A DNA stretch of 50,758 nt from the NCBI GenBank assembly GCA_026396195.1, contig JAPLXH010000003.1:1-50758 (forward strand), in the 5' to 3' direction. The DNA comes from Candidatus Nealsonbacteria bacterium (GTDB lineage Bacteria; Patescibacteriota; Minisyncoccia; Minisyncoccales; JAGGXC01). Of this stretch, positions 1 to 50,758 are shown piece after piece; positions within the stretch are counted from its first letter, which is position 1, and each line of letters begins with the position of its first letter. The position numbers were made by a program, and so were the translations under genes. The notes under the pieces are model-generated. The model did no database searches. It was not told the origin of the DNA and saw nothing but the letters and a program-made list of their open reading frames with translations.

Positions 1-561
1 GAAGGAAATCTGGTAATTCTACCGCCTTTTTCTCCGGGCCTTTATGGCGGAATTTATAAGAACCACGAAAAATACGTTGAGACTTATTGGAGCCAATACG
101 GTAATAAAATTTATTTTACTTCCGATGCAGCCTTTAAGGATAAAAAGGGATTATTCAGAATCGTAGGACGGGTTGATGACGTTATAAAAATAGCAGGACA
201 CAGAGTAACAACTGGAGAATTGGAAGCGGCTATTAACCTGATTCCTGGAGTTGTGGAGTCAGCCGTGGTTGGAATTCCAGACGCGATAAAAGGAGAAGTT
301 CCTTTGGCATTCGTGGCCTTGAAAGAAGAAAAGCCCTTGGAGGAAATCAAAGCCAGCGTGAAGAATCAAATCATGAAAGAAATAGGGCCGATTTCTTTGC
401 CAAAAGAAATTTATATAGTTGAGGATTTGCCCAAAACCAGGTCGGGAAAAATAATGAGGAGAATTTTAAAGAAAATTTTTATCGGCGAGGAACTGGGAGA
501 CCTTTCCACCTTGTCCAATCCTGAAAGCGTGGAAAAAATCAAGCAAATAATTAAAAAGTAG
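1..561 (+). CDS. acsA: Acetyl-CoA synthetase / acyl-CoA ligase (AMP-forming), C-terminal part
   Basis: The reading frame is open from base 1, so the N-terminus lies outside the window; 186 residues remain. It activates acetate (or another short acid) to acyl-AMP and then acyl-CoA in the cytoplasm. Visible are the hinge/A8 motif GRVDDVIKIAGHRVTTGELE from about residue 56 and the A10 motif TRSGKIMRR near residue 150, whose Lys is the catalytic (and acetylatable) residue of the family. The spacing fits the small C-terminal domain of Acs. The stop is 4 nt before proS, so the two are probably co-transcribed. Substrate choice cannot be judged from this part. Confidence 0.85.
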   Translation, partial: EGNLVILPPFSPGLYGGIYKNHEKYVETYWSQYGNKIYFTSDAAFKDKKGLFRIVGRVDDVIKIAGHRVTTGELEAAINLIPGVVESAVVGIPDAIKGEVPLAFVALKEEKPLEEIKASVKNQIMKEIGPISLPKEIYIVEDLPKTRSGKIMRRILKKIFIGEELGDLSTLSNPESVEKIKQIIKK

Positions 562-565
562 AAAT

Positions 566-1810
566 ATGCTTCAATCAAAACTTTTTACCAAGACAATCAG
601 GGATATTTCCAAAGACGAAATGAGCGAAAGCGCCAAGCTCTTGCTTAGAGCCGGTTTCGTTGATAAATTAACGGCCGGCGTTTATACTTTTTTGCCTTTA
701 GGTTTAAGAGTATTAGACAAAATTGAAAAAATAATTTCCGATGAAATGGAATCGATCTCGGGTCAAAGAATTTTAATGCCGGGTTTAATCCCCAAAGCTA
801 ACTGGGAAAAAAGCGGCCGATGGTCTAATTTTGACGCTTTGTTTAAATTAAAAGGCCAAAGCGATACGGAATATGCTTTAGGAGCCACCCACGAAGAAGT
901 GGTGGTGCCTTTGATGAAAAATTATATTTCTTCTTATAAAGATTTGCCTGTTGCGGTTTTTCAAATTCAAAATAAATTCAGGAATGAACTAAGGGTAAAA
1001 TCGGGAATTTTGAGAACGCGGGAATTTTTAATGAAAGATTTATATTCTTTTCATGCTACAGAAAAAGATTTAGATGATTATTACGAGAAGGTTAAAAAAG
1101 CTTACGAAAAAATATTTAAAAGAATGGGTATCGCCAAGGAAACTTATTTGACCTTGGCTTCGGGCGGTACTTTTTCGGAATTTTCCCACGAATTTCAGAC
1201 AATTACCCCGGCCGGAGAGGACGCGATTTTTATTTGTCCGAAATGCCAAACCGCGATTAATAAAGAAATAATCGGCAAAACCGATAAATGTTGGAAATGC
1301 GCCAAGAATCTTTCGCAAGAACAAAAATCAATAGAAGTGGGAAATATTTTTAAATTAAAAGAAAAATACACAGAACCTTTTGATTTAAGTTTTGCCGATA
1401 AAGACGGAAAAAAGAAATTGGTCTTAATGGGTTGTTATGGAATAGGCTTAACCAGATTAATGGGAGCTGTTGTTGAGATTTTGCATGATGATAAAGGAAT
1501 AATTTGGCCGGAATCAATCGCCCCTTTTAAGATTCATTTAATTCCGATTGAATCAAGTCCAAAGGTTAAAAAAATTGTTCAAAGTTTATACGAAACTTTA
1601 CAAAAAGAAAAACTAGAAGTAATATATGATGACAGGCAGGCGAAGAGTCCGGGCGAGAAGTTCGCTGATTGCGATTTGATCGGAGGGCCCTTGAGAATAG
1701 TGGTGAGCGAAAGAACTCTGAAAAAAAATTCGATTGAGCTTAAAAAAAGAGATGAAAAAGAGGGAAAAATAATCGGGCTCAAAAGCTTGGTTAAATTTTT
1801 GAAAGATTAA
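566..1810 (+). CDS. proS: Prolyl-tRNA synthetase without the large editing insert
   Basis: Class II aminoacyl-tRNA synthetase charging tRNA-Pro, 414 residues. Motif 2 is seen in FRNELRVKSGILRTREFLMK and motif 3 in GCYGIGLTRLMGAVVE, followed by the anticodon-binding domain (from about residue 310). Usual bacterial ProRS has about 570 residues with a ~180-residue INS editing domain between motifs 2 and 3. Here that place holds only a short zinc-ribbon-like piece, CPKC...CWKC, around residues 218-240. Alanyl-tRNA-Pro clearance would then need a separate protein. ATG lies 4 nt after the acs stop; mreB follows after 1 nt, so this is one transcription unit. Confidence 0.93.
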   Translation: MLQSKLFTKTIRDISKDEMSESAKLLLRAGFVDKLTAGVYTFLPLGLRVLDKIEKIISDEMESISGQRILMPGLIPKANWEKSGRWSNFDALFKLKGQSDTEYALGATHEEVVVPLMKNYISSYKDLPVAVFQIQNKFRNELRVKSGILRTREFLMKDLYSFHATEKDLDDYYEKVKKAYEKIFKRMGIAKETYLTLASGGTFSEFSHEFQTITPAGEDAIFICPKCQTAINKEIIGKTDKCWKCAKNLSQEQKSIEVGNIFKLKEKYTEPFDLSFADKDGKKKLVLMGCYGIGLTRLMGAVVEILHDDKGIIWPESIAPFKIHLIPIESSPKVKKIVQSLYETLQKEKLEVIYDDRQAKSPGEKFADCDLIGGPLRIVVSERTLKKNSIELKKRDEKEGKIIGLKSLVKFLKD

Positions 1811-1811
1811 T

Positions 1812-2867
1812 ATGTTAGAAAAAATTTGGTCAAAATTTTCAAAAGATATTGCCATTGATTTGGGAACAGTTAATTCCTTGGTTTATGTTAAAGGCCAGGG
1901 GATTGTTATTTCCGAACCTTCGGTGGTTGCGATTAACCAAAAAACCGGCCAAATTTTGGCTATCGGAGAGGAAGCCCAAAAAATGGTCGGTCGAACTCCG
2001 GCTCATATTACAGCCACTAAACCTCTGGTTGACGGCGTAATTTCCGATTTCGAGGTTACCGAGCAGATGCTAAAATACTTTATTGAAAAAGTTTTCAATA
2101 ACAGCAAATTAAAATTTTTTTTCAGGCCCAGGGTAATTATCGGAATTCCCTGTGGAGTTACGGAGGTTGAAAGAAGGGCTGTTCAGGATGCGGTAAAAAA
2201 CGCAGGAGCTCGAGAGGTTTATTTAATTGAGCAACCCATGGCCTCGGCCATTGGAGCTCGATTACAAGTTCAGGATGCCGGCGGAAACTTTATTGTTGAT
2301 ATCGGGGGAGGAACAACCGAGGTCGCGGTTATTTCTTTGGGCGGAATTGTTGTTTGTAAAAGCTTAAGAGTCGCCGGGGACAAACTGGATGAAGATATTA
2401 TTAATTATGCCCAAGAGCGCTTCAAGCTTTTAATCGGAAAACGAACCGCTGAAAAAATTAAGATTACCATCGGCTCCGTTTATCCCTTTAAAGAGATGAA
2501 AGAGATGCCGATGCGTGGCAGGAATTTAATCACAGGGCTTCCCGAAGAAGTAACAATTTCCAGCGAGGACGTAAGACAGGCCTTGGAAAAGTCGGTCACC
2601 AAAATAGTTGATGCTATTAAAACTACTGTGGAAGAAACTCCGCCCGAACTTTTAGCGGATATTATGTCAAAAGGAATTTATATTTCCGGCGGCGGGTCGT
2701 TGTTGAGGGGGCTATCCAGTTTGATTACCAAAAAAACAAAAATTGCAACTAAAATAATTGACGACCCCTTGACGGCCGTAGTCAGAGGGGCGGGAATGGT
2801 TCTAGAGAATATGGACGGACTAAAAGAAGTTTTGACTGATATCGAATACTTGGAACCGCCAAAATAA
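1812..2867 (+). CDS. mreB: Rod-shape-determining actin homologue MreB
   Basis: 351 residues, normal MreB length. It forms membrane-bound filaments guiding cell wall synthesis. The actin-fold nucleotide motifs are visible: phosphate 1 AIDLGTVNSLVY near residue 16, phosphate 2 DIGGGTTEVAVIS near residue 163, and the adenosine motif ISGGGSLLRG near residue 294. The N-terminus (LEKIWSKFSKD) could act as a membrane-binding helix. No mreC or mreD follows; gatC begins 5 nt downstream, so mreB is separated from its usual partners. Confidence 0.96.
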   Translation: MLEKIWSKFSKDIAIDLGTVNSLVYVKGQGIVISEPSVVAINQKTGQILAIGEEAQKMVGRTPAHITATKPLVDGVISDFEVTEQMLKYFIEKVFNNSKLKFFFRPRVIIGIPCGVTEVERRAVQDAVKNAGAREVYLIEQPMASAIGARLQVQDAGGNFIVDIGGGTTEVAVISLGGIVVCKSLRVAGDKLDEDIINYAQERFKLLIGKRTAEKIKITIGSVYPFKEMKEMPMRGRNLITGLPEEVTISSEDVRQALEKSVTKIVDAIKTTVEETPPELLADIMSKGIYISGGGSLLRGLSSLITKKTKIATKIIDDPLTAVVRGAGMVLENMDGLKEVLTDIEYLEPPK

Positions 2868-2872
2868 ATTTT

Positions 2873-3175
2873 ATGATTGATCTTAAGGAGGTTGAGCATA
2901 TTGCTAAATTGGCAAGGTTAAACCTTACTGAAAAAGAAAAGGAAAAATTTCAAAAAGAACTTTCCTTGATTTTGGATTACATCGAAAAGCTGAAAGAAGT
3001 AAATATCAAGGACGTAAAACCGACAAGCCATCCTTTTGACATTGAAAATGTAACAAGAAGAGATTTGCCCAAAGAACTCGAAGAAAAAACGGCAAAAAAA
3101 CTCCTGGATTTAGCTCCTTTTGTGAAGGGAGCTTATGTTAAAGTTAAGAAAATTTTGAAAAACTCGAATAGGTAA
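2873..3175 (+). CDS. gatC: Asp/Glu-tRNA amidotransferase subunit C
   Basis: 100 residues, usual GatC length. The N-terminal pattern VEHIAKLARLNLTEKEKEKF and the central TSHPFDIENVTRRD (typically 'P...R.D') are GatC hallmarks. GatC wraps around GatA and stabilises GatCAB, which converts mischarged Glu-tRNA-Gln or Asp-tRNA-Asn to the correct amide. It precedes gatA by 5 nt; gatB is not in the window. Confidence 0.93.
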   Translation: MIDLKEVEHIAKLARLNLTEKEKEKFQKELSLILDYIEKLKEVNIKDVKPTSHPFDIENVTRRDLPKELEEKTAKKLLDLAPFVKGAYVKVKKILKNSNR

Positions 3176-3180
3176 TTTTT

Positions 3181-4602
3181 ATGGAGGTTAAAAATCTTAC
3201 TATTTCAAAAGTTCATCAGGGTTTGATAAATAAAGAATTTTCAGCATTTGAGCTGGCCCAGGGTTTTTTTGAAAAAATTCAATTAAAAGACCCTGAAATT
3301 TTTTCTTATTTAACTCTCAATAAAGAACAGGCTCTTAGCCAAGCCAAAGAAGTCGACGAAATGATTGCCAAAAAAGAAGAAATTTCTTTATTGGCCGGAG
3401 TTCCCTGCGCCGTAAAAGACAACATTTTGTTAAAAGATTTACGCTGCACGGCCGGTTCCAAAATTTTAGAAAACTATATTGCCCCTTACGATGCCACGGT
3501 AGTTGAAAAACTAAAAAAAGAAAAAGCCGTGATTTTGGGAAAGACGAATATGGATGAGTTTGCCATGGGCTCTTCCAACGAATACTCGGCCTTTGGAGTA
3601 ACAAAAAATCCGTTGGACTTGGAAAGAGTGCCGGGCGGCTCTTCGGGCGGTTCGGCAGCAGCCGTGGCAGGGGACTTGGCGATTTTTTCTCTTGGTTCCG
3701 ATACCGGAGGCTCAATTCGCCAGCCAGCCAGCTTTTGCGGCATTGTCGGGCTAAAGCCCACTTACGGAGCTGTTTCCAGGTACGGATTAATTGCCATGGC
3801 TTCATCCTTGGATCAAATAGGTCCCTTGGCAAAAAATATCGAAGACGTTGAAACTGTTTTTAACGCAATAAAAGGAAGAGATAAAATGGATTCTACCAGC
3901 GTGGATTTTTTAGGAAGAAACGAAGACCTGGAATTGAAAGATTTGGTCATTGGACTGCCCAAGGAATATTTTATTAAAGGGGTTGATAGGGAGGTGGATA
4001 AGATTATAAAAGAATCAATAAAAAAATTTGAAAACCAGGGAGCGAAAATTGAGGAAATTTCTTTGCCCAATTGCACGGATTATTCTTTAGCAGCTTATTA
4101 TATTATTATGCCTTCGGAAGCTTCCAGTAATCTGGCCCGTTATGATGGGATTAAATACGGCTTTTCCGTCAAAGACGCCAAAGATCTGATGGAAACTTAT
4201 TTTAATTCAAGAGAACAGGGATTTGGCGAAGAAGTCAGGCGGAGAATAATGCTGGGCGCTTTTGCTTTGTCTTCCGGATACTATGACGCTTATTATTTAA
4301 GGGCTCAAAAAGTGAGAACTTTAATCAGAGAAGATTTCCAAAAAGCCTTTAAAAAAGTTAAAATTATTTTAACACCCACTGCCCCGACCTTGCCGTTTAA
4401 AATAGGAGAAAAAACAAAAGACCCCCTTTCTATGTATCTTTCGGATATCTTTGTAACAGCGGTTAATCTGGCGGGCTTGCCGGGAATTTCCCTTCCCGCC
4501 GGCAGTATTGGAAACTTTTCAGTAGGGCTGCACTTGATTGGGAAACCATTTGAGGAAAAAAATCTTTTGAAAATTGGTAAAATATTTGAGAAAATAAGAT
4601 AA
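3181..4602 (+). CDS. gatA: Asp/Glu-tRNA amidotransferase subunit A
   Basis: 473 residues. Amidase-signature enzyme that frees ammonia from glutamine for tRNA-dependent amidation by GatB. The Ser-cisSer-Lys triad is visible: Lys in VPCAVKDNILL (near residue 79), the Gly/Ser-rich loop PGGSSGGSAAAVAG (near 150-165), and the catalytic Ser region GSDTGGSIRQPASFCG (near 173-188). The Gln-binding patch RRIMLGAFALSSGYYDAYY follows. Translationally close to gatC, so probably one operand of the proS-mreB-gatCA unit. Confidence 0.96.
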   Translation: MEVKNLTISKVHQGLINKEFSAFELAQGFFEKIQLKDPEIFSYLTLNKEQALSQAKEVDEMIAKKEEISLLAGVPCAVKDNILLKDLRCTAGSKILENYIAPYDATVVEKLKKEKAVILGKTNMDEFAMGSSNEYSAFGVTKNPLDLERVPGGSSGGSAAAVAGDLAIFSLGSDTGGSIRQPASFCGIVGLKPTYGAVSRYGLIAMASSLDQIGPLAKNIEDVETVFNAIKGRDKMDSTSVDFLGRNEDLELKDLVIGLPKEYFIKGVDREVDKIIKESIKKFENQGAKIEEISLPNCTDYSLAAYYIIMPSEASSNLARYDGIKYGFSVKDAKDLMETYFNSREQGFGEEVRRRIMLGAFALSSGYYDAYYLRAQKVRTLIREDFQKAFKKVKIILTPTAPTLPFKIGEKTKDPLSMYLSDIFVTAVNLAGLPGISLPAGSIGNFSVGLHLIGKPFEEKNLLKIGKIFEKIR

Positions 4603-4606
4603 TCAT

Positions 4607-5158
4607 ATGTTTGATAAATTTTTAAATATTTCTGAGCTTTTTTCAGGTTCCGGCGACTTGATTGGTTTTTTAACCAATCCTCCCTATCAAGGCTTCTTTT
4701 TGGTTTTGAAAATTATTTTTATCCTTGCTTTTATTTATTTTTTTATCAGCATTGTTTATTTTATTAAAAAGAGCCATTATCTTGAGTGGTTGTGGTTGGA
4801 GCCCTTAAGGGACAGACTTACTCGGAAAGATTATGGGATGAAAAGAATAGATAGCGATTGGAATAAAATTTTAAAAAGATTAGGAGGGGCGACCGAATCT
4901 AATTATAAGCTGGCCATAATTGAGGCCGATGGAATGCTGGACGATGTTTTGAAAAAGCTTGGATATAAAGGAGAAAGCTTGGGAGATCGTTTAAAAATAG
5001 CAACGCCGGAAGTTATCTCAAATTTAGAGGATGTTTGGAAAGCTCATAATGTCCGCAGTTGCATTATTCGAGACCCTAATTATCAATTAACTTTGGAGGA
5101 AACGAAAAAAGTTTTAGCTATTTACGAGAAAGCTTTTAAGGATTTGGATGTTTTTTAA
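4607..5158 (+). CDS. Conserved one-TM protein of unknown function
   Basis: 183 residues. One strong membrane helix at about residues 31-53 (LVLKIIFILAFIYFFISIVYF) is followed by a charged soluble domain starting HYLEWLWLEPLRDRLTRKDYG. I do not recognise a named family, although the style resembles a protein common in Parcubacteria. The start ATG sits 4 nt after gatA, so it is likely the last gene of the operon. The C-terminal half is mostly helical, with no catalytic motif I can see. Confidence 0.8.
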   Translation: MFDKFLNISELFSGSGDLIGFLTNPPYQGFFLVLKIIFILAFIYFFISIVYFIKKSHYLEWLWLEPLRDRLTRKDYGMKRIDSDWNKILKRLGGATESNYKLAIIEADGMLDDVLKKLGYKGESLGDRLKIATPEVISNLEDVWKAHNVRSCIIRDPNYQLTLEETKKVLAIYEKAFKDLDVF

Positions 5159-5202
5159 CTATTGATTTTAGTTTAAAATTTAGTTATTATGATGGGTATT
5201 AT

Positions 5203-5258
5203 AGCGGGGTAGAGAAGTAGTATCTTGTCCCGATTCATAAATCGGGAAGACACTGGTG
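5203..5258 (+). pseudogene. 5' part of an initiator-tRNA-like gene (copy 1)
   Basis: Bases 5203-5228 match the intact initiator tRNA (5496-5566) except one base: acceptor AGCGGGG, D-arm GAGA...TCTT. The anticodon arm is different: an extended palindrome CCCGATTCATAAATCGGG with CAT in the loop, giving an arm 3 nt too long. The copy breaks off in the T-arm after ACTGGTG, and the GIY-YIG ORF starts 5 nt later. It has no acceptor 3' strand, so it cannot fold as a tRNA by itself. Confidence 0.7.
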
Positions 5259-5262
5259 AATT

Positions 5263-5505
5263 ATGAATTGCTATGCGTATATTCTTAAAAATGAAAAAGG
5301 AGATTTATATATAGGCCAAACAAATAACCTTCAGGAAAGAATAGAACGTCACAATAAAAATCGCATTACTTCTACAAAGAAAAAAGGGCCATGGAAAATA
5401 GTTTGGCGGAGGGCTTTTAATACGAAAGGGGAAGCGATGAAATACGAAAAGTATTTAAAAAGCTTAAAAAATAAAAAATACCTTGAGAAAATTATAGCGG
5501 GGTAG
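5263..5505 (+). CDS. Small GIY-YIG domain nuclease-like protein
   Basis: 80 residues, one complete GIY-YIG fold. CYAYILKNEKGDLYIGQTNN carries the paired motifs (here 'AYI...YIG'), the catalytic Arg is in ERIERHNKN, and the Glu lies in GEAMKYEKYLK. Such mini-proteins are often annotated UvrC-like or UPF0213/YhbQ-like; their role is unknown. The gene lies exactly between two initiator-tRNA-like copies. Its last codons and TAG stop are read from the acceptor and position 8-9 region of the downstream tRNA (ATA GCG GGG TAG). There is no good ribosome binding site. This layout suggests a selfish or homing-type element (inference). Confidence 0.85.
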   Translation: MNCYAYILKNEKGDLYIGQTNNLQERIERHNKNRITSTKKKGPWKIVWRRAFNTKGEAMKYEKYLKSLKNKKYLEKIIAG

Positions 5506-5566
5506 AGAAGTAGTATCTCGTGGGTCTCATAAGCCCAAGACACTGGTGCAACTCCAGTCCCCGCAA
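5496..5566 (+). tRNA. tRNA-fMet (CAU), initiator, intact copy
   Basis: 71 nt cloverleaf: acceptor AGCGGGG/CCCCGCA with an A1 x A72 mismatch (position 1-72 mismatch is the initiator hallmark), D-arm GAGA...TCTC, anticodon arm TGGGT-CTCATAA-GCCCA with the three G:C pairs typical of initiators, T-arm ACTGG-TGCAACT-CCAGT. Discriminator A; CCA is not encoded (ACA follows). Odd points: the D-loop AGTAGTA has no GG pair and the T-loop is TGCAACT rather than TTCRANY. The acceptor 5' strand overlaps the end of the GIY-YIG ORF. Confidence 0.85.
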
Positions 5567-5592
5567 CAAAATTGGAGTTTATTATAACAAAG

Positions 5593-5654
5593 GTAGTATC
5601 TCGTCCCGATTCATAAATCGGGAAGACGCTCGTGCAATTCGAGCCCCCGCAACA
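5593..5654 (+). pseudogene. 3' part of an initiator-tRNA-like gene (copy 3)
   Basis: It begins inside the D-arm (GTAGTATCTCG) and has the same palindromic anticodon arm as copy 1, a paired T-arm GCTCG-TGCAATT-CGAGC and the acceptor 3' strand CCCCGCAACA. The acceptor 5' strand and the D-stem 5' strand are missing, replaced by unrelated bases. Joined to copy 1 it would give a whole initiator-like tRNA, so copies 1 and 3 look like halves of a disrupted gene. Confidence 0.65.
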
Positions 5655-5742
5655 CTTCGACTCCGCGAAGTGGAAAGAAGTGCCCTGAGCTTGTCGAAGG
5701 GCATACTTTCTCCACTCCGCTTCGCTCAGTGCAAGCACTTCG
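5655..5742. repeat. REP-like palindromic intergenic repeat
   Basis: Three nested inverted pairs follow tRNA copy 3: ACTTCGACTCCGCGAAGT, GCCCTGAGCTTGTCGAAGGGC and CACTCCGCTTCGCTCAGTG-like. The CTTCGAC..GCTCAGG core recurs at 9839-9890 and 39715-39765. It is a short dispersed palindromic repeat with no coding capacity. Confidence 0.65.
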
Positions 5743-5786
5743 ATAAAAATATTATTGTGGTATGTCGATATTTTTTAAATAAAACT

Positions 5787-5858
5787 GCCGGTGTAGCTCA
5801 GCGGTAGAGCAAACGTTTCATAAGCGTTAGGTCACAGGTTCGACCCCTGTCACCGGCA
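5787..5858 (+). tRNA. tRNA-Met (CAU), elongator
   Basis: 72 nt cloverleaf: acceptor GCCGGTG/CACCGGC, D-arm GCTC-AGCGGTA-GAGC, anticodon arm AACGT-TTCATAA-GCGTT with anticodon CAT, T-arm ACAGG-TTCGACC-CCTGT, discriminator A. The perfect 1-72 pair excludes an initiator. A tRNA-Ile2 read with lysidine cannot be excluded from sequence alone. CCA is not encoded. Confidence 0.93.
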
Positions 5859-5870
5859 CCGGAGAATAAG

Positions 5871-5944
5871 GGGGACGTAGATCAATTGGTTAGATCGCAT
5901 CCCTGTCACGGATGAGGTTGCGAGTTCGAGTCTCGTCGTCCCCG
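5871..5944 (+). tRNA. tRNA-Asp (GUC)
   Basis: 74 nt cloverleaf: acceptor GGGGACG/CGTCCCC, anticodon arm CATCC-CTGTCAC-GGATG giving GTC, T-arm with TTCGAGT loop, discriminator G as required by AspRS. Only 12 nt separate it from tRNA-Met, so the two are probably co-transcribed. Its 3' end and terminator are the parent sequence of the R elements found downstream. Confidence 0.95.
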
Positions 5945-5955
5945 CAAAGAAAATT

Positions 5956-5980
5956 ACCCGAGATTTACCTCGGGTTTTGT
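5956..5980 (+). terminator. Terminator of the tRNA cluster (parent of the R-type terminators)
   Basis: Stem ACCCGAG/CTCGGGT with loop ATTTAC followed by TTTGTG. The same hairpin with one or two changed loop bases recurs at 6816, 7898, 9219 and 9913. Confidence 0.85.
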
Positions 5981-5993
5981 GTCAGTCTCTCTA

Positions 5994-6023
5994 TTGACAA
6001 AACTGTAATAAAAATGGTATAAT
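5994..6023 (+). promoter_or_regulatory. Sigma-70-type promoter of locus A
   Basis: TTGACA (5994-5999), 18 nt spacer, TATAAT (6018-6023). The predicted +1 falls on the first base of the 5' hairpin at 6030. Confidence 0.8.
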
Positions 6024-6029
6024 AAAGAT

Positions 6030-6102
6030 GGAAAGGAAAGAAAAAAGAAGATTCTTTACTTTCCAAATTGCACCTTGAGATCTTAATATAAGATTAGAGG
6101 TG
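6030..6102 (+). promoter_or_regulatory. Structured 5' leader of locus A
   Basis: A +1 stem-loop pairs 6030-6042 with 6052-6064 (GGAAAG and AAAGAA arms, one mismatch). After AAATTG comes a second hairpin, CACCT (6071-6075) with AGGTG (6098-6102) and an inner ATCTTA/TAAGAT stem. The locus at 43879 has the same order, and TTGCACCTTGA is identical there. Confidence 0.75.
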
Positions 6103-6124
6103 ATAGAAAAAGAGGTGAAAAGAA

Positions 6125-6424
6125 ATGACAGCAAAAGAAGATATTAATAAGGCAGAAGTCGGGGAAATATCTTACCTGATCGTTAAAGAGATGGTAAAGA
6201 AAGAAATGCGTATCTCTTCGTTCAGTGATCCTGAAATCAAAAAGAGAATCGGCGATGCTCTTGGAAAACTAAAAATGCCAAAAGAGAAACTTCTTGCTTA
6301 TTGTAAGTTTCTCGGAAACGATGTTTTTCAAGAAGCTAACGCTAGCCTACAGGCAACGGAATTCTCTGAAAAATATTTAGCAGATGAAAATGCTCGTCGG
6401 GCAAGAAGTAGTCTACCGCAGTAA
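6125..6424 (+). CDS. Small helical protein of locus A, paralogue of the 43978 product
   Basis: 99 residues, charged, helical, no membrane segment or cysteine cluster. The start is set by GAGGTG 7 nt upstream. The part ISYLIVKEMVKKEM...KKRIGDALGKLKMPKEKLL resembles INLIAKQAFKAHLR...IKRNIGNSL...KEEALEF of the protein at 43978-44202, weakly but in the same order. The shared leader and trailer RNA supports common descent. No known family is recognised. The gene lies just behind tRNA-Asp and has its own promoter. Confidence 0.75.
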   Translation: MTAKEDINKAEVGEISYLIVKEMVKKEMRISSFSDPEIKKRIGDALGKLKMPKEKLLAYCKFLGNDVFQEANASLQATEFSEKYLADENARRARSSLPQ

Positions 6425-6702
6425 AAAAAGATAGAAGGAAAGCAGGGTTGAACCCGCAAGGTTCGTCAAAGGGTAATTGATCTTTCTTAAAGATTAGACA
6501 GAAAGACAGAACAAGAACCCCTCCCTCTTACCTTCTAATATTTTTTCATCTCTTTGTACCATTTATATCGTGATCTTGTTGAGCCTCGGCTCAAAACAGA
6601 TCCGATTCCTAAAGGAGAGTAAGGATAAAAATCTTTCTATATGATGTGGACCATTCAAAAAGTTCACTCTCTGTAAAAAGATTCATTCCTCTCTCCTTTT
6701 TC
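6425..6702 (+). ncRNA. Conserved structured 3' UTR of locus A
   Basis: AAAGGGTAATTG (6468-6479) is followed by the hairpin ATCTTT-CTT-AAAGAT, then ACAGAACAAGAACC and CTTACC (6527-6532), where GGTAA can pair with TTACC. The end is a long hairpin closed by GGAGAG (6614-6619) and CTCTCC (6691-6696) with inner AAATCTTT/AAAGATT, then TTTTTCC. Locus B (44203-44403) has the same motifs in the same order with different stem bases. This fills a 450-base gap without any ORF. Confidence 0.65.
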
Positions 6703-6777
6703 CATTTTTTAACTAAAACAGACCCTGATGCTTTCCATCCATTTTTCCTGATTTCTTATTAAATCCACCCACTTAAA

Positions 6778-6840
6778 GGTTCTAAACGTGTCCCGTAGTC
6801 CCCGCTACGATTTTTACCCGAGATTTAGCTCGGGTTTTGT
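6778..6840 (+). repeat. R element 1 (tRNA-Asp 3'-end-like sequence plus terminator)
   Basis: It reads GGTTCTAAACGTGTCCCGTA, then GTCCCCGC, then the terminator ACCCGAG-ATTTAG-CTCGGGT (6816-6835). GTCCCCGC plus terminator match the 3' end of tRNA-Asp and what follows. A -10 TATAAT lies directly behind (6843-6848). Confidence 0.7.
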
Positions 6841-6876
6841 GGTATAATATTTATAAATAATAAATAATATTTTTTT

Positions 6877-7110
6877 ATGTCTATTATAATAGTTAAAATT
6901 CTAAGTTTCTTTGTGCCACTTTTTCTAATTATTTTCGGAGCACTTACGCTTTCATATAAGCCCTTTTTAGAATGGTCTATAAGACTTGAAAATCAATTAA
7001 GGGGAACCAAAACTGAAATAAATTCCACAACAATAATTTATAAAAAATTAATGGCAATTTTTGCTATTATTTTTGGTATAATAGCATTTTATTTATTAAA
7101 CAAGTTCTAA
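6877..7110 (+). CDS. Small two-TM protein, unknown
   Basis: 77 residues with two hydrophobic helices (about residues 4-26 and 57-75) and a basic/polar loop RLENQLRGTKTEINSTT between them. Not recognised. It has no ribosome binding site and is transcribed from a TATAAT at 6843 directly behind the R1 terminator. It forms a one-gene unit between R1 and R2. Confidence 0.65.
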   Translation: MSIIIVKILSFFVPLFLIIFGALTLSYKPFLEWSIRLENQLRGTKTEINSTTIIYKKLMAIFAIIFGIIAFYLLNKF

Positions 7111-7140
7111 CATAATTCGTTAAGAGTCAAATTCATCATA

Positions 7141-7230
7141 AAAAACCTATTATTTCCTCTAACCCTGGTTCTAACGTCGTCTACGAGTCCCCGCAAAGTA
7201 AAACCGCTTCCTAACATAGCGGTTTTTAAA
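7141..7230 (+). repeat. R element 2
   Basis: CCTCTAACCCTGGTTCTAAC followed by GTCGTCTACGAGTCCCCGCA and AAG. The terminator is different here: AACCGC (7202-7207)/GCGGTT (7219-7224) then TTT. Apart from that it closely matches R4. Confidence 0.75.
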
Positions 7231-7245
7231 TTAATGTAAGTTTAT

Positions 7246-7274
7246 TTGACAAAATAATATTTTTATTTTAGAAT
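7246..7274 (+). promoter_or_regulatory. Promoter of the 7306 gene
   Basis: TTGACA (7246-7251), 17 nt, TAGAAT (7269-7274), starting 22 nt behind the R2 terminator stem. Confidence 0.75.
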
Positions 7275-7305
7275 ATAAAAGATAAAATAAGAAGGAGGCG
7301 ATGAA

Positions 7306-7611
7306 TTGCTGAAAAAGAAGAAATGGATAGCTACATATGTTCTTTTAATCATAAATAAAGAAAGATACGAAAGTTATCGCGAGATGCTTGAAAAAACGCC
7401 AATGATGCATATACATAAAGACGGAAAAATGATCCCCGTTTTTAAGGCTCTAGATCCAAAGATAGAAAATGGAGATAGAAAAGAATTTTCTGTATTTGCT
7501 AGAACAAGATTTGGAGCAAAAAGAGAGGCTATAATAAAAGGATTATATGCTAATTTAGTTTTTAATGGAAATATAATTTATAAGCTTGAATCAATAGTTC
7601 TATCAAAATAA
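7306..7611 (+). CDS. Hypothetical protein, TTG start
   Basis: 101 residues, basic, no TM or known motif. The start is TTG at 7306, placed 7 nt behind a strong GGAGG (7294-7298). The ATG at 7301 is out of frame and meets TGA after three codons. Not recognised. A one-gene unit with its own promoter and a terminator at 7616-7648 (AACCAGA/TCTGGTT plus T-run). Confidence 0.7.
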   Translation: MLKKKKWIATYVLLIINKERYESYREMLEKTPMMHIHKDGKMIPVFKALDPKIENGDRKEFSVFARTRFGAKREAIIKGLYANLVFNGNIIYKLESIVLSK

Positions 7612-7615
7612 ATTT

Positions 7616-7648
7616 AACCAGAGATATGTTTCTTCTGGTTGTTTTTTT
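7616..7648 (+). terminator. Terminator after the 7306 gene
   Basis: AACCAGA (7616-7622) pairs with TCTGGTT (7634-7640), then GTTTTTTT. Confidence 0.8.
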
Positions 7649-7675
7649 GCCAATTATACGAGAGGTAAATCTAAA

Positions 7676-7920
7676 ACAAAAACCTCATTGTTCCCCCTAA
7701 TCCTGGTTCTAACGTTGTCTACGAGCCCCCGCCTTTGCTTCGCCGAAGCCTTGGCGAAGGAGAGCCGTCGCCTTTAGGCTATGGCTACGCTAGGCGAGCT
7801 TCGTCTCAGCTACGGCGAGGCAAGCCCGCCATCCTTCGCTACTCCGTAGCTATATGGAATAGCGTAGGATAGCTATGGAATGGCAAGCCAAAGTTTTACC
7901 CGAGATTTAGCTCGGGTTTT
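7676..7920 (+). repeat. R element 3 with REP-like insertion
   Basis: CCCCCTAATCCTGGTTCTAA, then CGTTGTCTACGAGCCCCCGC (to 7732), followed by about 160 bases of palindromic repeat (for example CTTCGCC..GGCGAAG, and CCATCCTTCGCT..GGAATGGCAAGCC), and finally the standard terminator ACCCGAG/CTCGGGT at 7898-7917. No ORF is plausible in this 360-base gap. A similar CCATCCTACGCT..GGAATGGCAAGCC block lies at 37930-37963. Confidence 0.7.
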
Positions 7921-7969
7921 GTGGTAGAATAAAAGAAAGCCGTTAATATAAATTTTAATAATATTTATT

Positions 7970-8626
7970 ATGGAAGAAAAAAAAGAAGAAGATAAAAAAG
8001 TTTCAAAGAAAAATAAATTAATAATAATTTTATTTATTTTTGCACTTTTGTTTACGGCATTTACAATATTTACAATATCATCGTTAGGTACCGCAAGAAA
8101 ACCCGCTATCTATTTATATCCAACAGAAGATTCTTTTGTAAATGTTAAATTGAAAATTAAAGGATTAATAACTAAAGACATCCCTAAATATAATAATGGG
8201 TGGAATGTTTTTGTGACGAAAGATGGCTTAATTAATCAAAAATACGATTATTTATTTTACGAGACTAAACTACTAAAGGTGGATTTACCGAAATCTGGTT
8301 GGGTGGTTAAATATAAAGATTTAAATCAATGGTTTGATATTAATCTAATGAAATTAGGACTAAACGAAAAAGAAAAAAAACAATTTATAGAATATTGGAT
8401 TGAAAGTTTGCCTGAGGCAAATTACTATGAGATAAAATTGCTTGAAGAAAATTTCTTGAATGAAAATATGGCCTTGGGCATATCTCCTAAGCCCGATACA
8501 GTAATAAGATTAATGTTTAATTTTAGACCACTTAATAAAAAGATTGATATTACAGAGCCAGACATTAATACCCCCAAAAGAGAAGGGTTCACCGTTGTTG
8601 AATGGGGAGGCATATTAGATAATTAA
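7970..8626 (+). CDS. Membrane-anchored protein with a KPAIYLYP-type domain, unknown function
   Basis: 218 residues: a lysine-rich cytoplasmic N-terminus, one TM helix at about residues 18-36, then an extracytoplasmic domain beginning KPAIYLYPTEDSFVNVKLKI and containing YDYLFYE and the C-terminal VVEWGG. Proteins with a 'PAIYLYP' start and 'YLFxE' motif are widespread but uncharacterised as far as I know. It is the first gene of a two-gene unit between R3 and R4; -10 TAGAAT lies just behind the R3 terminator. Confidence 0.7.
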   Translation: MEEKKEEDKKVSKKNKLIIILFIFALLFTAFTIFTISSLGTARKPAIYLYPTEDSFVNVKLKIKGLITKDIPKYNNGWNVFVTKDGLINQKYDYLFYETKLLKVDLPKSGWVVKYKDLNQWFDINLMKLGLNEKEKKQFIEYWIESLPEANYYEIKLLEENFLNENMALGISPKPDTVIRLMFNFRPLNKKIDITEPDINTPKREGFTVVEWGGILDN

Positions 8627-8667
8627 TAAATTTATAAAAAAACAATAATTAATTTTTTTAATTAAAT

Positions 8668-9135
8668 ATGCTTAATAAGAAAATATCCAAATATACAATT
8701 ATTTTAATTATTTCAATAGTTCTTATTATTTTTAATCTCTTTTTTTGGTTTATGGTTTTAACGGGTGAAGTAGGAGGCGGTGGGCGACCTACAGACGCTC
8801 GTAGACAATCAGATATCAGACAGATTGGTTTAGCTATGGAAATGTATTACGAGGCAAATAATAGTAAATACCTTCAATCAGCGATTATACCTAGTGGCAT
8901 TGGGACTTTTTTAAATCCAATTCCTAGAGATCCGACAACAGGCAATGAGTATTCATGGGTAAATAACAATGTGCCTTGTGATGTTCTAGAAGTGAGTCAA
9001 TGGTATTGTGCTTACGGAATTTTAGAGCACACAACTACTCAAGTAGGTAGCGTGTTGGCAAATCAAAAGGGGGTAAAAACTTTGAATTGGGCTTCTACTA
9101 CAATTTTGAGTAATATTAACTGCTGTCTTTGGTAA
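8668..9135 (+). CDS. Type IV pilin/pseudopilin-like protein without a classical prepilin peptidase site
   Basis: 155 residues. An N-terminal TM helix (residues 8-31) is followed by DARRQSDIRQIGLAMEMYYE and a YP-like segment, the usual start of the pilin head in bacterial pseudopilins. Two Cys pairs near the C-terminus could form disulfides. The usual GFTLIE cleavage motif is absent; the helix is preceded by LNKKISKY instead. It may be a pilin-like protein held by its TM. It sits 41 nt behind the 7970 gene. Confidence 0.6.
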   Translation: MLNKKISKYTIILIISIVLIIFNLFFWFMVLTGEVGGGGRPTDARRQSDIRQIGLAMEMYYEANNSKYLQSAIIPSGIGTFLNPIPRDPTTGNEYSWVNNNVPCDVLEVSQWYCAYGILEHTTTQVGSVLANQKGVKTLNWASTTILSNINCCLW

Positions 9136-9152
9136 GATAACCCAAATCCGCC

Positions 9153-9244
9153 ATAAAAACTCCATTATTCCCCCTAACCCTAGTTCTAACGTCGTCTACG
9201 AGTCCCCGCAAAGTTTTTACCCGAGATTTAACTCGGGTTTTGTG
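9153..9244 (+). repeat. R element 4
   Basis: CCCCCTAACCCTAGTTCTAA, then CGTCGTCTACGAGTCCCCGC, AAAG, and the terminator ACCCGAG/CTCGGGT (9219-9238). This is the least altered copy; the following TTGACA starts one base behind it. Confidence 0.78.
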
Positions 9245-9272
9245 TTGACAAAATATTTATTTTATGTAAAAT
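9245..9272 (+). promoter_or_regulatory. Promoter of the 9291 regulator
   Basis: TTGACA (9245-9250), 16 nt, TAAAAT (9267-9272), immediately behind R4. Confidence 0.7.
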
Positions 9273-9290
9273 ATAAAAGAGGTTTTAGAA

Positions 9291-9725
9291 ATGAATAAAA
9301 AAGAAAACATCTTAAGAAAGAGTGGTTTTTATGAAGTTATTTTAAGTTTAGGAAAACAGAAAACCTTTACTGAGATTATGGATGAAACGGGTTTAACTAC
9401 AGCAACTATTTCTAGAAGACTAAAAGAGATGAAAAATCATGGTTTTATAAGAAAAAATCTTGATCCAGTAGACGAAAAAGTAAAATATTTTCTTACGACT
9501 AAAGGAACAAAAAATATAGGATTAATAGATGTTATAGTAATTTTAGAAAAAGCATTGGAAGAAAAAGGCGAAACAAAAGAAATAAACGAAAGAATAGAAA
9601 AAATTTGTTCTGAATGCCACAAAAAAATATTCTGCGTTGTAGAAAATATTAATACAGGTAATTCATCTCTTGAATGTATAAGTTGCAAAAAGCAATATCC
9701 ATTAACCGTTAGCGGTCTAGGCTAA
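9291..9725 (+). CDS. Winged-helix transcription regulator with C-terminal zinc ribbon
   Basis: 144 residues. The N-terminal winged helix (about 5-75) reads MDETGLTTATISRRLKEMKN for the recognition helices and KYFLTTKG for the wing. A linker helix is followed by a zinc ribbon, CSECHKK...LECISCKK (near 104-135). The fold resembles ArsR/MarR-like and archaeal-type regulators. Target unknown; a one-gene unit with its own promoter and terminator (9749-9775). Confidence 0.75.
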   Translation: MNKKENILRKSGFYEVILSLGKQKTFTEIMDETGLTTATISRRLKEMKNHGFIRKNLDPVDEKVKYFLTTKGTKNIGLIDVIVILEKALEEKGETKEINERIEKICSECHKKIFCVVENINTGNSSLECISCKKQYPLTVSGLG

Positions 9726-9748
9726 AAAATAATTTCAATCTAATCTAT

Positions 9749-9775
9749 GCTGAAGAAAAACTTCAGCCTTTTTTT
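9749..9775 (+). terminator. Terminator after the 9291 gene
   Basis: Perfect GCTGAAG/CTTCAGC stem with loop AAAAA and a run of seven T. Confidence 0.88.
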
Positions 9776-9797
9776 ATTTAAATCCCGCTAAATTTAT

Positions 9798-9936
9798 CAT
9801 AAAACCCCCTCATTCCCCACATAATCCTGGTTCTAATCCTTCGACATGCTCAGGACAGGTCCTTCGGGAATACTCAGGACTACGCTACGTCTACGAGTCC
9901 CCGCAAAGTTTTACCCGAGATTTAACTCGGGTTTTG
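9798..9936 (+). repeat. R element 5, interrupted by a second repeat
   Basis: CCTGGTTCTAA is separated from CGTCTACGAGTCCCCGCAAA by about 50 bases containing CCTTCGACATGCTCAGGACA and CCTTCGGGAATACTCAGG. The terminator ACCCGAG/CTCGGGT follows at 9913-9932. R4 shows the uninterrupted form, so this is a repeat nested in a repeat. Confidence 0.75.
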
Positions 9937-9945
9937 TATTATCTG

Positions 9946-9974
9946 TTGACAAAATTAAATTATTGCTATATAAT
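9946..9974 (+). promoter_or_regulatory. Promoter of the 10078 gene
   Basis: TTGACA (9946-9951), 17 nt, TATAAT (9969-9974): a consensus promoter. Confidence 0.85.
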
Positions 9975-10023
9975 ATAAAAGTTAGAATAAAATAGTTCTT
10001 TAATTAAAATTTATAGGGAAGAG

Positions 10024-10080
10024 GAATCTACTTCACCAAATTGTTTATCATATATGGTAGATAGTTTGGTGATGTAGATT
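10024..10080. promoter_or_regulatory. Long inverted repeat in the 5' leader
   Basis: AATCTACTTCACCAAA (10025-10040) pairs with TTTGGTGATGTAGATT (10065-10080), 15 of 16 positions, around a 24-base loop. It lies about 45 nt behind +1 and covers the possible GGTGAT ribosome site and ATT start of the next gene. It could be an operator or a translation switch. Confidence 0.6.
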
Positions 10081-10524
10081 AAAAAAAAGAATAATTGTTT
10101 ATATAGAGGTCATATAGAAGTTTTAGCAGCTCTGGAAATTATAGAGAGGGAAGCGACGGTGAATGAGATTCAAAACATAATAAAATTTTCTAAACAGTAT
10201 ATCAGAAATTTACTTTGTGAGTTATCAAAACTCGGGCTTGTTAAAGGAAAGAGGTGTTGCTGTGGTGTTTCAGGTCTTTTTAGCAGTCTTAACGCGAAAG
10301 AATTAGAAGTGGCTCAAAAGCAGCAATTAGGCTTATATGCTTTGAATAATTCTTTTGAAAAAATAGTTAGAAAACATCCAGAGATTATTGATTGGGGCAG
10401 AAAATATTTAAAAGTTAATTCTATAGACGACCTTAATAAAAAAATAAAAGAAGCACGCAAAAAAATAGCAGAATCTAACCTTCTTCCTATTTTTTTTCTA
10501 GCCCAAGATAAATTTGTGGTTTAG
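10078..10524 (+). CDS. Winged-helix-like regulator, start uncertain
   Basis: The frame opens at 10078 behind a TAG. Candidate starts are GTG 10159 (121 residues, AGAGGG 8 nt upstream) and ATT 10078 (148 residues, GGTGAT upstream). The stretch between them reads HIEVLAALEIIEREATVNEI, a natural first helix of the winged helix whose recognition part is KQYIRNLLCELSKLGLVKGK. The longer form is therefore favoured even though it has no ATG. The rest is helical with three Cys after the wing (CCCG) and no known domain. Probably autoregulatory given the leader hairpin (inference). Confidence 0.55.
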   Translation: MKKKNNCLYRGHIEVLAALEIIEREATVNEIQNIIKFSKQYIRNLLCELSKLGLVKGKRCCCGVSGLFSSLNAKELEVAQKQQLGLYALNNSFEKIVRKHPEIIDWGRKYLKVNSIDDLNKKIKEARKKIAESNLLPIFFLAQDKFVV

Positions 10525-10540
10525 AAAAAGGAGAACACAG

Positions 10541-10593
10541 GAACTGTCTATTATTAGGCAGTTTTTGTTTATCGCCAAGTAGGCGGTTTTTTG
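10541..10593 (+). terminator. Two tandem terminators
   Basis: AACTGTC..GGCAGTTTTT ends the regulator gene; CGCC-AAGTA-GGCGGTTTTTT follows at once and is directly joined to the TAGAAT -10 box of the next gene. Confidence 0.75.
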
Positions 10594-10608
10594 GTAGAAT
10601 AAAAGAAC

Positions 10609-11046
10609 ATGAACTATATTTTTTATGCAACTTTGTCTGCATTTTGCTACGGTATAGGTCAACTTCTTGCCAGAATTGCTTTAAAAAATATTCATCCCGT
10701 AACAGCTACGACTTTCGGTGCTATTTTTTCAGTTATTGCTACTTTATTATTTGCTTGGTGGCAAAAGGCTTTGCCTACAAAAGAAACAATTTTAGCAAAT
10801 CCGAAAAGTTATTTTATGATGGCAATTTTCGGTATAATAATGGTAACGGGCACGATTTTAGCAAATTACGCCATGAGTATGCCGGAAGGAAAGGTAGCTA
10901 TTGTTAATGTTTTCTCTCTAGCAGGTGCTCTTGCGGTGGCAACCGTATTAGCACTTATTTTTTTAAGAGAGGCTTTAACAATTAAGATGATTATTGGTTT
11001 AATACTTGTTATTGGTGGAATTTTAGTTTTAATGCTACACAGATAG
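10609..11046 (+). CDS. Half-size EamA/DMT-family transporter
   Basis: 145 residues with about five TM helices, one EamA repeat rather than the usual two. The C-terminal EGKVAIVNVFSLAGALAVATV and REALTIKMIIGLILVIGGI match the conserved end of the EamA repeat. It probably dimerises to form a drug/metabolite exporter; substrate unknown. ATG is 9 nt behind the -10 TAGAAT (10595-10600), so the mRNA is leaderless. Confidence 0.8.
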   Translation: MNYIFYATLSAFCYGIGQLLARIALKNIHPVTATTFGAIFSVIATLLFAWWQKALPTKETILANPKSYFMMAIFGIIMVTGTILANYAMSMPEGKVAIVNVFSLAGALAVATVLALIFLREALTIKMIIGLILVIGGILVLMLHR

Positions 11047-11055
11047 CAATAAAAA

Positions 11056-11079
11056 CAACCATCAGAGGGTGGTTTTTTG
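11056..11079 (+). terminator. Terminator joined to the next promoter
   Basis: AACCA/TGGTT stem followed by TTTTTT; the TATAAT of the next gene starts at 11081. Confidence 0.6.
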
Positions 11080-11093
11080 TTATAATTAATAAT

Positions 11094-11783
11094 ATGTCAA
11101 AAAAAGATTTTTCAAAAAGAATATTGGTCGGAGTAACTGGTTACCGAGAAAATCATTGGAGAAGTAAATTGAAGGAAATTGATAAATTCAAGATCACTAA
11201 AGTGTCTTTATTTTTAGAACAATTTCGGGAAACCCAAAGAAAGAAAATTTATCAAATTCTTTTAAATTCTAAAATTAAAGAGATTCCTTTGGTTCATATT
11301 AGGAATGATATGAAAAAAGAAGAGCTCATTTTTCTTTCCAAAAATTTTGGTTCTTCTTATTTTACTATTCACGAAAGCAGCTTTAAATTTTTAGAAGAAT
11401 GGAAAGGGTTTTATAAGAATTTATATTTGGAAATGAATAAGGATAATTTTGTTTCTTCCTATATTAAGGTAGGAAGGCTAGGCGGTTTTTGTATTGACTT
11501 AGTTCATTTTAAGATAGAGGCTACCAAATGGTCTAAAGAATTTGATTACATTTTAAAAAGAAGAAAAACAGAACATTATTTTGATTGCAATCATTTAAAT
11601 GGATATTCTCCTAAAGAAAATAAGGATTTACATACAATTAGAAATTTAAAAGATTTTAATTATTTAAAAACATTGCCAGCTTTTGTGTTTGGAGATGTTA
11701 TCGCCTTAGAAACTTACAATAGTATTACTGAACAATTAAAATTCAAAAAATATCTATCTAAATTACTAAATAATTTATTTTAG
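11094..11783 (+). CDS. TIM-barrel-like protein of unknown function
   Basis: 229 residues, soluble. Strand-like segments VSLFLEQF, IPLVHIRNDM, YFTIHES, LYLEMNKDN, GGFCIDLVHFK and HYFDCNHLNGYS follow one another as in sugar-isomerase/AP-endonuclease-2 TIM barrels, with conserved-looking Glu, Asp and His at strand ends. The fold is an inference from this pattern; no catalytic assignment can be made. Leaderless: ATG is 8 nt behind TATAAT (11081-11086). Confidence 0.65.
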   Translation: MSKKDFSKRILVGVTGYRENHWRSKLKEIDKFKITKVSLFLEQFRETQRKKIYQILLNSKIKEIPLVHIRNDMKKEELIFLSKNFGSSYFTIHESSFKFLEEWKGFYKNLYLEMNKDNFVSSYIKVGRLGGFCIDLVHFKIEATKWSKEFDYILKRRKTEHYFDCNHLNGYSPKENKDLHTIRNLKDFNYLKTLPAFVFGDVIALETYNSITEQLKFKKYLSKLLNNLF

Positions 11784-11884
11784 TAGTTTGTCTCCTTGTA
11801 ATAGGGGGAGTTTTGATTTGACAAATTGCCATCTTAGATTTAGGGTAAAATCAGAAGATTAAAAATTGATAGGAGGTAAAGATA

Positions 11885-12292
11885 ATGTCTAGCACTACGA
11901 TTGCGATAGGTTTAATAGGTTGTATAATTTTAATTTTTGGTATTTTAGAAATGACTACTCTCCCTTCGGAATATAAGGAAAAAGTTCCTGGATATGCTGA
12001 AGAAGCGAAAATATACATGATAATAGGTGGATTCTTAATAGGAGTAGCAATAATATTACAGCTTATAAGTTACTTGGATTTGTTTAATAGTTGTAGTGAT
12101 ATAGAAGCGTTACAGCGTTACCAGGGCAAAGAAGAGAGTATTTGTCCGAAGTGCGGGAATAAAATGATTATAGATAGAAAATTAGAAGATTACGGTAGTT
12201 ATGCTGTCATCGTTGCAAAAGGGAAATGCGGTAATTGCCAGCACGAAGTATTAGAAGAAAGAGAAAAATGGCATTTTATTGATACAAGATAA
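11885..12292 (+). CDS. Two-TM protein with C-terminal zinc ribbon
   Basis: 135 residues: TM helices at about 5-23 and 45-66, then a cytoplasmic-type zinc ribbon CPKCGNKMI...GKCGNCQHEV (near 94-122). The start has AGGAGG 9 nt upstream, unusual in this region where most genes lack one. Not recognised. A terminator-like GAACCC..GGGTTCTTTTTTT follows at 12332. Confidence 0.7.
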   Translation: MSSTTIAIGLIGCIILIFGILEMTTLPSEYKEKVPGYAEEAKIYMIIGGFLIGVAIILQLISYLDLFNSCSDIEALQRYQGKEESICPKCGNKMIIDRKLEDYGSYAVIVAKGKCGNCQHEVLEEREKWHFIDTR

Positions 12293-12331
12293 TTTTAGAT
12301 AATATACCATAAATCTTAACCAGCACTTTTT

Positions 12332-12366
12332 GAACCCTAAAACGCTATTAAAGGGTTCTTTTTTTA
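12332..12366 (+). terminator. Terminator after the zinc-ribbon protein
   Basis: GAACCC/GGGTTC stem with a 15-base loop and seven T. Confidence 0.7.
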
Positions 12367-12464
12367 TTAAAGCTGTTTAATATGGCGGTTTTTTAGTAGA
12401 AGTGAATGGTGTAAAATTATCAATATGTTAAAATAATATAATTTAAATTTTTATTACTAATAAA

Positions 12465-13919
12465 ATGAAAAAAAGTCCTATTCGCGCATTTTTATCGATA
12501 TTTATTTTATTATTCATATTTGCTATTTTTATATTTTCAAATATTTTTGCGCAAAATGTAGTTACTCCTTGTTCCTATACTTATGGAGAGTGGGGTCTTT
12601 GTATTGCTGGCATCCAAACCCGTACTTATACCTCAGTACCTCTCGGTTGTTTTTCGGCCACAGCTCCGATAATCCAACAAGCCTGTAATGATACCTCTGG
12701 TGCTTCGCAAACTTCTTGTATTTACAATTATAGTGAATGGAGCGTTTGTAGTTCTTTGGGAATAAAAACACGAACTATTTTATCGAAAACTCCAGTGGGC
12801 TGTCACGAAATCGAATCTCCGGTTTTAACACAGACATGTGTTTATATTATTCCAACGCCCATTTCCACGAATAGTGCAGCTACCGATAACGTCGTTGAAA
12901 GTGGAATCAATTCTAGTAATAAAGCCAGCGCTACAGCATGTATTTATGAATATAGCGTATGGAGCAATTGCGTATTAAATAAACAAACCCGAATGATTAT
13001 TTCCAAATCACCCTCTAATTGTTACGAAATTACTACTCCGGTTTTAAACAGAATTTGTAATAGCAGTTCTCTGAGCCCTAAGGCTATCCGTTCTATTGAT
13101 TCTCCGGCGCCGGCGCCAAAATCAATGCTTTCTTCAAAAATAGAAAACGTTATTCAAAATAATTTAAACGATAGAACAAGCAATGAATGGCAAAATTATT
13201 ATTTTGGTTCAGATAATTGTTTAGATTTAAATACCTGTGCCGGCAAGGCCGATCCAGATAAAGATGGCTTAAATAATAATGAAGAATATCGTTTTGGTAC
13301 AGATCCTAAGATTCCTGATTCAGATAATGATGGGCGTGTTGATGCGGATGAAATACAAAATCGTCGTAATCCTTTGTTGGCTGAGTCGGCAACCGTAAGC
13401 GATGCGATGGTTTTTGAAAGCCCTCAAGAGAGCGGTGAAATTAAAAAAGAAATATATCAAGTTAATAATGTTGAAATGGTTCAATTGGAAGAGGGAACTA
13501 CTGGTTTGAAAATAAGCGGTAAAGCCTTGCCCGATATTTATATAACCATTTTTATCTATAGCGATCCGATTATTTTAACCATAAAAACTGATTCTGACGG
13601 AAATTGGTCATATATTCTTGATAAACCATTGGAAAATGGTAAACACGAAGTTTATGTTGCTGTAACTGATAACACTGGAAAAATAACAGCCAAAAGCGAA
13701 CCGATTAGATTCATAAAAACTGCTCAGGCTGCTCTGATAATTCCTTCGGAAGAAAGCATTGATCAAAATAAGATGATTTCCCCAACAGAAGCTTCGTTAA
13801 AAAAAGATTATTTAATTTTTATTGTTGTTGGATTTGGCGGATTAATTCTTGCTCTTGCAGCCATCGGCTTGATAAAGAAAGGAACCAGTAAAGAAACCGG
13901 AGGTGATATAAATAAATGA
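12465..13919 (+). CDS. Surface protein with thrombospondin-type repeats and an Ig-like domain
   Basis: 484 residues. A signal peptide (about 1-29) is followed by three repeats of about 45 residues with the pattern C.Y.Y.EW..C......TR (starting near 36, 85 and 155), as in thrombospondin type 1-like repeats. Then come calcium-binding type 3-like loops DPDKDGLNNNEE and DSDNDGRVDADE (near 265-300), a bacterial Ig-like domain (about 345-422), and a C-terminal TM anchor (about 450-472). It faces outside the cell, probably in adhesion. A TATAAT lies at 12437-12442. The histidine kinase starts 7 nt downstream, so they share an mRNA. Confidence 0.82.
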   Translation: MKKSPIRAFLSIFILLFIFAIFIFSNIFAQNVVTPCSYTYGEWGLCIAGIQTRTYTSVPLGCFSATAPIIQQACNDTSGASQTSCIYNYSEWSVCSSLGIKTRTILSKTPVGCHEIESPVLTQTCVYIIPTPISTNSAATDNVVESGINSSNKASATACIYEYSVWSNCVLNKQTRMIISKSPSNCYEITTPVLNRICNSSSLSPKAIRSIDSPAPAPKSMLSSKIENVIQNNLNDRTSNEWQNYYFGSDNCLDLNTCAGKADPDKDGLNNNEEYRFGTDPKIPDSDNDGRVDADEIQNRRNPLLAESATVSDAMVFESPQESGEIKKEIYQVNNVEMVQLEEGTTGLKISGKALPDIYITIFIYSDPIILTIKTDSDGNWSYILDKPLENGKHEVYVAVTDNTGKITAKSEPIRFIKTAQAALIIPSEESIDQNKMISPTEASLKKDYLIFIVVGFGGLILALAAIGLIKKGTSKETGGDINK

Positions 13920-13926
13920 TTTTTCT

Positions 13927-15273
13927 ATGAACAATATTTTTTTGAAAGCAATTTTGTTCACAAAAGAGAACTTAAACATTGTTTATTCTCTTTTTCTTAT
14001 TATTTTGATTCCGGCAGCTTTTTTTGTGAACAACTATTTAATTAATTCAAACTATGAAAAAAACATAGACCAAATTACTCAGAGAAAAGCGATATTGGTG
14101 GAAAATATTATAAACAATTTGATTCAAGGTCAGTTGGAAAATACAGCAGCCCTTCAGTCTTCCGCGGACCGAATAGTCCAAGAAAACAAAGAGATTATCT
14201 TATTATCAATTTTAAAATCACAGGACGAGCGAGGAGGATTTGAGATTATTGTTTCCAGTGATTCTAATCTTATTGGTCAAAAAAAAGACGAAGAGATACA
14301 AAATATCCTCGCCTGGAATCAACCCGAGGGAATAGCTTTTCTTGACAGAAACGAGAGAGGAAGATTTTGGAAGGTAACGAAATCGCTTTCCGATAATTCA
14401 AATAATAAAATAGGATTGATTGAGATGTCTTTTTCTCTCGAGGATTCAGACGCCCTAATTAATAAAACTATTTCTAATTCATATTGGATTTTAATTCTTA
14501 CAATTTTGGTGGTAGTTCTTTTTGTGGCCAATCAAGCAAGGCTTTTGGGTTATGTTTCTACTGTTACTAAACTAAAAGAGATAGATAAAATGAAAGATAT
14601 GTTTATTTCAATGGCAAGCCATGAACTTCGTTCTCCCCTTACAGCCATCAAAGGTTATTTAGATTTAATAAAAAGCAAAAAAGATCTTAAGTTAGATAAA
14701 GATAGTGACCATTATATTACAAATATTCTACTATCAGTAGATAGGCTTGATAATCTTGTTGAGGATATTCTTGAGGTTTCGCGGATTGAAGGCAATCGAT
14801 TACCAATAGAAATAACTGCTTTTAATCCCGACGCTATAATCTCTCAGTCTATTGATGAGATGCGTTTTCAGGCCACCCAAAAAAATCTTAAATTAAATTT
14901 TAAGCCTTTTGAATCAGTCGTTCAAATTAAAGCTGATAAAGAAAGATTAAAACAGGTTTTGATTAACCTTATTAGTAACGCTATTAAATATACAGAGAAA
15001 GGATCTATAGAGGTTAATACGGCATTAAAAAAGGGAAGTTTTTTAATAACCGTTGCAGATACTGGAATCGGAATTTCTTCAGAAGATCAATCTAATATAT
15101 TTCAAAAATTTTATCGAATTAAAAATAAATATACCATGGATATTATTGGGACAGGACTAGGTCTTTGGATAACTTTTGAAATTATAAAAAGAATGCAAGG
15201 AAAGATTACCCTTGAGAGCATAGAAGGAGTCGGGTCTCATTTTACCGTACATCTTCCAATTGTTAAGAAATAG
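13927..15273 (+). CDS. Membrane sensor histidine kinase
   Basis: 448 residues. TM1 at about 17-36 and TM2 at about 183-202 enclose an extracytoplasmic sensor domain of ~145 residues (Cache-like by position, not proven). HisKA has MASHELRSPLTAIKGYLDL with the phospho-His near residue 234; the ATPase has the N box NLISNAIKYTEKG, G1 DTGIGISSED and G2 GTGLGLWI. No response regulator is nearby, so it is an orphan. Its coupling to the upstream surface protein suggests that protein may supply or modulate the signal (inference). Confidence 0.93.
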   Translation: MNNIFLKAILFTKENLNIVYSLFLIILIPAAFFVNNYLINSNYEKNIDQITQRKAILVENIINNLIQGQLENTAALQSSADRIVQENKEIILLSILKSQDERGGFEIIVSSDSNLIGQKKDEEIQNILAWNQPEGIAFLDRNERGRFWKVTKSLSDNSNNKIGLIEMSFSLEDSDALINKTISNSYWILILTILVVVLFVANQARLLGYVSTVTKLKEIDKMKDMFISMASHELRSPLTAIKGYLDLIKSKKDLKLDKDSDHYITNILLSVDRLDNLVEDILEVSRIEGNRLPIEITAFNPDAIISQSIDEMRFQATQKNLKLNFKPFESVVQIKADKERLKQVLINLISNAIKYTEKGSIEVNTALKKGSFLITVADTGIGISSEDQSNIFQKFYRIKNKYTMDIIGTGLGLWITFEIIKRMQGKITLESIEGVGSHFTVHLPIVKK

Positions 15274-15393
15274 GACATTAACTTATTATTATTTTATATA
15301 AAGGACGAACTGCCTCGATTATCAAGTCTTTTATTGTCCGATTTTTTTGGTAGAATAAAAATAAAGGTAATAATAAAAATTAAATAAAAATTT

Positions 15394-16512
15394 ATAAAAA
15401 TAAAATTTTTAATATTTTTAATTGGTTTTTCTTTTTTATTAACTTTTAATTTTACCGCCGCTCAGGTTATTACCCAGCCAACAGATCAACAAGCATTAAC
15501 CCAATCATTACAACGGAAAATTCAAGAGCTAAAGACAAGGGTTTTAGAGCTAGAAAGGGAACTTGCAGAATTAAAGGGACAAGTGGGGGAATTTGAAGAA
15601 GTAATTAAAATTACCAAAAATTTATCTAAAGGAGCAAAAAATGAAGAAGTAAAATATCTTCAGGAGTTTTTGAGCAAATATCCTGAGATTTACCCAGAAG
15701 GACTAGTAACTGGTTATTTCGGTTCTTTAACAGAAGTGGCAGTAAAAAGGTTCCAAGAAAAAAACGCCGAAGACATATTAATTCCCTTAGGATTAACCGG
15801 AGGCACCGGGTATGTTGGAGAAGCCACTAGAGCAAAAATCAACGATTTAATTTTAGCCTCTGTTAGTTCATCCGCCCAAGGCACGCCAGCAGTTACCGCT
15901 ACTCCTGCAACACAAGCTACTCCCGCTATTCCTGCGACACCTATAACACAAGCTACTCCCACTACACTCGCAACACCGGCTATTCCCATTACTCCTACTA
16001 TGAAATTATACGAGAGCTATTCTCCTAAATTCATTATTGACCCTATGTCTCCTACGGGGACTTTAATCCCGAGCGCTAACGCCTTATTAGCTATTTTTGA
16101 TGTTAAAGCCATGGGCAATAAAGATATGACCTTTGATGGAGCCGCCGATCCAGCCGGTGGTGATGAAGACGACGTTTTAGTTCTTCAGGTTGCTAGTACT
16201 CATGCTCAAATTGATTTAGTAGTAAAAGATCAGGACGGTAACACTTTGGATGACCCTGCCCTAGCTCCTACTACTAATATTGTGATTGACTTCACCAATA
16301 AAGACTTTGTCGTTCCAGCCGGAGAAATCAGAAAATTATATATTTATGGTGATACTTCAGCATATACTACCAAAGGAGATTCTATTCAGGTTTGGTTAGA
16401 TGATGATGGAGCAGCTATTAATTGGAGTATTAACTATGATGACGGAGATTACTCTGAAACCGCTATAATCTTCAGGGGTGATATCTATGCCGGTGCTTTG
16501 GTAAAGCCTTAA
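15394..16512 (+). CDS. Secreted peptidoglycan-binding-like protein with TP-rich linker; start codon ATA
   Basis: The open frame continues upstream of the GTG at 15583 to a TAA at 15385. It adds a signal peptide, IKIKFLIFLIGFSFLLTFNF ending TAAQV, and a coiled coil (LQRKIQELKTRVLELERELA). The first possible start is ATA 15394, exactly where an ATG would be expected. After that come a peptidoglycan-binding-type domain (KGAKNEEVKYLQEFL...GYFGSLTEVAVKRFQ), a Thr/Pro/Ala linker (15885-16000) and a C-terminal beta domain (about 165-370). The layout matches the N-terminal part of the 24143 protein. -10 TAGAAT at about 15350. Confidence 0.7.
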   Translation: MKIKFLIFLIGFSFLLTFNFTAAQVITQPTDQQALTQSLQRKIQELKTRVLELERELAELKGQVGEFEEVIKITKNLSKGAKNEEVKYLQEFLSKYPEIYPEGLVTGYFGSLTEVAVKRFQEKNAEDILIPLGLTGGTGYVGEATRAKINDLILASVSSSAQGTPAVTATPATQATPAIPATPITQATPTTLATPAIPITPTMKLYESYSPKFIIDPMSPTGTLIPSANALLAIFDVKAMGNKDMTFDGAADPAGGDEDDVLVLQVASTHAQIDLVVKDQDGNTLDDPALAPTTNIVIDFTNKDFVVPAGEIRKLYIYGDTSAYTTKGDSIQVWLDDDGAAINWSINYDDGDYSETAIIFRGDIYAGALVKP

Positions 16513-16543
16513 TAATGTTTGATATTTATTTGGTTAATAATAA

Positions 16544-16567
16544 AAATCGCCATTAAGGCGGTTTTTT
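16544..16567 (+). terminator. Terminator after the 15394 gene
   Basis: CGCC-ATTAA-GGCG followed by GTTTTTT; part of the recurrent CGCC/GGCGGTTTTTTGG family. Confidence 0.75.
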
Positions 16568-16616
16568 GGTCCTCCTTCGCTTGCTAGCTACGGACAGACA
16601 CGGTAGGATATAATAT

Positions 16617-16745
16617 ATGACACAAAGACCTAAGGGAGTGGGTAAATATAAGTATATAAAATCACATTCCCATAAAACCAAAAAGCGATTAGAAATAAAG
16701 CGGCTTATGCTTGAAGCCAGGGCAAAAAAAAGAAAGCATAAATAA
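16617..16745 (+). CDS. Very small basic protein
   Basis: 42 residues, MTQRPKGVGKYKYIKSHSHK and a Lys/Arg-rich helical tail ending ARAKKRKHK; pI is clearly very high. It may bind RNA or the ribosome, but no family is recognised. A TATAAT at 16609-16614 ends only 2 nt before the ATG, which is too close for transcription from it to include the whole gene, so the promoter is unclear. A terminator follows at 16844. Confidence 0.6.
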   Translation: MTQRPKGVGKYKYIKSHSHKTKKRLEIKRLMLEARAKKRKHK

Positions 16746-16843
16746 AATTTGTAACAAAATTTTAAACAACAAGTCTTTTTAGAAGATTGTTTTTTTGTTT
16801 CTATAAACAAAGACAGGCCCTAAAACTGTTTGGCAAGGTTCCA

Positions 16844-16870
16844 AAGGTGCATTAAGCACCTTATTTTTTT
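16844..16870 (+). terminator. Terminator
   Basis: AAGGTGC-ATTAA-GCACCTT, then a T-run that merges into the TTGACA of the next promoter. Confidence 0.85.
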
Positions 16871-16896
16871 TGACAAATTTAAAATAATGTTATAAA
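16870..16896 (+). promoter_or_regulatory. Promoter of the Nudix-like/HD gene
   Basis: TTGACA (16870-16875) and TATAAA (16891-16896) with a short 15 nt spacer. Confidence 0.5.
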
Positions 16897-16958
16897 GTAT
16901 GAGTTAGCTCTTTTCCAAATTAAATAGAATTATCTAAGAAAGAGTAGGAGTGATAGAA

Positions 16959-18296
16959 ATGGTAGAAAACGTGATTATTTTGGAAGAAGGAATTTGGACA
17001 CCAGAAAATTTGAAAATTCATAAGATTGCCGAAATGTCGGAAATCAAGATGTATCCCGGCGACAATGAAGCTATTGAAAAAAAATGGAAAGATATCTTGA
17101 CCAAGAGCCCAAAAGCATTCCCCGGTGACACTATTTGTTTTGCCGGCAGCCACCAAATAGGAAGAGATCTTATAGCTGAAGTGATAATTTCTGACTATAA
17201 GGTAAGTCAAATCGTTGGTTGGCTTGGAGCGGCAATGATTCCGATAACAACAGATTATTTTATCGGGCTTCAATGCCAGGTTGCTTCTGTAGCAGCCACC
17301 GTAGGCAAGGGGATCAGGGTTCCTGGTTGCACCCCGGAAAACACCGAAGTGATAGATCACATCATCAAAGAAATGAAAGAGGAATTCAACGTAGAAATTA
17401 CTAGAAACAACTTGACGATCATCGGCTTATTAAAGGTAAAGCCGCCCATTGCTTCACTACATAACGCTTTCGTAGTGGTAGTCAAAGTTCCCTTCAATCG
17501 TGAGGAACTGAGACGGAAATGGGAAACAGCCGAGGACAGGAAAGAAGGAGAATTGGTTTTTCTCGAGCTTGATTACAAGCAAAAGAAATTATCCTGGGGA
17601 AAATTCTGGGAGGAAGTCGAAGCAGTTAAAGGAGAAAAACTAATCAACGTTCAAAGTCTAACAATTCTAGAAATGATCGCCAAGAGTGAATTCGGCACTA
17701 AAGAAGGAGAGGGTGAGCTCTATGAGAAGTTTAAGAAACTGACAGCACCATATCATGATGCCAGAGACGATGATGGTCACGCAGAAGTGGTAGAAGATTT
17801 CTCTGTAAAACTAATCCCTTACCATCCAGGGGTAAACTCGCTCGTAATCCGGCTGACCGCCCTTTCCCATGACGACGGCTGGTGTCAACTCTTAAAAGAG
17901 GAAAGATTTTTGATTTTCGATCCTAACAGGACAAAGGAGCAGGAGCTCGAAGTGAGAGTGAAACATGAGAAAAGCGGAGCCGAATTGACACGTAGGAATC
18001 TGGAAATCTTGGGCTGTGATCCGTCAATTATAGAACAGGTAGTTGCTATAATAGACGGGCATGACACCAGAGAACATACCATCTCGCAGGAAGACGCCAT
18101 CGTTAAAGACGCTGATAAGTTATGGAGGTACTCCGAAATCGGCTTCCGGGCGGATCTCAAAAGAATGAAGGATGTCAGTCCGCGACAACTATGGGACAAG
18201 CTGGAGAAAAACATTGAAAAACAAGGATTTTTTTTCACCGAATCGGCAAGAAAGATAGCAAGAGATGAGCTCAATAAAAGAAGCGAAGAATTCTAG
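16959..18296 (+). CDS. Nudix-like plus HD-domain phosphohydrolase fusion
   Basis: 445 residues from ATG 16959 (AGGAG 8 nt upstream; the GTG at 16950 is part of that site). The N-terminal half has a Nudix-like layout with a degenerate box, GCTPENTEVIDHIIKEMKEE, where the REUXEE part reads KEMKEE. The C-terminal half is HD-type: PYHDARDDDGHAE, LTALSHDDGW, IIDGHDTREH and KDADKLWRYS give the His/Asp metal ligands. Likely a nucleotide or phosphate-ester hydrolase; substrate unknown. Its base composition is richer in G+C than its neighbours. It stands alone with its own terminator (18297). Confidence 0.7.
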   Translation: MVENVIILEEGIWTPENLKIHKIAEMSEIKMYPGDNEAIEKKWKDILTKSPKAFPGDTICFAGSHQIGRDLIAEVIISDYKVSQIVGWLGAAMIPITTDYFIGLQCQVASVAATVGKGIRVPGCTPENTEVIDHIIKEMKEEFNVEITRNNLTIIGLLKVKPPIASLHNAFVVVVKVPFNREELRRKWETAEDRKEGELVFLELDYKQKKLSWGKFWEEVEAVKGEKLINVQSLTILEMIAKSEFGTKEGEGELYEKFKKLTAPYHDARDDDGHAEVVEDFSVKLIPYHPGVNSLVIRLTALSHDDGWCQLLKEERFLIFDPNRTKEQELEVRVKHEKSGAELTRRNLEILGCDPSIIEQVVAIIDGHDTREHTISQEDAIVKDADKLWRYSEIGFRADLKRMKDVSPRQLWDKLEKNIEKQGFFFTESARKIARDELNKRSEEF

Positions 18297-18325
18297 GTTG
18301 AAAAATAAAATTTCAACCTTTTTTT
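18297..18325 (+). terminator. Terminator after the HD fusion gene
   Basis: GGTTGAAA/TTTCAACC stem with T-run. Confidence 0.9.
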
Positions 18326-18410
18326 ATTTGAAGTTGCGAGTTAATTTTAAGTATAGCGTGGACTTGAGTTTAAATGAAGAAAAATAATTTTTATGGTATT
18401 ATAATTTAAT

Positions 18411-18644
18411 ATGCCAATAATAAAAGAACAAGTTCACGGTTATTGGGTTCTTTTTGAAGAAGAATTAAGAAATGCAATAGATTTTCTTAAAAATGACCTT
18501 CAAAAAGAGGAAGCCAAAACCATTTTTTCAGCTGCCAAGTTAAACGGTTTTGCTGAATTCGAAGACCACATGGACCGTAATTGGACCATAGTATATAACA
18601 GGCAGGATTTTAACTACACATTAGTAAAACGTAATCGTGAATAA
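18411..18644 (+). CDS. Hypothetical small soluble protein
   Basis: 77 residues, acidic, starting MPIIKEQVHGYWVLFEEELR and ending with a beta-like WTIVYNRQDFNYTLVKR. Not recognised. TATAAT (18400-18405) ends 5 nt before ATG, so the transcript is leaderless. It overlaps the GTG start of the next gene by 8 nt. Confidence 0.7.
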   Translation: MPIIKEQVHGYWVLFEEELRNAIDFLKNDLQKEEAKTIFSAAKLNGFAEFEDHMDRNWTIVYNRQDFNYTLVKRNRE

Positions 18645-19338
18645 AAAAATTTTAACCGGTAAATTTATGACCCCGAAAGAGGTTATTTTTCGTTTAAAGA
18701 AAAATTCTAATCCAAAAAACAAGGAAGGCATGGCGAGATTTGGGATAAATCCTAAATATGCCTTGGGAGTCAGAGTTCCAGTATTGAGGAGTTTGACTAA
18801 AAAAATCGGAAAAAATCATGAATTAGCCAAAGACTTATGGAAAACCAAAATTCACGAAGCTAGAATCCTGGCCAGCATGATTGAAGAGCCGGAAGAGTTG
18901 ACTGAGAAACAAATGGAAGAATGGGTAAAAGAATTTAATTCTTGGGATTTATGCGACCAGTGTTGTGCGAATCTTTTTGACAAAAGTATTCTCGCTTGGA
19001 GGAAAGCTAAAGAATGGACGGACCGAAAAGAAGAGTTTGTCAGGAGAGCCGGCTTTGCTTTAATGGCTTATTTGGCTGTTCATGATAAAAAAGCCCGAGA
19101 CCAAGATTTTATAAAATTTTTTTCGATTATTAAAAAATATTCAGTTGATGACAGAAATTTTGTAAAAAAATCGGTTAACTGGGCGTTGAGGCAAATCGGC
19201 AAGAGAAACGCCTTTTTGAACAAAAAAGCGATTAAATTGGCCAAAGAGATTCAGTCCGCAAAATGGGCGACAAAAAGCGCCAAATGGGTAGCTTATGACG
19301 CGATAAAAGAATTAAGCGATAAAAAATTCAATAAATAA
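18637..19338 (+). CDS. DNA alkylation repair protein, AlkD-like
   Basis: 233 residues of HEAT-like helical repeats. Family features are MARFGINPKYALGVRVPVLR (the 'G..VP.LR' signature), HEARILASMIEEPE, FNSWDLCDQCC and FVKKSVNWALRQIGKRN. AlkD-type glycosylases remove alkylated bases without flipping them. The start could be GTG 18637, overlapping the previous gene, or ATG 18667. No helper repair genes are next to it. Confidence 0.88.
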   Translation: MNKKILTGKFMTPKEVIFRLKKNSNPKNKEGMARFGINPKYALGVRVPVLRSLTKKIGKNHELAKDLWKTKIHEARILASMIEEPEELTEKQMEEWVKEFNSWDLCDQCCANLFDKSILAWRKAKEWTDRKEEFVRRAGFALMAYLAVHDKKARDQDFIKFFSIIKKYSVDDRNFVKKSVNWALRQIGKRNAFLNKKAIKLAKEIQSAKWATKSAKWVAYDAIKELSDKKFNK

Positions 19339-19350
19339 AAACGAAATTCA

Positions 19351-19379
19351 TCGACAAACAATATTTAATATGTTATAAT
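19351..19379 (+). promoter_or_regulatory. Promoter of the 52-residue ORF
   Basis: TCGACA (19351-19356), 17 nt, TATAAT (19374-19379). Confidence 0.7.
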
Positions 19380-19407
19380 ATAAAATATTAAATAGGAGGA
19401 ATGAAAA

Positions 19408-19566
19408 ATGGGTGCAATCGAGAAAGAAAAAAATATAAATAATATTTTTTTATCAAAAACCAACGAAGTTGCTTTAAAAAACCCTTTAGTAGCGGTGATT
19501 CTTGGAAGAACACCGAAATCTCCGGAGGAGATTTTGAAAAGCAGCGGAATCGATACTGTAAAATAG
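19408..19566 (+). CDS. 52-residue protein, unknown
   Basis: AGGAGG (19394-19399) is 8 nt before this ATG; an earlier ATG at 19401 gives only 13 codons. The product begins MGAIEKEKNINNIFLSKTNE and ends with LGRTPKSPEEILKSSGIDTV. It has a promoter, a ribosome site and a terminator of its own, which supports a real gene. Not recognised. Confidence 0.6.
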   Translation: MGAIEKEKNINNIFLSKTNEVALKNPLVAVILGRTPKSPEEILKSSGIDTVK

Positions 19567-19597
19567 GGAAGGCCATACCTTTCCTTTATTATTTTTA
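19566..19597 (+). terminator. Terminator
   Basis: GGGAAGG-CCATA-CCTTTCC followed by T-rich bases. Confidence 0.75.
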
Positions 19598-19775
19598 AAA
19601 GAGAAAATGAACGCAAAAATGGCACTTTTTTCCACATATAAAAAGCTTGAGAATAAAGTAAAAATAAGGTAAAATAAGAGAATATTTAGAGGTAAAAATA
19701 ACTCTAATTTTATGAGAGTTCGATTATAATTTGGACTCTTTTAATTATCGATATTCATTTAATTGTATTGTTAAA

Positions 19776-20918
19776 ATGAACAGAAAAATAGTAATAAAAG
19801 ATAATAAAGAACAATCTTTACTTAAAGAATTAAATGAAAGAAAAGATATCAAAGCAGAGCGCATAAAAAGACTTTTGGCGTTTCCGGATTTAACCAAAAA
19901 GAAAAATTCTCCCATAAAAATTTTATTTGACCAGATAATAAACCTGCCCGTATTTAAAGATTTTGACTTGATTGATTTTCCTAAAATTATAACAGTTGAG
20001 CGGTGTTTTGACATTTTGAACATGCCGAAAGACCATCCAAGCAGAAAAGAGACAGACACTTATTATTTGGATGATATACATATTTTACGTACGCATACAA
20101 CAGCTTTTTGGTCTTTTTATTTAGAAGATAAAGAAGTTTTGAAAAGATTAAAAAAAGAGGGCGAGGTGAAAGCATTATCTTGCGGAATTGTTTTCAGAAA
20201 AGACGAAATTGATAGATGCCATTATCCTGCTTTTCACCAGATTGACGGGATATTAGTATGTAAAAAGTCAAAAAAGATTATTACACAGGAAGATTTAAAA
20301 AACGTACAAATTGAATTGGCGAAAGGAATTTTCGGCCCTGATATTGAATGGAAGTTTATTCCCGATGATTTTCCCTACACGACTGAAAGCTTGGAAATGG
20401 ATATAAAATTTAATAATGAGTGGATGGAAGTGAATGGAGCCGGTCTCGTGCATCCCCAATGCTTAAAAAATTTCGGTTTAGATCCTGAAATTTATAATGG
20501 TTGGGCTTTTGGATTCGGTGACAGATTGGCAATGATAAAAATGGGAATTACCGATATCAGGATTTTATGGTCCGAAGACCCCAGGATTACCAGTCAGTTT
20601 AAAGATATAAACAGCAAATATAAAGAAGTCAGTAAATACCCCGGAACCCTTAGGGATATTTCCTTTATAATTGATAAAAATATAAATTTAAATAATTATT
20701 ATGAGATTATAAGGGATTTTGCCGATGATTTGATTGAAGAGGTAAAACTTATCGATGAATATGAAGATGAAAAAAAATTCGGTAAAAATAAAAAATCTTA
20801 TACGTTTAGAATTATTTATCGTTCTTTTGAAAGAACCTTAATTAATGAAGAAATAAACAAAATTCAGGAAAAAATTCGCGCAAAAACCCAAAAAGATTTA
20901 AACGCAGTTTTGCGATAA
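19776..20918 (+). CDS. pheS: Single-chain phenylalanyl-tRNA synthetase (PheS core fused to FDX-ACB)
   Basis: 380 residues. The class II PheS core has DHPSRKETDTYYL (motif 1 region), LRTHTTAFW, HQIDGILVCK (motif 2), TTESLEMDIKFNNEWMEVNG and GWAFGFGDRLAMIKMGITDI (motif 3). About 95 C-terminal residues from KYPGTLRDISFII to FRIIYRSFERTL match the FDX-ACB anticodon-binding domain, which normally ends PheT. This layout is that of mitochondrial monomeric PheRS. ATG 19776 is preferred over TTG 19731 because TATAAT (19725-19730) lies immediately before the TTG. No pheT follows; gyrB does. Confidence 0.88.
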   Translation: MNRKIVIKDNKEQSLLKELNERKDIKAERIKRLLAFPDLTKKKNSPIKILFDQIINLPVFKDFDLIDFPKIITVERCFDILNMPKDHPSRKETDTYYLDDIHILRTHTTAFWSFYLEDKEVLKRLKKEGEVKALSCGIVFRKDEIDRCHYPAFHQIDGILVCKKSKKIITQEDLKNVQIELAKGIFGPDIEWKFIPDDFPYTTESLEMDIKFNNEWMEVNGAGLVHPQCLKNFGLDPEIYNGWAFGFGDRLAMIKMGITDIRILWSEDPRITSQFKDINSKYKEVSKYPGTLRDISFIIDKNINLNNYYEIIRDFADDLIEEVKLIDEYEDEKKFGKNKKSYTFRIIYRSFERTLINEEINKIQEKIRAKTQKDLNAVLR

Positions 20919-20980
20919 TATTTTTATTCAAAGATGCGTTTGAAAATGCTTTAAAAAAACCTAAAAAATTATTAATTTTT

Positions 20981-22966
20981 ATGAAAAGAAAAAAAGATTC
21001 ACCGAAACCAAAAGAAAAAGAAACGGAAAAGGTTGCTCCAAAAACAAAAAAAGAGGATTCTTATGAGGCCTCGGACATTTACGTCTTAAAAGGACTGGAC
21101 CCCATAAGAAAAAGGCCGGGCATGTATATAGGTTCTACCGGACCTGAGGGTTTGCATCATTTGATTTGGGAATGCGTTGACAATGCCTTGGATGAAGCAA
21201 TGGCGGGTTATGCGAAGAACGTGGAGGTGTCTTTATTGCCGGGTAATCGGATAAGGACTACGGATGACGGCCGAGGAATCCCGGTAGAAAAACATCCGGA
21301 TACCGGAAAATCAGCTTTGGAAACCGTAATGACCACTTTGCATGCCGGAGCTAAGTTCGGCGGAAAGGCTTATAGGGTGGCCGGCGGTCTTCATGGAGTC
21401 GGAGTTTCGGTGGTTTGCGCTCTTTCCACTTGGATGAGAACCGAAGTTTGCCGCAAGGGAGAAAAATATTTTCAAGAATACGCTAAAGGAAAAGTCATGC
21501 ATCCGGTTAAAAAAGACGGAAAATGCAAAGAAACCGGAACCAGCGTGACTTTTGAACCGGATACCGAAATTTTCGGTGAAATTAAATTCGATTTAAGCAG
21601 GATTTTAAATCATCTTCGCCAGCAGGCTTATTTGAGCAAGGGAGTTAAGATTACGGTAAAAGATTTGAGAAAGAAGGAGCCGGAATTGCAATTAATTTAC
21701 ACTTTTTATTTTGAGGGAGGTCTAGAATCTTACATCAGGTATTTAGTGGAAGACAATGAGGCGATTCAAAAAAATATTTTTTATACCATAGGAGAGGTAG
21801 GCAATGTATTAGTAGAAGCGGCTTTTCAATATACCCAAGAAAGAGAATGCTATGAAGAAAGTTTTGCCAATAATATCAATACCGGTGAGGGAGGCAGTCA
21901 TCTTACCGGCTTTAGGGGAGCTTTGACCCGCACTTTTAACGATTACGCCCGAAAAGAGGGATTAATTAAAGAGACCGACGAGAACTTAAGCGGTCAGGAT
22001 ATAAGAGAAGGATTTACCGGAGTTGTTTCGGTAAAAATAGAGAGCCCCCAATTTGAGGGTCAAACCAAGGCTAAATTGGGAAATCCGGAAGCCAAAGCTG
22101 CCGTTGAAAAAGTGGTGAACGAAGGTTTGAATGATTTTTTCGAAAGAAATCCCCAAGACGCCAGGGCTATCATTGACAGTTGTCTTTTAGTTCAGAAAGC
22201 CAGGGAAGCGGCCAGAGCGGCAAAACAAACGGTTTTAAGAAAAGGGATAATGGGAGGAGCAGCTTTGCCGGGTAAGTTGGCCGATTGTTCTTCAAAACAT
22301 GCCGAGGAAAGCGAACTTTATATTGTAGAAGGAGAAAGCGCGGCCGGTTCCAGCAAGCAGGGAAGAGACAGGCGTTTTCAAGCCATTTTGCCCTTAAGGG
22401 GAAAAATATTAAACGTAGAAAGAGCCCGTTTGGATAAAATTTTATCTTCAAAAGAAATCAGGTCCCTGATTATTGCTTTGGGAACGGCTATTGCCGAAGA
22501 TTTTAATTTGGAAAAATTAAGATATCATCGGGTAATTATTATGACCGATGCCGACGTTGATGGCGCTCATATTCGAACATTACTTTTAACTTTATTTTAC
22601 AGGCATTTACAACCAATAATTGAAAAAGGTTATTTATATGTTGCTCAGCCTCCGCTTTATCGAATTCAATCTGGTAAAAGAATAGAGTATGCTTACAGCG
22701 AATCGGATAAAGCCGAAATTTTAGAAGATATAAAAAAACAAAAGCAAACACCTTCTATCCAGCGATACAAGGGTTTGGGAGAAATGAATCCGGATCAACT
22801 ATGGGAAACAACAATGAATCCGCAAAACAGGGTTTTATTAAAGGTAAATATTGAAGATGCGAAAGCCGCTGACAAAATTTTCGATACCTTAATGGGAAAA
22901 GAAGTTTTCCAGCGAAAAAGATTTATCCAGACTCACGCTAAAGCCGTGAAAAACTTGGATATCTAA
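20981..22966 (+). CDS. gyrB: DNA gyrase subunit B
   Basis: 661 residues. GHKL ATPase motifs DNALDEA, DDGRGIPV and GGLHGVGVSVV (N-terminal ~230 residues), transducer domain, then TOPRIM with VEGESAAGSSKQGRDRRFQA and MTDADVDGAHIR, and the C-terminal QRYKGLGEMNPDQLW. It introduces negative supercoils together with GyrA, which is not in the window. A charged Lys/Glu tail (about 1-27) precedes the conserved start; ATG 20981 has no clear ribosome site. ParE cannot be fully excluded. Confidence 0.94.
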   Translation: MKRKKDSPKPKEKETEKVAPKTKKEDSYEASDIYVLKGLDPIRKRPGMYIGSTGPEGLHHLIWECVDNALDEAMAGYAKNVEVSLLPGNRIRTTDDGRGIPVEKHPDTGKSALETVMTTLHAGAKFGGKAYRVAGGLHGVGVSVVCALSTWMRTEVCRKGEKYFQEYAKGKVMHPVKKDGKCKETGTSVTFEPDTEIFGEIKFDLSRILNHLRQQAYLSKGVKITVKDLRKKEPELQLIYTFYFEGGLESYIRYLVEDNEAIQKNIFYTIGEVGNVLVEAAFQYTQERECYEESFANNINTGEGGSHLTGFRGALTRTFNDYARKEGLIKETDENLSGQDIREGFTGVVSVKIESPQFEGQTKAKLGNPEAKAAVEKVVNEGLNDFFERNPQDARAIIDSCLLVQKAREAARAAKQTVLRKGIMGGAALPGKLADCSSKHAEESELYIVEGESAAGSSKQGRDRRFQAILPLRGKILNVERARLDKILSSKEIRSLIIALGTAIAEDFNLEKLRYHRVIIMTDADVDGAHIRTLLLTLFYRHLQPIIEKGYLYVAQPPLYRIQSGKRIEYAYSESDKAEILEDIKKQKQTPSIQRYKGLGEMNPDQLWETTMNPQNRVLLKVNIEDAKAADKIFDTLMGKEVFQRKRFIQTHAKAVKNLDI

Positions 22967-23028
22967 ATATTGTATTTCCATCAAAAAATTAATATATTAT
23001 AAAAATTAATAATCAATAAGAACTTAAA

Positions 23029-23066
23029 AAACAATGACTCGTAATAAATGAGCCATTGTTTTTTTA
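23029..23066 (+). terminator. Terminator after gyrB
   Basis: AACAATGACTC/GAGCCATTGTT with one mismatch, then T-run. Confidence 0.8.
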
Positions 23067-23089
23067 TTTTTTTTGTTTAAAATTGCTTA

Positions 23090-24109
23090 ATGAAGAAATT
23101 TTTAATATTTATAATTTTAACAGAAATAATTGTTTTCGCCGGGAGCGGACTTTATTTTAACAAAGAAACAAATTTAATTTTTGATAGAACAAAAGCTTCT
23201 TTGGTTTATTCTAAAATTACCAAAAAAATACCTTCGGATTTGCCTTCAAAGGTTACTCTTTTTGCCGTGGGTGACATTATGTTGGACAGGGGAGTAGAAT
23301 ATATTATAAAAAAAGAAGGTAAAAATGATTTTAAATTTCCTTTTTTAAAAATAGCCGATGAACTAAAAAAAGCTGATTTGTTAATCGGAAACCTGGAAGG
23401 CCCGATTTCCAATAGGGGAGAAAAAATCGGCAGTATTTATTCTTTCAGAATGAATCTCGAAGCGATAAATGGTTTGGAATACGCCGGTTTTGATGTTTTA
23501 TCTTTGGCTAACAATCACGCTTTGGATTACGGCAGAGTTGCCTTGGAAGACACAATGAATCTTCTAAAACAAAATGGCATTGAATATACTGGGGCGGGTT
23601 TTGATGAAAAAGAAGTTTTTTCAGTAAAAATTAAAGAAGTTAAAGGTATAAAAATAGGATTTTTAGCTTTTACTGATTTTGGCTCTAAATTTTGGAAACC
23701 CGGTACCAGCACTTCCGGGGTTGCTTTTTTTAATAGAGAGGATTTTGAAAAAATTGAAAAAAAAATTAACGAAGCCAAGAAAAACGCAGATATTTTAATT
23801 GTTTCCTTGCATTCCGGTACGGAATACAGTAAAAATCCGACAAATTTTCAAAAAGAATTTAGCAGGACTTGTATTGATGGAGGCGCTGATTTAATTTTAG
23901 GGCATCATCCGCACGTCAGCCAACCGGTCGAGCAATACAAAAACGGCTGGATAGCTTACAGTTTAGGTAATTTTATATTTGATCAAAGCTTTTCAACAGA
24001 AACAATGCAAGGAACTTTATTGGAAGTGTTGATTGAAAATGGTATAATAAAAGAAATTAATCAAAAAAAGGTGGAAATTTCCAAAAATTTTCAACCTTAT
24101 TTAAAATAA
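23090..24109 (+). CDS. CapA-like metallophosphatase-fold protein
   Basis: 339 residues: a TM or signal helix (about 3-22), then the CapA/PgsA-type calcineurin-like fold with FAVGDIMLDRGVE, NLEGPISNRG, SLANNHALDYG, HSGTEY and GHHPHVSQPVE plus SLGNFIFDQ. The family was named from poly-gamma-glutamate capsule synthesis, but many members are phosphatases of other function. Extracytoplasmic location is likely. ATG is 7 nt behind TAAAAT (23078-23083), so it is leaderless. Confidence 0.88.
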   Translation: MKKFLIFIILTEIIVFAGSGLYFNKETNLIFDRTKASLVYSKITKKIPSDLPSKVTLFAVGDIMLDRGVEYIIKKEGKNDFKFPFLKIADELKKADLLIGNLEGPISNRGEKIGSIYSFRMNLEAINGLEYAGFDVLSLANNHALDYGRVALEDTMNLLKQNGIEYTGAGFDEKEVFSVKIKEVKGIKIGFLAFTDFGSKFWKPGTSTSGVAFFNREDFEKIEKKINEAKKNADILIVSLHSGTEYSKNPTNFQKEFSRTCIDGGADLILGHHPHVSQPVEQYKNGWIAYSLGNFIFDQSFSTETMQGTLLEVLIENGIIKEINQKKVEISKNFQPYLK

Positions 24110-24142
24110 AGGTCATTTTTTAAAAAATAATTAAATAAAAAA

Positions 24143-27100
24143 ATGAATAAGTTTAAAGTATTTTTTATCAGTATTTTTTTAATTAGTGCGTTTTTTTTCG
24201 CTCAAGAAGCTGGAGCTATTGTGCAAACAAAAAGTACTCAAGAGTTGGAAGCTTTAATTAAAAGCCTTCAACTTCAAATAGAACAGCTTCAAAAGCAACT
24301 GGAAGACACAAAAACTCCAATAGCATCTGTTTGGTGCCATAATTTCAACGTTAATTTAAAATATGGAGATAAAGGAGATGAGGTGGAAGTTTTACAGGTT
24401 GTTTTGGAGAAAGAAGGATTTCAAATAGATAATAGCGAGAAAAAACCATTTGCCACTTTCGGTGAATTTACAGCTTCCGCCTTGGTTGGACTTCAAGATA
24501 AATATTTTAATGAAATTTTAAAACCATTGGGCTTGCAAAGGGGTACAGGATTTATGGGTAAGGCTACGAGAGAAAAATTAAACAAAACATATGGTTGCGG
24601 AGCTTCCTTTCCTATTACACCAACTACGCCCGCAACACCAGCGACACCGGCGATACCTGCTACACCGGCGGTACCCGCTACGCCTGCAATACCCGCTACG
24701 CCCGCTACGCCCGCGGTACCAGCTACGCCCGCAATTCAGGGAGGTTTAATTGCTTATTGGAAATTCGATGAAGGAGCCGGAAGCACTGCTTATGATTCTG
24801 CCGGAATTAATAATGGAAAAGTTTATAATGCAAGTTGGGTAAATGGCGTTTATGGGAAAGCATTAGAATTAAAAGGCAAAGGAGTGGTTAGTTCTATTCC
24901 AGACTCATTTGACAATAGCATTTCTGATTCTTTTACAATTACAAATCAGATTTATTGGTACGGTCCCAATGAGTATAATCGGAGCAGTTATATTTTTGAC
25001 AATAGAAGCGCAGGCGCCGGAATTCAGCGCTACGGTTTCATCATGGGCATTTATCGAGACACCGAACGTGTTTTTCTTCAATTGCTTTGTCCACCGGATG
25101 ACAACTCTTACATGACGGTCGTGAGCTTGCACTCAGTTCCTCGCAATATCTGGACATCCATCACCGGCGTTTTCGATCTTGCCAACGGGAAACTCTCGCT
25201 TTATATAAATGGTGTTCTTGATAATAGCGTGCCCGTGAATCATGCTTATTGCAAAGCATCGGGCAGTCCTGCCATCGGAAATAACCGGTGGTCGGCGGGC
25301 GATGGACAATATGCTCCCCTTAACGGAATAATAGATGAGCTGAAAATTTACGGCAATAAAAATATTATTCCTAATGAAAAATATATCACTGTTCTTGCTC
25401 CAAACGGAGGAGAAATTTTATTCGGCGGTCAAAATTATACCATTAAATGGAAATCATCCGGGGTAAATAAAATTAAAATAGCTGAATGCGCTGATACTCC
25501 TTTGTTACCAACAAAATATACCTGCCATGAATTATCAGGAATTCCAAGTATTGGAATTGATGCTAGTTTAGGCTCTTTCAATTGGTATTTAGACCCTAAC
25601 GATCCATTTTTATCGCCCTATATTCCATCTAGTTTAAAAATAAAAATTTGGGACGCAACCAATCCTTCTCTTTACGACCAAAGCGATAATTATTTTACAG
25701 CTTTTGGAAATGCAACCAGTACTAACCCTTATATTACCGTTCTTGCTCCAAATGGGGGAGAAACTTTTTACTTCGGAAAAACTTTTTCTATTAATTGGAT
25801 TTCTTCTGGCATAACCAATGCTTATCTTCGTTTTAGATCTCCAGATGGTCTTTTGTGTAAGATAGCAGATGTTTTAGCGAAAGAAGGAAAATACTCTTTC
25901 TTACTTACCGAAGGAATGAAATGTTCTGGGACTTCTATGTCTTTAACTCCTGGAAAATGGAAGATATCAATACTTTCAGAATTATTTACTCCAGGTGGCT
26001 ATGGCTCAGATGATAGTGATAATTATTTTGACCTTGTTTCTTCAACTTCTACTTCTTCTATCACATCGTTTAACTATACAGAAACAGATGCTTATAACGG
26101 ATCAGTGAAATTTTATTGGACCAATAATACAGTAGATAAAGTTGAATTAAAAATATCTTGTCATTCCGGTCTTAGCATCAAAAATGCCGTGACGGGAGCA
26201 GATTTTGCTTGCGGGGAAAATAATATAGAATTTTCACCGAACAGTTATGCTTATTTAAAATTTACCAACACTTCGGGTTCTCCAATTAATGCCACGGCTG
26301 TTTTGATTCCCATTATAGGAGGAATCAAAAACGGCACTTATTCTAAGACAATTAATTTTACTATTGTTGCTCCGTACATCACCGTTATTACTCCTAACGG
26401 CGGAGAAAATTGGACAATTGGTTCAACTTATAATATTAAATGGAACGCTCCTAGTAACGCCGTTATTCGTCTAGACTTGATAAACGAACAAGGAGGGCTT
26501 GTAATGTATAATTTAGTGAATGTGACTGGAAATCCAGGGAGCGCTCAATGGCAGATTCCATCATACACTTTGGCAGGACGTTATTTATTGAAAGCCATAG
26601 CTTGCATAGGTTCAGCCTGCAATGATGGTTTCATTAACGTACCTACGCTTACGGCTTGTACTAACTCAAATTGTTACATAGACTATAGTGATAGTTATTT
26701 CAGTATTTTAGCGGTATCGCCGACTGGTAGTCTGCCTGTTATAACCAGTATTAGCCCTAATCAAAGCGCTAAAGGGAATATTATAGATTTAATAATAACC
26801 GGATATAATTTTACAGGCGCAGGCAACTATAGTGGTTGCGGAATATCTCCTGTTTCAGACCGCGGTTTTGGTTTAGTTTCTTGCAATCAGGTTTCCGATA
26901 CAAAAATTACTGCACGTTTTTCAATTTCGTCTAGTGCCGAAGAGGGGATGAGATATATTAAAGTGCAAAACTCCAAAGGACAAAGTAATTCGATGAGTTT
27001 TAATGTTATTTCGCCATATGTTACCGTTATTTCTCCTAATGGAGCAGAAGAATGGAAAACCGGCAGCACTAAAAGAGTATCTTGGACCGCTTCAGGATTA

Positions 27101-27763
27101 AATTATGTCAGAATTTATATTGAAGATGATACTATTTCTGGTTCTGGTTCAATTAATTATATTTATGACGGAGTTATTAATGCAAATCAAGGATATTATG
27201 ATTGGACAATTGTTGGAGGTTGGTTGCCAGGGGGCGATACCTTGCCTAGAAATTATAAAATAAGAATAGATGGCGTTAATACTACAACAGAAGGAGCAGA
27301 AGTTATTGCAATGGATCATAGCGACGAATTATTTAATATTTCTTCTAGTTATTATGTTACTAAAATCGTCGTTGTTTCTCCCAATGGCGGGGAAAAATGG
27401 ACAAAGGGTACTGCTTATCCAGTACAAGTATATTGCAGCCAAGGAATATCTAGTCCTGTTGATATTTGGCTTTTAGATCAAGAAGCAGAAGGAGGAACAG
27501 TAGTTCAGATAGCATCAAGCGTTAATTGCACATCTGGAAATACTTATCAATATCAATGGACGATTCCTTCTTTTATTTACCCGAGAGATGGATCTTTCAA
27601 GGTTTACGCCAGAACAATAGACGGTACTTTTTCTGATCAAAGTGATTATTATTTTAGCATTGTTGAACCTAGGGAAGCGTTAAAAAGCATAGAAAAACAA
27701 TTAGCTGATATTTCTGCGAAGATTTATGAGTTGGCGAAACTCATAATGCTGATGAAAAAATAA
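24143..27763 (+). CDS. Giant surface protein: peptidoglycan-binding-like, TPA linker, LamG, Ig-like repeats, IPT/TIG
   Basis: 1206 residues. Signal peptide (1-26), coiled coil (about 30-55), a peptidoglycan-binding-type domain (about 70-150), then a repeated Thr-Pro-Ala-(Thr/Ile/Val) linker (24610-24735). A LamG/concanavalin-like domain (about 203-410) begins GLIAYWKFDEGAGSTAYDSA. At least five Ig-like units start with variants of YITVLAPNGGE (near 413, 532, 745, 957 and 1077), and an IPT/TIG domain begins near 867 (PVITSISPNQSAKGN). The C-terminus is a short coiled coil. Probably an adhesin. Bases 25000-25330, inside LamG, are much richer in G+C than the rest. Confidence 0.85.
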   Translation: MNKFKVFFISIFLISAFFFAQEAGAIVQTKSTQELEALIKSLQLQIEQLQKQLEDTKTPIASVWCHNFNVNLKYGDKGDEVEVLQVVLEKEGFQIDNSEKKPFATFGEFTASALVGLQDKYFNEILKPLGLQRGTGFMGKATREKLNKTYGCGASFPITPTTPATPATPAIPATPAVPATPAIPATPATPAVPATPAIQGGLIAYWKFDEGAGSTAYDSAGINNGKVYNASWVNGVYGKALELKGKGVVSSIPDSFDNSISDSFTITNQIYWYGPNEYNRSSYIFDNRSAGAGIQRYGFIMGIYRDTERVFLQLLCPPDDNSYMTVVSLHSVPRNIWTSITGVFDLANGKLSLYINGVLDNSVPVNHAYCKASGSPAIGNNRWSAGDGQYAPLNGIIDELKIYGNKNIIPNEKYITVLAPNGGEILFGGQNYTIKWKSSGVNKIKIAECADTPLLPTKYTCHELSGIPSIGIDASLGSFNWYLDPNDPFLSPYIPSSLKIKIWDATNPSLYDQSDNYFTAFGNATSTNPYITVLAPNGGETFYFGKTFSINWISSGITNAYLRFRSPDGLLCKIADVLAKEGKYSFLLTEGMKCSGTSMSLTPGKWKISILSELFTPGGYGSDDSDNYFDLVSSTSTSSITSFNYTETDAYNGSVKFYWTNNTVDKVELKISCHSGLSIKNAVTGADFACGENNIEFSPNSYAYLKFTNTSGSPINATAVLIPIIGGIKNGTYSKTINFTIVAPYITVITPNGGENWTIGSTYNIKWNAPSNAVIRLDLINEQGGLVMYNLVNVTGNPGSAQWQIPSYTLAGRYLLKAIACIGSACNDGFINVPTLTACTNSNCYIDYSDSYFSILAVSPTGSLPVITSISPNQSAKGNIIDLIITGYNFTGAGNYSGCGISPVSDRGFGLVSCNQVSDTKITARFSISSSAEEGMRYIKVQNSKGQSNSMSFNVISPYVTVISPNGAEEWKTGSTKRVSWTASGLNYVRIYIEDDTISGSGSINYIYDGVINANQGYYDWTIVGGWLPGGDTLPRNYKIRIDGVNTTTEGAEVIAMDHSDELFNISSSYYVTKIVVVSPNGGEKWTKGTAYPVQVYCSQGISSPVDIWLLDQEAEGGTVVQIASSVNCTSGNTYQYQWTIPSFIYPRDGSFKVYARTIDGTFSDQSDYYFSIVEPREALKSIEKQLADISAKIYELAKLIMLMKK
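24610..24735 (+). repeat. Tandem coding repeat for the TPA linker
   Basis: About 9- and 15-nt units of the type CCYGCNACRCCY encode (T/A)PAT, (T/A)PAI and (T/A)PAV. A degenerate relative is at 15885-16000 in the 15394 gene. Confidence 0.8.
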
Positions 27764-27787
27764 TCTTTTTTTCTTGATTTTTTGATA

Positions 27788-27813
27788 ACCGCCTCTTGAG
27801 GAGGCGGTTTTAT
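27788..27813 (+). terminator. Terminator after the giant surface protein
   Basis: CCGCCTC-TTGAG-GAGGCGG followed by TTTTATTTT. Confidence 0.9.
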
Positions 27814-27831
27814 TTTGGTAATATGAATTAG

Positions 27832-27887
27832 TTGACACCCGAGCTTCATTTTGGTAATCTAAAAATGGAGCCCTAAGAGGGCTTTTT
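27832..27887 (+). promoter_or_regulatory. secE-nusG-rplK promoter with an attenuator-like hairpin
   Basis: TTGACA (27832-27837), 17 nt, TAATCT (27855-27860). The +1 is near 27867 and the transcript begins with AGCCC-TAAGA-GGGCT plus TTTTT (27869-27887), a complete intrinsic terminator directly before secE. Premature termination there could control the operon. Confidence 0.65.
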
Positions 27888-27903
27888 AAATAAGAAAAAA
27901 CCC

Positions 27904-28107
27904 ATGAATATTGTAAATTTTCCTCAAAAAATCATTAATTTCTTGAAAGAAGTTCAGTTGGAGGTTAAGAAAGTTAATTGGCCGACCCGAGAAGAAACTT
28001 TAAAATATACTTTTATTGTTATTATTTTTTCAGCGTTGGTTGCTTTATTTTTGGGAGGATTGGATGTGGTTTTTAATAATGCTTTAAAAATGTATATCTT
28101 ACATTAA
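27904..28107 (+). CDS. secE: Preprotein translocase subunit SecE
   Basis: 67 residues, one TM helix (about 38-58). The conserved cytoplasmic part LKEVQLEVKKVNWPTREETL is the SecE signature. It clamps SecY. The typical secE-nusG-rplK order supports it. Confidence 0.94.
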   Translation: MNIVNFPQKIINFLKEVQLEVKKVNWPTREETLKYTFIVIIFSALVALFLGGLDVVFNNALKMYILH

Positions 28108-28113
28108 TTAAAT

Positions 28114-28659
28114 ATGCCAAGACAAACAATTTCCGAAGAAAAAAAATGGTACGTAATCCATACTTATTCGGGATACGAAGACGCTGTTGCTAAAAATTTA
28201 AAACAGCGGATTGAAAGCTTGGGAATGGAAGACAAAATTTTTAACGTTTTGGTTCCAAAAGAAAAAAAGATAAAAATTAAAAACGGGAAAAGAAAAACAG
28301 TGGAAGAAAAAATTTATCCGGGTTACATCTTGGTGGAAATGATAGTGACTGATGACTCCTGGTATGTGGTTAGAAATACGCCCCGCGTTACCGGATTTAT
28401 TGGAGCCGGTACCACGCCAATTCCCGTAAAACTAAATGAAATTGATACTTTAAAACAAAGGATAGGAGTTAAAGAACCGAAATATAAAGTTGAGTTTACC
28501 CCGGGGGACGCTATTAAAATTGTAGATGGTCCTTTCAAGGATTTTGACGGCAAGGTTTCGGAAATTGACACCGAGCGGGGAAAGGTAAGAGTTTTGGTTA
28601 ATATGTTCGGCCGAGACACTCCGGTGGAGTTGGACTCTCTTCAAATTAAAAAAATATAA
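28114..28659 (+). CDS. nusG: Transcription factor NusG
   Basis: 181 residues. The NGN domain starts [20 protein letters not shown] and contains [11 protein letters not shown] and [12 protein letters not shown]; the C-terminal KOW domain is [19 protein letters not shown]. It binds RNA polymerase and links it with Rho or the ribosome. It is 6 nt after secE. Confidence 0.96.
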
Positions 28660-28670
28660 ATTATAACTTT

Positions 28671-29093
28671 ATGCCAAAGAAAATAAAAGCTACGGTAAAA
28701 TTACATATTCCCGCCGCTCAAGCCACCCCGGCGCCTCCGATAGGTCCCAGCTTGGCCCAACATGGAATAAACATTGCCGAATTTTGTAAAAAATTTAACG
28801 AGCAAACCAAAGACCAAAAGGGCTGGGTAATTCCGGTAGAAGTTAAAGTTTACGAAGACAGAAGCTATGACTTTATTTTAAAACAACCGCCCGCTTCCGA
28901 GCTTTTAAAAAAAGCCGCCGGCATTGAAAAAGGTTCCGGAGAGCCGAATAAAAAGAAAGTAGGTTCAATTACCAGGGCGCAATTAAAAGAAATTGCCCAA
29001 AGAAAAATGGAGGACTTGAATGCCAACGACATAGAAGGCGCTATGAAAATAATTGAAGGCACTGCTAAAAATATGGGATTAGAAATTAAATAA
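28671..29093 (+). CDS. rplK: 50S ribosomal protein uL11
   Basis: 140 residues; [20 protein letters not shown] and the C-terminal [10 protein letters not shown] are typical. It binds the GTPase-centre rRNA. Normally rplA follows; here a deaminase gene starts 4 nt later instead. Confidence 0.96.
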
Positions 29094-29097
29094 TTAT

Positions 29098-29610
29098 ATG
29101 GAAAGGCCTTGCAAGGAAAAATATTATCTTAATATTGCCAGAGAAGTAGCCCAAAGATCAACTTGTTTAAGAGTAAAAATAGGAGCGGTAATTGTTCGGG
29201 ACGACCAAATTATCGCTACTGGTTATGCCGGAGCTCCTCGAAAAACCCTCGATTGTTATGAAAGAGGGTTTTGCCTTAGAAATCAGTTAAATATTCCCCA
29301 TGGCCAGAGATACGAACTTTGCCGGAGTTGTCATGCCGAACAAAACGCTATTATAAATTCAGCCAGGGCAGGAGTCAGTCTTTTGGGGGGTGACATGTAT
29401 CAATACGCCCAAGACAAAGAAGGAAAGGTTATTGACGGGCTCCCTTGTTTTATTTGTAAGAAAATGATTATTAACGCCGGTTTGAACAGGATGATTTGTT
29501 CGAACAAAGAAGGGGATTATAAAATTTTTAATATTAAAGATTGGGTAAAGGATTGGCAGGAAAACGATATCGTGGACGATAAGAACCAATACGGAATAGA
29601 CCAAAATTAA
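29098..29610 (+). CDS. dCMP/cytidine deaminase-family protein (ComEB-like)
   Basis: 170 residues. Zinc motif CHAEQNAII (His/Glu, near residue 80) and PCFICKKMIINAG (the two Cys) identify a deoxycytidylate deaminase-type fold; the N-terminal RSTCLRVKIGAVIVRDDQII fits. It makes dUMP from dCMP, the substrate of thymidylate synthase. The next gene is ThyX-like, which supports a dTMP pathway. It is probably co-transcribed with rplK. Confidence 0.9.
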   Translation: MERPCKEKYYLNIAREVAQRSTCLRVKIGAVIVRDDQIIATGYAGAPRKTLDCYERGFCLRNQLNIPHGQRYELCRSCHAEQNAIINSARAGVSLLGGDMYQYAQDKEGKVIDGLPCFICKKMIINAGLNRMICSNKEGDYKIFNIKDWVKDWQENDIVDDKNQYGIDQN

Positions 29611-29627
29611 AATTAATTAAGAAAATT

Positions 29628-29652
29628 TAAAGCTGTTCATTTGACAGTTTTT
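29628..29652 (+). terminator. Terminator after the deaminase gene
   Basis: AGCTGT/ACAGTT stem (one G-U pair) with seven T. Confidence 0.7.
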
Positions 29653-29699
29653 TTATTTTGACTAAACTTATTTAGAACATTAAAAAGGGGTTGATATGT

Positions 29700-31031
29700 A
29701 TGGTAAAGATTGGTTTTTTAGAAGACGAACCTATAATTATTGCAGCTGTAGCAGCTAAGATATCCCAGACGCCTTTTGAGAAAGGAAGCATAGAAGATCT
29801 TTATGAAGAATGTCGGGGTAAAAAATTGGAGGAAGAAGTAAAAAGGTTGGAAAGAAACGGGGAGAAAGAAAAAGCCAAAGAATTAGAAAAAGAAATTAAG
29901 AGAAGAATAGCCAACTCTCGGGAGATGGTTAACGCCATAATTGAAAAATCCGGACACTTGATTTTCGGCGAATTTCTTCCTTATGCTGTATTTATGGAAG
30001 GTCTTTCCAGGTTTGCGGCTCTTTATTTGTGGCGCAACGTAAATGCTCAAAATTTAGTTTACGGAGCGGGACTGGAAGCTTCTTTCCGAGTTATGAGACC
30101 GAACAGATACAATACAGCTGTCAGTGAATTGGGTAAAATTGCCTTTGAGGTTTATGAGAAAGCTGTTGAACAAGGAGTTCCAGAACAAGACGCAAGATAT
30201 CTTTTGCCGGAGGGAACATTAACCAGAATGATTTTTACGGCTCCGCCTCGCCATTTGTTAAAACTTGGCAACAATCTCTGCGATTCACCCTTAATTGAAT
30301 TAAAAGAAATCGGATCAGAAATTAATTCAATTGTTTCAAAAGAATTCGGTTTGAAAATGCCTAAAGAAAAACCGGCTTCAGAATGGAATTTTTGGGAATA
30401 TAAAAGTCATCCATTAAAAGAAGAAATTTCTTTGAATTATGGTCGAAAAGAACATTCGATTTCTTTGCAAATGAGAATAAAGGGGAGTTTAGCAATGTAT
30501 GCCCAGTTGGTAAGACAAAGACAAATTCTTTGTGATATTGAATCTTTGGCCAGGATTGTCGGTAAAGGAGTTTTCGTTCTTCCGGCCAGTTTTCCAGAAA
30601 GCATTAAGAAAGAATACCAAGAAATTGCTTCTATTGCCATTGGAAAACAGATGAAATTATTGATGAATAAAGACCCTGACTTTGTTTATTTCCTTTTACT
30701 GGGACAGGAGGCTTGGGCTGATATATATGGCAGAGGATTCAGCGTTCTTGAAACCTCAAAGTCAAGGAGCGAAGGCGTTGCTCAATGGGAAATAAGAAAC
30801 AAAGTAGGAATTCCCTTAACAAGAAAACTGTTGAAACATCCGTCAATAACAGGGAATAATAAAGAAATCGGGCCTCGATGTTATAGAGAAAGAAGATGTA
30901 TTGAGCCGGCAACTTTTAAGACAAAGAAAAATATTTGCAAAGCTTTTTTGCGCGACCAGGGAATATGGAAAGGGAGTTTGCCAGCATTATTAGATACGCT
31001 CGAAGAGAAATATACCACTTTCAAGGCATAG
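29700..31031 (+). CDS. ThyX-like (flavin-dependent thymidylate synthase) protein with two repeats
   Basis: 443 residues from ATG 29700 (GGGG 9 nt upstream; TTG 29691 touches that site). Two ThyX-like halves are visible. The first has QDARYLLPEGTLTRMIFTAP and PRHLLKLGN but no RHR motif (LWRNVNAQN stands there). The second keeps RQRQILCDIES, an RxRx7S form of the ThyX signature, and VAQWEIRNK at the end. Normal ThyX has 220-250 residues, so this is a doubled protein with complementary decay. It probably methylates dUMP made by the neighbour; activity is not certain. Confidence 0.7.
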   Translation: MVKIGFLEDEPIIIAAVAAKISQTPFEKGSIEDLYEECRGKKLEEEVKRLERNGEKEKAKELEKEIKRRIANSREMVNAIIEKSGHLIFGEFLPYAVFMEGLSRFAALYLWRNVNAQNLVYGAGLEASFRVMRPNRYNTAVSELGKIAFEVYEKAVEQGVPEQDARYLLPEGTLTRMIFTAPPRHLLKLGNNLCDSPLIELKEIGSEINSIVSKEFGLKMPKEKPASEWNFWEYKSHPLKEEISLNYGRKEHSISLQMRIKGSLAMYAQLVRQRQILCDIESLARIVGKGVFVLPASFPESIKKEYQEIASIAIGKQMKLLMNKDPDFVYFLLLGQEAWADIYGRGFSVLETSKSRSEGVAQWEIRNKVGIPLTRKLLKHPSITGNNKEIGPRCYRERRCIEPATFKTKKNICKAFLRDQGIWKGSLPALLDTLEEKYTTFKA

Positions 31032-31043
31032 AGAAAAAAACCG

Positions 31044-31071
31044 ATAAGGGCAAATAAATGCCCTTTTTTAT
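31044..31071 (+). terminator. Terminator after the ThyX-like gene
   Basis: AAGGGCA-AATAAA-TGCCCTT followed by TTTTA. Confidence 0.9.
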
Positions 31072-31117
31072 TTTTGAAAACCTATTTTTTTGACTCATTT
31101 TAGATTATAATAAAATA

Positions 31118-31516
31118 ATGGCAAAAACAGACAAAAAACAAAGCATTATTCTCCAGTTTTTGATTTGGTATTTAATTGATAAACCCGGTGCAATTTTAAA
31201 AGCTTGGAGAAATTTACTCCTTTTTAATTTGAACTATTTTTCCATTCTCTTGCTTTTAAAAACTTTTTTTTCTCCTTGGCGAAAATATAAATGGCCTTAT
31301 TGCCGGGGTTTTGATTTTAAAATATATTTAGAGGCTTTTTTTTCTAATGCCATCATGAGGTTCATCGGAGCATCGCTCAGGTTATTTTTAATTATCTTCG
31401 GGATTATTTTGGAATTTTTTATAATTTTAATCGGTATTTCAGCTTTAATAATCTGGTTTTTTTTACCGTTTATTTTAATCAGTTTTTTCATATTAGGTTT
31501 TGATTTTTTTATTTAA
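31118..31516 (+). CDS. Membrane protein of unknown function, partner of the Clp-like ATPase
   Basis: 132 residues with two long hydrophobic regions (about 75-100 and 103-131) and an amphipathic first half containing SPWRKYKWPYCRG. Not recognised. TATAAT (31106-31111) ends 6 nt before ATG. The ATPase starts 3 nt downstream, so the two probably act together at the membrane. Confidence 0.7.
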   Translation: MAKTDKKQSIILQFLIWYLIDKPGAILKAWRNLLLFNLNYFSILLLLKTFFSPWRKYKWPYCRGFDFKIYLEAFFSNAIMRFIGASLRLFLIIFGIILEFFIILIGISALIIWFFLPFILISFFILGFDFFI

Positions 31517-31519
31517 AGC

Positions 31520-34069
31520 ATGTTCAATTTTGATTTAAAAAAAGCAAAAATTTATCAGGCAGTTAAATGGTCGGGCACTTTTGATTTGTTTAAAAAACTG
31601 AGAAAGTTGTTTTTAGTTTTAAGTTTTACTTTTATTTTATTATTTGTTTATGGATTTTTTGAGGATGTTTTTATAAAAAAAATATTGCAATTGCTTCTAG
31701 GAAGTTTTTTTATTTCCTTGCCCTTAACTGTAATTTTTTGGACAAAAGAGCTTTTTTTTGAAGAAAAACTTAAAAATCCAAAAATAAAAGATACTTTAGA
31801 AGAGGCGATAATAAGTCCTTCTGAGTTTAACTTGGCCGAATTTTTAAGTTTTGAAGCGGCAAGTGCCGTCGCTAAATCCATAAATTTCGCCAAATTAAAA
31901 AAAATTCCGGAATTAGATTCATCGATTCTGGGTTATTTTATCCTGAAAGATAATCCGAATTTAAATTTCATATTCAGCAGGCTTCTTTTGAATTTAAAAG
32001 ACGTAAAGAAATTATTCAAAGCCCATTTAAAAGTTTTAAAAAAAGAAAATATCAACGGATTTTATTCGGACGATTTTCAACGAACAATTTTAAAATCTTT
32101 GGAAGTGGCCATGGAAAAAGAAAACTCGAAAGTTCAGATAGGCGATATATTAACCGCCCTTTCAGAGCACAGTTCCATTTTAAAGAAAATTTTAATTAAT
32201 TTAAAAATAAAAAAAGAAGACATAGAGAGTTTGACTTCTTGGTTGGAGTCCTTGGAAAAGAAAAATAAAAAGATAAAAAATATTTTAGATTGGCAAAATT
32301 TGGCTAAAAAAGGCAGTATAGCCAGAGATTGGGCTTGCGGTTATTCCGTTACTTTGGACAACTTTTCAATTAATATTTCCTCAAGAACCAAATTCAGTAA
32401 TTTTTCTGAAAGATCGGGGCATAAAAAAGAAATAAAAGCCGTGGAAAGAATTTTAGCTCGAGCAGAAAAAAACAATGTTTTGCTTGTCGGAGAAACGGGC
32501 GTGGGCAGAAAAAGCATAGCCTGGGCTTTGGCTGAGCTTAGCGCCCAAGGCAAGTGTTTGCCGGAAGTCAACTACAAAAGAGTCATCGAATTGGACATGG
32601 CAACTCTTTTGGCAAGGACGCAAAACTTGGAAGAAACAGAGATTATCTTAGACAGGGTTTTTAAAGAGGTGGTTTCGACCGGAAACATTATTTTGGTTAT
32701 TGATGATTTTCATAATTATATTGGTAAGGAAGCCAAGCCCGGCGTTGTCGATATTGCCGGAATTATTTCCAAATATTTAAATCTTACCAATTTTCCGGTA
32801 ATAGCGATTGTCACTCCCGAAGGACTTCATAATTGCTTGGAGCAAAATACCGCTATTTTATCTCTTTTCGAAAAAGTCGAAGTTTTTCAAATTTCTAAAA
32901 AAGAGGCCTTGCGAATAATAGAAGACCTGTCTTTGATTTTAGAAAAAAAATATAAAAAATTTATTTCTTATCTTGCCCTGAAAGACATAATAGATTTTTG
33001 CGATAAATATATGGGAGACGTTCCTTTTCCTAAAAAGGCGATTGATTTGTTAAACGAGGCAATGGTTGAGGTTGCTTTGGAAAAAGGAAAAATAATTTTG
33101 CCTGAACACGTAGCAAGATTGTTTTCAGAAAAAACGGAAATTCCGGTCGGTGAAATAGAAACCAAAGAAAAAGAAACTTTGTTAAATCTTGAAGAATTAA
33201 TTCATCAAAGAATTATCAATCAAGAGGAAGCGGTAAGCGAAGTGAGTGCGGCCTTAAGAAGGGCAAGAGTTGATATTACAATAAGAAAAGGTCCCATGGG
33301 AGCATTTTTATTTTTGGGACCCACCGGTGTCGGAAAAACCGAAACCGTAAAAGCCCTGGCTGAAGTTTATTTCGGTTCAGCCCAAAGAATGATAAGGCTG
33401 GATATGTCCGAATTTCAAGCATTAGACGACATTAAAAGACTGCTTGGCCAAAGAGGAGAGGAGGGATTTTTAACTACCAGGGTGAGAGAAAATCCTTTTT
33501 CCCTCATTCTTTTAGATGAATTTGAAAAGGCGCATTCGGATATTTTAAATCTTTTTTTACAAGTTTTTGATGAAGGTTTTTTAACCGACGGCATGGGAAG
33601 AAAGGTTTATTTTCAAAACACCATTATTATTGCAACTTCCAATGCCGGATACTCGGTGATTCTGGATGCCTTTAAAAATAAAACTCCTTTTTCGAAAGTG
33701 AAAACTCTGCTTTTAGATTTTATATTCCAAAATAAAATTTTCCGTCCCGAGCTGGTCAATCGGTTTGATGCAGTTGTTATTTTCAAACCCCTGAGCAGGG
33801 AAAATTTAATAGCGATAGCCGAGCTTTTGCTTTTAAAATTAAAAGAAAATTTAAAAAGAAAAGAAATTGATTTTGTTATTACTCCGGACCTTAAAGAAAA
33901 AATAGTTGACATGGGATACAATCCTATTTTTGGCGCCCGAGAAATGAAAAGAGTGATTCAGGATAAAATAGAAAATAAATTTGCCGAAGCCATTTTAAAA
34001 GAAGAAGTGAAAAGAGGATATAGCGTAAAAATTAATCCGGATAATTTTGAAATTTTGATTAACGAGTAA
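31520..34069 (+). CDS. Membrane-anchored ClpB/ClpC-like double AAA+ ATPase
   Basis: 849 residues. Two TM helices (about 29-46 and 51-70) come first, then a helical Clp-N-like region (about 90-250), AAA1 (about 295-510) and AAA2 (about 560-760) with the C-terminal D2-small domain. AAA2 is intact: Walker A GPTGVGKTETV near 598 and Walker B ILLDEFEKAH. AAA1 is degenerate: GETGVGRKS has Arg in place of the P-loop Lys, and Walker B reads LVIDDFHN. It is an unfoldase anchored in the membrane; whether it feeds ClpP is not visible. Confidence 0.88.
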   Translation: MFNFDLKKAKIYQAVKWSGTFDLFKKLRKLFLVLSFTFILLFVYGFFEDVFIKKILQLLLGSFFISLPLTVIFWTKELFFEEKLKNPKIKDTLEEAIISPSEFNLAEFLSFEAASAVAKSINFAKLKKIPELDSSILGYFILKDNPNLNFIFSRLLLNLKDVKKLFKAHLKVLKKENINGFYSDDFQRTILKSLEVAMEKENSKVQIGDILTALSEHSSILKKILINLKIKKEDIESLTSWLESLEKKNKKIKNILDWQNLAKKGSIARDWACGYSVTLDNFSINISSRTKFSNFSERSGHKKEIKAVERILARAEKNNVLLVGETGVGRKSIAWALAELSAQGKCLPEVNYKRVIELDMATLLARTQNLEETEIILDRVFKEVVSTGNIILVIDDFHNYIGKEAKPGVVDIAGIISKYLNLTNFPVIAIVTPEGLHNCLEQNTAILSLFEKVEVFQISKKEALRIIEDLSLILEKKYKKFISYLALKDIIDFCDKYMGDVPFPKKAIDLLNEAMVEVALEKGKIILPEHVARLFSEKTEIPVGEIETKEKETLLNLEELIHQRIINQEEAVSEVSAALRRARVDITIRKGPMGAFLFLGPTGVGKTETVKALAEVYFGSAQRMIRLDMSEFQALDDIKRLLGQRGEEGFLTTRVRENPFSLILLDEFEKAHSDILNLFLQVFDEGFLTDGMGRKVYFQNTIIIATSNAGYSVILDAFKNKTPFSKVKTLLLDFIFQNKIFRPELVNRFDAVVIFKPLSRENLIAIAELLLLKLKENLKRKEIDFVITPDLKEKIVDMGYNPIFGAREMKRVIQDKIENKFAEAILKEEVKRGYSVKINPDNFEILINE

Positions 34070-34102
34070 AATTTTTAAATTTAACAGCAATTAACTTTAT
34101 AA

Positions 34103-34127
34103 ATAGCCTTAAAACGGCTATTTTTAC
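34103..34127 (+). terminator. Terminator after the Clp-like gene
   Basis: AATAGCC-TTAAAAC-GGCTATT plus T-run. Confidence 0.88.
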
Positions 34128-34167
34128 GTTGTGGATAATTTGTGGAAAAAAAGCGTTTTTTTTGGTG

Positions 34168-34236
34168 TTGACACAATGGGTCTTGGTGGAATATTATGAA
34201 TGCGTAAAGGAAAATTGTGGATAAAAGTGGGAAAAC
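34168..34236 (+). promoter_or_regulatory. mraZ promoter with putative MraZ boxes
   Basis: TTGACA (34168-34173), 18 nt, TATTAT (34192-34197). GTGG repeats follow, with TTGTGGATAAAAGTGGGAAA at 34215-34234 giving two sites 10 nt apart. More GTGG pairs lie upstream near 34130-34146 and 34185. MraZ is known to bind direct GTGG-type repeats and repress its own operon. Confidence 0.7.
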
Positions 34237-34258
34237 ACCCCAGATCTGGGGAAAAAAC

Positions 34259-34690
34259 ATGTTTATTGGCGAATATTCTCATACAATAGATTCAAAAAAA
34301 AGATTAGCCATTCCTTCTAAGTTCAGAAAGGAGTTGGGAGATAAGGCAATTATTACAAGGGGAATTGATAATTGTTTAGTTGTCTATCCGATAAAAGAAT
34401 GGGAGGATTTCGCAAAAAAACTTGGCTCTTTACCGGCGACCCAAGCTGATGCCAGGAAATTTTCTCGGATTATGCTGGCCGGAGCAATGGATTCGAAATT
34501 GGATAATTTGGGAAGAATTTTAATTCCCGATTATTTAAAAGATTATGCTTCCTTAAAAAAAGACGCGGTGATAATCGGTTTTTTTAACAAATTGGAAATT
34601 TGGGACGAAGCAAATTGGCAGGAGTATAAAAAGAAAACTGAAATGTCGGTAGGGGATATCGCCGAGCGATTAAAAGAGATGGGAGTTTAA
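34259..34690 (+). CDS. mraZ: Transcriptional regulator MraZ
   Basis: 143 residues from ATG 34259, giving the family start MFIGEYSHTIDSKKRLAIPS. Two SpoVT/AbrB-like halves each carry the DxKxR-type motif (DSKKRLAIP and DSKLDNLGRILIP). It is the DNA-binding first gene of the division cluster. The GTG at 34217 is part of the operator and not the start. Confidence 0.95.
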   Translation: MFIGEYSHTIDSKKRLAIPSKFRKELGDKAIITRGIDNCLVVYPIKEWEDFAKKLGSLPATQADARKFSRIMLAGAMDSKLDNLGRILIPDYLKDYASLKKDAVIIGFFNKLEIWDEANWQEYKKKTEMSVGDIAERLKEMGV

Positions 34691-34761
34691 TCTTTCGGGG
34701 AATCCCCGAAAGATGAGAATTTCAAAGGGGTGCCCCCTTTGGTCGCCCCGATTTATCGGGG
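34691..34761. repeat. Three tandem perfect hairpins between mraZ and rsmH
   Basis: TCTTTCGGGG/CCCCGAAAGA (34691-34713, loop AAT), CAAAGGGG/CCCCTTTG (34723-34741, loop TGC) and CCCCGAT/ATCGGGG (34746-34761, loop TT). None is followed by a T-run. Confidence 0.85.
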
Positions 34762-34778
34762 AGAAATATAATTTATTT

Positions 34779-35672
34779 ATGCATGTCCCAGTTTTACAAA
34801 AAGAAATAATTGATTTTTTATCCCCCAAGCCCGGCGAAAATTTAATTGATTGCACTTTAGGGGAGGGAGGACATTCTTTGATAATTTTAGAAAGAATTTT
34901 ACCCGAAGGAAAAATTTTAGGCATAGATTGGGACCTGGAGATGATAAATAATTTTCAGGAAAGAATTAAGGAAGATCGGGAAAAAAAAGATAATTTTATT
35001 CTTGTTTGCGACAATTTTGCGAATTTGAAAAAGATCGTTGAAAAAAATAATTTTAAACCGGACCTTATATTGCTTGACCTTGGTTTTTCAAGCTGGCACC
35101 TGGAAAACAGCAAAAAAGGATTTTCTTTCCAGAAACAGGAAACACTGGATATGAGGTATAATTCCGGGGGCAGCGGACTTCAAGCGAGCGATGTGGTAAA
35201 TAAATTTTCTCAAAGCGAAATCGAAAAAATTTTAAGAGAATACGGCGAGGAACGGTTTGCCAAAAAGATTGCTTCTCGGATAGTCAAAGAAAGAGACGGG
35301 TCTCCAATTGAAAGTACGACAGACCTGGTAGGAATAATTGAAAAAGCAACGCCCCTTTGGTACCAAAAAAGAAAAATTCATTTTGCCACCCTTACTTTTC
35401 AAGCCCTAAGAATATTCGTCAACAAAGAGATAGAAAACCTTGAAACCGTTTTGGCCGAATCAATGGAAGTTCTGAATCCAAAAGGAAGGTTGGCAATAAT
35501 TTCCTTCCATTCCTTGGAAGACAGAGCCGTTAAAAATTTTTTTAAAGAAAAAGAAAGGCAAGAAATAATAAAAATTTTAACCAAAAAGCCGGTAATCCCG
35601 GGCGAACAAGAGTTAAAAATAAATCCCCGTTCTCGTTCCGCAAAATTGAGAGTCGCGGAGAAAAAAAATTAA
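34779..35672 (+). CDS. rsmH: 16S rRNA m4C1402 methyltransferase RsmH
   Basis: 297 residues from ATG 34779, giving MHVPVLQKEIIDFLSPKPGE, the usual RsmH start. SAM-binding motif DCTLGEGGHS, then LDLGFSSWHLE, FATLTFQALRIFVNKEI and the C-terminal ISFHSLEDRAVK...RSRSAKLRV. The frame is open upstream to 34713 through the hairpins, but those residues are not family-like. Confidence 0.96.
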   Translation: MHVPVLQKEIIDFLSPKPGENLIDCTLGEGGHSLIILERILPEGKILGIDWDLEMINNFQERIKEDREKKDNFILVCDNFANLKKIVEKNNFKPDLILLDLGFSSWHLENSKKGFSFQKQETLDMRYNSGGSGLQASDVVNKFSQSEIEKILREYGEERFAKKIASRIVKERDGSPIESTTDLVGIIEKATPLWYQKRKIHFATLTFQALRIFVNKEIENLETVLAESMEVLNPKGRLAIISFHSLEDRAVKNFFKEKERQEIIKILTKKPVIPGEQELKINPRSRSAKLRVAEKKN

Positions 35673-35675
35673 AAA

Positions 35676-36014
35676 ATGAAAAAATTTACGTCAAAAACAA
35701 TAGCCATCGCTTTTCCCTTGAGAACCATAGCTTTTTTAAGGCTTCTCAGTTTAATTTCCCTTCTTTGAATCGTAGTATTTGTTATTTTTTATATTTTTCA
35801 GGTAAGCCAGCAAATTCAAGAGAAATCCCTGATTCTTAACTTTGAAGAAAAGAAAAAAGAACTTTATAATGAGAATGGAAGCTTGGAATTGGCTTTTTCC
35901 CAAAAAAATTATTTAAAAAATGTTGAAAAATCATTTGAAGAGCTGGGTTTTGAAAAAATAGCTAAGGTAGATTATATAAAAGTTTTGGATACTTCTTTTG
36001 CAGTTAAACAATAG
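35676..36014 (+). pseudogene. ftsL: FtsL-like division protein with an in-frame TGA
   Basis: 113 codons between rsmH and the ftsI-type gene, the FtsL position. Codon 31 (35766-35768) is TGA, inside the only TM helix (LLSLISLL-stop-IVVFVIFYIF). After it the frame continues as the expected coiled coil (QVSQQIQEKSLILNFEEKKK) to TAG. One base change (TGG, Trp) would give an intact protein. It may be a sequencing error, a real mutation or readthrough. The neighbouring genes do not use TGA as sense. Confidence 0.7.
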
Positions 36015-37764
36015 AAATCCATGGGCTTACGCCCGTAGTTTTAGAGCAAGAAAATATAAAATGAGGAATTTGCGAGCCAGTTTAATTTTTATCATAATTT
36101 TTATTTTCGGAGCGACTATTATAGGTCGCTTGTTTTATATCCAAATTTTAAAACATAAAGATTATTTGGCTTTGGCCAAGGGTCAGCAGGTGTTATTTGA
36201 ATCGATAAACCCGAACCGCGGAGAAATCTTTGCTCGAGACAAAAGCGACGGATATTATATTTTAGCCACCAATAAAGAATCAAGCTATGTTTTAGCTTCA
36301 CCGGAGGAAATATCAAATCAAGAAGAAACGGCTGAAAAATTATCTAAAATTATTAATTTGGAAAAAGATAAAATTTTAGAGGCATTTAATCAACAGGGAA
36401 GCGCTTTTGTTTCTATCAAGGAAGATTTAACAAAGGAAGAAAAAGAAAGCATTAAAAATTTAAAAATTAAAGGAATTTATTTGAACGATAAAATTTTACG
36501 TTATTATCCTGAAGGCGAGTTTTGTTCAAATATTCTGGGATTTTTAGGAGGAGAGGGCATTGGCCAATATGGAATTGAAGCTTTTTACAATAAAGAATTA
36601 AGCGGCCAGGAAGGTTTGATAAGGGGAGAGAAAAGCTCAAGAGGGGATTTGGTTTTTTTTGATTCGGAAAAATCTTCTTTGCCCGAAGAAGGGTTTGACC
36701 TTATATTGAACATTGATTTTTACATTCAATTAAAAGCCGAGGAATTATTAAAGCGAGCCAAAGAAGATTTGGACATTGAAAACGGTCAGATCATAGTAGC
36801 AGAGCCAAAAACCGGAAAAATAATTGCCATGACTTCTCTTTTTAATTTTAACCCCAACGAATATTCAAAATACGATTTTTCGATTTTTATTAATTCTGTA
36901 TCTCAAAAAATATTTGAACCAGGTTCCGTTTTTAAACCCATTACCATGGCAATAGGCTTGGAAGAGGGAAAAATTACGCCTCAAACCACTTATATTGATG
37001 AAGGTTTTGTGAAGGTAGGACCTGACACAATTTACAATTACGACAGAAGAACTTACGGAGAGCGTACGATGACTGAGGTTTTAGAGAAATCAATTAATAC
37101 GGGCGCGGTTTTCGTGGAAGAGCAAATTCCCCATGACGTTTTTTTGAATTATATTGAAAAATTTGGAATTTTCGATAAAACTAACATTGATTTGCAAAGC
37201 GAAGTTTCTTCCAAAAACGAAGAATTAAAAAAAGGATATGAATTAAATTTTATCACCGCTGCTTTCGGGCAGGGAATAGAAATGACGCCGATTCAGTTGG
37301 TCAGGGCTTTTTCTTCAATAGCTAATGGCGGGAAGTTAATGAAGCCTTATCTGGTGGAAAAGATTATTAAAAAAAACGGCCAAACCATAGAGGTTCAACC
37401 GGAAACTCAAAATCCTTCAGTTATTTCTCAAAATACCGCCTCCAAAGTAACGGCAATGTTGGTCAGCGTAGTTGAAAACGGATTTGGCAAGAAAGCCAAA
37501 GTTCCGGGTTATTATGTTGCAGGCAAAACAGGCACTGCCCAAGTTTCCTGGTCTTCTATGGGAATTAATAAAGCCGGTTATTCCGATAAAACCGTTCAAT
37601 CCTTTATCGGTTTTGCTCCTGCTTTTGACCCTAAATTTTTAATTTTAATTAAGCTGGACAATCCCAAAACTAAAACCGCCGAATATTCGGCAGTCCCCAT
37701 TTTCCATGATTTGGCAAAATATATAGTTGATTATTATCAAATACCGCCCGATTACGAAGAGTAG
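35998..37764 (+). CDS. ftsI: Division-type penicillin-binding protein (FtsI/PBP2-like transpeptidase)
   Basis: 588 residues. TM helix at about 29-46, a PBP dimerisation domain with NPNRGEIFARD, and the transpeptidase with SxxK in EPGSVFKPITMAIG (Ser near 305), SxN in SINTGAV and KTG in VAGKTGTAQVSW. It crosslinks septal peptidoglycan. TTG 35998 overlaps the ftsL stop by 17 nt, which fits coupling; ATG 36061 is an alternative that would remove a basic cytoplasmic tail. It is last in the mraZ-rsmH-ftsL-ftsI set. Confidence 0.92.
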   Translation: MQLNNRNPWAYARSFRARKYKMRNLRASLIFIIIFIFGATIIGRLFYIQILKHKDYLALAKGQQVLFESINPNRGEIFARDKSDGYYILATNKESSYVLASPEEISNQEETAEKLSKIINLEKDKILEAFNQQGSAFVSIKEDLTKEEKESIKNLKIKGIYLNDKILRYYPEGEFCSNILGFLGGEGIGQYGIEAFYNKELSGQEGLIRGEKSSRGDLVFFDSEKSSLPEEGFDLILNIDFYIQLKAEELLKRAKEDLDIENGQIIVAEPKTGKIIAMTSLFNFNPNEYSKYDFSIFINSVSQKIFEPGSVFKPITMAIGLEEGKITPQTTYIDEGFVKVGPDTIYNYDRRTYGERTMTEVLEKSINTGAVFVEEQIPHDVFLNYIEKFGIFDKTNIDLQSEVSSKNEELKKGYELNFITAAFGQGIEMTPIQLVRAFSSIANGGKLMKPYLVEKIIKKNGQTIEVQPETQNPSVISQNTASKVTAMLVSVVENGFGKKAKVPGYYVAGKTGTAQVSWSSMGINKAGYSDKTVQSFIGFAPAFDPKFLILIKLDNPKTKTAEYSAVPIFHDLAKYIVDYYQIPPDYEE

Positions 37765-37770
37765 GAGAAA

Positions 37771-37799
37771 TAGACAATATCAATAAATTATGTTAAAAT
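37771..37799 (+). promoter_or_regulatory. tRNA-Glu promoter
   Basis: TAGACA (37771-37776), 17 nt, TAAAAT (37794-37799), 15 nt before the tRNA. Confidence 0.75.
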
Positions 37800-37814
37800 T
37801 TTAAAAGTAATAAG

Positions 37815-37887
37815 GGCCCCATCGTCTAGTGGCCCAGGACATCGCCCTCTCACGGCGGTAACAGGGGTTCAAATCCCCTTGGGGCTA
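37815..37887 (+). tRNA. tRNA-Glu (CUC)
   Basis: 73 nt: acceptor GGCCCCA/TGGGGCT (G1-U72 wobble), D-arm GTCT..AGGAC, anticodon arm TCGCC-CTCTCAC-GGCGG with anticodon CTC, T-arm AGGGG-TTCAAAT-CCCCT. The pattern closely follows bacterial tRNA-Glu. CCA is not encoded. Confidence 0.92.
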
Positions 37888-37968
37888 CAAGTCTCCTCCT
37901 ACGTTGAAACTTCGGACGGACAAAGCCCACCATCCTACGCTAAAGCTTCGGAATGGCAAGCCAGCAAC
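37888..37968. repeat. REP-like repeat behind tRNA-Glu
   Basis: CCACCATCCTACGCT...GGAATGGCAAGCCA resembles the block inside R3 (about 7830-7891). No ORF. Confidence 0.6.
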
Positions 37969-37995
37969 AGCCGCTTTTCAATAAAGCGGTTTTTT
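37969..37995 (+). terminator. Terminator fused to a promoter
   Basis: CCGCTTT/AAAGCGG with TTTTTT, followed directly by GGTAGAAT. Confidence 0.88.
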
Positions 37996-38043
37996 GGTAG
38001 AATGAGAGAAAGGTCGTATTATTAAAAAAATTAATTTAAATCC

Positions 38044-38370
38044 ATGCATATTATTAGTAAATCAACCTCAGACTTGATTATATATATAGGAATAGTAGTT
38101 TCCATAATAGGTTCTATTATTATAATGAAAAGAATTAAAGCAAAATTAGCGGTAGGGCAAGTATCTCAAGAACCTTTAACAAAAGATGAAAGAATTAAAA
38201 TTTGGATATTAGCTCTTTTTAATCCAATTTGGACGGACATTATTTTATATTTTGGATGGAGAAAGAGTTTACCCATAAAAGCGAAAAATGCAAACTTAAT
38301 ATGTTTTATCACTTTCTTTCTTTGGCTCGCACTGAGCTATTTAATTGGATTTCCGGTTAGGATTAATTAG
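38044..38370 (+). CDS. Small membrane protein, unknown
   Basis: 108 residues with about three hydrophobic helices (10-28, 55-75, 87-104) and a cytoplasmic-type QVSQEPLTKDERIKIW loop. Not recognised. First gene of the island behind tRNA-Glu. Confidence 0.65.
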   Translation: MHIISKSTSDLIIYIGIVVSIIGSIIIMKRIKAKLAVGQVSQEPLTKDERIKIWILALFNPIWTDIILYFGWRKSLPIKAKNANLICFITFFLWLALSYLIGFPVRIN

Positions 38371-38427
38371 TTATAAAAATATTATTAATTTTAATATTTT
38401 ATTTAAAAAAATTATTAAATAAAAAAC

Positions 38428-38634
38428 ATGCAATCAAAAAATTTAAATCCTAAATATACTACTATTATTGGTGCAATTTTAGCAGTAATAGGTTTCGCAT
38501 ACATGACTATAACGGGGACACCCGATGTTATTATTACGTTTTTTACCTTTTTCTTGGGTATATTTTTGTTCATTATAGGAATAGTTGGTTTATTGGTAAA
38601 TTGGTATAAAGGAAAAAAAACCAGCCAACTTTAA
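38428..38634 (+). CDS. Small two-TM protein, unknown
   Basis: 68 residues, helices at about 10-28 and 35-58, basic tail WYKGKKTSQL. Not recognised; it follows the 38044 gene by 57 nt, likely the same transcript. Confidence 0.65.
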   Translation: MQSKNLNPKYTTIIGAILAVIGFAYMTITGTPDVIITFFTFFLGIFLFIIGIVGLLVNWYKGKKTSQL

Positions 38635-38718
38635 ATGTCTGATAATTTATAATACTTTTAAGCAAGAACCAAACTAGACATATAAATCTTTCCAGATTTA
38701 ATAATTTTAGTTCTAAAA

Positions 38719-38740
38719 ATCGCCAATAAAGCGGTTTTTT
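38719..38740 (+). terminator. Weak terminator fused to a promoter
   Basis: CGC/GCG core with GGTTTTTTGG then TAGAAT, same module type as at 37969. Confidence 0.6.
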
Positions 38741-38766
38741 GGTAGAATAAAGTAATAATAAACCAA

Positions 38767-39654
38767 ATGCAGATTCAACATTTAGCATTATTTATTTTAG
38801 GTTTTATTTTACAAGCATTTTTGTTAGTTAGAAATACTGAATATAAGAGATTTTTAGCATTATTAAAATTTGTTACTATTCTTACTTTCTTTATCTTTAT
38901 TTGGTTTGCGATTAAAGCAAATTATTATACCCCCCAAGGCTTCATTATTATTTTCATTTTTGTTTTTACGATTTTATTTTTAGCTGTTTTTATAAAAGAT
39001 TTTTTGATTCAAATTAACGAACTTATTTTATTGTCTTTTACTTTAATTTTTTGGTATGTATTTTTGCTAAGATTTCAATTTAATCCTTTTTTAATAATAT
39101 GTGCATTACCACCTACGATTGGAGTAATTTTTGTTTCTTTTACAAAGTTTCAATTAAAAAATTATCAGAAATTAATGCTTTATTTATGGTTTTTAGTTAT
39201 TGATGTTTTTTTACTAACTCATTATTTCATTCGTGGAAGTTTTTTTTCATTTAGTTTTACTGAAAAAATCGGGCAGGTTTCCCTAATTAACTCTTTTTTT
39301 ATGGGTGCAACCTTTCTGTATCTTGCCTGTAATGTATTGTGCTTTTTCTTATTTTTTACTGTAATTCAAGGAGGAAAAAGTTTTAGACTTCAACCATTTA
39401 AACAAACAATGCAGGCAATAATAAAAAATACTCAGCCTATTATTGCCAAATATTCAAACGAAGAATCAAAAACTTTGCATTCCTTAATGTTAATTATATT
39501 GCAGGGTAGTTTTCTTGCATTAAACTACTTATATAAATTTATTCCAGACTCTTTAATAATTAGTCTTTTTGTAACAATTATTCCTCAATTATTATTAATA
39601 AAAAGCGGTAGCTTAAAGGAACCTATAAATTCTATATCGCCAAACAGGCTCTAA
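38767..39654 (+). CDS. Polytopic membrane protein, unknown
   Basis: 295 residues, about eight hydrophobic helices, rich in Phe and Leu. No transporter signature recognised. It lies between a terminator-promoter module and the degenerate R element 6. Confidence 0.65.
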   Translation: MQIQHLALFILGFILQAFLLVRNTEYKRFLALLKFVTILTFFIFIWFAIKANYYTPQGFIIIFIFVFTILFLAVFIKDFLIQINELILLSFTLIFWYVFLLRFQFNPFLIICALPPTIGVIFVSFTKFQLKNYQKLMLYLWFLVIDVFLLTHYFIRGSFFSFSFTEKIGQVSLINSFFMGATFLYLACNVLCFFLFFTVIQGGKSFRLQPFKQTMQAIIKNTQPIIAKYSNEESKTLHSLMLIILQGSFLALNYLYKFIPDSLIISLFVTIIPQLLLIKSGSLKEPINSISPNRL

Positions 39655-39659
39655 CACTG

Positions 39660-39870
39660 TTTGGGAAGGGGAGCTAAATCCATTATATAAACCCTCTTAT
39701 CTTCCATAATCCTGGTTTTAATTCTTCGGGAATACTCATGACAGGTTCTTCGATGGGCTCAGGACAAGAATCGTTCGCTAGAGCGAGGAGTAACTGGTTG
39801 GAGTATCCCTTGCCAAAGCTTCAAATCTTCTATAATTTGGTTCCAACTTGCCCTCACGAAGTCTACAAAA
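39660..39870. repeat. R element 6, degenerate and interrupted
   Basis: CTTCCATAATCCTGGTTTTA, then CTTCGGGAATACTCATGACA and TTCTTCGATGGGCTCAGGAC match the interrupted R5 (9830-9885). Later GGTTCCAACTTGCCCTCACG and GAAGTCTACAAAA look like a decayed second arm. No ORF in this gap. Confidence 0.55.
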
Positions 39871-39899
39871 TAAAAAGAGCTACAAATCAGCTCTTTTTT
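39871..39899 (+). terminator. Terminator before the permease gene
   Basis: AAAAGAGCT-ACAAATC-AGCTCTTTT followed by TT; TATAAT of the next gene follows at 39904. Confidence 0.88.
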
Positions 39900-39917
39900 C
39901 GTATATAATTAATTAAC

Positions 39918-41018
39918 ATGAATAAAAGGTTTTTTTACGGAGTTTGCACATTGGCGGGAACGATTATCGGAGTCGGTCTTTTTTCTTTGCCTTACATCGC
40001 TTATCAGGCGGGAATTTGGATGATGCTTTTTTATTTTTTGGCTTTAGGGACTTTAACTGTTATTGTTCATTTGTTATTTGGAGAAGTATCAATTGCGACT
40101 CCAGATTATTTAAGATTTGCTGGTTTTGCCCGGCTTCATCTTGGAAAGACGGCGGAAAAAATTTCTTTAGTTTCCATTATTCTGGGACTTTTTGGCGCTA
40201 ATTTGGCTTATTTAATCATTGGCGGAAAATTTTTAAGCATTTTGCTGGGCTTTCAAAATGAATTATTCGGCGTTATTTTATATTTTATTTTCGGCTCTTT
40301 ACTTATTTATTTTGGCATTAAAGCCATTTCTCGGGTGGAATTCTGGGGACTGATTATTTTTTTCATAATTTTGTTCGTTATATTTTTAAACTCTGTTCCA
40401 TTTTTTAAAATAGAAAACTTATTCTTATCCAGCCCTAAAAAAGATTTATTTTTACCATACGGTCCGATTTTATTTGCTTTATGGGGCGCGGCTTTAATTC
40501 CTGAAGTGGAAGAAATGCTGGGAAAAGATAAAAAACTTTTAAGAAAAATAATTTTCATTGCCCTTTTAATTCCAATAATCACTTATTTGGCTTTTACTTT
40601 TTTGGTTACGGGAGTTACGGGTTCCGGCACTTCCCAGGAAGCAATAGAAGGATTAAAAAACATTCTTGGCCCAAAGACGATAGTTTTGGCTTTGTTTTTC
40701 GGCCTTTTAACTACTTTTACTTCTTTTATCAGTATTGGTTTGACCTTAAGAAAAGTTTTTAATTATGACTTGAAAATAAATAAAAAAGTTTCTTCCGCAA
40801 TAGTTTGTTTCACGCCCCTCATTCTTTTTTTAATAGGTTTCAAAAATTTTATTGATGTGATATCTTTTGTCGGAGGAATTACCGTCGGCATTGACGGAAT
40901 TTTGATTATTTTAATGTACCAAAAAATAAAACAAAAAAAGTTTTCTTTGTTCGCGTATCCCTTAATTTTAATTTTTATTTTGGGAATTATTTATCAAATA
41001 ATATATTTTTTAAAATAA
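39918..41018 (+). CDS. Aromatic amino-acid permease-like transporter
   Basis: 366 residues with about ten to eleven TM helices. The start FYGVCTLAGTIIGVGLFSLP is the 'GxxIGxGxxxLP' substrate site of the APC/HAAAP superfamily (Trp/Tyr permease type). It probably imports amino acids by ion symport. Leaderless: TATAAT ends 8 nt before ATG. The next transporter starts 6 nt downstream. Confidence 0.82.
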   Translation: MNKRFFYGVCTLAGTIIGVGLFSLPYIAYQAGIWMMLFYFLALGTLTVIVHLLFGEVSIATPDYLRFAGFARLHLGKTAEKISLVSIILGLFGANLAYLIIGGKFLSILLGFQNELFGVILYFIFGSLLIYFGIKAISRVEFWGLIIFFIILFVIFLNSVPFFKIENLFLSSPKKDLFLPYGPILFALWGAALIPEVEEMLGKDKKLLRKIIFIALLIPIITYLAFTFLVTGVTGSGTSQEAIEGLKNILGPKTIVLALFFGLLTTFTSFISIGLTLRKVFNYDLKINKKVSSAIVCFTPLILFLIGFKNFIDVISFVGGITVGIDGILIILMYQKIKQKKFSLFAYPLILIFILGIIYQIIYFLK

Positions 41019-41024
41019 AAAATC

Positions 41025-41984
41025 ATGCTTTTGCTTAATATTATAATTTTTATTTTTTCTTGTACCTTGCTTTTATTAATGGGAAAATGGGTGGTCGATT
41101 CTTTAATTGGCCTGGCTCATTTTTTACAGCTGAGGGAGTTTGTGATGGCTTTTTTTGTTATGGCCTTTGCCAGTTGTATTCCTAACTTTTTTGTTGATAT
41201 TTCTTCTGCGCTGAGAGGAATTCCGCAGCTGGCTTTCGGAGATGTTGTTGGGGGAAACGTTGTTGATTTTACAATTGCCGTCGGGTTGGCGGCTTTAATT
41301 TCAAGGGGAGGGATTACAACCAACAGCCGAGTAGTGCAGTCGTCCATGGTTTTTACTTTTATAATAGCGATTTTACCTTTGCTTTTGATTTGGGACGGGA
41401 TTTTAGGCAGGGCAGACGGAGTAATTTTAATTTCGGTCTTTTTTATATATATTTATTGGCTTTTTTCTAAAAAAGAAAGATTCAGTAAGGTTTACCAAGA
41501 GAAAAAAACAAAGAAACGATCAGGAGTATTTTTGAAAGATTTGATTAAACTATCTATCGGGGTTATTGTTTTACTGTTTGCCGCCCAGGGGATTATTAAA
41601 TCTTCAATTGCTTTTTCCGATATTTTTAATATCTCTTTACCCTTGGTCGGAATTTTAATCGTAGGATTGGGAAATGCCTTGCCTGAAATTTATTTTTCTT
41701 TGATTGCCGCCAAGAAAGGGCAAGACTGGCTTATTTTAGGGGATATTACGGGGGCAGTCATTATTCCGGCCACGCTTGTTTTGGGGATAGTCGCTTTAAT
41801 TTCTCCAATAGAAATGTCCGGTTTTTCTTTTTCTTCTTTTGCTGTAGCGAGATTTTTTATGATAGCTTCGGCGATCTTCTTTTTCTTCTTTGTTAAAACG
41901 GATAAAAAAATTACGCAAAAAGAGGGTTTATTTTTATTGTTTTTATATATTGCGTTTTTGATTTGCGAAATATTCTTTAAATAG
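41025..41984 (+). CDS. Sodium/calcium exchanger-family protein, atypical first repeat
   Basis: 319 residues, about ten TM helices in two inverted repeats. Repeat 2 has VGLGNALPEIYFSLIAAKKG with the conserved Glu. In repeat 1 the matching site reads ASCIPNFFVDISSALRG, with Asn where the ion-binding Glu normally stands; GDVVGGNVVD follows. It may move another ion or be regulatory. Confidence 0.8.
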   Translation: MLLLNIIIFIFSCTLLLLMGKWVVDSLIGLAHFLQLREFVMAFFVMAFASCIPNFFVDISSALRGIPQLAFGDVVGGNVVDFTIAVGLAALISRGGITTNSRVVQSSMVFTFIIAILPLLLIWDGILGRADGVILISVFFIYIYWLFSKKERFSKVYQEKKTKKRSGVFLKDLIKLSIGVIVLLFAAQGIIKSSIAFSDIFNISLPLVGILIVGLGNALPEIYFSLIAAKKGQDWLILGDITGAVIIPATLVLGIVALISPIEMSGFSFSSFAVARFFMIASAIFFFFFVKTDKKITQKEGLFLLFLYIAFLICEIFFK

Positions 41985-42019
41985 TTGATTTTTTAAAAAA
42001 ACTGTTATAATATTGTTTT

Positions 42020-43051
42020 ATGGATAATTTGTTCATTTATTTATTTTTTATCATAATTTTGGGGTTAATTGCGATTATTTTTTTATTAACGCGCAAAAAA
42101 AAGGAAAACTCAGATTCTTCTTTTTTAATGCTTCAAGGGCAGATCGACCGTATCAGCCAGGTATTGGATAATAAGCTTTCCGAATCAAATAAAAGTTTTC
42201 AGGAGCAATACAGCCAAAGCTTTAAAATAATCCGGGATGTTACAGAAAAACTTACAAGATTGGATGAAACTAACAAGCAGGTTGTGGGATTTGCCGACCA
42301 GTTGAAAAAATTGCAAGATACCCTGATTAACCCGAAGCAACGAGGAATTTTAGGAGAATACTATCTGGAAACGGTTTTAAAAAATGTTTTACCGCCGGGT
42401 TCCTATCAAATGCAGTATCCCTTTGAAGATGGAACCATAGTGGATGCGGCGGTTTTTGTTGATAAAAACATAATTTGCATTGATTCGAAGTTCAGTCTGG
42501 AAAACTATAACCGGATTTTAGAAAGCAGGGACGAGTCAGAGAAAAAAAGATACGAAGTTGCTTTTGTCGGCGACCTCAAAAACAGAATCGAGGAAACCGC
42601 AAAATATGTGAGGCCCGAAGAAAAAACAATGGATTTCGCTTTCATGTTCTTGCCTTCGGAAGCCATTTATTATGACCTGCTGATTAACAAGGTTGGCGTA
42701 ATCAACGAAGATACAAACAGCCTTATTTATTACGCTGCCAGGAAAAAGGTGATAATCGTTTCTCCCACATCTTTTTTGGCTTATTTGCAAACGGTATTAC
42801 AGGGTTTAAGAAATCAAAAGATTTCAGAAAGAGCCCAGGAGATTATAAGGGAAGTGGAAAAATTAGGCAGGCATTTATTGGTTTATGGCGACTATATGAA
42901 AAAACTGGGAGGACACTTGGGCACAACCGTAAACACCTATAACAAAGCCAGCAAGGAATTTTCCAAAGTTGATAAAGATGTTGTAAAAATTGCGGGCGGT
43001 GAATCAAAAACAAAAATTGATGAGGTTGAACCGCCTCTTTTAGAAGATTAA
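42020..43051 (+). CDS. rmuC: RmuC-family protein
   Basis: 343 residues: N-terminal TM helix (about 3-22), coiled coil (about 30-95), then the nuclease-like RmuC core with RGILGEYYLETVLKNVLPPG, VDAAVFVDKNIICIDSKFSL and FMFLPSEAIYYDLL. It limits DNA inversion at short repeats. Leaderless: TATAAT (42006-42011) ends 8 nt before ATG. Confidence 0.9.
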   Translation: MDNLFIYLFFIIILGLIAIIFLLTRKKKENSDSSFLMLQGQIDRISQVLDNKLSESNKSFQEQYSQSFKIIRDVTEKLTRLDETNKQVVGFADQLKKLQDTLINPKQRGILGEYYLETVLKNVLPPGSYQMQYPFEDGTIVDAAVFVDKNIICIDSKFSLENYNRILESRDESEKKRYEVAFVGDLKNRIEETAKYVRPEEKTMDFAFMFLPSEAIYYDLLINKVGVINEDTNSLIYYAARKKVIIVSPTSFLAYLQTVLQGLRNQKISERAQEIIREVEKLGRHLLVYGDYMKKLGGHLGTTVNTYNKASKEFSKVDKDVVKIAGGESKTKIDEVEPPLLED

Positions 43052-43063
43052 AATTTAAAAATT

Positions 43064-43375
43064 ATGTTAGCCGTAATCAAAACCGGAGGCAAACAATATA
43101 TAGTTTCTCCCGGTAAAAAATTAAGAATAGAGAAAATAGACGAAGAAGAAGGCAAGGAAATTGCCTTTAAAGAAGTTTTATTGGTAGAGAAGGGGAATGC
43201 CTTGGAAATTGGAAATCCCTTTGTAAAGGGAGCTAAAGTTTTGGGTAAAATTTTAAAGCAGGGGAGAGGCAAGAAAATAACCATTTTAAGGTTTAAATCT
43301 AAAACCAGGCACAAAAGAAAACAAGGACACAGACAACCCTTTACTTTAGTAGAGATTGACAAGATTGAGATGTAA
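43064..43375 (+). CDS. rplU: 50S ribosomal protein bL21
   Basis: 103 residues, typical length. AVIKTGGKQYIVSPGKKLRI and TRHKRKQGHRQPFTLVEI are the L21 ends. rpmA does not follow, unlike in most bacteria. Confidence 0.96.
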   Translation: MLAVIKTGGKQYIVSPGKKLRIEKIDEEEGKEIAFKEVLLVEKGNALEIGNPFVKGAKVLGKILKQGRGKKITILRFKSKTRHKRKQGHRQPFTLVEIDKIEM

Positions 43376-43386
43376 ATAAAATTTAA

Positions 43387-43412
43387 TCCCGAAAGAAGCT
43401 GTTTCGGGATTT
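43387..43412 (+). terminator. Terminator after rplU
   Basis: CCCGAAA-GAAGCTG-TTTCGGG followed by ATTTT. Confidence 0.85.
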
Positions 43413-43428
43413 TAATTTGGTTCAGCTA

Positions 43429-43457
43429 TTGACAAATTAAATATAGTATGATATAAT
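43429..43457 (+). promoter_or_regulatory. Promoter of RNA locus C
   Basis: TTGACA (43429-43434), 17 nt, TATAAT (43452-43457): full consensus. Confidence 0.88.
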
Positions 43458-43462
43458 GTAGG

Positions 43463-43792
43463 CGAGGTGAAATGAGAGATGGAAGGAACCATGATTAGGG
43501 TCTATGAAGACCCAGAATCAGTAGCAACATGGGATTAAAAGAATTTTGTTAGTAGGGGTTCAATATAATGGACCACCAGACGGATAAGGCAGTATGCCGC
43601 AATGGAGTACTACCGTAATCTAAACAAGATTCTTGTGCGAATCCTCTGTTCATTTTAAAAATTTATTGCCATTTTTGGCTTATGGGAAGCTAGGAGTTCA
43701 ATAGTATCTCTTTATACCAATTCTTGTGGAGTAAAATCCACTAAATTAAAGAGGACCTATAAAGAGATATCTCCTTGCTTCCCATCCTTTTT
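43463..43792 (+). ncRNA. Structured transcript of locus C
   Basis: About 330 nt behind a consensus promoter. Helix 1: AAGAATTTTGTTAG (43538-43552) with CTAAACAAGATTCTT (43620-43634), enclosing GGCA-GTA-TGCC. Helix 2: ATGGGAAGC (43682-43690) with GCTTCCCAT (43777-43785), ATCTCTTTATA (43706-43716) with TATAAAGAGAT (43758-43768), and an inner GTGGA/TCCAC hairpin, ending CCTTTTT. It matches no tmRNA, RNase P, SRP or 6S features I know. It may carry the mini-ORF at 43479. Confidence 0.6.
43479..43538 (+). CDS. Possible 19-residue leader peptide
   Basis: ATG 9 nt behind GAGGTG, product MEGTMIRVYEDPESVATWD. It may be a regulatory peptide of locus C or chance; only the good ribosome site supports it. 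Confidence 0.35.
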   Translation: MEGTMIRVYEDPESVATWD

Positions 43793-43795
43793 CAT

Positions 43796-43820
43796 ACAGT
43801 TCAAAAAACTGCTTTTTTTT
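43796..43820 (+). terminator. Second terminator behind locus C
   Basis: CAGTT-CAAAA-AACTG followed by CTTTTTTTT. Confidence 0.85.
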
Positions 43821-43843
43821 GTTTTTTACGAAGAATATTTTTA

Positions 43844-43872
43844 TTGACAAAATATTTTTAATATGCTATAAT
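43844..43872 (+). promoter_or_regulatory. Promoter of locus B
   Basis: TTGACA (43844-43849), 17 nt, TATAAT (43867-43872); +1 falls at 43879, the first base of the hairpin. Confidence 0.88.
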
Positions 43873-43878
43873 TTATAT

Positions 43879-43948
43879 GGAATTAAGAAGAAATATTCTT
43901 CTTAACTTCCGAACATTGCACCTTGAAAAAATTAAAGATGTCAGGTGC
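43879..43948 (+). promoter_or_regulatory. Structured 5' leader of locus B
   Basis: +1 stem-loop: 43879-43892 with 43896-43910, 14 pairs, one bulged C, loop ATA. Then GAACATTGCACCTTGA and the second hairpin GCACCT (43918-43923) with AGGTGC (43943-43948). It has the same order as the leader at 6030-6102 with different stem sequence. Confidence 0.75.
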
Positions 43949-43977
43949 GAAGAAAAAAAGAAAAAGGAGGTGAAAAT

Positions 43978-44202
43978 ATCGAAGAAGCAAGAATTAATCT
44001 GATAGCTAAACAAGCCTTTAAAGCTCATCTTAGGCACGAGTTCTCTCTTAGAGATATTCAAAAAATAAAAAGAAATATTGGAAATTCTCTAAAAGAACCG
44101 GAAATGCAAAAAATCAACGTCACCAAAGAAGAAGCTTTAGAATTTGTAAGTATAGTTATCAGAGAAGTTTTCGAAGACCTTATGGTCACCCTAGAGAAGT
44201 GA
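43978..44202 (+). CDS. Small helical protein of locus B; apparent ATC start
   Basis: GGAGGTG (43966-43972) is followed after 5 nt by ATC at 43978, in frame with the protein IEEARINLIAKQAFKAHLRH... to TGA 44202 (74 residues). No ATG/GTG/TTG lies at a usable distance. The only other in-frame start, GTG 43945, sits in the leader hairpin without a ribosome site. It resembles the 6125 protein in order and spacing of RINLIAK, KRNIGNSL and KEEALEF. Function unknown. Confidence 0.6.
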   Translation: MEEARINLIAKQAFKAHLRHEFSLRDIQKIKRNIGNSLKEPEMQKINVTKEEALEFVSIVIREVFEDLMVTLEK

Positions 44203-44403
44203 GTTTGAGGTAATTTTCCGTAAAAAGGGTAATTGTTTTCTCTCTATTTATAGAGCGATTAACAGAACAAGAACCTTTACTCTAACTTCTCTTACCTTTT
44301 CTTTTTTATCAGACTTATGGAGAGATTATAAATCTACTTTTATAAGGATCTAAGCAATTGCTTAGAAAACCTAAAAAGAGAGATTTATTTCTCTCCTTTT
44401 TCC
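44203..44403 (+). ncRNA. Conserved structured 3' UTR of locus B
   Basis: AAAGGGTAATTG (44224-44235), hairpin CTCTA-TTTA-TAGAG, then AACAGAACAAGAACC (44261-44274) and CTTACC (44291-44296). The terminal hairpin GGAGAGA-T-TATAAATCT pairs with AGATTTA..TTCTCTCC (44319-44396), with a palindromic CTAAGCAATTGCTTAG inside, then TTTTTTCC. It is the counterpart of 6468-6702. Confidence 0.65.
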
Positions 44404-44430
44404 GTTTAAAATCACTAATTTTTTAAAAAA

Positions 44431-45060
44431 TTATCTTCTCCTCTCAAGGGCTTCGCTTAGGGTTTCTTCGTCGGCATACTCCAGTTCTCCACCCGTCGGC
44501 AAGCCACGACCGAGTTTGGTAATTTTAATTTTTCTTTCTTCCAATAATGGCTTTAATTTTCTTTCCAAAAATAAGAAGGTGGCATTTCCTTCGGTTGTCG
44601 GATTGGTGGCGATTATCAGTTCTTGAAAGCCAGTATTCTGAGCCAAGCCAAAAGAGCTTGGATTTTTTATTCTTTCTTGCAACTTTTCAATTCGAATTTT
44701 TTCCGCGTCTTTTTTTAAAAGAGAAACGTTTCCGCCCAAAATAAAATATAGGCCCGTGTATTTTTTTGTTTTTTCAATGGGGTCCAAGTCCGTTTCTTTT
44801 TCCACGATGCAAAGTGTTTTTTGGTCTCTTTGGTTATCTGAGCAAATTTCACAAAGAGTTTTTTCGCCTTCAAATGGTTTGAAACAAAAATTACAGAGTT
44901 TGATATTTTTAGAAAGGTCGGAGATTGATTTAACGAGTTCCTCGACTTCTTCTTTTTTCGATTTTAGCAAATAAAAAACAAATCGGGCGGCGGTTCTGGG
45001 CCCGATAGTAGGGAACTTGGAGAATTTATCAATTAATTTTTGGATTGATTTTGGATACAA
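44431..45060 (-). CDS. recR: Recombination protein RecR
   Basis: 209 residues. HhH-like start (KFPTIGPRTAARFVFYLL), zinc finger LCNFCFKPFEGEKTLCEICS and TOPRIM (LCIVEKETDLDPIEK...GLYFILGG). It loads RecA with RecFO on gapped DNA. The start is TTG at 45060, 1 nt after the dnaB stop, so translation is coupled. The usual partner dnaX is 3.5 kb away on the other strand. Confidence 0.94.
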   Translation of the reverse strand: MYPKSIQKLIDKFSKFPTIGPRTAARFVFYLLKSKKEEVEELVKSISDLSKNIKLCNFCFKPFEGEKTLCEICSDNQRDQKTLCIVEKETDLDPIEKTKKYTGLYFILGGNVSLLKKDAEKIRIEKLQERIKNPSSFGLAQNTGFQELIIATNPTTEGNATFLFLERKLKPLLEERKIKITKLGRGLPTGGELEYADEETLSEALERRR

Positions 45061-45061
45061 T

Positions 45062-46326
45062 TTATTGTTTTTCTAAGTTTCTAAAAGAAACCCTGGTTTC
45101 GTCAAAATATAATTCCACTTTTCCCGTTGGTCCGTTACGATGCTTGGCAATAAGGATATCGGCGATATTCCTTCTGGAGGTCTCGGGGCGATAGCGGTCT
45201 TCCCTGTAAATAAACATTACCACGTCCGCGTCCTGTTCAAGAGAGCCTGACTCCCTTAAATCAGCTAATCTTGGAATTTGGGGAGTCCGCTGTTCAACCG
45301 CGCGGGATAACTGGGAAAGAGCTAAAACCGGAACATTCATTTCTTTTGCCAGGGCCTTAAGAGACCTTGAGATGTCGGTTATTTGCCTGACAATAGAATC
45401 TTCATTGGTTTTTTTAGGTTCTATTAGTTGTAAATAATCAATAACCAACAGTCCCAATCCTTTTTCAGCCTGCAGTCTCCTAGCCATGGCTCTCATTTGC
45501 AACACATTAGTGACTGCCGCGTCATCAATGTAAATAGGAGCTTCGTTTAAAACTCCCAATGCTTCCCTGATTCTTGCGAAATCATTGTCTTCTCCGGAAT
45601 TGGATAAATGTCTTTTTCGTGGACAGCGATATGTCTCGCAAAATCCATGGCCAGAGAAGTTTTTCCCATACTGGGCCTGGAAGCCAAAATTATCAGGTCT
45701 GATTTTTGAAGCCCGGAAAGAATTTTATCCAAATCCACGAATCCCGTTGAAACTCCCCGAATCGCGCTTTTGTGTTTTGATAAATTATCAATTCTTTGGA
45801 AAGCCTCTTCCAGGGCGTCTTTTACCGGTAGAAATCTTTGAGTTAATCCTTTTTGGGCGACGCTGAAAATTCTTTTTTCAGCTTCATCCAAAATAGTGTC
45901 AACATCTTCGGTTTGATTGTATCCCAAACTGCTTATTTCATAAGAGGTTGAAATCAAATCCCTTAAAGTTCTTTTTCTTTGGACGATTTTTGCGTAATTA
46001 GATACATGGGCGGCAGTGGGAACAGTATTAACGCATTCGGTCAGGTAACCTGAACCTCCCAAATCTTCCAGCTCTCCTTTTTCTTTTAAGCGGGTGGAAA
46101 GGGAAAGAAAATCAATGGGTTCAGAACGTTCAAAAAGATCTATCATCGCCTGATAGATCTTCCGGTGAGCGTCTTTGTAAAAATCGTCGGCATTCAGGGA
46201 ATCTGCCACTTTGTAAATAGCTTCTTTGTCCAACATTAAAGAACCCAAAATACATTTTTCCGCTTCCAGGTCTTGAGGAGGAATTTTATCCGTATTGTTA
46301 AAGTTTGAGTAATTATTATTTGCCAT
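45062..46326 (-). pseudogene. dnaB: Replicative helicase DnaB, broken by an internal deletion and frameshift
   Basis: The N-terminal frame (46326-45547) has the DnaB N-domain (PPQDLEAEKCILGSLMLDKE) and Walker A ASRPSMGKTSLAMDFARHI. It then leaves the family sequence after HIAVHEK and ends in unrelated residues. The C-terminal frame (ending 45062) resumes with HLSNSGEDNDFARIREALGV, then LNEAPIYIDD, IDYLQL, LSQLSRAVEQR and DLRESGSLEQDADVVMFIYR. About 35-40 residues that normally carry FSLEM...LRTG are missing, with a frame change. DnaB is essential, so an assembly error or a second copy must be considered. ATG start at 46326. Confidence 0.85.
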
Positions 46327-46386
46327 TTGTCTCTTTGAAATCTAACAAAGATTAAAATCGTTGACAAGAGGAAAAAGTAGGGAAAA

Positions 46387-47760
46387 CTAAGAAATATTTT
46401 TCTTTATTTTTTGGCCATCTTTTGCGTCTTCAATCGAAAACCCCAAAGCTTCAATTTCTTTTCTTGTTTTATCGGCCATTTCCCAATTTTTTTGCTGGCG
46501 GTATTTTTCTCTAAAGCTCGCCATTTCCAAGATTTTAGCCGGAATCTCTCCTTCTTTTTTAAAAATTTTAAAAATTTCATCAGTAAAAAGCAAAAGCTCG
46601 TAAATTTCTTTAATTTCTTTTCCAGACAATTTATTGAATTTTTTGTTTGACTTCCTGATTAAATCAAAAAGCAAAGAAAAAAATTTTGGAGTGTTAAAAT
46701 CATCTTCCAGAATTTTTAAGAATTTTTTAACAAGAGCCGATTTTTGTCCCTTCGGGGCGGGATGGTTAATTTTTTCCCCAATTTTTTTATAGAAATCATT
46801 TATTCTTTCCAGCGTATTCTTTACCTGTTTTATTTTTTTCAAATTGTAATCAATGGGGGAGCGGTAGTGGCTTAAAAAAACAAATAATCGCAAAAGTTCG
46901 GCCGAATTTTCTTTCAAAAAATTCCTTATAATAATAAAATTACCAAGGGATTTGGACATTTTTTTGTTTTCTATTGTTAAAAATCCGGCATGAAGCCAAT
47001 ATTTTGCTATAGGTTTTTTCCCGGAAATAGCTTCCATTTGGGCGATTTCCGCTTCATGGTGGGGGAAGATTAAATCTCGGCCTCCGCCGTGGATATCGTA
47101 TTGAAAACCGAAATATTTTTCTGTGATCGCCGTATCTTCAATGTGCCAGCCGGGCCGGCCTTCACCCCAAGGGCTTTCCCATTTGGGTTCATCGGGCTTG
47201 GATAGTTTCCATAAACAAAAATCACCCTTGTTTTTTTTATTTTTTCCTTCATCAATTCTGGAAACCCCATCTTGGGCCTGCAAAGCTGTTCTTTTGGATA
47301 ATTTTCCATATTCTTTAAACTTGCTGATATTATAATAAACTCCGTCTTCTATCTGGTAGGCGAACCCTTTTTCAATTAATCTTTTTACTTGGCTTATGAT
47401 TTCGGGAATGTGCTCGGTGGCTTTTGCATACTTACTGACGCTGTCTATTTTCAAACTTTCCATGTCTTTTAAGTGTTCTTTTTCAAACTGCAAAGCCAGA
47501 ATTTTTGGAGAAATATTTTTTTCCTTAGCTCTTTTTATTATTTTATCGTCAATATCGGTGATATTTTGAAGATAAAAAACATCAAACCCAGTTTTTCTTA
47601 AAAAATTGACGATCATGTCAAAAACAAGATTGTTTCTGGCGTGTCCTAAATGGGAAAAATCATAAACCGTGGGTCCGCAAACAAAAAGATTCACCTTGTT
47701 TTTTTGGCGCGGTTTAAATATTTCTTTTTTTTGAGATAAGGTATTATATAGTTTCAGCAT
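46387..47760 (-). CDS. cysS: Cysteinyl-tRNA synthetase
   Basis: 457 residues. HIGH-type motif in CGPTVYDFSHLGHARNN and KMSKS in KKMSKSLGNF. The zinc site keeps the first Cys (CGP) and PHHEAEIAQ, but the usual Cys in GWHIECS is Asp here (GWHIEDTAI). A TAAAAT -10 lies about 7-8 nt before ATG on the minus strand, so it is probably leaderless. Confidence 0.95.
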   Translation of the reverse strand: MLKLYNTLSQKKEIFKPRQKNKVNLFVCGPTVYDFSHLGHARNNLVFDMIVNFLRKTGFDVFYLQNITDIDDKIIKRAKEKNISPKILALQFEKEHLKDMESLKIDSVSKYAKATEHIPEIISQVKRLIEKGFAYQIEDGVYYNISKFKEYGKLSKRTALQAQDGVSRIDEGKNKKNKGDFCLWKLSKPDEPKWESPWGEGRPGWHIEDTAITEKYFGFQYDIHGGGRDLIFPHHEAEIAQMEAISGKKPIAKYWLHAGFLTIENKKMSKSLGNFIIIRNFLKENSAELLRLFVFLSHYRSPIDYNLKKIKQVKNTLERINDFYKKIGEKINHPAPKGQKSALVKKFLKILEDDFNTPKFFSLLFDLIRKSNKKFNKLSGKEIKEIYELLLFTDEIFKIFKKEGEIPAKILEMASFREKYRQQKNWEMADKTRKEIEALGFSIEDAKDGQKIKKNIS

Positions 47761-47880
47761 GAAATTGATTTTATCATATTATCATATTTTTCAATTTTTC
47801 CACAATTTTTATTATTTATGTTGTAACTATGTAATTATTTATGTCATAATTATGTAATATTAATAATCTTTAAATCTTAT

Positions 47881-48495
47881 ATGAAAAAATTAGATATAAT
47901 TTTGGGTATTATTTTAGGAGAAGCGGTAGCGTGGTATTTTTTGTTAAGCATAAAAGAATTGGGCGTTTTCGCAGGAAAAATCGGGATGAGTCCGGCTTCA
48001 ATTTACTGGCTTTTGCCGATATCCTTTCCAATTTTAACAATAATTGCCCTATGGATCGCCTCTATTTTAGGAAAGAAGTTTTTAATTATTTTGCAATTCA
48101 GTAAATTTTTTTTAACAGGGACCGGAATTACCCTTGTTGATTTAGGAGTGCTTAATGTTCTGATGTGGATTTTTAAAATTTATGCCGGCAAATGGTTTTC
48201 TGTTTTTAAGTTTATCTCGGGCATAGTTGCTTTAATGGTTAAGTTTTTACCGGCAAAATTATGGGTTTTCGAGAAATCGGAAAAGGGGAAACAAAAACAA
48301 GAGTTCGGAGGCTTTATCATAGTTGGCATCGTTGGTTTGCTGATAAACGTTGCCATAGCTTCTTTTATCGTAAAAATAAATCCTATGTTTGGTTTTTCAA
48401 AAGAAAGCTGGGCGAATGTCGGGGCAATTGGAGCTGCTTTTATAGGTTTAGCTTGGAATTTTTTTGCTTCCAAGTTTTTTGTTTTCAAGAAATAA
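47881..48495 (+). CDS. GtrA-like membrane protein
   Basis: 204 residues, about six TM helices. The second part, FFLTGTGITLVDLGVLNVLM to WNFFASKFFVFKK, matches the GtrA family (flippase-like helpers in glycolipid or wall sugar transfer). About 75 residues of extra membrane sequence precede it. A terminator follows at 48516. Confidence 0.8.
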   Translation: MKKLDIILGIILGEAVAWYFLLSIKELGVFAGKIGMSPASIYWLLPISFPILTIIALWIASILGKKFLIILQFSKFFLTGTGITLVDLGVLNVLMWIFKIYAGKWFSVFKFISGIVALMVKFLPAKLWVFEKSEKGKQKQEFGGFIIVGIVGLLINVAIASFIVKINPMFGFSKESWANVGAIGAAFIGLAWNFFASKFFVFKK

Positions 48496-48515
48496 TAATT
48501 TTTATTTTATCAAAA

Positions 48516-48545
48516 AACACTCGCCAAAAAGCGGGTGTTTGATTT
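48516..48545 (+). terminator. Terminator after the GtrA-like gene
   Basis: AACACTCGC-CAAAAA-GCGGGTGTT followed by TGATTTT. Confidence 0.7.
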
Positions 48546-48582
48546 TGAATTCGGATTTTAGTTGTGATAAACTTATTTAAAT

Positions 48583-49701
48583 ATGAAAGAACAAAATTTG
48601 GTTTTATATCGAAAATATCGGCCGGAAAATTTTGCCGAAATTGTCGGCCAGAATCATATAGTGAGAACCCTAAGCAACGCGATTTCCGAGGGCATGGTTT
48701 CACATGCTTATTTATTCGCGGGTCCCCGAGGAACGGGAAAAACAACCATAGCCAGAATTTTGGCAAAATCCGTTAATTGTTCCAGCCGCCAGGAAAAAGA
48801 ATGGGAACCCTGCAATAAATGTTCTTCTTGCTTGGAAATAAGCCACGGGAGATCAATAGACCTGATTGAGATTGACGCCGCTTCTCATCGGGGAATTGAT
48901 GAGATGAGAGAGCTAAGAGATGGTATCAGATTTTTGCCGACCAAATCAAGGTACAAAGTTTTTATTATCGATGAATGTCATCAGCTTTCAAAAGACGCTG
49001 CCAATGCATTATTGAAAACCTTGGAAGAGCCGCCCTCCCACGCCATTTTTATCTTAGCCACCACTGAAATTCATAAAATGATTCCAACGATAATTTCCCG
49101 TTGTCAGAGATTTGATTTTAGAAAATTGACATCCAAAGAAATAGTTCAAAAATTGAAAACCATAATTCAAAAGGAAAAAGCCAATATCGAAGAAAAAGCC
49201 CTGAATCTGATCGCCTTGAATTCAGAAGGTTCAATCAGGGACGCGGAAGGATTTTTAGACCAAGCTTTAATTTTTGCCGGTTTTGAAAAACAAAAAGAAA
49301 TAAAAATGGAAGACATTAAAGATTTATTGGGATTGGTTGAAATAAATACGGTGGCAAAATTAGTGGATTTTATTGCTGAAAAAAACAGCCGGGGAGCGAT
49401 AGATTTTTTAAATGAGACGCTGGAAAAAGGATACGACCCCAAGGAGTTTGCCAAAACTCTTATTGAATACTTGAGGCAAGTTCTGCTTTTTAAAATTGAT
49501 TCCGGCTTGCAAAATCCCTTACTTTTAAGCTTAAGCGAGGATGAAAAAATAAAATTTCAAAATCAGATTAAAAATTTTGAAGAAAAAGATATTTTAAAAA
49601 TGCTAAATCTTTTTATTGAGGCCCAGGAAAAAATGCGATATTCATCAATTATCCAGCTTCCTCTGGAGCTGGCGCTTATTGAAGCTATCAACTCAAGATG
49701 A
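48583..49701 (+). CDS. dnaX: DNA polymerase III clamp-loader subunit gamma (short DnaX)
   Basis: 372 residues, only the AAA+ clamp-loader core (domains I-III), without the long tau tail. Walker A GPRGTGKTTIARI, zinc module CSSRQEKEWEPCNKCSSC, Walker B FIIDECHQLS, sensor 1 LATTEIHKM and the SRC motif SRCQRFDF. It opens the beta clamp. The stop overlaps the next start (ATGA). Confidence 0.94.
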   Translation: MKEQNLVLYRKYRPENFAEIVGQNHIVRTLSNAISEGMVSHAYLFAGPRGTGKTTIARILAKSVNCSSRQEKEWEPCNKCSSCLEISHGRSIDLIEIDAASHRGIDEMRELRDGIRFLPTKSRYKVFIIDECHQLSKDAANALLKTLEEPPSHAIFILATTEIHKMIPTIISRCQRFDFRKLTSKEIVQKLKTIIQKEKANIEEKALNLIALNSEGSIRDAEGFLDQALIFAGFEKQKEIKMEDIKDLLGLVEINTVAKLVDFIAEKNSRGAIDFLNETLEKGYDPKEFAKTLIEYLRQVLLFKIDSGLQNPLLLSLSEDEKIKFQNQIKNFEEKDILKMLNLFIEAQEKMRYSSIIQLPLELALIEAINSR

Positions 49702-50669
49702 AAAAAGGATTTATAATCTTTCAAATAGACGGGTTTTCTTTAGGCGACCTTATGGGGGCGATAGAAAGGGGAAATACCCCCTTTTTAAGATATTTGGTTA
49801 AAAACCAAAAATTTAAAATTCATAAAACCTATTGCGGGCTTTCACCTTTAAAAAGATTGGTATGTCTGATGTATGGGAAAGAGGAAGATTTTCCCGGATT
49901 GACCTGGTTTGATAAGAAAAAAAATAGGTTTGTCAGTATGTACGACCTTAATGACATTAAAGAGTTTGATAAAAAATTGAAAGGCGGGATTTTTCAGGGC
50001 GGGGCAACCGTTGGTGCCGTTTTTTCCGGTGGGTCCAAAGAAAGCTTGGGTTCGGTCGCCAACATAAATGGTCCTTCGCTTGCTGCGCTTTTGAGTTCTT
50101 TTTCAAAATTGGAAATATTTTTTTATTTAATTTCCGCTGTTTTTGCGATAATAATAGACCTTATTGTCGCCTTATTTACCAGATTGAAAAAAGGAGCTTT
50201 TTTTGAAGGAGTTTTTATAGAAAAAATTTTACATGTTTATACTTCAGAATTAGCTCAAAGAGCCGTTAAAAGAGGGACTCCTTCTTTGTATGTTAATTTT
50301 ACGGCTTTTGATCGAAGGTCTCATCGATTGGGTAAAAATAATATTTTAACCAAATTGACAATAAAAAATATAGACAATGAGATTAAAAAAATTTATGATT
50401 TGGCTAATAAAACCAATTTGATAAATTACGATTTTTTTGTTATTACCGACCACGGCCAAATCCAATCCCTGCCCTTTAAGGATTATTTTAAAAAGTCATT
50501 GAAAGAAACAATAAAAAGCAATTTAAAGACCGAAGTAATAGACGGTACTGACGCTGAAAAGGGAATGATTATCCATCAAGTTGAGGAACTTTTAAACGAC
50601 ATTCGTTGGTTGAAAAGAATAAGTTGGTTTTTGAGATTGAGATTTGATTTAACTAATGCCTTTATATAA
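49698..50669 (+). CDS. Alkaline-phosphatase-superfamily-like protein with a TM segment
   Basis: 323 residues. QIDGFSLGDLMGAIERGNTP near the start and FFVITDHGQ near residue 250 match the metal sites of type I phosphodiesterase/phosphatase proteins; FTAFDRRSHRLG is the second metal region. A TM helix lies at about 138-160. Substrate unknown. It overlaps dnaX by 4 nt and its 3' end overlaps a minus-strand gene by 94 nt. Confidence 0.72.
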   Translation: MKKGFIIFQIDGFSLGDLMGAIERGNTPFLRYLVKNQKFKIHKTYCGLSPLKRLVCLMYGKEEDFPGLTWFDKKKNRFVSMYDLNDIKEFDKKLKGGIFQGGATVGAVFSGGSKESLGSVANINGPSLAALLSSFSKLEIFFYLISAVFAIIIDLIVALFTRLKKGAFFEGVFIEKILHVYTSELAQRAVKRGTPSLYVNFTAFDRRSHRLGKNNILTKLTIKNIDNEIKKIYDLANKTNLINYDFFVITDHGQIQSLPFKDYFKKSLKETIKSNLKTEVIDGTDAEKGMIIHQVEELLNDIRWLKRISWFLRLRFDLTNAFI

Positions 50670-50758
50670 TTACCCGTATGCCCATCCCAGAACTCCGATT
50701 TATCTTTAAGGCGCGCCTCTATTAGCACATCCATAACCTTATTTAAGAACTGTTTCTT
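50576..50758 (-). CDS. MiaB/MtaB-like methylthiotransferase, C-terminal TRAM part (partial)
   Basis: The frame is open from the right edge of the window (60 residues seen) to TGA at 50578-50576. It reads KKQFLNKVMDVLIEARLKDK, then SEFWDGHTGNYIKALVKS, like the TRAM domain that ends radical-SAM tRNA methylthiotransferases ('VLIE...G.T.NY..V.V'). The radical-SAM part lies outside the window. The last 31 codons overlap the plus-strand phosphatase-like gene. Confidence 0.5.
   Translation of the reverse strand, partial: KKQFLNKVMDVLIEARLKDKSEFWDGHTGNYIKALVKSNLNLKNQLILFNQRMSFKSSST

Follow-up and report, generated by a model that had tools for sequence, protein, structure and literature searches.

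Sedentary chromosomal integrons hold tandem, mostly single-gene units on one strand, with unrelated cargo, a conserved site close behind each stop codon, and arrays that are directional and anchored at one end. The same features are found in the gene arrays described here, which lie behind tRNA genes in a Candidatus Nealsonbacteria genome and its relatives and in which a short site, R, separates the units. A preliminary description of this DNA had likened it to an integron array, and the likeness holds for the same-strand, mostly single-gene units with a site behind the gene, but not for the machinery: no integron integrase was found with the R arrays, and the site is not a hairpin. Further differences are that the anchor is a tRNA gene, that many R units appear to have their own promoter and terminator, and that one genome carries several arrays. 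A second group, the tRNA-targeting integrative elements and tandem islands, including tycheposons, is also similar in inserting at a tRNA 3' end and restoring it, in stacking behind one tRNA, and in carrying strain-variable cargo. As at the far end of their inserts, the tRNA 3' end recurs in R, whose right halves match the upstream tRNA above permutation (26 loci). R units, by comparison, are small (about 0.8 kb), usually contain one gene, were found with no integrase, and share a universal core of 21 nt whichever tRNA they lie behind. CRISPR arrays, which grow at the leader by repeat addition, and casposons, which insert at tRNA ends, resemble R arrays in duplicating a repeat with each insertion and growing beside an anchor, whereas the units of R arrays are genes rather than spacers and the core lies at one unit end. 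Prokaryotic tRNA gene fragments are likewise reported to comprise partial tRNA 3' ends in genomes (PMC9897764), but in R the tRNA fragment comes together with a universal core of non-tRNA sequence and recurs between successive gene units. Among the titles and abstract openings returned by a literature search, there was no description of such arrays.

The window analyzed here is a stretch of 50,758 nucleotides, and its features given below all lie on the forward strand. Array A is headed by tRNA-Asp(GTC) (5871–5945, detected by ARAGORN and Rfam) and its terminator hairpin, ACCCGAGATTTACCTCGGGT (5956–5975). The five R elements previously reported to separate unrelated small genes behind this tRNA are all present, with revised coordinates. 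Cassette gene 1 (6125–6424, 99 aa), which has no Pfam match at E 0.1, is followed by R1 (6777–6805) and a hairpin (6816–6835). Cassette gene 2 (6877–7110, 77 aa) is membrane-protein-like and cassette gene 4 (7970–8626, 218 aa) has a single membrane segment, both as judged from sequence. A degenerate extra core, AAGTTCTAACATAATTCGT (7102–7120), overlaps the stop of gene 2, and R2, CTGGTTCTAACGTCGTCTACGAGTCCCCGC (7165–7194), lies beyond it. Cassette gene 3 (7306–7611, 101 aa) precedes R3 (7703–7732), a GC-rich repeat (7733–7895), and a hairpin (7898–7917), and genes 4 and 5 (8668–9135, 155 aa) precede R4 (9180–9209) with its hairpin (9219–9238). Cassette gene 6 (9291–9725, 144 aa) is a winged-helix regulator (MarR_2/HxlR, E 2.5e-6), followed by R5 (9827–9904) and a hairpin (9913–9932), and the final gene of the array (10159–10524) has weak winged-helix similarity, below cut-off.

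The sites are less uniform than first described. R1 belongs to a different type from the other R of array A, here called type B (CCCACTTAAAGGTTCTAAACGTGTCCCGTAGTCCCCGC), which also occurs at position 17643 of contig C5 and in loci L160, L161, and L168, and R5 is a long form in which about 51 nt within the site separate the left arm from GTCTACGAG. Long and type B sites are present in array A and array B alike. The hairpin said to follow most R elements does closely match the tRNA-Asp terminator after R1, R3, R4, and R5, but the terminator of R2 is unrelated to it, and that of R3 lies about 160 bp away, beyond the GC-rich repeat. In 241 kb of this genome the hairpin CCCGAGATTTRRCTCGGG has six copies, located at tRNA-Asp, R1, R3, R4, R5, and one further R on contig C10.

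The system also extends further than the preliminary description stated. A third, degenerate array in the same window (array C, 37815–39722) is headed by tRNA-Glu(CTC) (37815–37888, ARAGORN) and comprises three genes without Pfam matches (108, 68, and 295 aa; 38044–39654) and a degenerate closing R (39646–39722; 28 bits, E 3e-7). Outside the window, more R sites are found on six other contigs (C1, C5, C6, C7, C9, and C10). The tRNAs with R sites behind them in this genome are Asp, Glu, Gln (two), and Asn, with another site behind a split tRNA adjoining tRNA-Ala and possibly one behind tRNA-Gly. A genome-wide search for the core allowing up to 3 mismatches gave 11 matches compared to 0 for the reversed pattern, indicating that the core occurs beyond chance.

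The layout of R was fixed across 187 R (before removal of 19 loci that overlapped others, which later counts leave out), with the universal core AAACAGGTTCTAACRTCGTCCA at a fixed distance upstream of a 12–13-nt end that resembles the local tRNA at its acceptor 3' end, and with about 1–2 bits per base from -4 to +16, one position excepted. Right halves of R matched the upstream tRNA at 6.74 of 13 positions, compared to 5.03 ± 0.28 after permutation (26 tRNA loci, 53 R), a value reached in 0 of 20,000 permutations. The match was strongest in the last acceptor bases and weak in the T-stem part, and this poor T-stem match implies that R is not simply a displaced tRNA end. Moreover, the most conserved part is the core of about 21 nt, common to many genomes of the order and independent of the tRNA, indicating that R comprises more than a relocated tRNA end and its terminator. 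The earlier equation of the R end with the 3' end and terminator of tRNA-Asp is therefore only partly borne out: the right halves do resemble the heading tRNA, but the universal core is better conserved and the terminators differ from array to array. In the 40 nt behind R, the mean similarity score was 10.1 within loci and 6.9 between loci, and in one genome (G216) the same sequence and terminator follow both the first R and a 3' end like that of tRNA-Asn. Folding of the 187 R did not exceed that of mononucleotide shuffles (mean z 0.20 for the top and 0.10 for the bottom strand), inverted repeats inside the 36-nt site were no longer than in shuffled sequence, and cmscan found no Rfam family at gathering score at R in the window, with only chance-level matches below it. 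On these folding statistics and cmscan results, an integron attC and an Rfam family at R were both rejected. Base frequencies behind R revealed no conserved left end of units, which makes a two-ended transposon unlikely.

Searching for R across related genomes, as the preliminary description had proposed, located the core in 89 of 247 genomes of the order, with about 273 hits (summed by hand) compared to 11 for the reversed control, and the clusters were directional. With a stricter pattern, 56 contigs matched in a species-genome collection, of which one is labelled as belonging to a known group outside the CPR (a Bacteroidales bin) and the others bear candidate-phyla names or plain 'bacterium'; relatives in this collection were found only with the shorter universal core, the R pattern with an Asp-type right half giving zero matches there. 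In six genomes, 20 of 65 sites had a same-strand ARAGORN tRNA within 10 kb upstream, compared to 4 of 65 on the opposite strand; the other 45 had no ARAGORN tRNA within this distance, several of the stretches having ended at contig ends. R elements scattered behind ordinary genes without gain or loss of units would have spoken against an array; what was found is mostly the opposite, although some R clusters have no nearby tRNA.

Units between two R (n = 98) had a median length of 789 bp; in 76 of them the sense strand carried the longest ORF, and a median of 39 nt separated the last stop from the start of the R core. Their cargo is unrelated: 105 Pfam families were matched over 140 cassette proteins, each family in at most 4 of them, and the single-member families with E better than 1.8e-25 included no transposase, serine recombinase, or reverse transcriptase. 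The expected change of content behind the same tRNA was observed as well. Two sister species of one genus (G012 and G073) align at 73–74% as far as the final nucleotide of tRNA-Asn, beyond which their sequences diverge and the arrays differ, and cassettes are shared between families: one of 1,077 bp is 90.5% identical (L159/L164), a second of 724–730 bp is 81.5% identical and lies between two R in L168, and a further one of about 1.04–1.08 kb is 80–87% identical in three genomes. In these common cassettes the gene is retained, whereas the R and terminator flanking it are not, so recent transfer of a whole unit was not caught. At array A, the block gatA-tRNA-fMet-tRNA-Met-tRNA-Asp also occurs in relatives, which differ in the genes downstream of it, and an empty site at tRNA-Asp could therefore not be demonstrated; no clean one was found, and the genes beyond array A were not found behind tRNA-Asp in the G001 stretch compared.

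In the best reading, Parcubacteria-type bacteria accumulate small cassettes, most with a single gene, in tandem rows behind their tRNA genes, and R is the site at which these cassettes recombine. The arrays are probably integron-like and anchored at tRNAs, and would have grown by site-specific insertion, with the recombinase supplied in trans. A cassette would begin with a tRNA-like acceptor 3' end, in most cases followed by a terminator; a promoter and a single gene would come next, and the universal core would close the unit. Such a one-site cassette, circular or linear, would enter by recombination either at a tRNA gene's 3' end, which would be attI-like, or at an R already in place, which would be attC-like. 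The acceptor end and terminator of the incoming cassette would complete the tRNA gene, the older copy would be displaced downstream behind the core of the new cassette, and repeated rounds would give the order tRNA-cassette-R-cassette-R.

As to the enzyme, the source genome has a single PF00589 match, a Xer-like tyrosine recombinase on contig C11, in agreement with the earlier statement that the window lacks an integrase. Its best NCBIfam models are XerD and XerC (218 and 217 bits, both below cut-offs), and it scores 91 bits against the integron integrase model, for which the cut-off is 265, with the best stretch confined to the C-terminal part. No integron integrase (IntI) was found beside the array in this genome, where the C11 protein is the only tyrosine recombinase, and for this reason the resident Xer-like enzyme might be considered a candidate, though a weak one. 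R bears no obvious resemblance to known dif sites. One genome with 7 R sites (G012) has no PF00589 match. By hand counts, two tyrosine recombinases were present in 5 of 16 array-rich genomes and two or more in 43 of 231 others (Fisher p 0.21); these counts fail to separate the array-rich genomes from the rest, and a second resident integrase was rejected.

Alternatively, each R could be the attR scar of a tRNA-targeting mobile element, a satellite or plasmid that once encoded its integrase and was later reduced to one gene, so that the arrays would be graveyards rather than products of gene capture. tRNA 3' ends are classic integrase targets. In addition, left-arm families of 20–45 bp are common to different genera (e.g., L168/L172 and L164/L169/L171), as remnants of larger elements would leave, and an IMG/VR contig (L204) has a convincing R close to its end. 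We nevertheless regard this explanation as unlikely. An HMM built from 30 integrases of the order, run over the ORFs of the array loci scanned, detected only L123 and L170, both chromosomal Xer genes, with neither an element-borne integrase nor a fragment of one; the regular units of mostly one gene are unlike random decay; and the core is still highly conserved. Furthermore, 3 of the 4 contigs matched in the viral scan look like chance, inside coding or unrelated sequence. A phage-carried site was likewise rejected on these matches, that of L204 being the one convincing case.

It is considerably less likely that R is an RNA-level 3'-end signal for tRNA-like processing or termination, selected behind small genes and clustered with tRNAs through shared transcription. 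Its position shortly past the last stop, often with a terminator next, and its tRNA-3'-end-like right half would be consistent with such a signal, but its folding on both strands is no better than shuffled sequence, the window has no Rfam family at R at gathering score, and different arrays behind one tRNA and the sharing of cassettes would be left unexplained. Least probable of all is a RecA-type process without a site-specific enzyme, in which tRNA 3' ends and R copies undergo homologous recombination or replication slippage with one another. It would fit the greater likeness of R copies within one array than between arrays and, as inter-array exchange, the long and type B sites of arrays A and B, but a shared block of about 30 nt is short for homologous exchange, and the same core extends far beyond one array, across many families.

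If R arrays are cassette arrays as proposed, they would offer a second solution to the stockpiling of single genes, independent of IntI and folded attC sites. Little is known of how genes are acquired and exchanged by minimal CPR bacteria that depend on a host, and with a common site at cassette ends, a simple motif search would list their accessory genes and point to a testable recombinase; R would predict which genes are mobile in these genomes. More tentatively, the arrays might represent a separate CPR platform for gene capture, in which many tRNA genes serve in parallel as landing sites for cassettes that bear one universal 21-nt site, insertion is harmless to the tRNA since the cassette brings the missing 3' end and a terminator, and a resident Xer or other enzyme acts. 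Were this the case, ultra-small genomes would hold several gene stores of the integron kind with no integrase devoted to them.

Behind tRNA-Asp (5871-5945) and its hairpin terminator, small same-strand genes are divided by five short repeats, R1 to R5 (array A), bearing out the repeated elements of the preliminary description. The sequence of R2, R3 and R4 is CTGGTTCTAACGTCGTCTACGAGTCCCCGC or near it. In R5, an insert of ~51 nt separates TTCTAAT from GTCTACGAG, and S1, a site in the genome's second array (contig C5), has an insert of this kind at the same place. R1 represents a second site type (CCCACTTAAAGGTTCTAAACGTGTCCCGTAGTCCCCGC), with which the C5 array also ends. A hairpin like the tRNA-Asp terminator, with one or two bases different, stands behind four of the five R elements, with ~160 bp of repeat in between in the case of R3. 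Six hairpins of this type occur in 241 kb of the genome: tRNA-Asp and array A account for five, and the sixth follows an R on contig C10. The gene product of 9291-9725 is regulator-like and that of 10159-10524 weakly so; no solid family match was obtained for the remaining products of the window's arrays. At 5200-5640, a small ORF for a GIY-YIG nuclease (5263-5505; PF01541, E 1e-17) has three copies or fragments of initiator-type tRNA-Met on its flanks.

Based on 187 distinct copies, the strongly conserved positions of R run from -4 to +16 (AAACAGGTTCTAACRTCGTCC), and the 12-13 nt after this core are variable, their end resembling the 3' strand of a tRNA acceptor with its discriminator and a C. 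Set against the closest same-strand tRNA upstream, this right half matched at 6.74 of 13 positions per locus (53 R at 26 tRNA loci, after removal of overlapping loci) versus 5.03 +- 0.28 for permuted tRNAs, a match reached in none of 20,000 permutations, with genome kinship ignored; excluding the window's own genome, the values were 6.43 versus 5.05. The last acceptor bases match best, and the T-stem part is nearer background. Clear likeness was observed for tRNA-Gln (CAAGCCCCGCAGC), tRNA-Ser (ACCCTCCGCC), tRNA-Gly (ATCCCGCTC) and tRNA-Asn (GGAGC). In G216, another genome of the order, a tRNA-Asn-like 3' end heads an array, though no tRNA was called there, and it has its end and downstream sequence, including the terminator, in common with the first R. 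A shuffle test that ignored genome kinship found no hairpin in R.

Within the 792-kb genome, the core CAGGTTCTAACGTCGTC has 11 matches at up to 3 mismatches, and the reversed pattern used as control has none. A degenerate third array (array C, 37815-39722) lies behind tRNA-Glu, and the C5 array sits behind a split tRNA. Sites on other contigs follow tRNA-Gln(CTG) on C1, tRNA-Gln(TTG) on C9, tRNA-Asn on C6 and, at a distance of 8.4 kb, tRNA-Gly on C7; further sites on C7 and C10 have no tRNA close by. For five of the seven core clusters, Rfam lists a tRNA on the same strand no more than 10 kb upstream (chance 0.012 under a uniform model); the count is six if the intron-split tRNA-Asn is included (0.0013, same model). 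The array on C6 (L121, C6:88000-106500) is situated behind this tRNA-Asn (~6213-6770 of the locus, minus strand), whose anticodon loop contains a group I intron (RF00028, 60 bits versus a gathering threshold of 50) with an ORF for what looks like an HNH endonuclease. By eye, we also noticed tRNA genes nested in other tRNAs, in the order 5' halves, whole tRNA, matching 3' halves: tRNA-Thr and tRNA-Ala on C5 (L006 11500-11850 and 14000-14235), and another tRNA within tRNA-Asp in genome G019 (L068). The C5 array (L006 12104-17700) stands directly behind 16S rRNA, tRNA-Ile and tRNA-Ala, and an Rfam search of 20 kb gave no 23S gene. An isolated R at C10:3633-3701 (L104, minus strand) carries a GC-rich repeat and hairpin resembling those of R3; no tRNA is present in the first 12 kb of this contig, and the element is possibly a copy moved from array A.

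Some R clusters may be without any tRNA anchor. In six genomes picked for many sites, with several stretches ended at contig ends, a tRNA was called on the same strand in the 10 kb upstream for only 20 of 65 sites, compared to 4 of 65 on the opposite strand. Decayed tRNAs and those split by long introns escape ARAGORN, as on C6 and in G216. In one possibly unanchored cluster (G172:C4), the sites have a common end like CCCATAGCCCCAGGGGA.

The units from one R to the next (98 units below 5 kb, after 19 overlapping loci were dropped and 6 hand-placed sites added) have a median length of 789 bp. In 76 of these 98 units the sense strand carries the longest ORF, and the median distance from the last stop to the start of the R core is 39 nt. 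Six units with exactly 55 bp between cores are double R elements lacking a gene (L210, L225, L234, L250). The cargo of the cassettes is diverse: the 140 ORFs scanned, out of 149, matched 105 Pfam families at E 1e-4, the commonest being NUDIX, in four, as well as 45 PADLOC and 57 PHROG families, each in at most four. A crude hydropathy test indicated a membrane-like segment in 59 of the 149 ORFs.

The core, at up to 2 mismatches, is present in 89 of 247 genomes of the order, with ~273 matches by hand sum versus 11 for the reversed control; neither of the other genomes in the window's family, two in all, has it. A stricter pattern retrieved 56 contigs from a species-genome collection, among whose titles are Nealson-, Wildermuth-, Colwell-, Yanofsky-, Sung-, Zambryski-, Nomura- and Harrisonbacteria, Moraniibacteriota and unnamed Patescibacteria; one bears a Bacteroidales title and is possibly mis-binned. 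On this distribution, the window most likely comes from a Parcubacteria-type organism. An IMG/VR viral contig (L204), otherwise phage-like in appearance, ends with a convincing R (position 14725, minus strand).

Comparison between genomes bears on gain, loss and transfer. Two genomes of one genus, G012 and G073, are collinear at 73-74% as far as the final base of tRNA-Asn; directly behind it the two are unlike, and both hold arrays there. Sites also follow this tRNA in the window's genome and in UBA6532. The block from gatA to tRNA-Asp is common to several relatives, among which G073 has a site behind tRNA-Asp; the R model had no match in nine tRNA-Asp stretches from other relatives (L076-L084). 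Cassettes are common to genomes of different families, at 90.5% over 1,077 bp for L159/L164, 81.5% for L164/L168, where two R flank the cassette in L168, and 80-87% for L165/L167/L218. This cross-family likeness spans the genes, without the flanking sites.

The only tyrosine recombinase of the window's genome is an Xer-like protein on C11, and an HMM built from 30 integrases of the order detected no further integrases in the scanned array loci apart from one Xer gene in L170. Among the 16 genomes that carry 5 or more sites, hand counts gave one PF00589 match in 10, two in 5 and none in one; 43 of 231 other genomes have at least two (p 0.21 versus the site-rich set). On these counts, a second resident integrase does not appear necessary for the arrays.

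Literature searches, at the level of result listings and abstract openings, gave no description of such arrays. The preliminary comparison to integrons is apt. The features tested here agree with an integron-like function, but neither IntI nor a folded site was found, which places the R arrays outside integrons proper; we therefore class them as a putative new form of site-specific gene stockpiling.

Follow-up and report, generated by a model that had tools for sequence, protein, structure and literature searches.

We identified a structured RNA domain in the 3' UTR of a small protein gene, which represents a new RNA family found in an unusual place, although conserved structured RNAs of this general kind are already known. 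The domain occurs twice in the window, the 50,758-nt stretch of Candidatus Nealsonbacteria bacterium DNA analysed here, at locus A (6030-6702) and locus B (43879-44403). As part of the explanation that we consider best, each locus is taken as a one-gene transcription unit encoding a small three-helix protein. We tentatively propose that the 3' UTR element, together with a hairpin at +1, determines how stable or productive its own mRNA is, and that it probably does so by binding the encoded protein. Without transcript, half-life or binding data, our confidence in this proposal stays a little short of even.

Direct reading of both loci, which lie on the forward strand, revealed the same order of elements: a sigma70 promoter, the +1 hairpin, a strong ribosome site, a small ORF, AAAGGGTAATTG, a short hairpin, ACAGAACAAGAACC and a terminator-like stem. 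Exact copies of TTGCACCTTGA were found at 6068 and 43916, of AAAGGGTAATTG at 6468 and 44224, and of ACAGAACAAGAACC at 6506 and 44262, in locus A and locus B, respectively. The matching order and shared strings described in the first-pass annotation were therefore borne out, with the reservation that one such string, CTTACC, is present in A and B and is not general in the family. Throughout the 792-kb genome, exact matches to ACAGAACAAGAACC and the paired pattern GGGTAATTG..AGAACAAGAACC are each confined to these two loci. The sole additional copy of TTGCACCTTGA was rejected as a chance match within an unrelated coding gene. The two transcripts as a whole fold far better than shuffled sequences, with z of -5.7 for A and -7.2 for B.

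Both promoters match the consensus at 12 of 12 positions. Locus A has TTGACA (5994-5999) and TATAAT (6018-6023) separated by an 18-nt spacer (5994-6023 overall), and locus B has TTGACA (43844-43849) and TATAAT (43867-43872) separated by 17 nt (43844-43872). A hairpin begins 7-8 nt past the -10 box in both, in agreement with the claim that it starts exactly at the predicted +1. The fold is strong in B (43879-43910; z -4.6, none of 200 shuffles as stable), and in A (6030-6064) it appears in the leader fold but is weaker on its own (z -1.6; 6.5% of shuffles equal). The second leader hairpin, CACCU...AGGTG in A (6071-6102) and GCACCTTGA...CAGGTGC in B (43918-43948, from sequence and leader fold), is followed by ribosome sites that are predicted to be more open than in shuffled leaders, AAGAGGTG at 6110-6117 (unpaired 0.87 vs 0.56) and AAGGAGGTG at 43964-43972 (0.74 vs 0.41). 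The encoded proteins are 99 aa long in A (6125-6424; three helices, no known family) and 74 aa in B (43978-44202; profile match over 43978-44196). No suitably placed ATG is present in locus B; the in-frame codon after AAGGAGGTG is ATC (43978-43980), which is either an unusual start codon or the result of a sequencing error. The RNA domain was located by the covariance model at 6442-6531 (60.8 bits, E 3e-14) and 44198-44287 (56.5 bits, E 5e-13). The terminal GGAGAG...CTCTCC hairpin reported earlier is present at both loci (6614-6701 and 44319-44401) and, being followed by a T-run, was identified from sequence and fold as the terminator stem.

The 3' UTR core GGGTAATTG...AGAACAAGAACC lies within a three-way junction of about 90 nt, mostly just 5' of the terminator. 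The domain starts at the stop codon in B, where P1 overlaps it, and within a few tens of bases after the stop elsewhere. It consists of P1 (AGGG/CCCY type), hairpin P2 (GGAGCC/GGCUCC type), a linker CUAAAA and P3 (N-GG/CC-N'), beyond which an internal loop with GUAAU opposite GAACAAGAA leads to an apical stem. About 24 positions are invariant, mainly in the internal loop and the junction. Thermodynamic folding of several members, including the single sequence of locus A, recovers the same junction. An earlier candidate, GGGTAA/TTACC as a conserved pairing, was dropped; among the relatives, the base preceding GG covaries with the one that follows CC, and this N-GG/CC-N' pair replaces it.

In the model-fitted alignment of 37 sequences, standard pairs account for 91.8% of the pair cells. 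Two-sided changes were found in 156 cells against 44 expected, at 16 of the 18 pairs. The covariation score was 0.618 compared with 0.209 after shuffling, none of 500 shuffles reaching the observed score, and sliding the partners by 1-3 columns lowered it to 0.08-0.14. As this alignment had been fitted to the model, a MAFFT alignment predating any model was scored too, yielding 0.467 against 0.201 for shuffles (0/500). All five helices show two-sided compensatory changes in the fitted and unfitted alignments alike, which supports the selection on RNA structure suggested at first pass. Pairwise identity is 59% for the RNA domain, 97% for its unpaired core and 25% for the protein, the core value being inflated because the loci were gathered by that core. 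Judged from these alignments, the RNA element is more strictly conserved than the protein. Such strict conservation of unpaired bases says that something specific would read this RNA, the identity of the reader not having been shown. Rfam 15 gave no family at the gathering threshold, with only tRNAs matched in the window, and no relevant match to the RNA domain at lax thresholds. The RNA is also undescribed in the open-licence papers searched, and no conserved structured RNA described for Patescibacteria was found in a large open-access literature library. The earlier statement that no described family with this layout was known thus agrees with the Rfam result.

Scanning 84,980 species genomes for GGGTAATTG-N(12-42)-AGAACAAGAACC yielded 29 contigs, compared with about 4 expected by chance from a rough base-count estimate. 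Almost all carry the label Patescibacteria, Parcubacteria or that of a related candidate group, and the others are unclassified bacteria and one Nanoarchaeota bin, whose contig is probably misbinned Patescibacteria (L019). The covariance model matched 5 of 60 relatives, 7 of 380 phylum genomes and 13 of 267 class genomes, one match being doubtful in each of the latter two sets. Hence the search of CPR genomes proposed in the first-pass annotation did recover further copies across Patescibacteria, and of the two outcomes named there as refuting, a lack of further copies and uncompensated stems, neither occurred when both were examined. Occurrence is patchy, at 2-8% of genomes, even among complete ones. 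The viral collection contained no match to the GGGTAATTG/AGAACAAGAACC pattern. Two weak covariance matches without a protein gene, L055 (G381) and L074 (G611), were taken as false positives.

The RNA is tightly linked to the protein gene. Among the 267 class genomes, the RNA was found in 13 and protein hits in 17, and 12 genomes have both, where chance alone predicts about one (13 x 17 / 267). In all 12 the RNA lies directly downstream of the protein gene on the same strand. The protein without a recognisable RNA behind it was found in G146 (two copies), G488 and G521 within the class and in G215 from the wider phylum sample; the hits in G616 and G456 were not confirmed as this protein family. 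Conversely, no genome searched had a convincing RNA without the protein gene. At L035 and L038 the RNA follows a protein gene missing its 5' part, which may reflect decay or misassembly. It is the RNA that depends on the gene, not vice versa. This favours a cis role, and we infer that the most likely mode of action of the RNA is in cis, on its own gene. The two criteria for a conserved structured RNA, compensatory change and constant genomic association, are both met. No neighbouring gene family is common to more than four of 38 compared loci. Locus B and one G146 copy, from a different taxonomic order, both face recR, suggesting an old position at that site and vertical descent.

The proteins of A and B are homologous (29% identity over 66 aa, E 7e-5), and an alignment of 25 members spans about 69 positions. 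Conservation is highest at a near-invariant arginine (24/25), accompanied by the motifs GEIA and R-x-x-G-N-x-A-K-x-I-G, and most members have a basic N-terminal half. These features would be compatible with nucleic-acid binding, a reading that rests on residue composition alone. AlphaFold (AF2) predicted three helices, with a mean pLDDT of 87 for a typical member and 77 for locus A. No significant or credible match was found in Pfam, NCBIfam or PHROG, where single members gave only scattered weak matches, and PADLOC had no match for the protein. Against PDB folds the best Foldseek E-value was 0.98; against PDB sequences low E-values were obtained for designed toroid repeats, yet no single stretch passes. 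The protein could not be tied to a known RNA-binding family by sequence or fold. The phage, plasmid and viral collections contained no relatives of the unit, the viral-contig protein search having used a single member as query. Two domain copies per protein, or tandem genes before one RNA, were found in L031, L042, G538 and G572; in L072, too, one RNA domain is preceded by duplicated protein domains or by tandem protein genes.

The -35 box is exactly TTGACA in most relatives, and about 22 of the 29 leaders long enough to test carry a hairpin starting 5-8 nt past the -10 box, the sequences of these hairpins being unrelated. The second leader hairpin differs between lineages: the CACCT/AGGTG hairpin pointed out at first pass is indeed common to A and B (TTGCACCTTGA..AGGTG) but not family-wide, many other members having the CCACGAGGGTTTCGTGG type and several none. 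A pseudoknot of CCY with the RGG loop of this hairpin in many relatives was rejected, cognate pairing being at the permuted level (P 0.19). The stem of the RGG-loop hairpin looks compensated; its boundaries were picked by eye, which makes the permutation result circular. At L025:3844-4775, a near-identical upstream region of about 190 nt, ribosome site included, precedes two adjacent genes, one for this small protein and the other for an unrelated 123-aa protein, suggesting that leaders are exchanged as modules.

How might such a unit work? In our proposal, the RNA domain would be a cis-acting 3' UTR element that governs how long its own mRNA lasts or how much it yields. The role of the +1 hairpin would be to prevent 5'-end-dependent decay, and that of the compact 3' domain to regulate attack coming from the 3' side; the most likely trigger would be binding of the domain by the encoded protein, i.e. 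autogenous control. Ribosomes that terminate should also affect folding of the domain, given that it starts at the stop codon or a short way beyond. By analogy with known systems, a 5' hairpin and a compact 3' domain would fit control of mRNA lifetime, with the encoded protein as the most economical partner; the effect on mRNA stability and the role of the protein as binding partner are both inferred. Autogenous control through a 3' UTR site is unusual in bacteria, which counts against this explanation. Furthermore, since the terminator already guards the 3' end, stabilisation alone fails to explain the near-invariant core. The core might instead belong to a stable small RNA that is processed from the mRNA and partnered by the protein, so that one transcript gives a complete RNA-protein particle. 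The better conservation of the RNA (subject to the inflation of the core value) and the tight co-occurrence of RNA and protein speak for it; the protein, however, occurs without the RNA whereas the RNA is always tied to the gene, and neither a processing site nor RNA-seq supports it. We regard this as possible but on balance unlikely. In its fullest form, a Patescibacteria-wide particle made from one transcript of about 0.5 kb, in which the new RNA fold is the more constrained part and has a regulatory role beyond its own gene, it seems no less doubtful. A type III toxin-antitoxin system was rejected, as the RNA is downstream and unrepeated rather than a set of tandem repeats upstream of a toxin gene, and PADLOC gave no match.

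A ligand-binding aptamer or self-cleaving ribozyme controlling the gene was also considered, given that a three-way junction with some 24 invariant positions, most of them in the internal loop and junction, is reminiscent of how aptamers and small ribozymes are built. Aptamers are usually placed in 5' leaders, and the criterion of a 5'-leader position for a riboswitch is unmet, because the conserved domain sits after the stop codon. With no Rfam match even at lax thresholds and no alternative pairing seen to switch the terminator, we consider this improbable. The possibility of a mobile or selfish cassette spreading among Patescibacteria draws on the patchy occurrence of the unit, the two copies here and the position of locus A between repeated terminators and adjoining tRNA-Asp. 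Those repeats also flank unrelated genes, as terminators, the phage, plasmid and viral collections searched gave no match, and neither common flanks nor mobility genes were found. Moreover, among 37 RNA matches checked, repeats longer than 20 nt flank the unit only at window locus A, L018 (a tRNA arm) and L025, and the shared recR facing suggests vertical descent. Such a cassette is thus very improbable. We give the least credence to a bistable leader switch, in which CACCUU has two alternative pairing partners, a decoy AGGUG and the Shine-Dalgarno sequence. Locus A does have CACCU and two copies of AGGTG, L069 is similar (GCACCTTGA...AGGAGGTG), and the ribosome site of L032 lies within a long perfect hairpin. 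As a general mechanism over 31 leaders it is unsupported: ribosome sites show no significant excess of pairing over shuffled leaders (combined P 0.053), there is no increase in complementarity (P 0.62), and the A and B sites are predicted to be more open than in shuffles.

Control of mRNA stability by a protein acting on the 3' UTR of its own mRNA, as proposed here, resembles that by E. coli AcnB, which stabilises its own mRNA by binding to the 3' UTR (PMC4150767). AcnB differs in being a moonlighting enzyme whose 3' UTR is not a phylum-wide conserved junction, and binding has been shown for AcnB and not here. The ompA 5' UTR stabilises its mRNA, according to works cited in PMC7509114, and the leaders here similarly start with a stem-loop and have a strong ribosome site after it; the sequences are unrelated, and an effect at these loci is inferred from position only. 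The S. aureus icaR 3' UTR is likewise a regulatory bacterial 3' UTR, but it works by pairing to the ribosome site (PMC3868564), whereas no family-wide 5'-3' pairing has been established here. Like the cis-regulatory RNAs in Rfam, such as riboswitches and ribosomal-protein leaders, this RNA is compact, conserved and tied to one gene family. Those RNAs sit in the 5' leader, in contrast to the present one in the 3' UTR before the terminator. It shares with enterobacterial 3' UTR-derived small RNAs a structured RNA right before an intrinsic terminator, but lacks a seed region or evidence of processing and is linked to a single protein family. The RNA is phylum-wide, statistically well supported and unusually positioned after the gene, and it marks an unannotated small protein family. 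As a compact test case, it can serve to study post-transcriptional control in the minimal genomes of the vast, mostly uncultured Patescibacteria, and the consensus and covariance alignment make it searchable in transcriptomes at once.

Two features of the surrounding DNA were also observed. Between rplU and locus B lies a separate strongly folded transcript-like region (43467-43830, z -7.2), with a promoter at 43430-43458, a possible 19-aa reading frame and a T-rich end; it had no match in Rfam and no DNA match in 99 related genomes. Elsewhere, five near-identical terminators TTACCCGAGATTTANCTCGGGTTTTGTG at 5954, 6814, 7896, 9217 and 9911 (region 5927-9938) stand between unrelated single genes. 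Four of the five are preceded by GTCCCCGC, as found at the 3' end of tRNA-Asp (5871-5945). The series resembles a cassette array behind a tRNA, with locus A as its first unit, and a sixth copy of the TTACCCGAGATTTANCTCGGGTTTTGTG terminator is present at G000:C10:3610.
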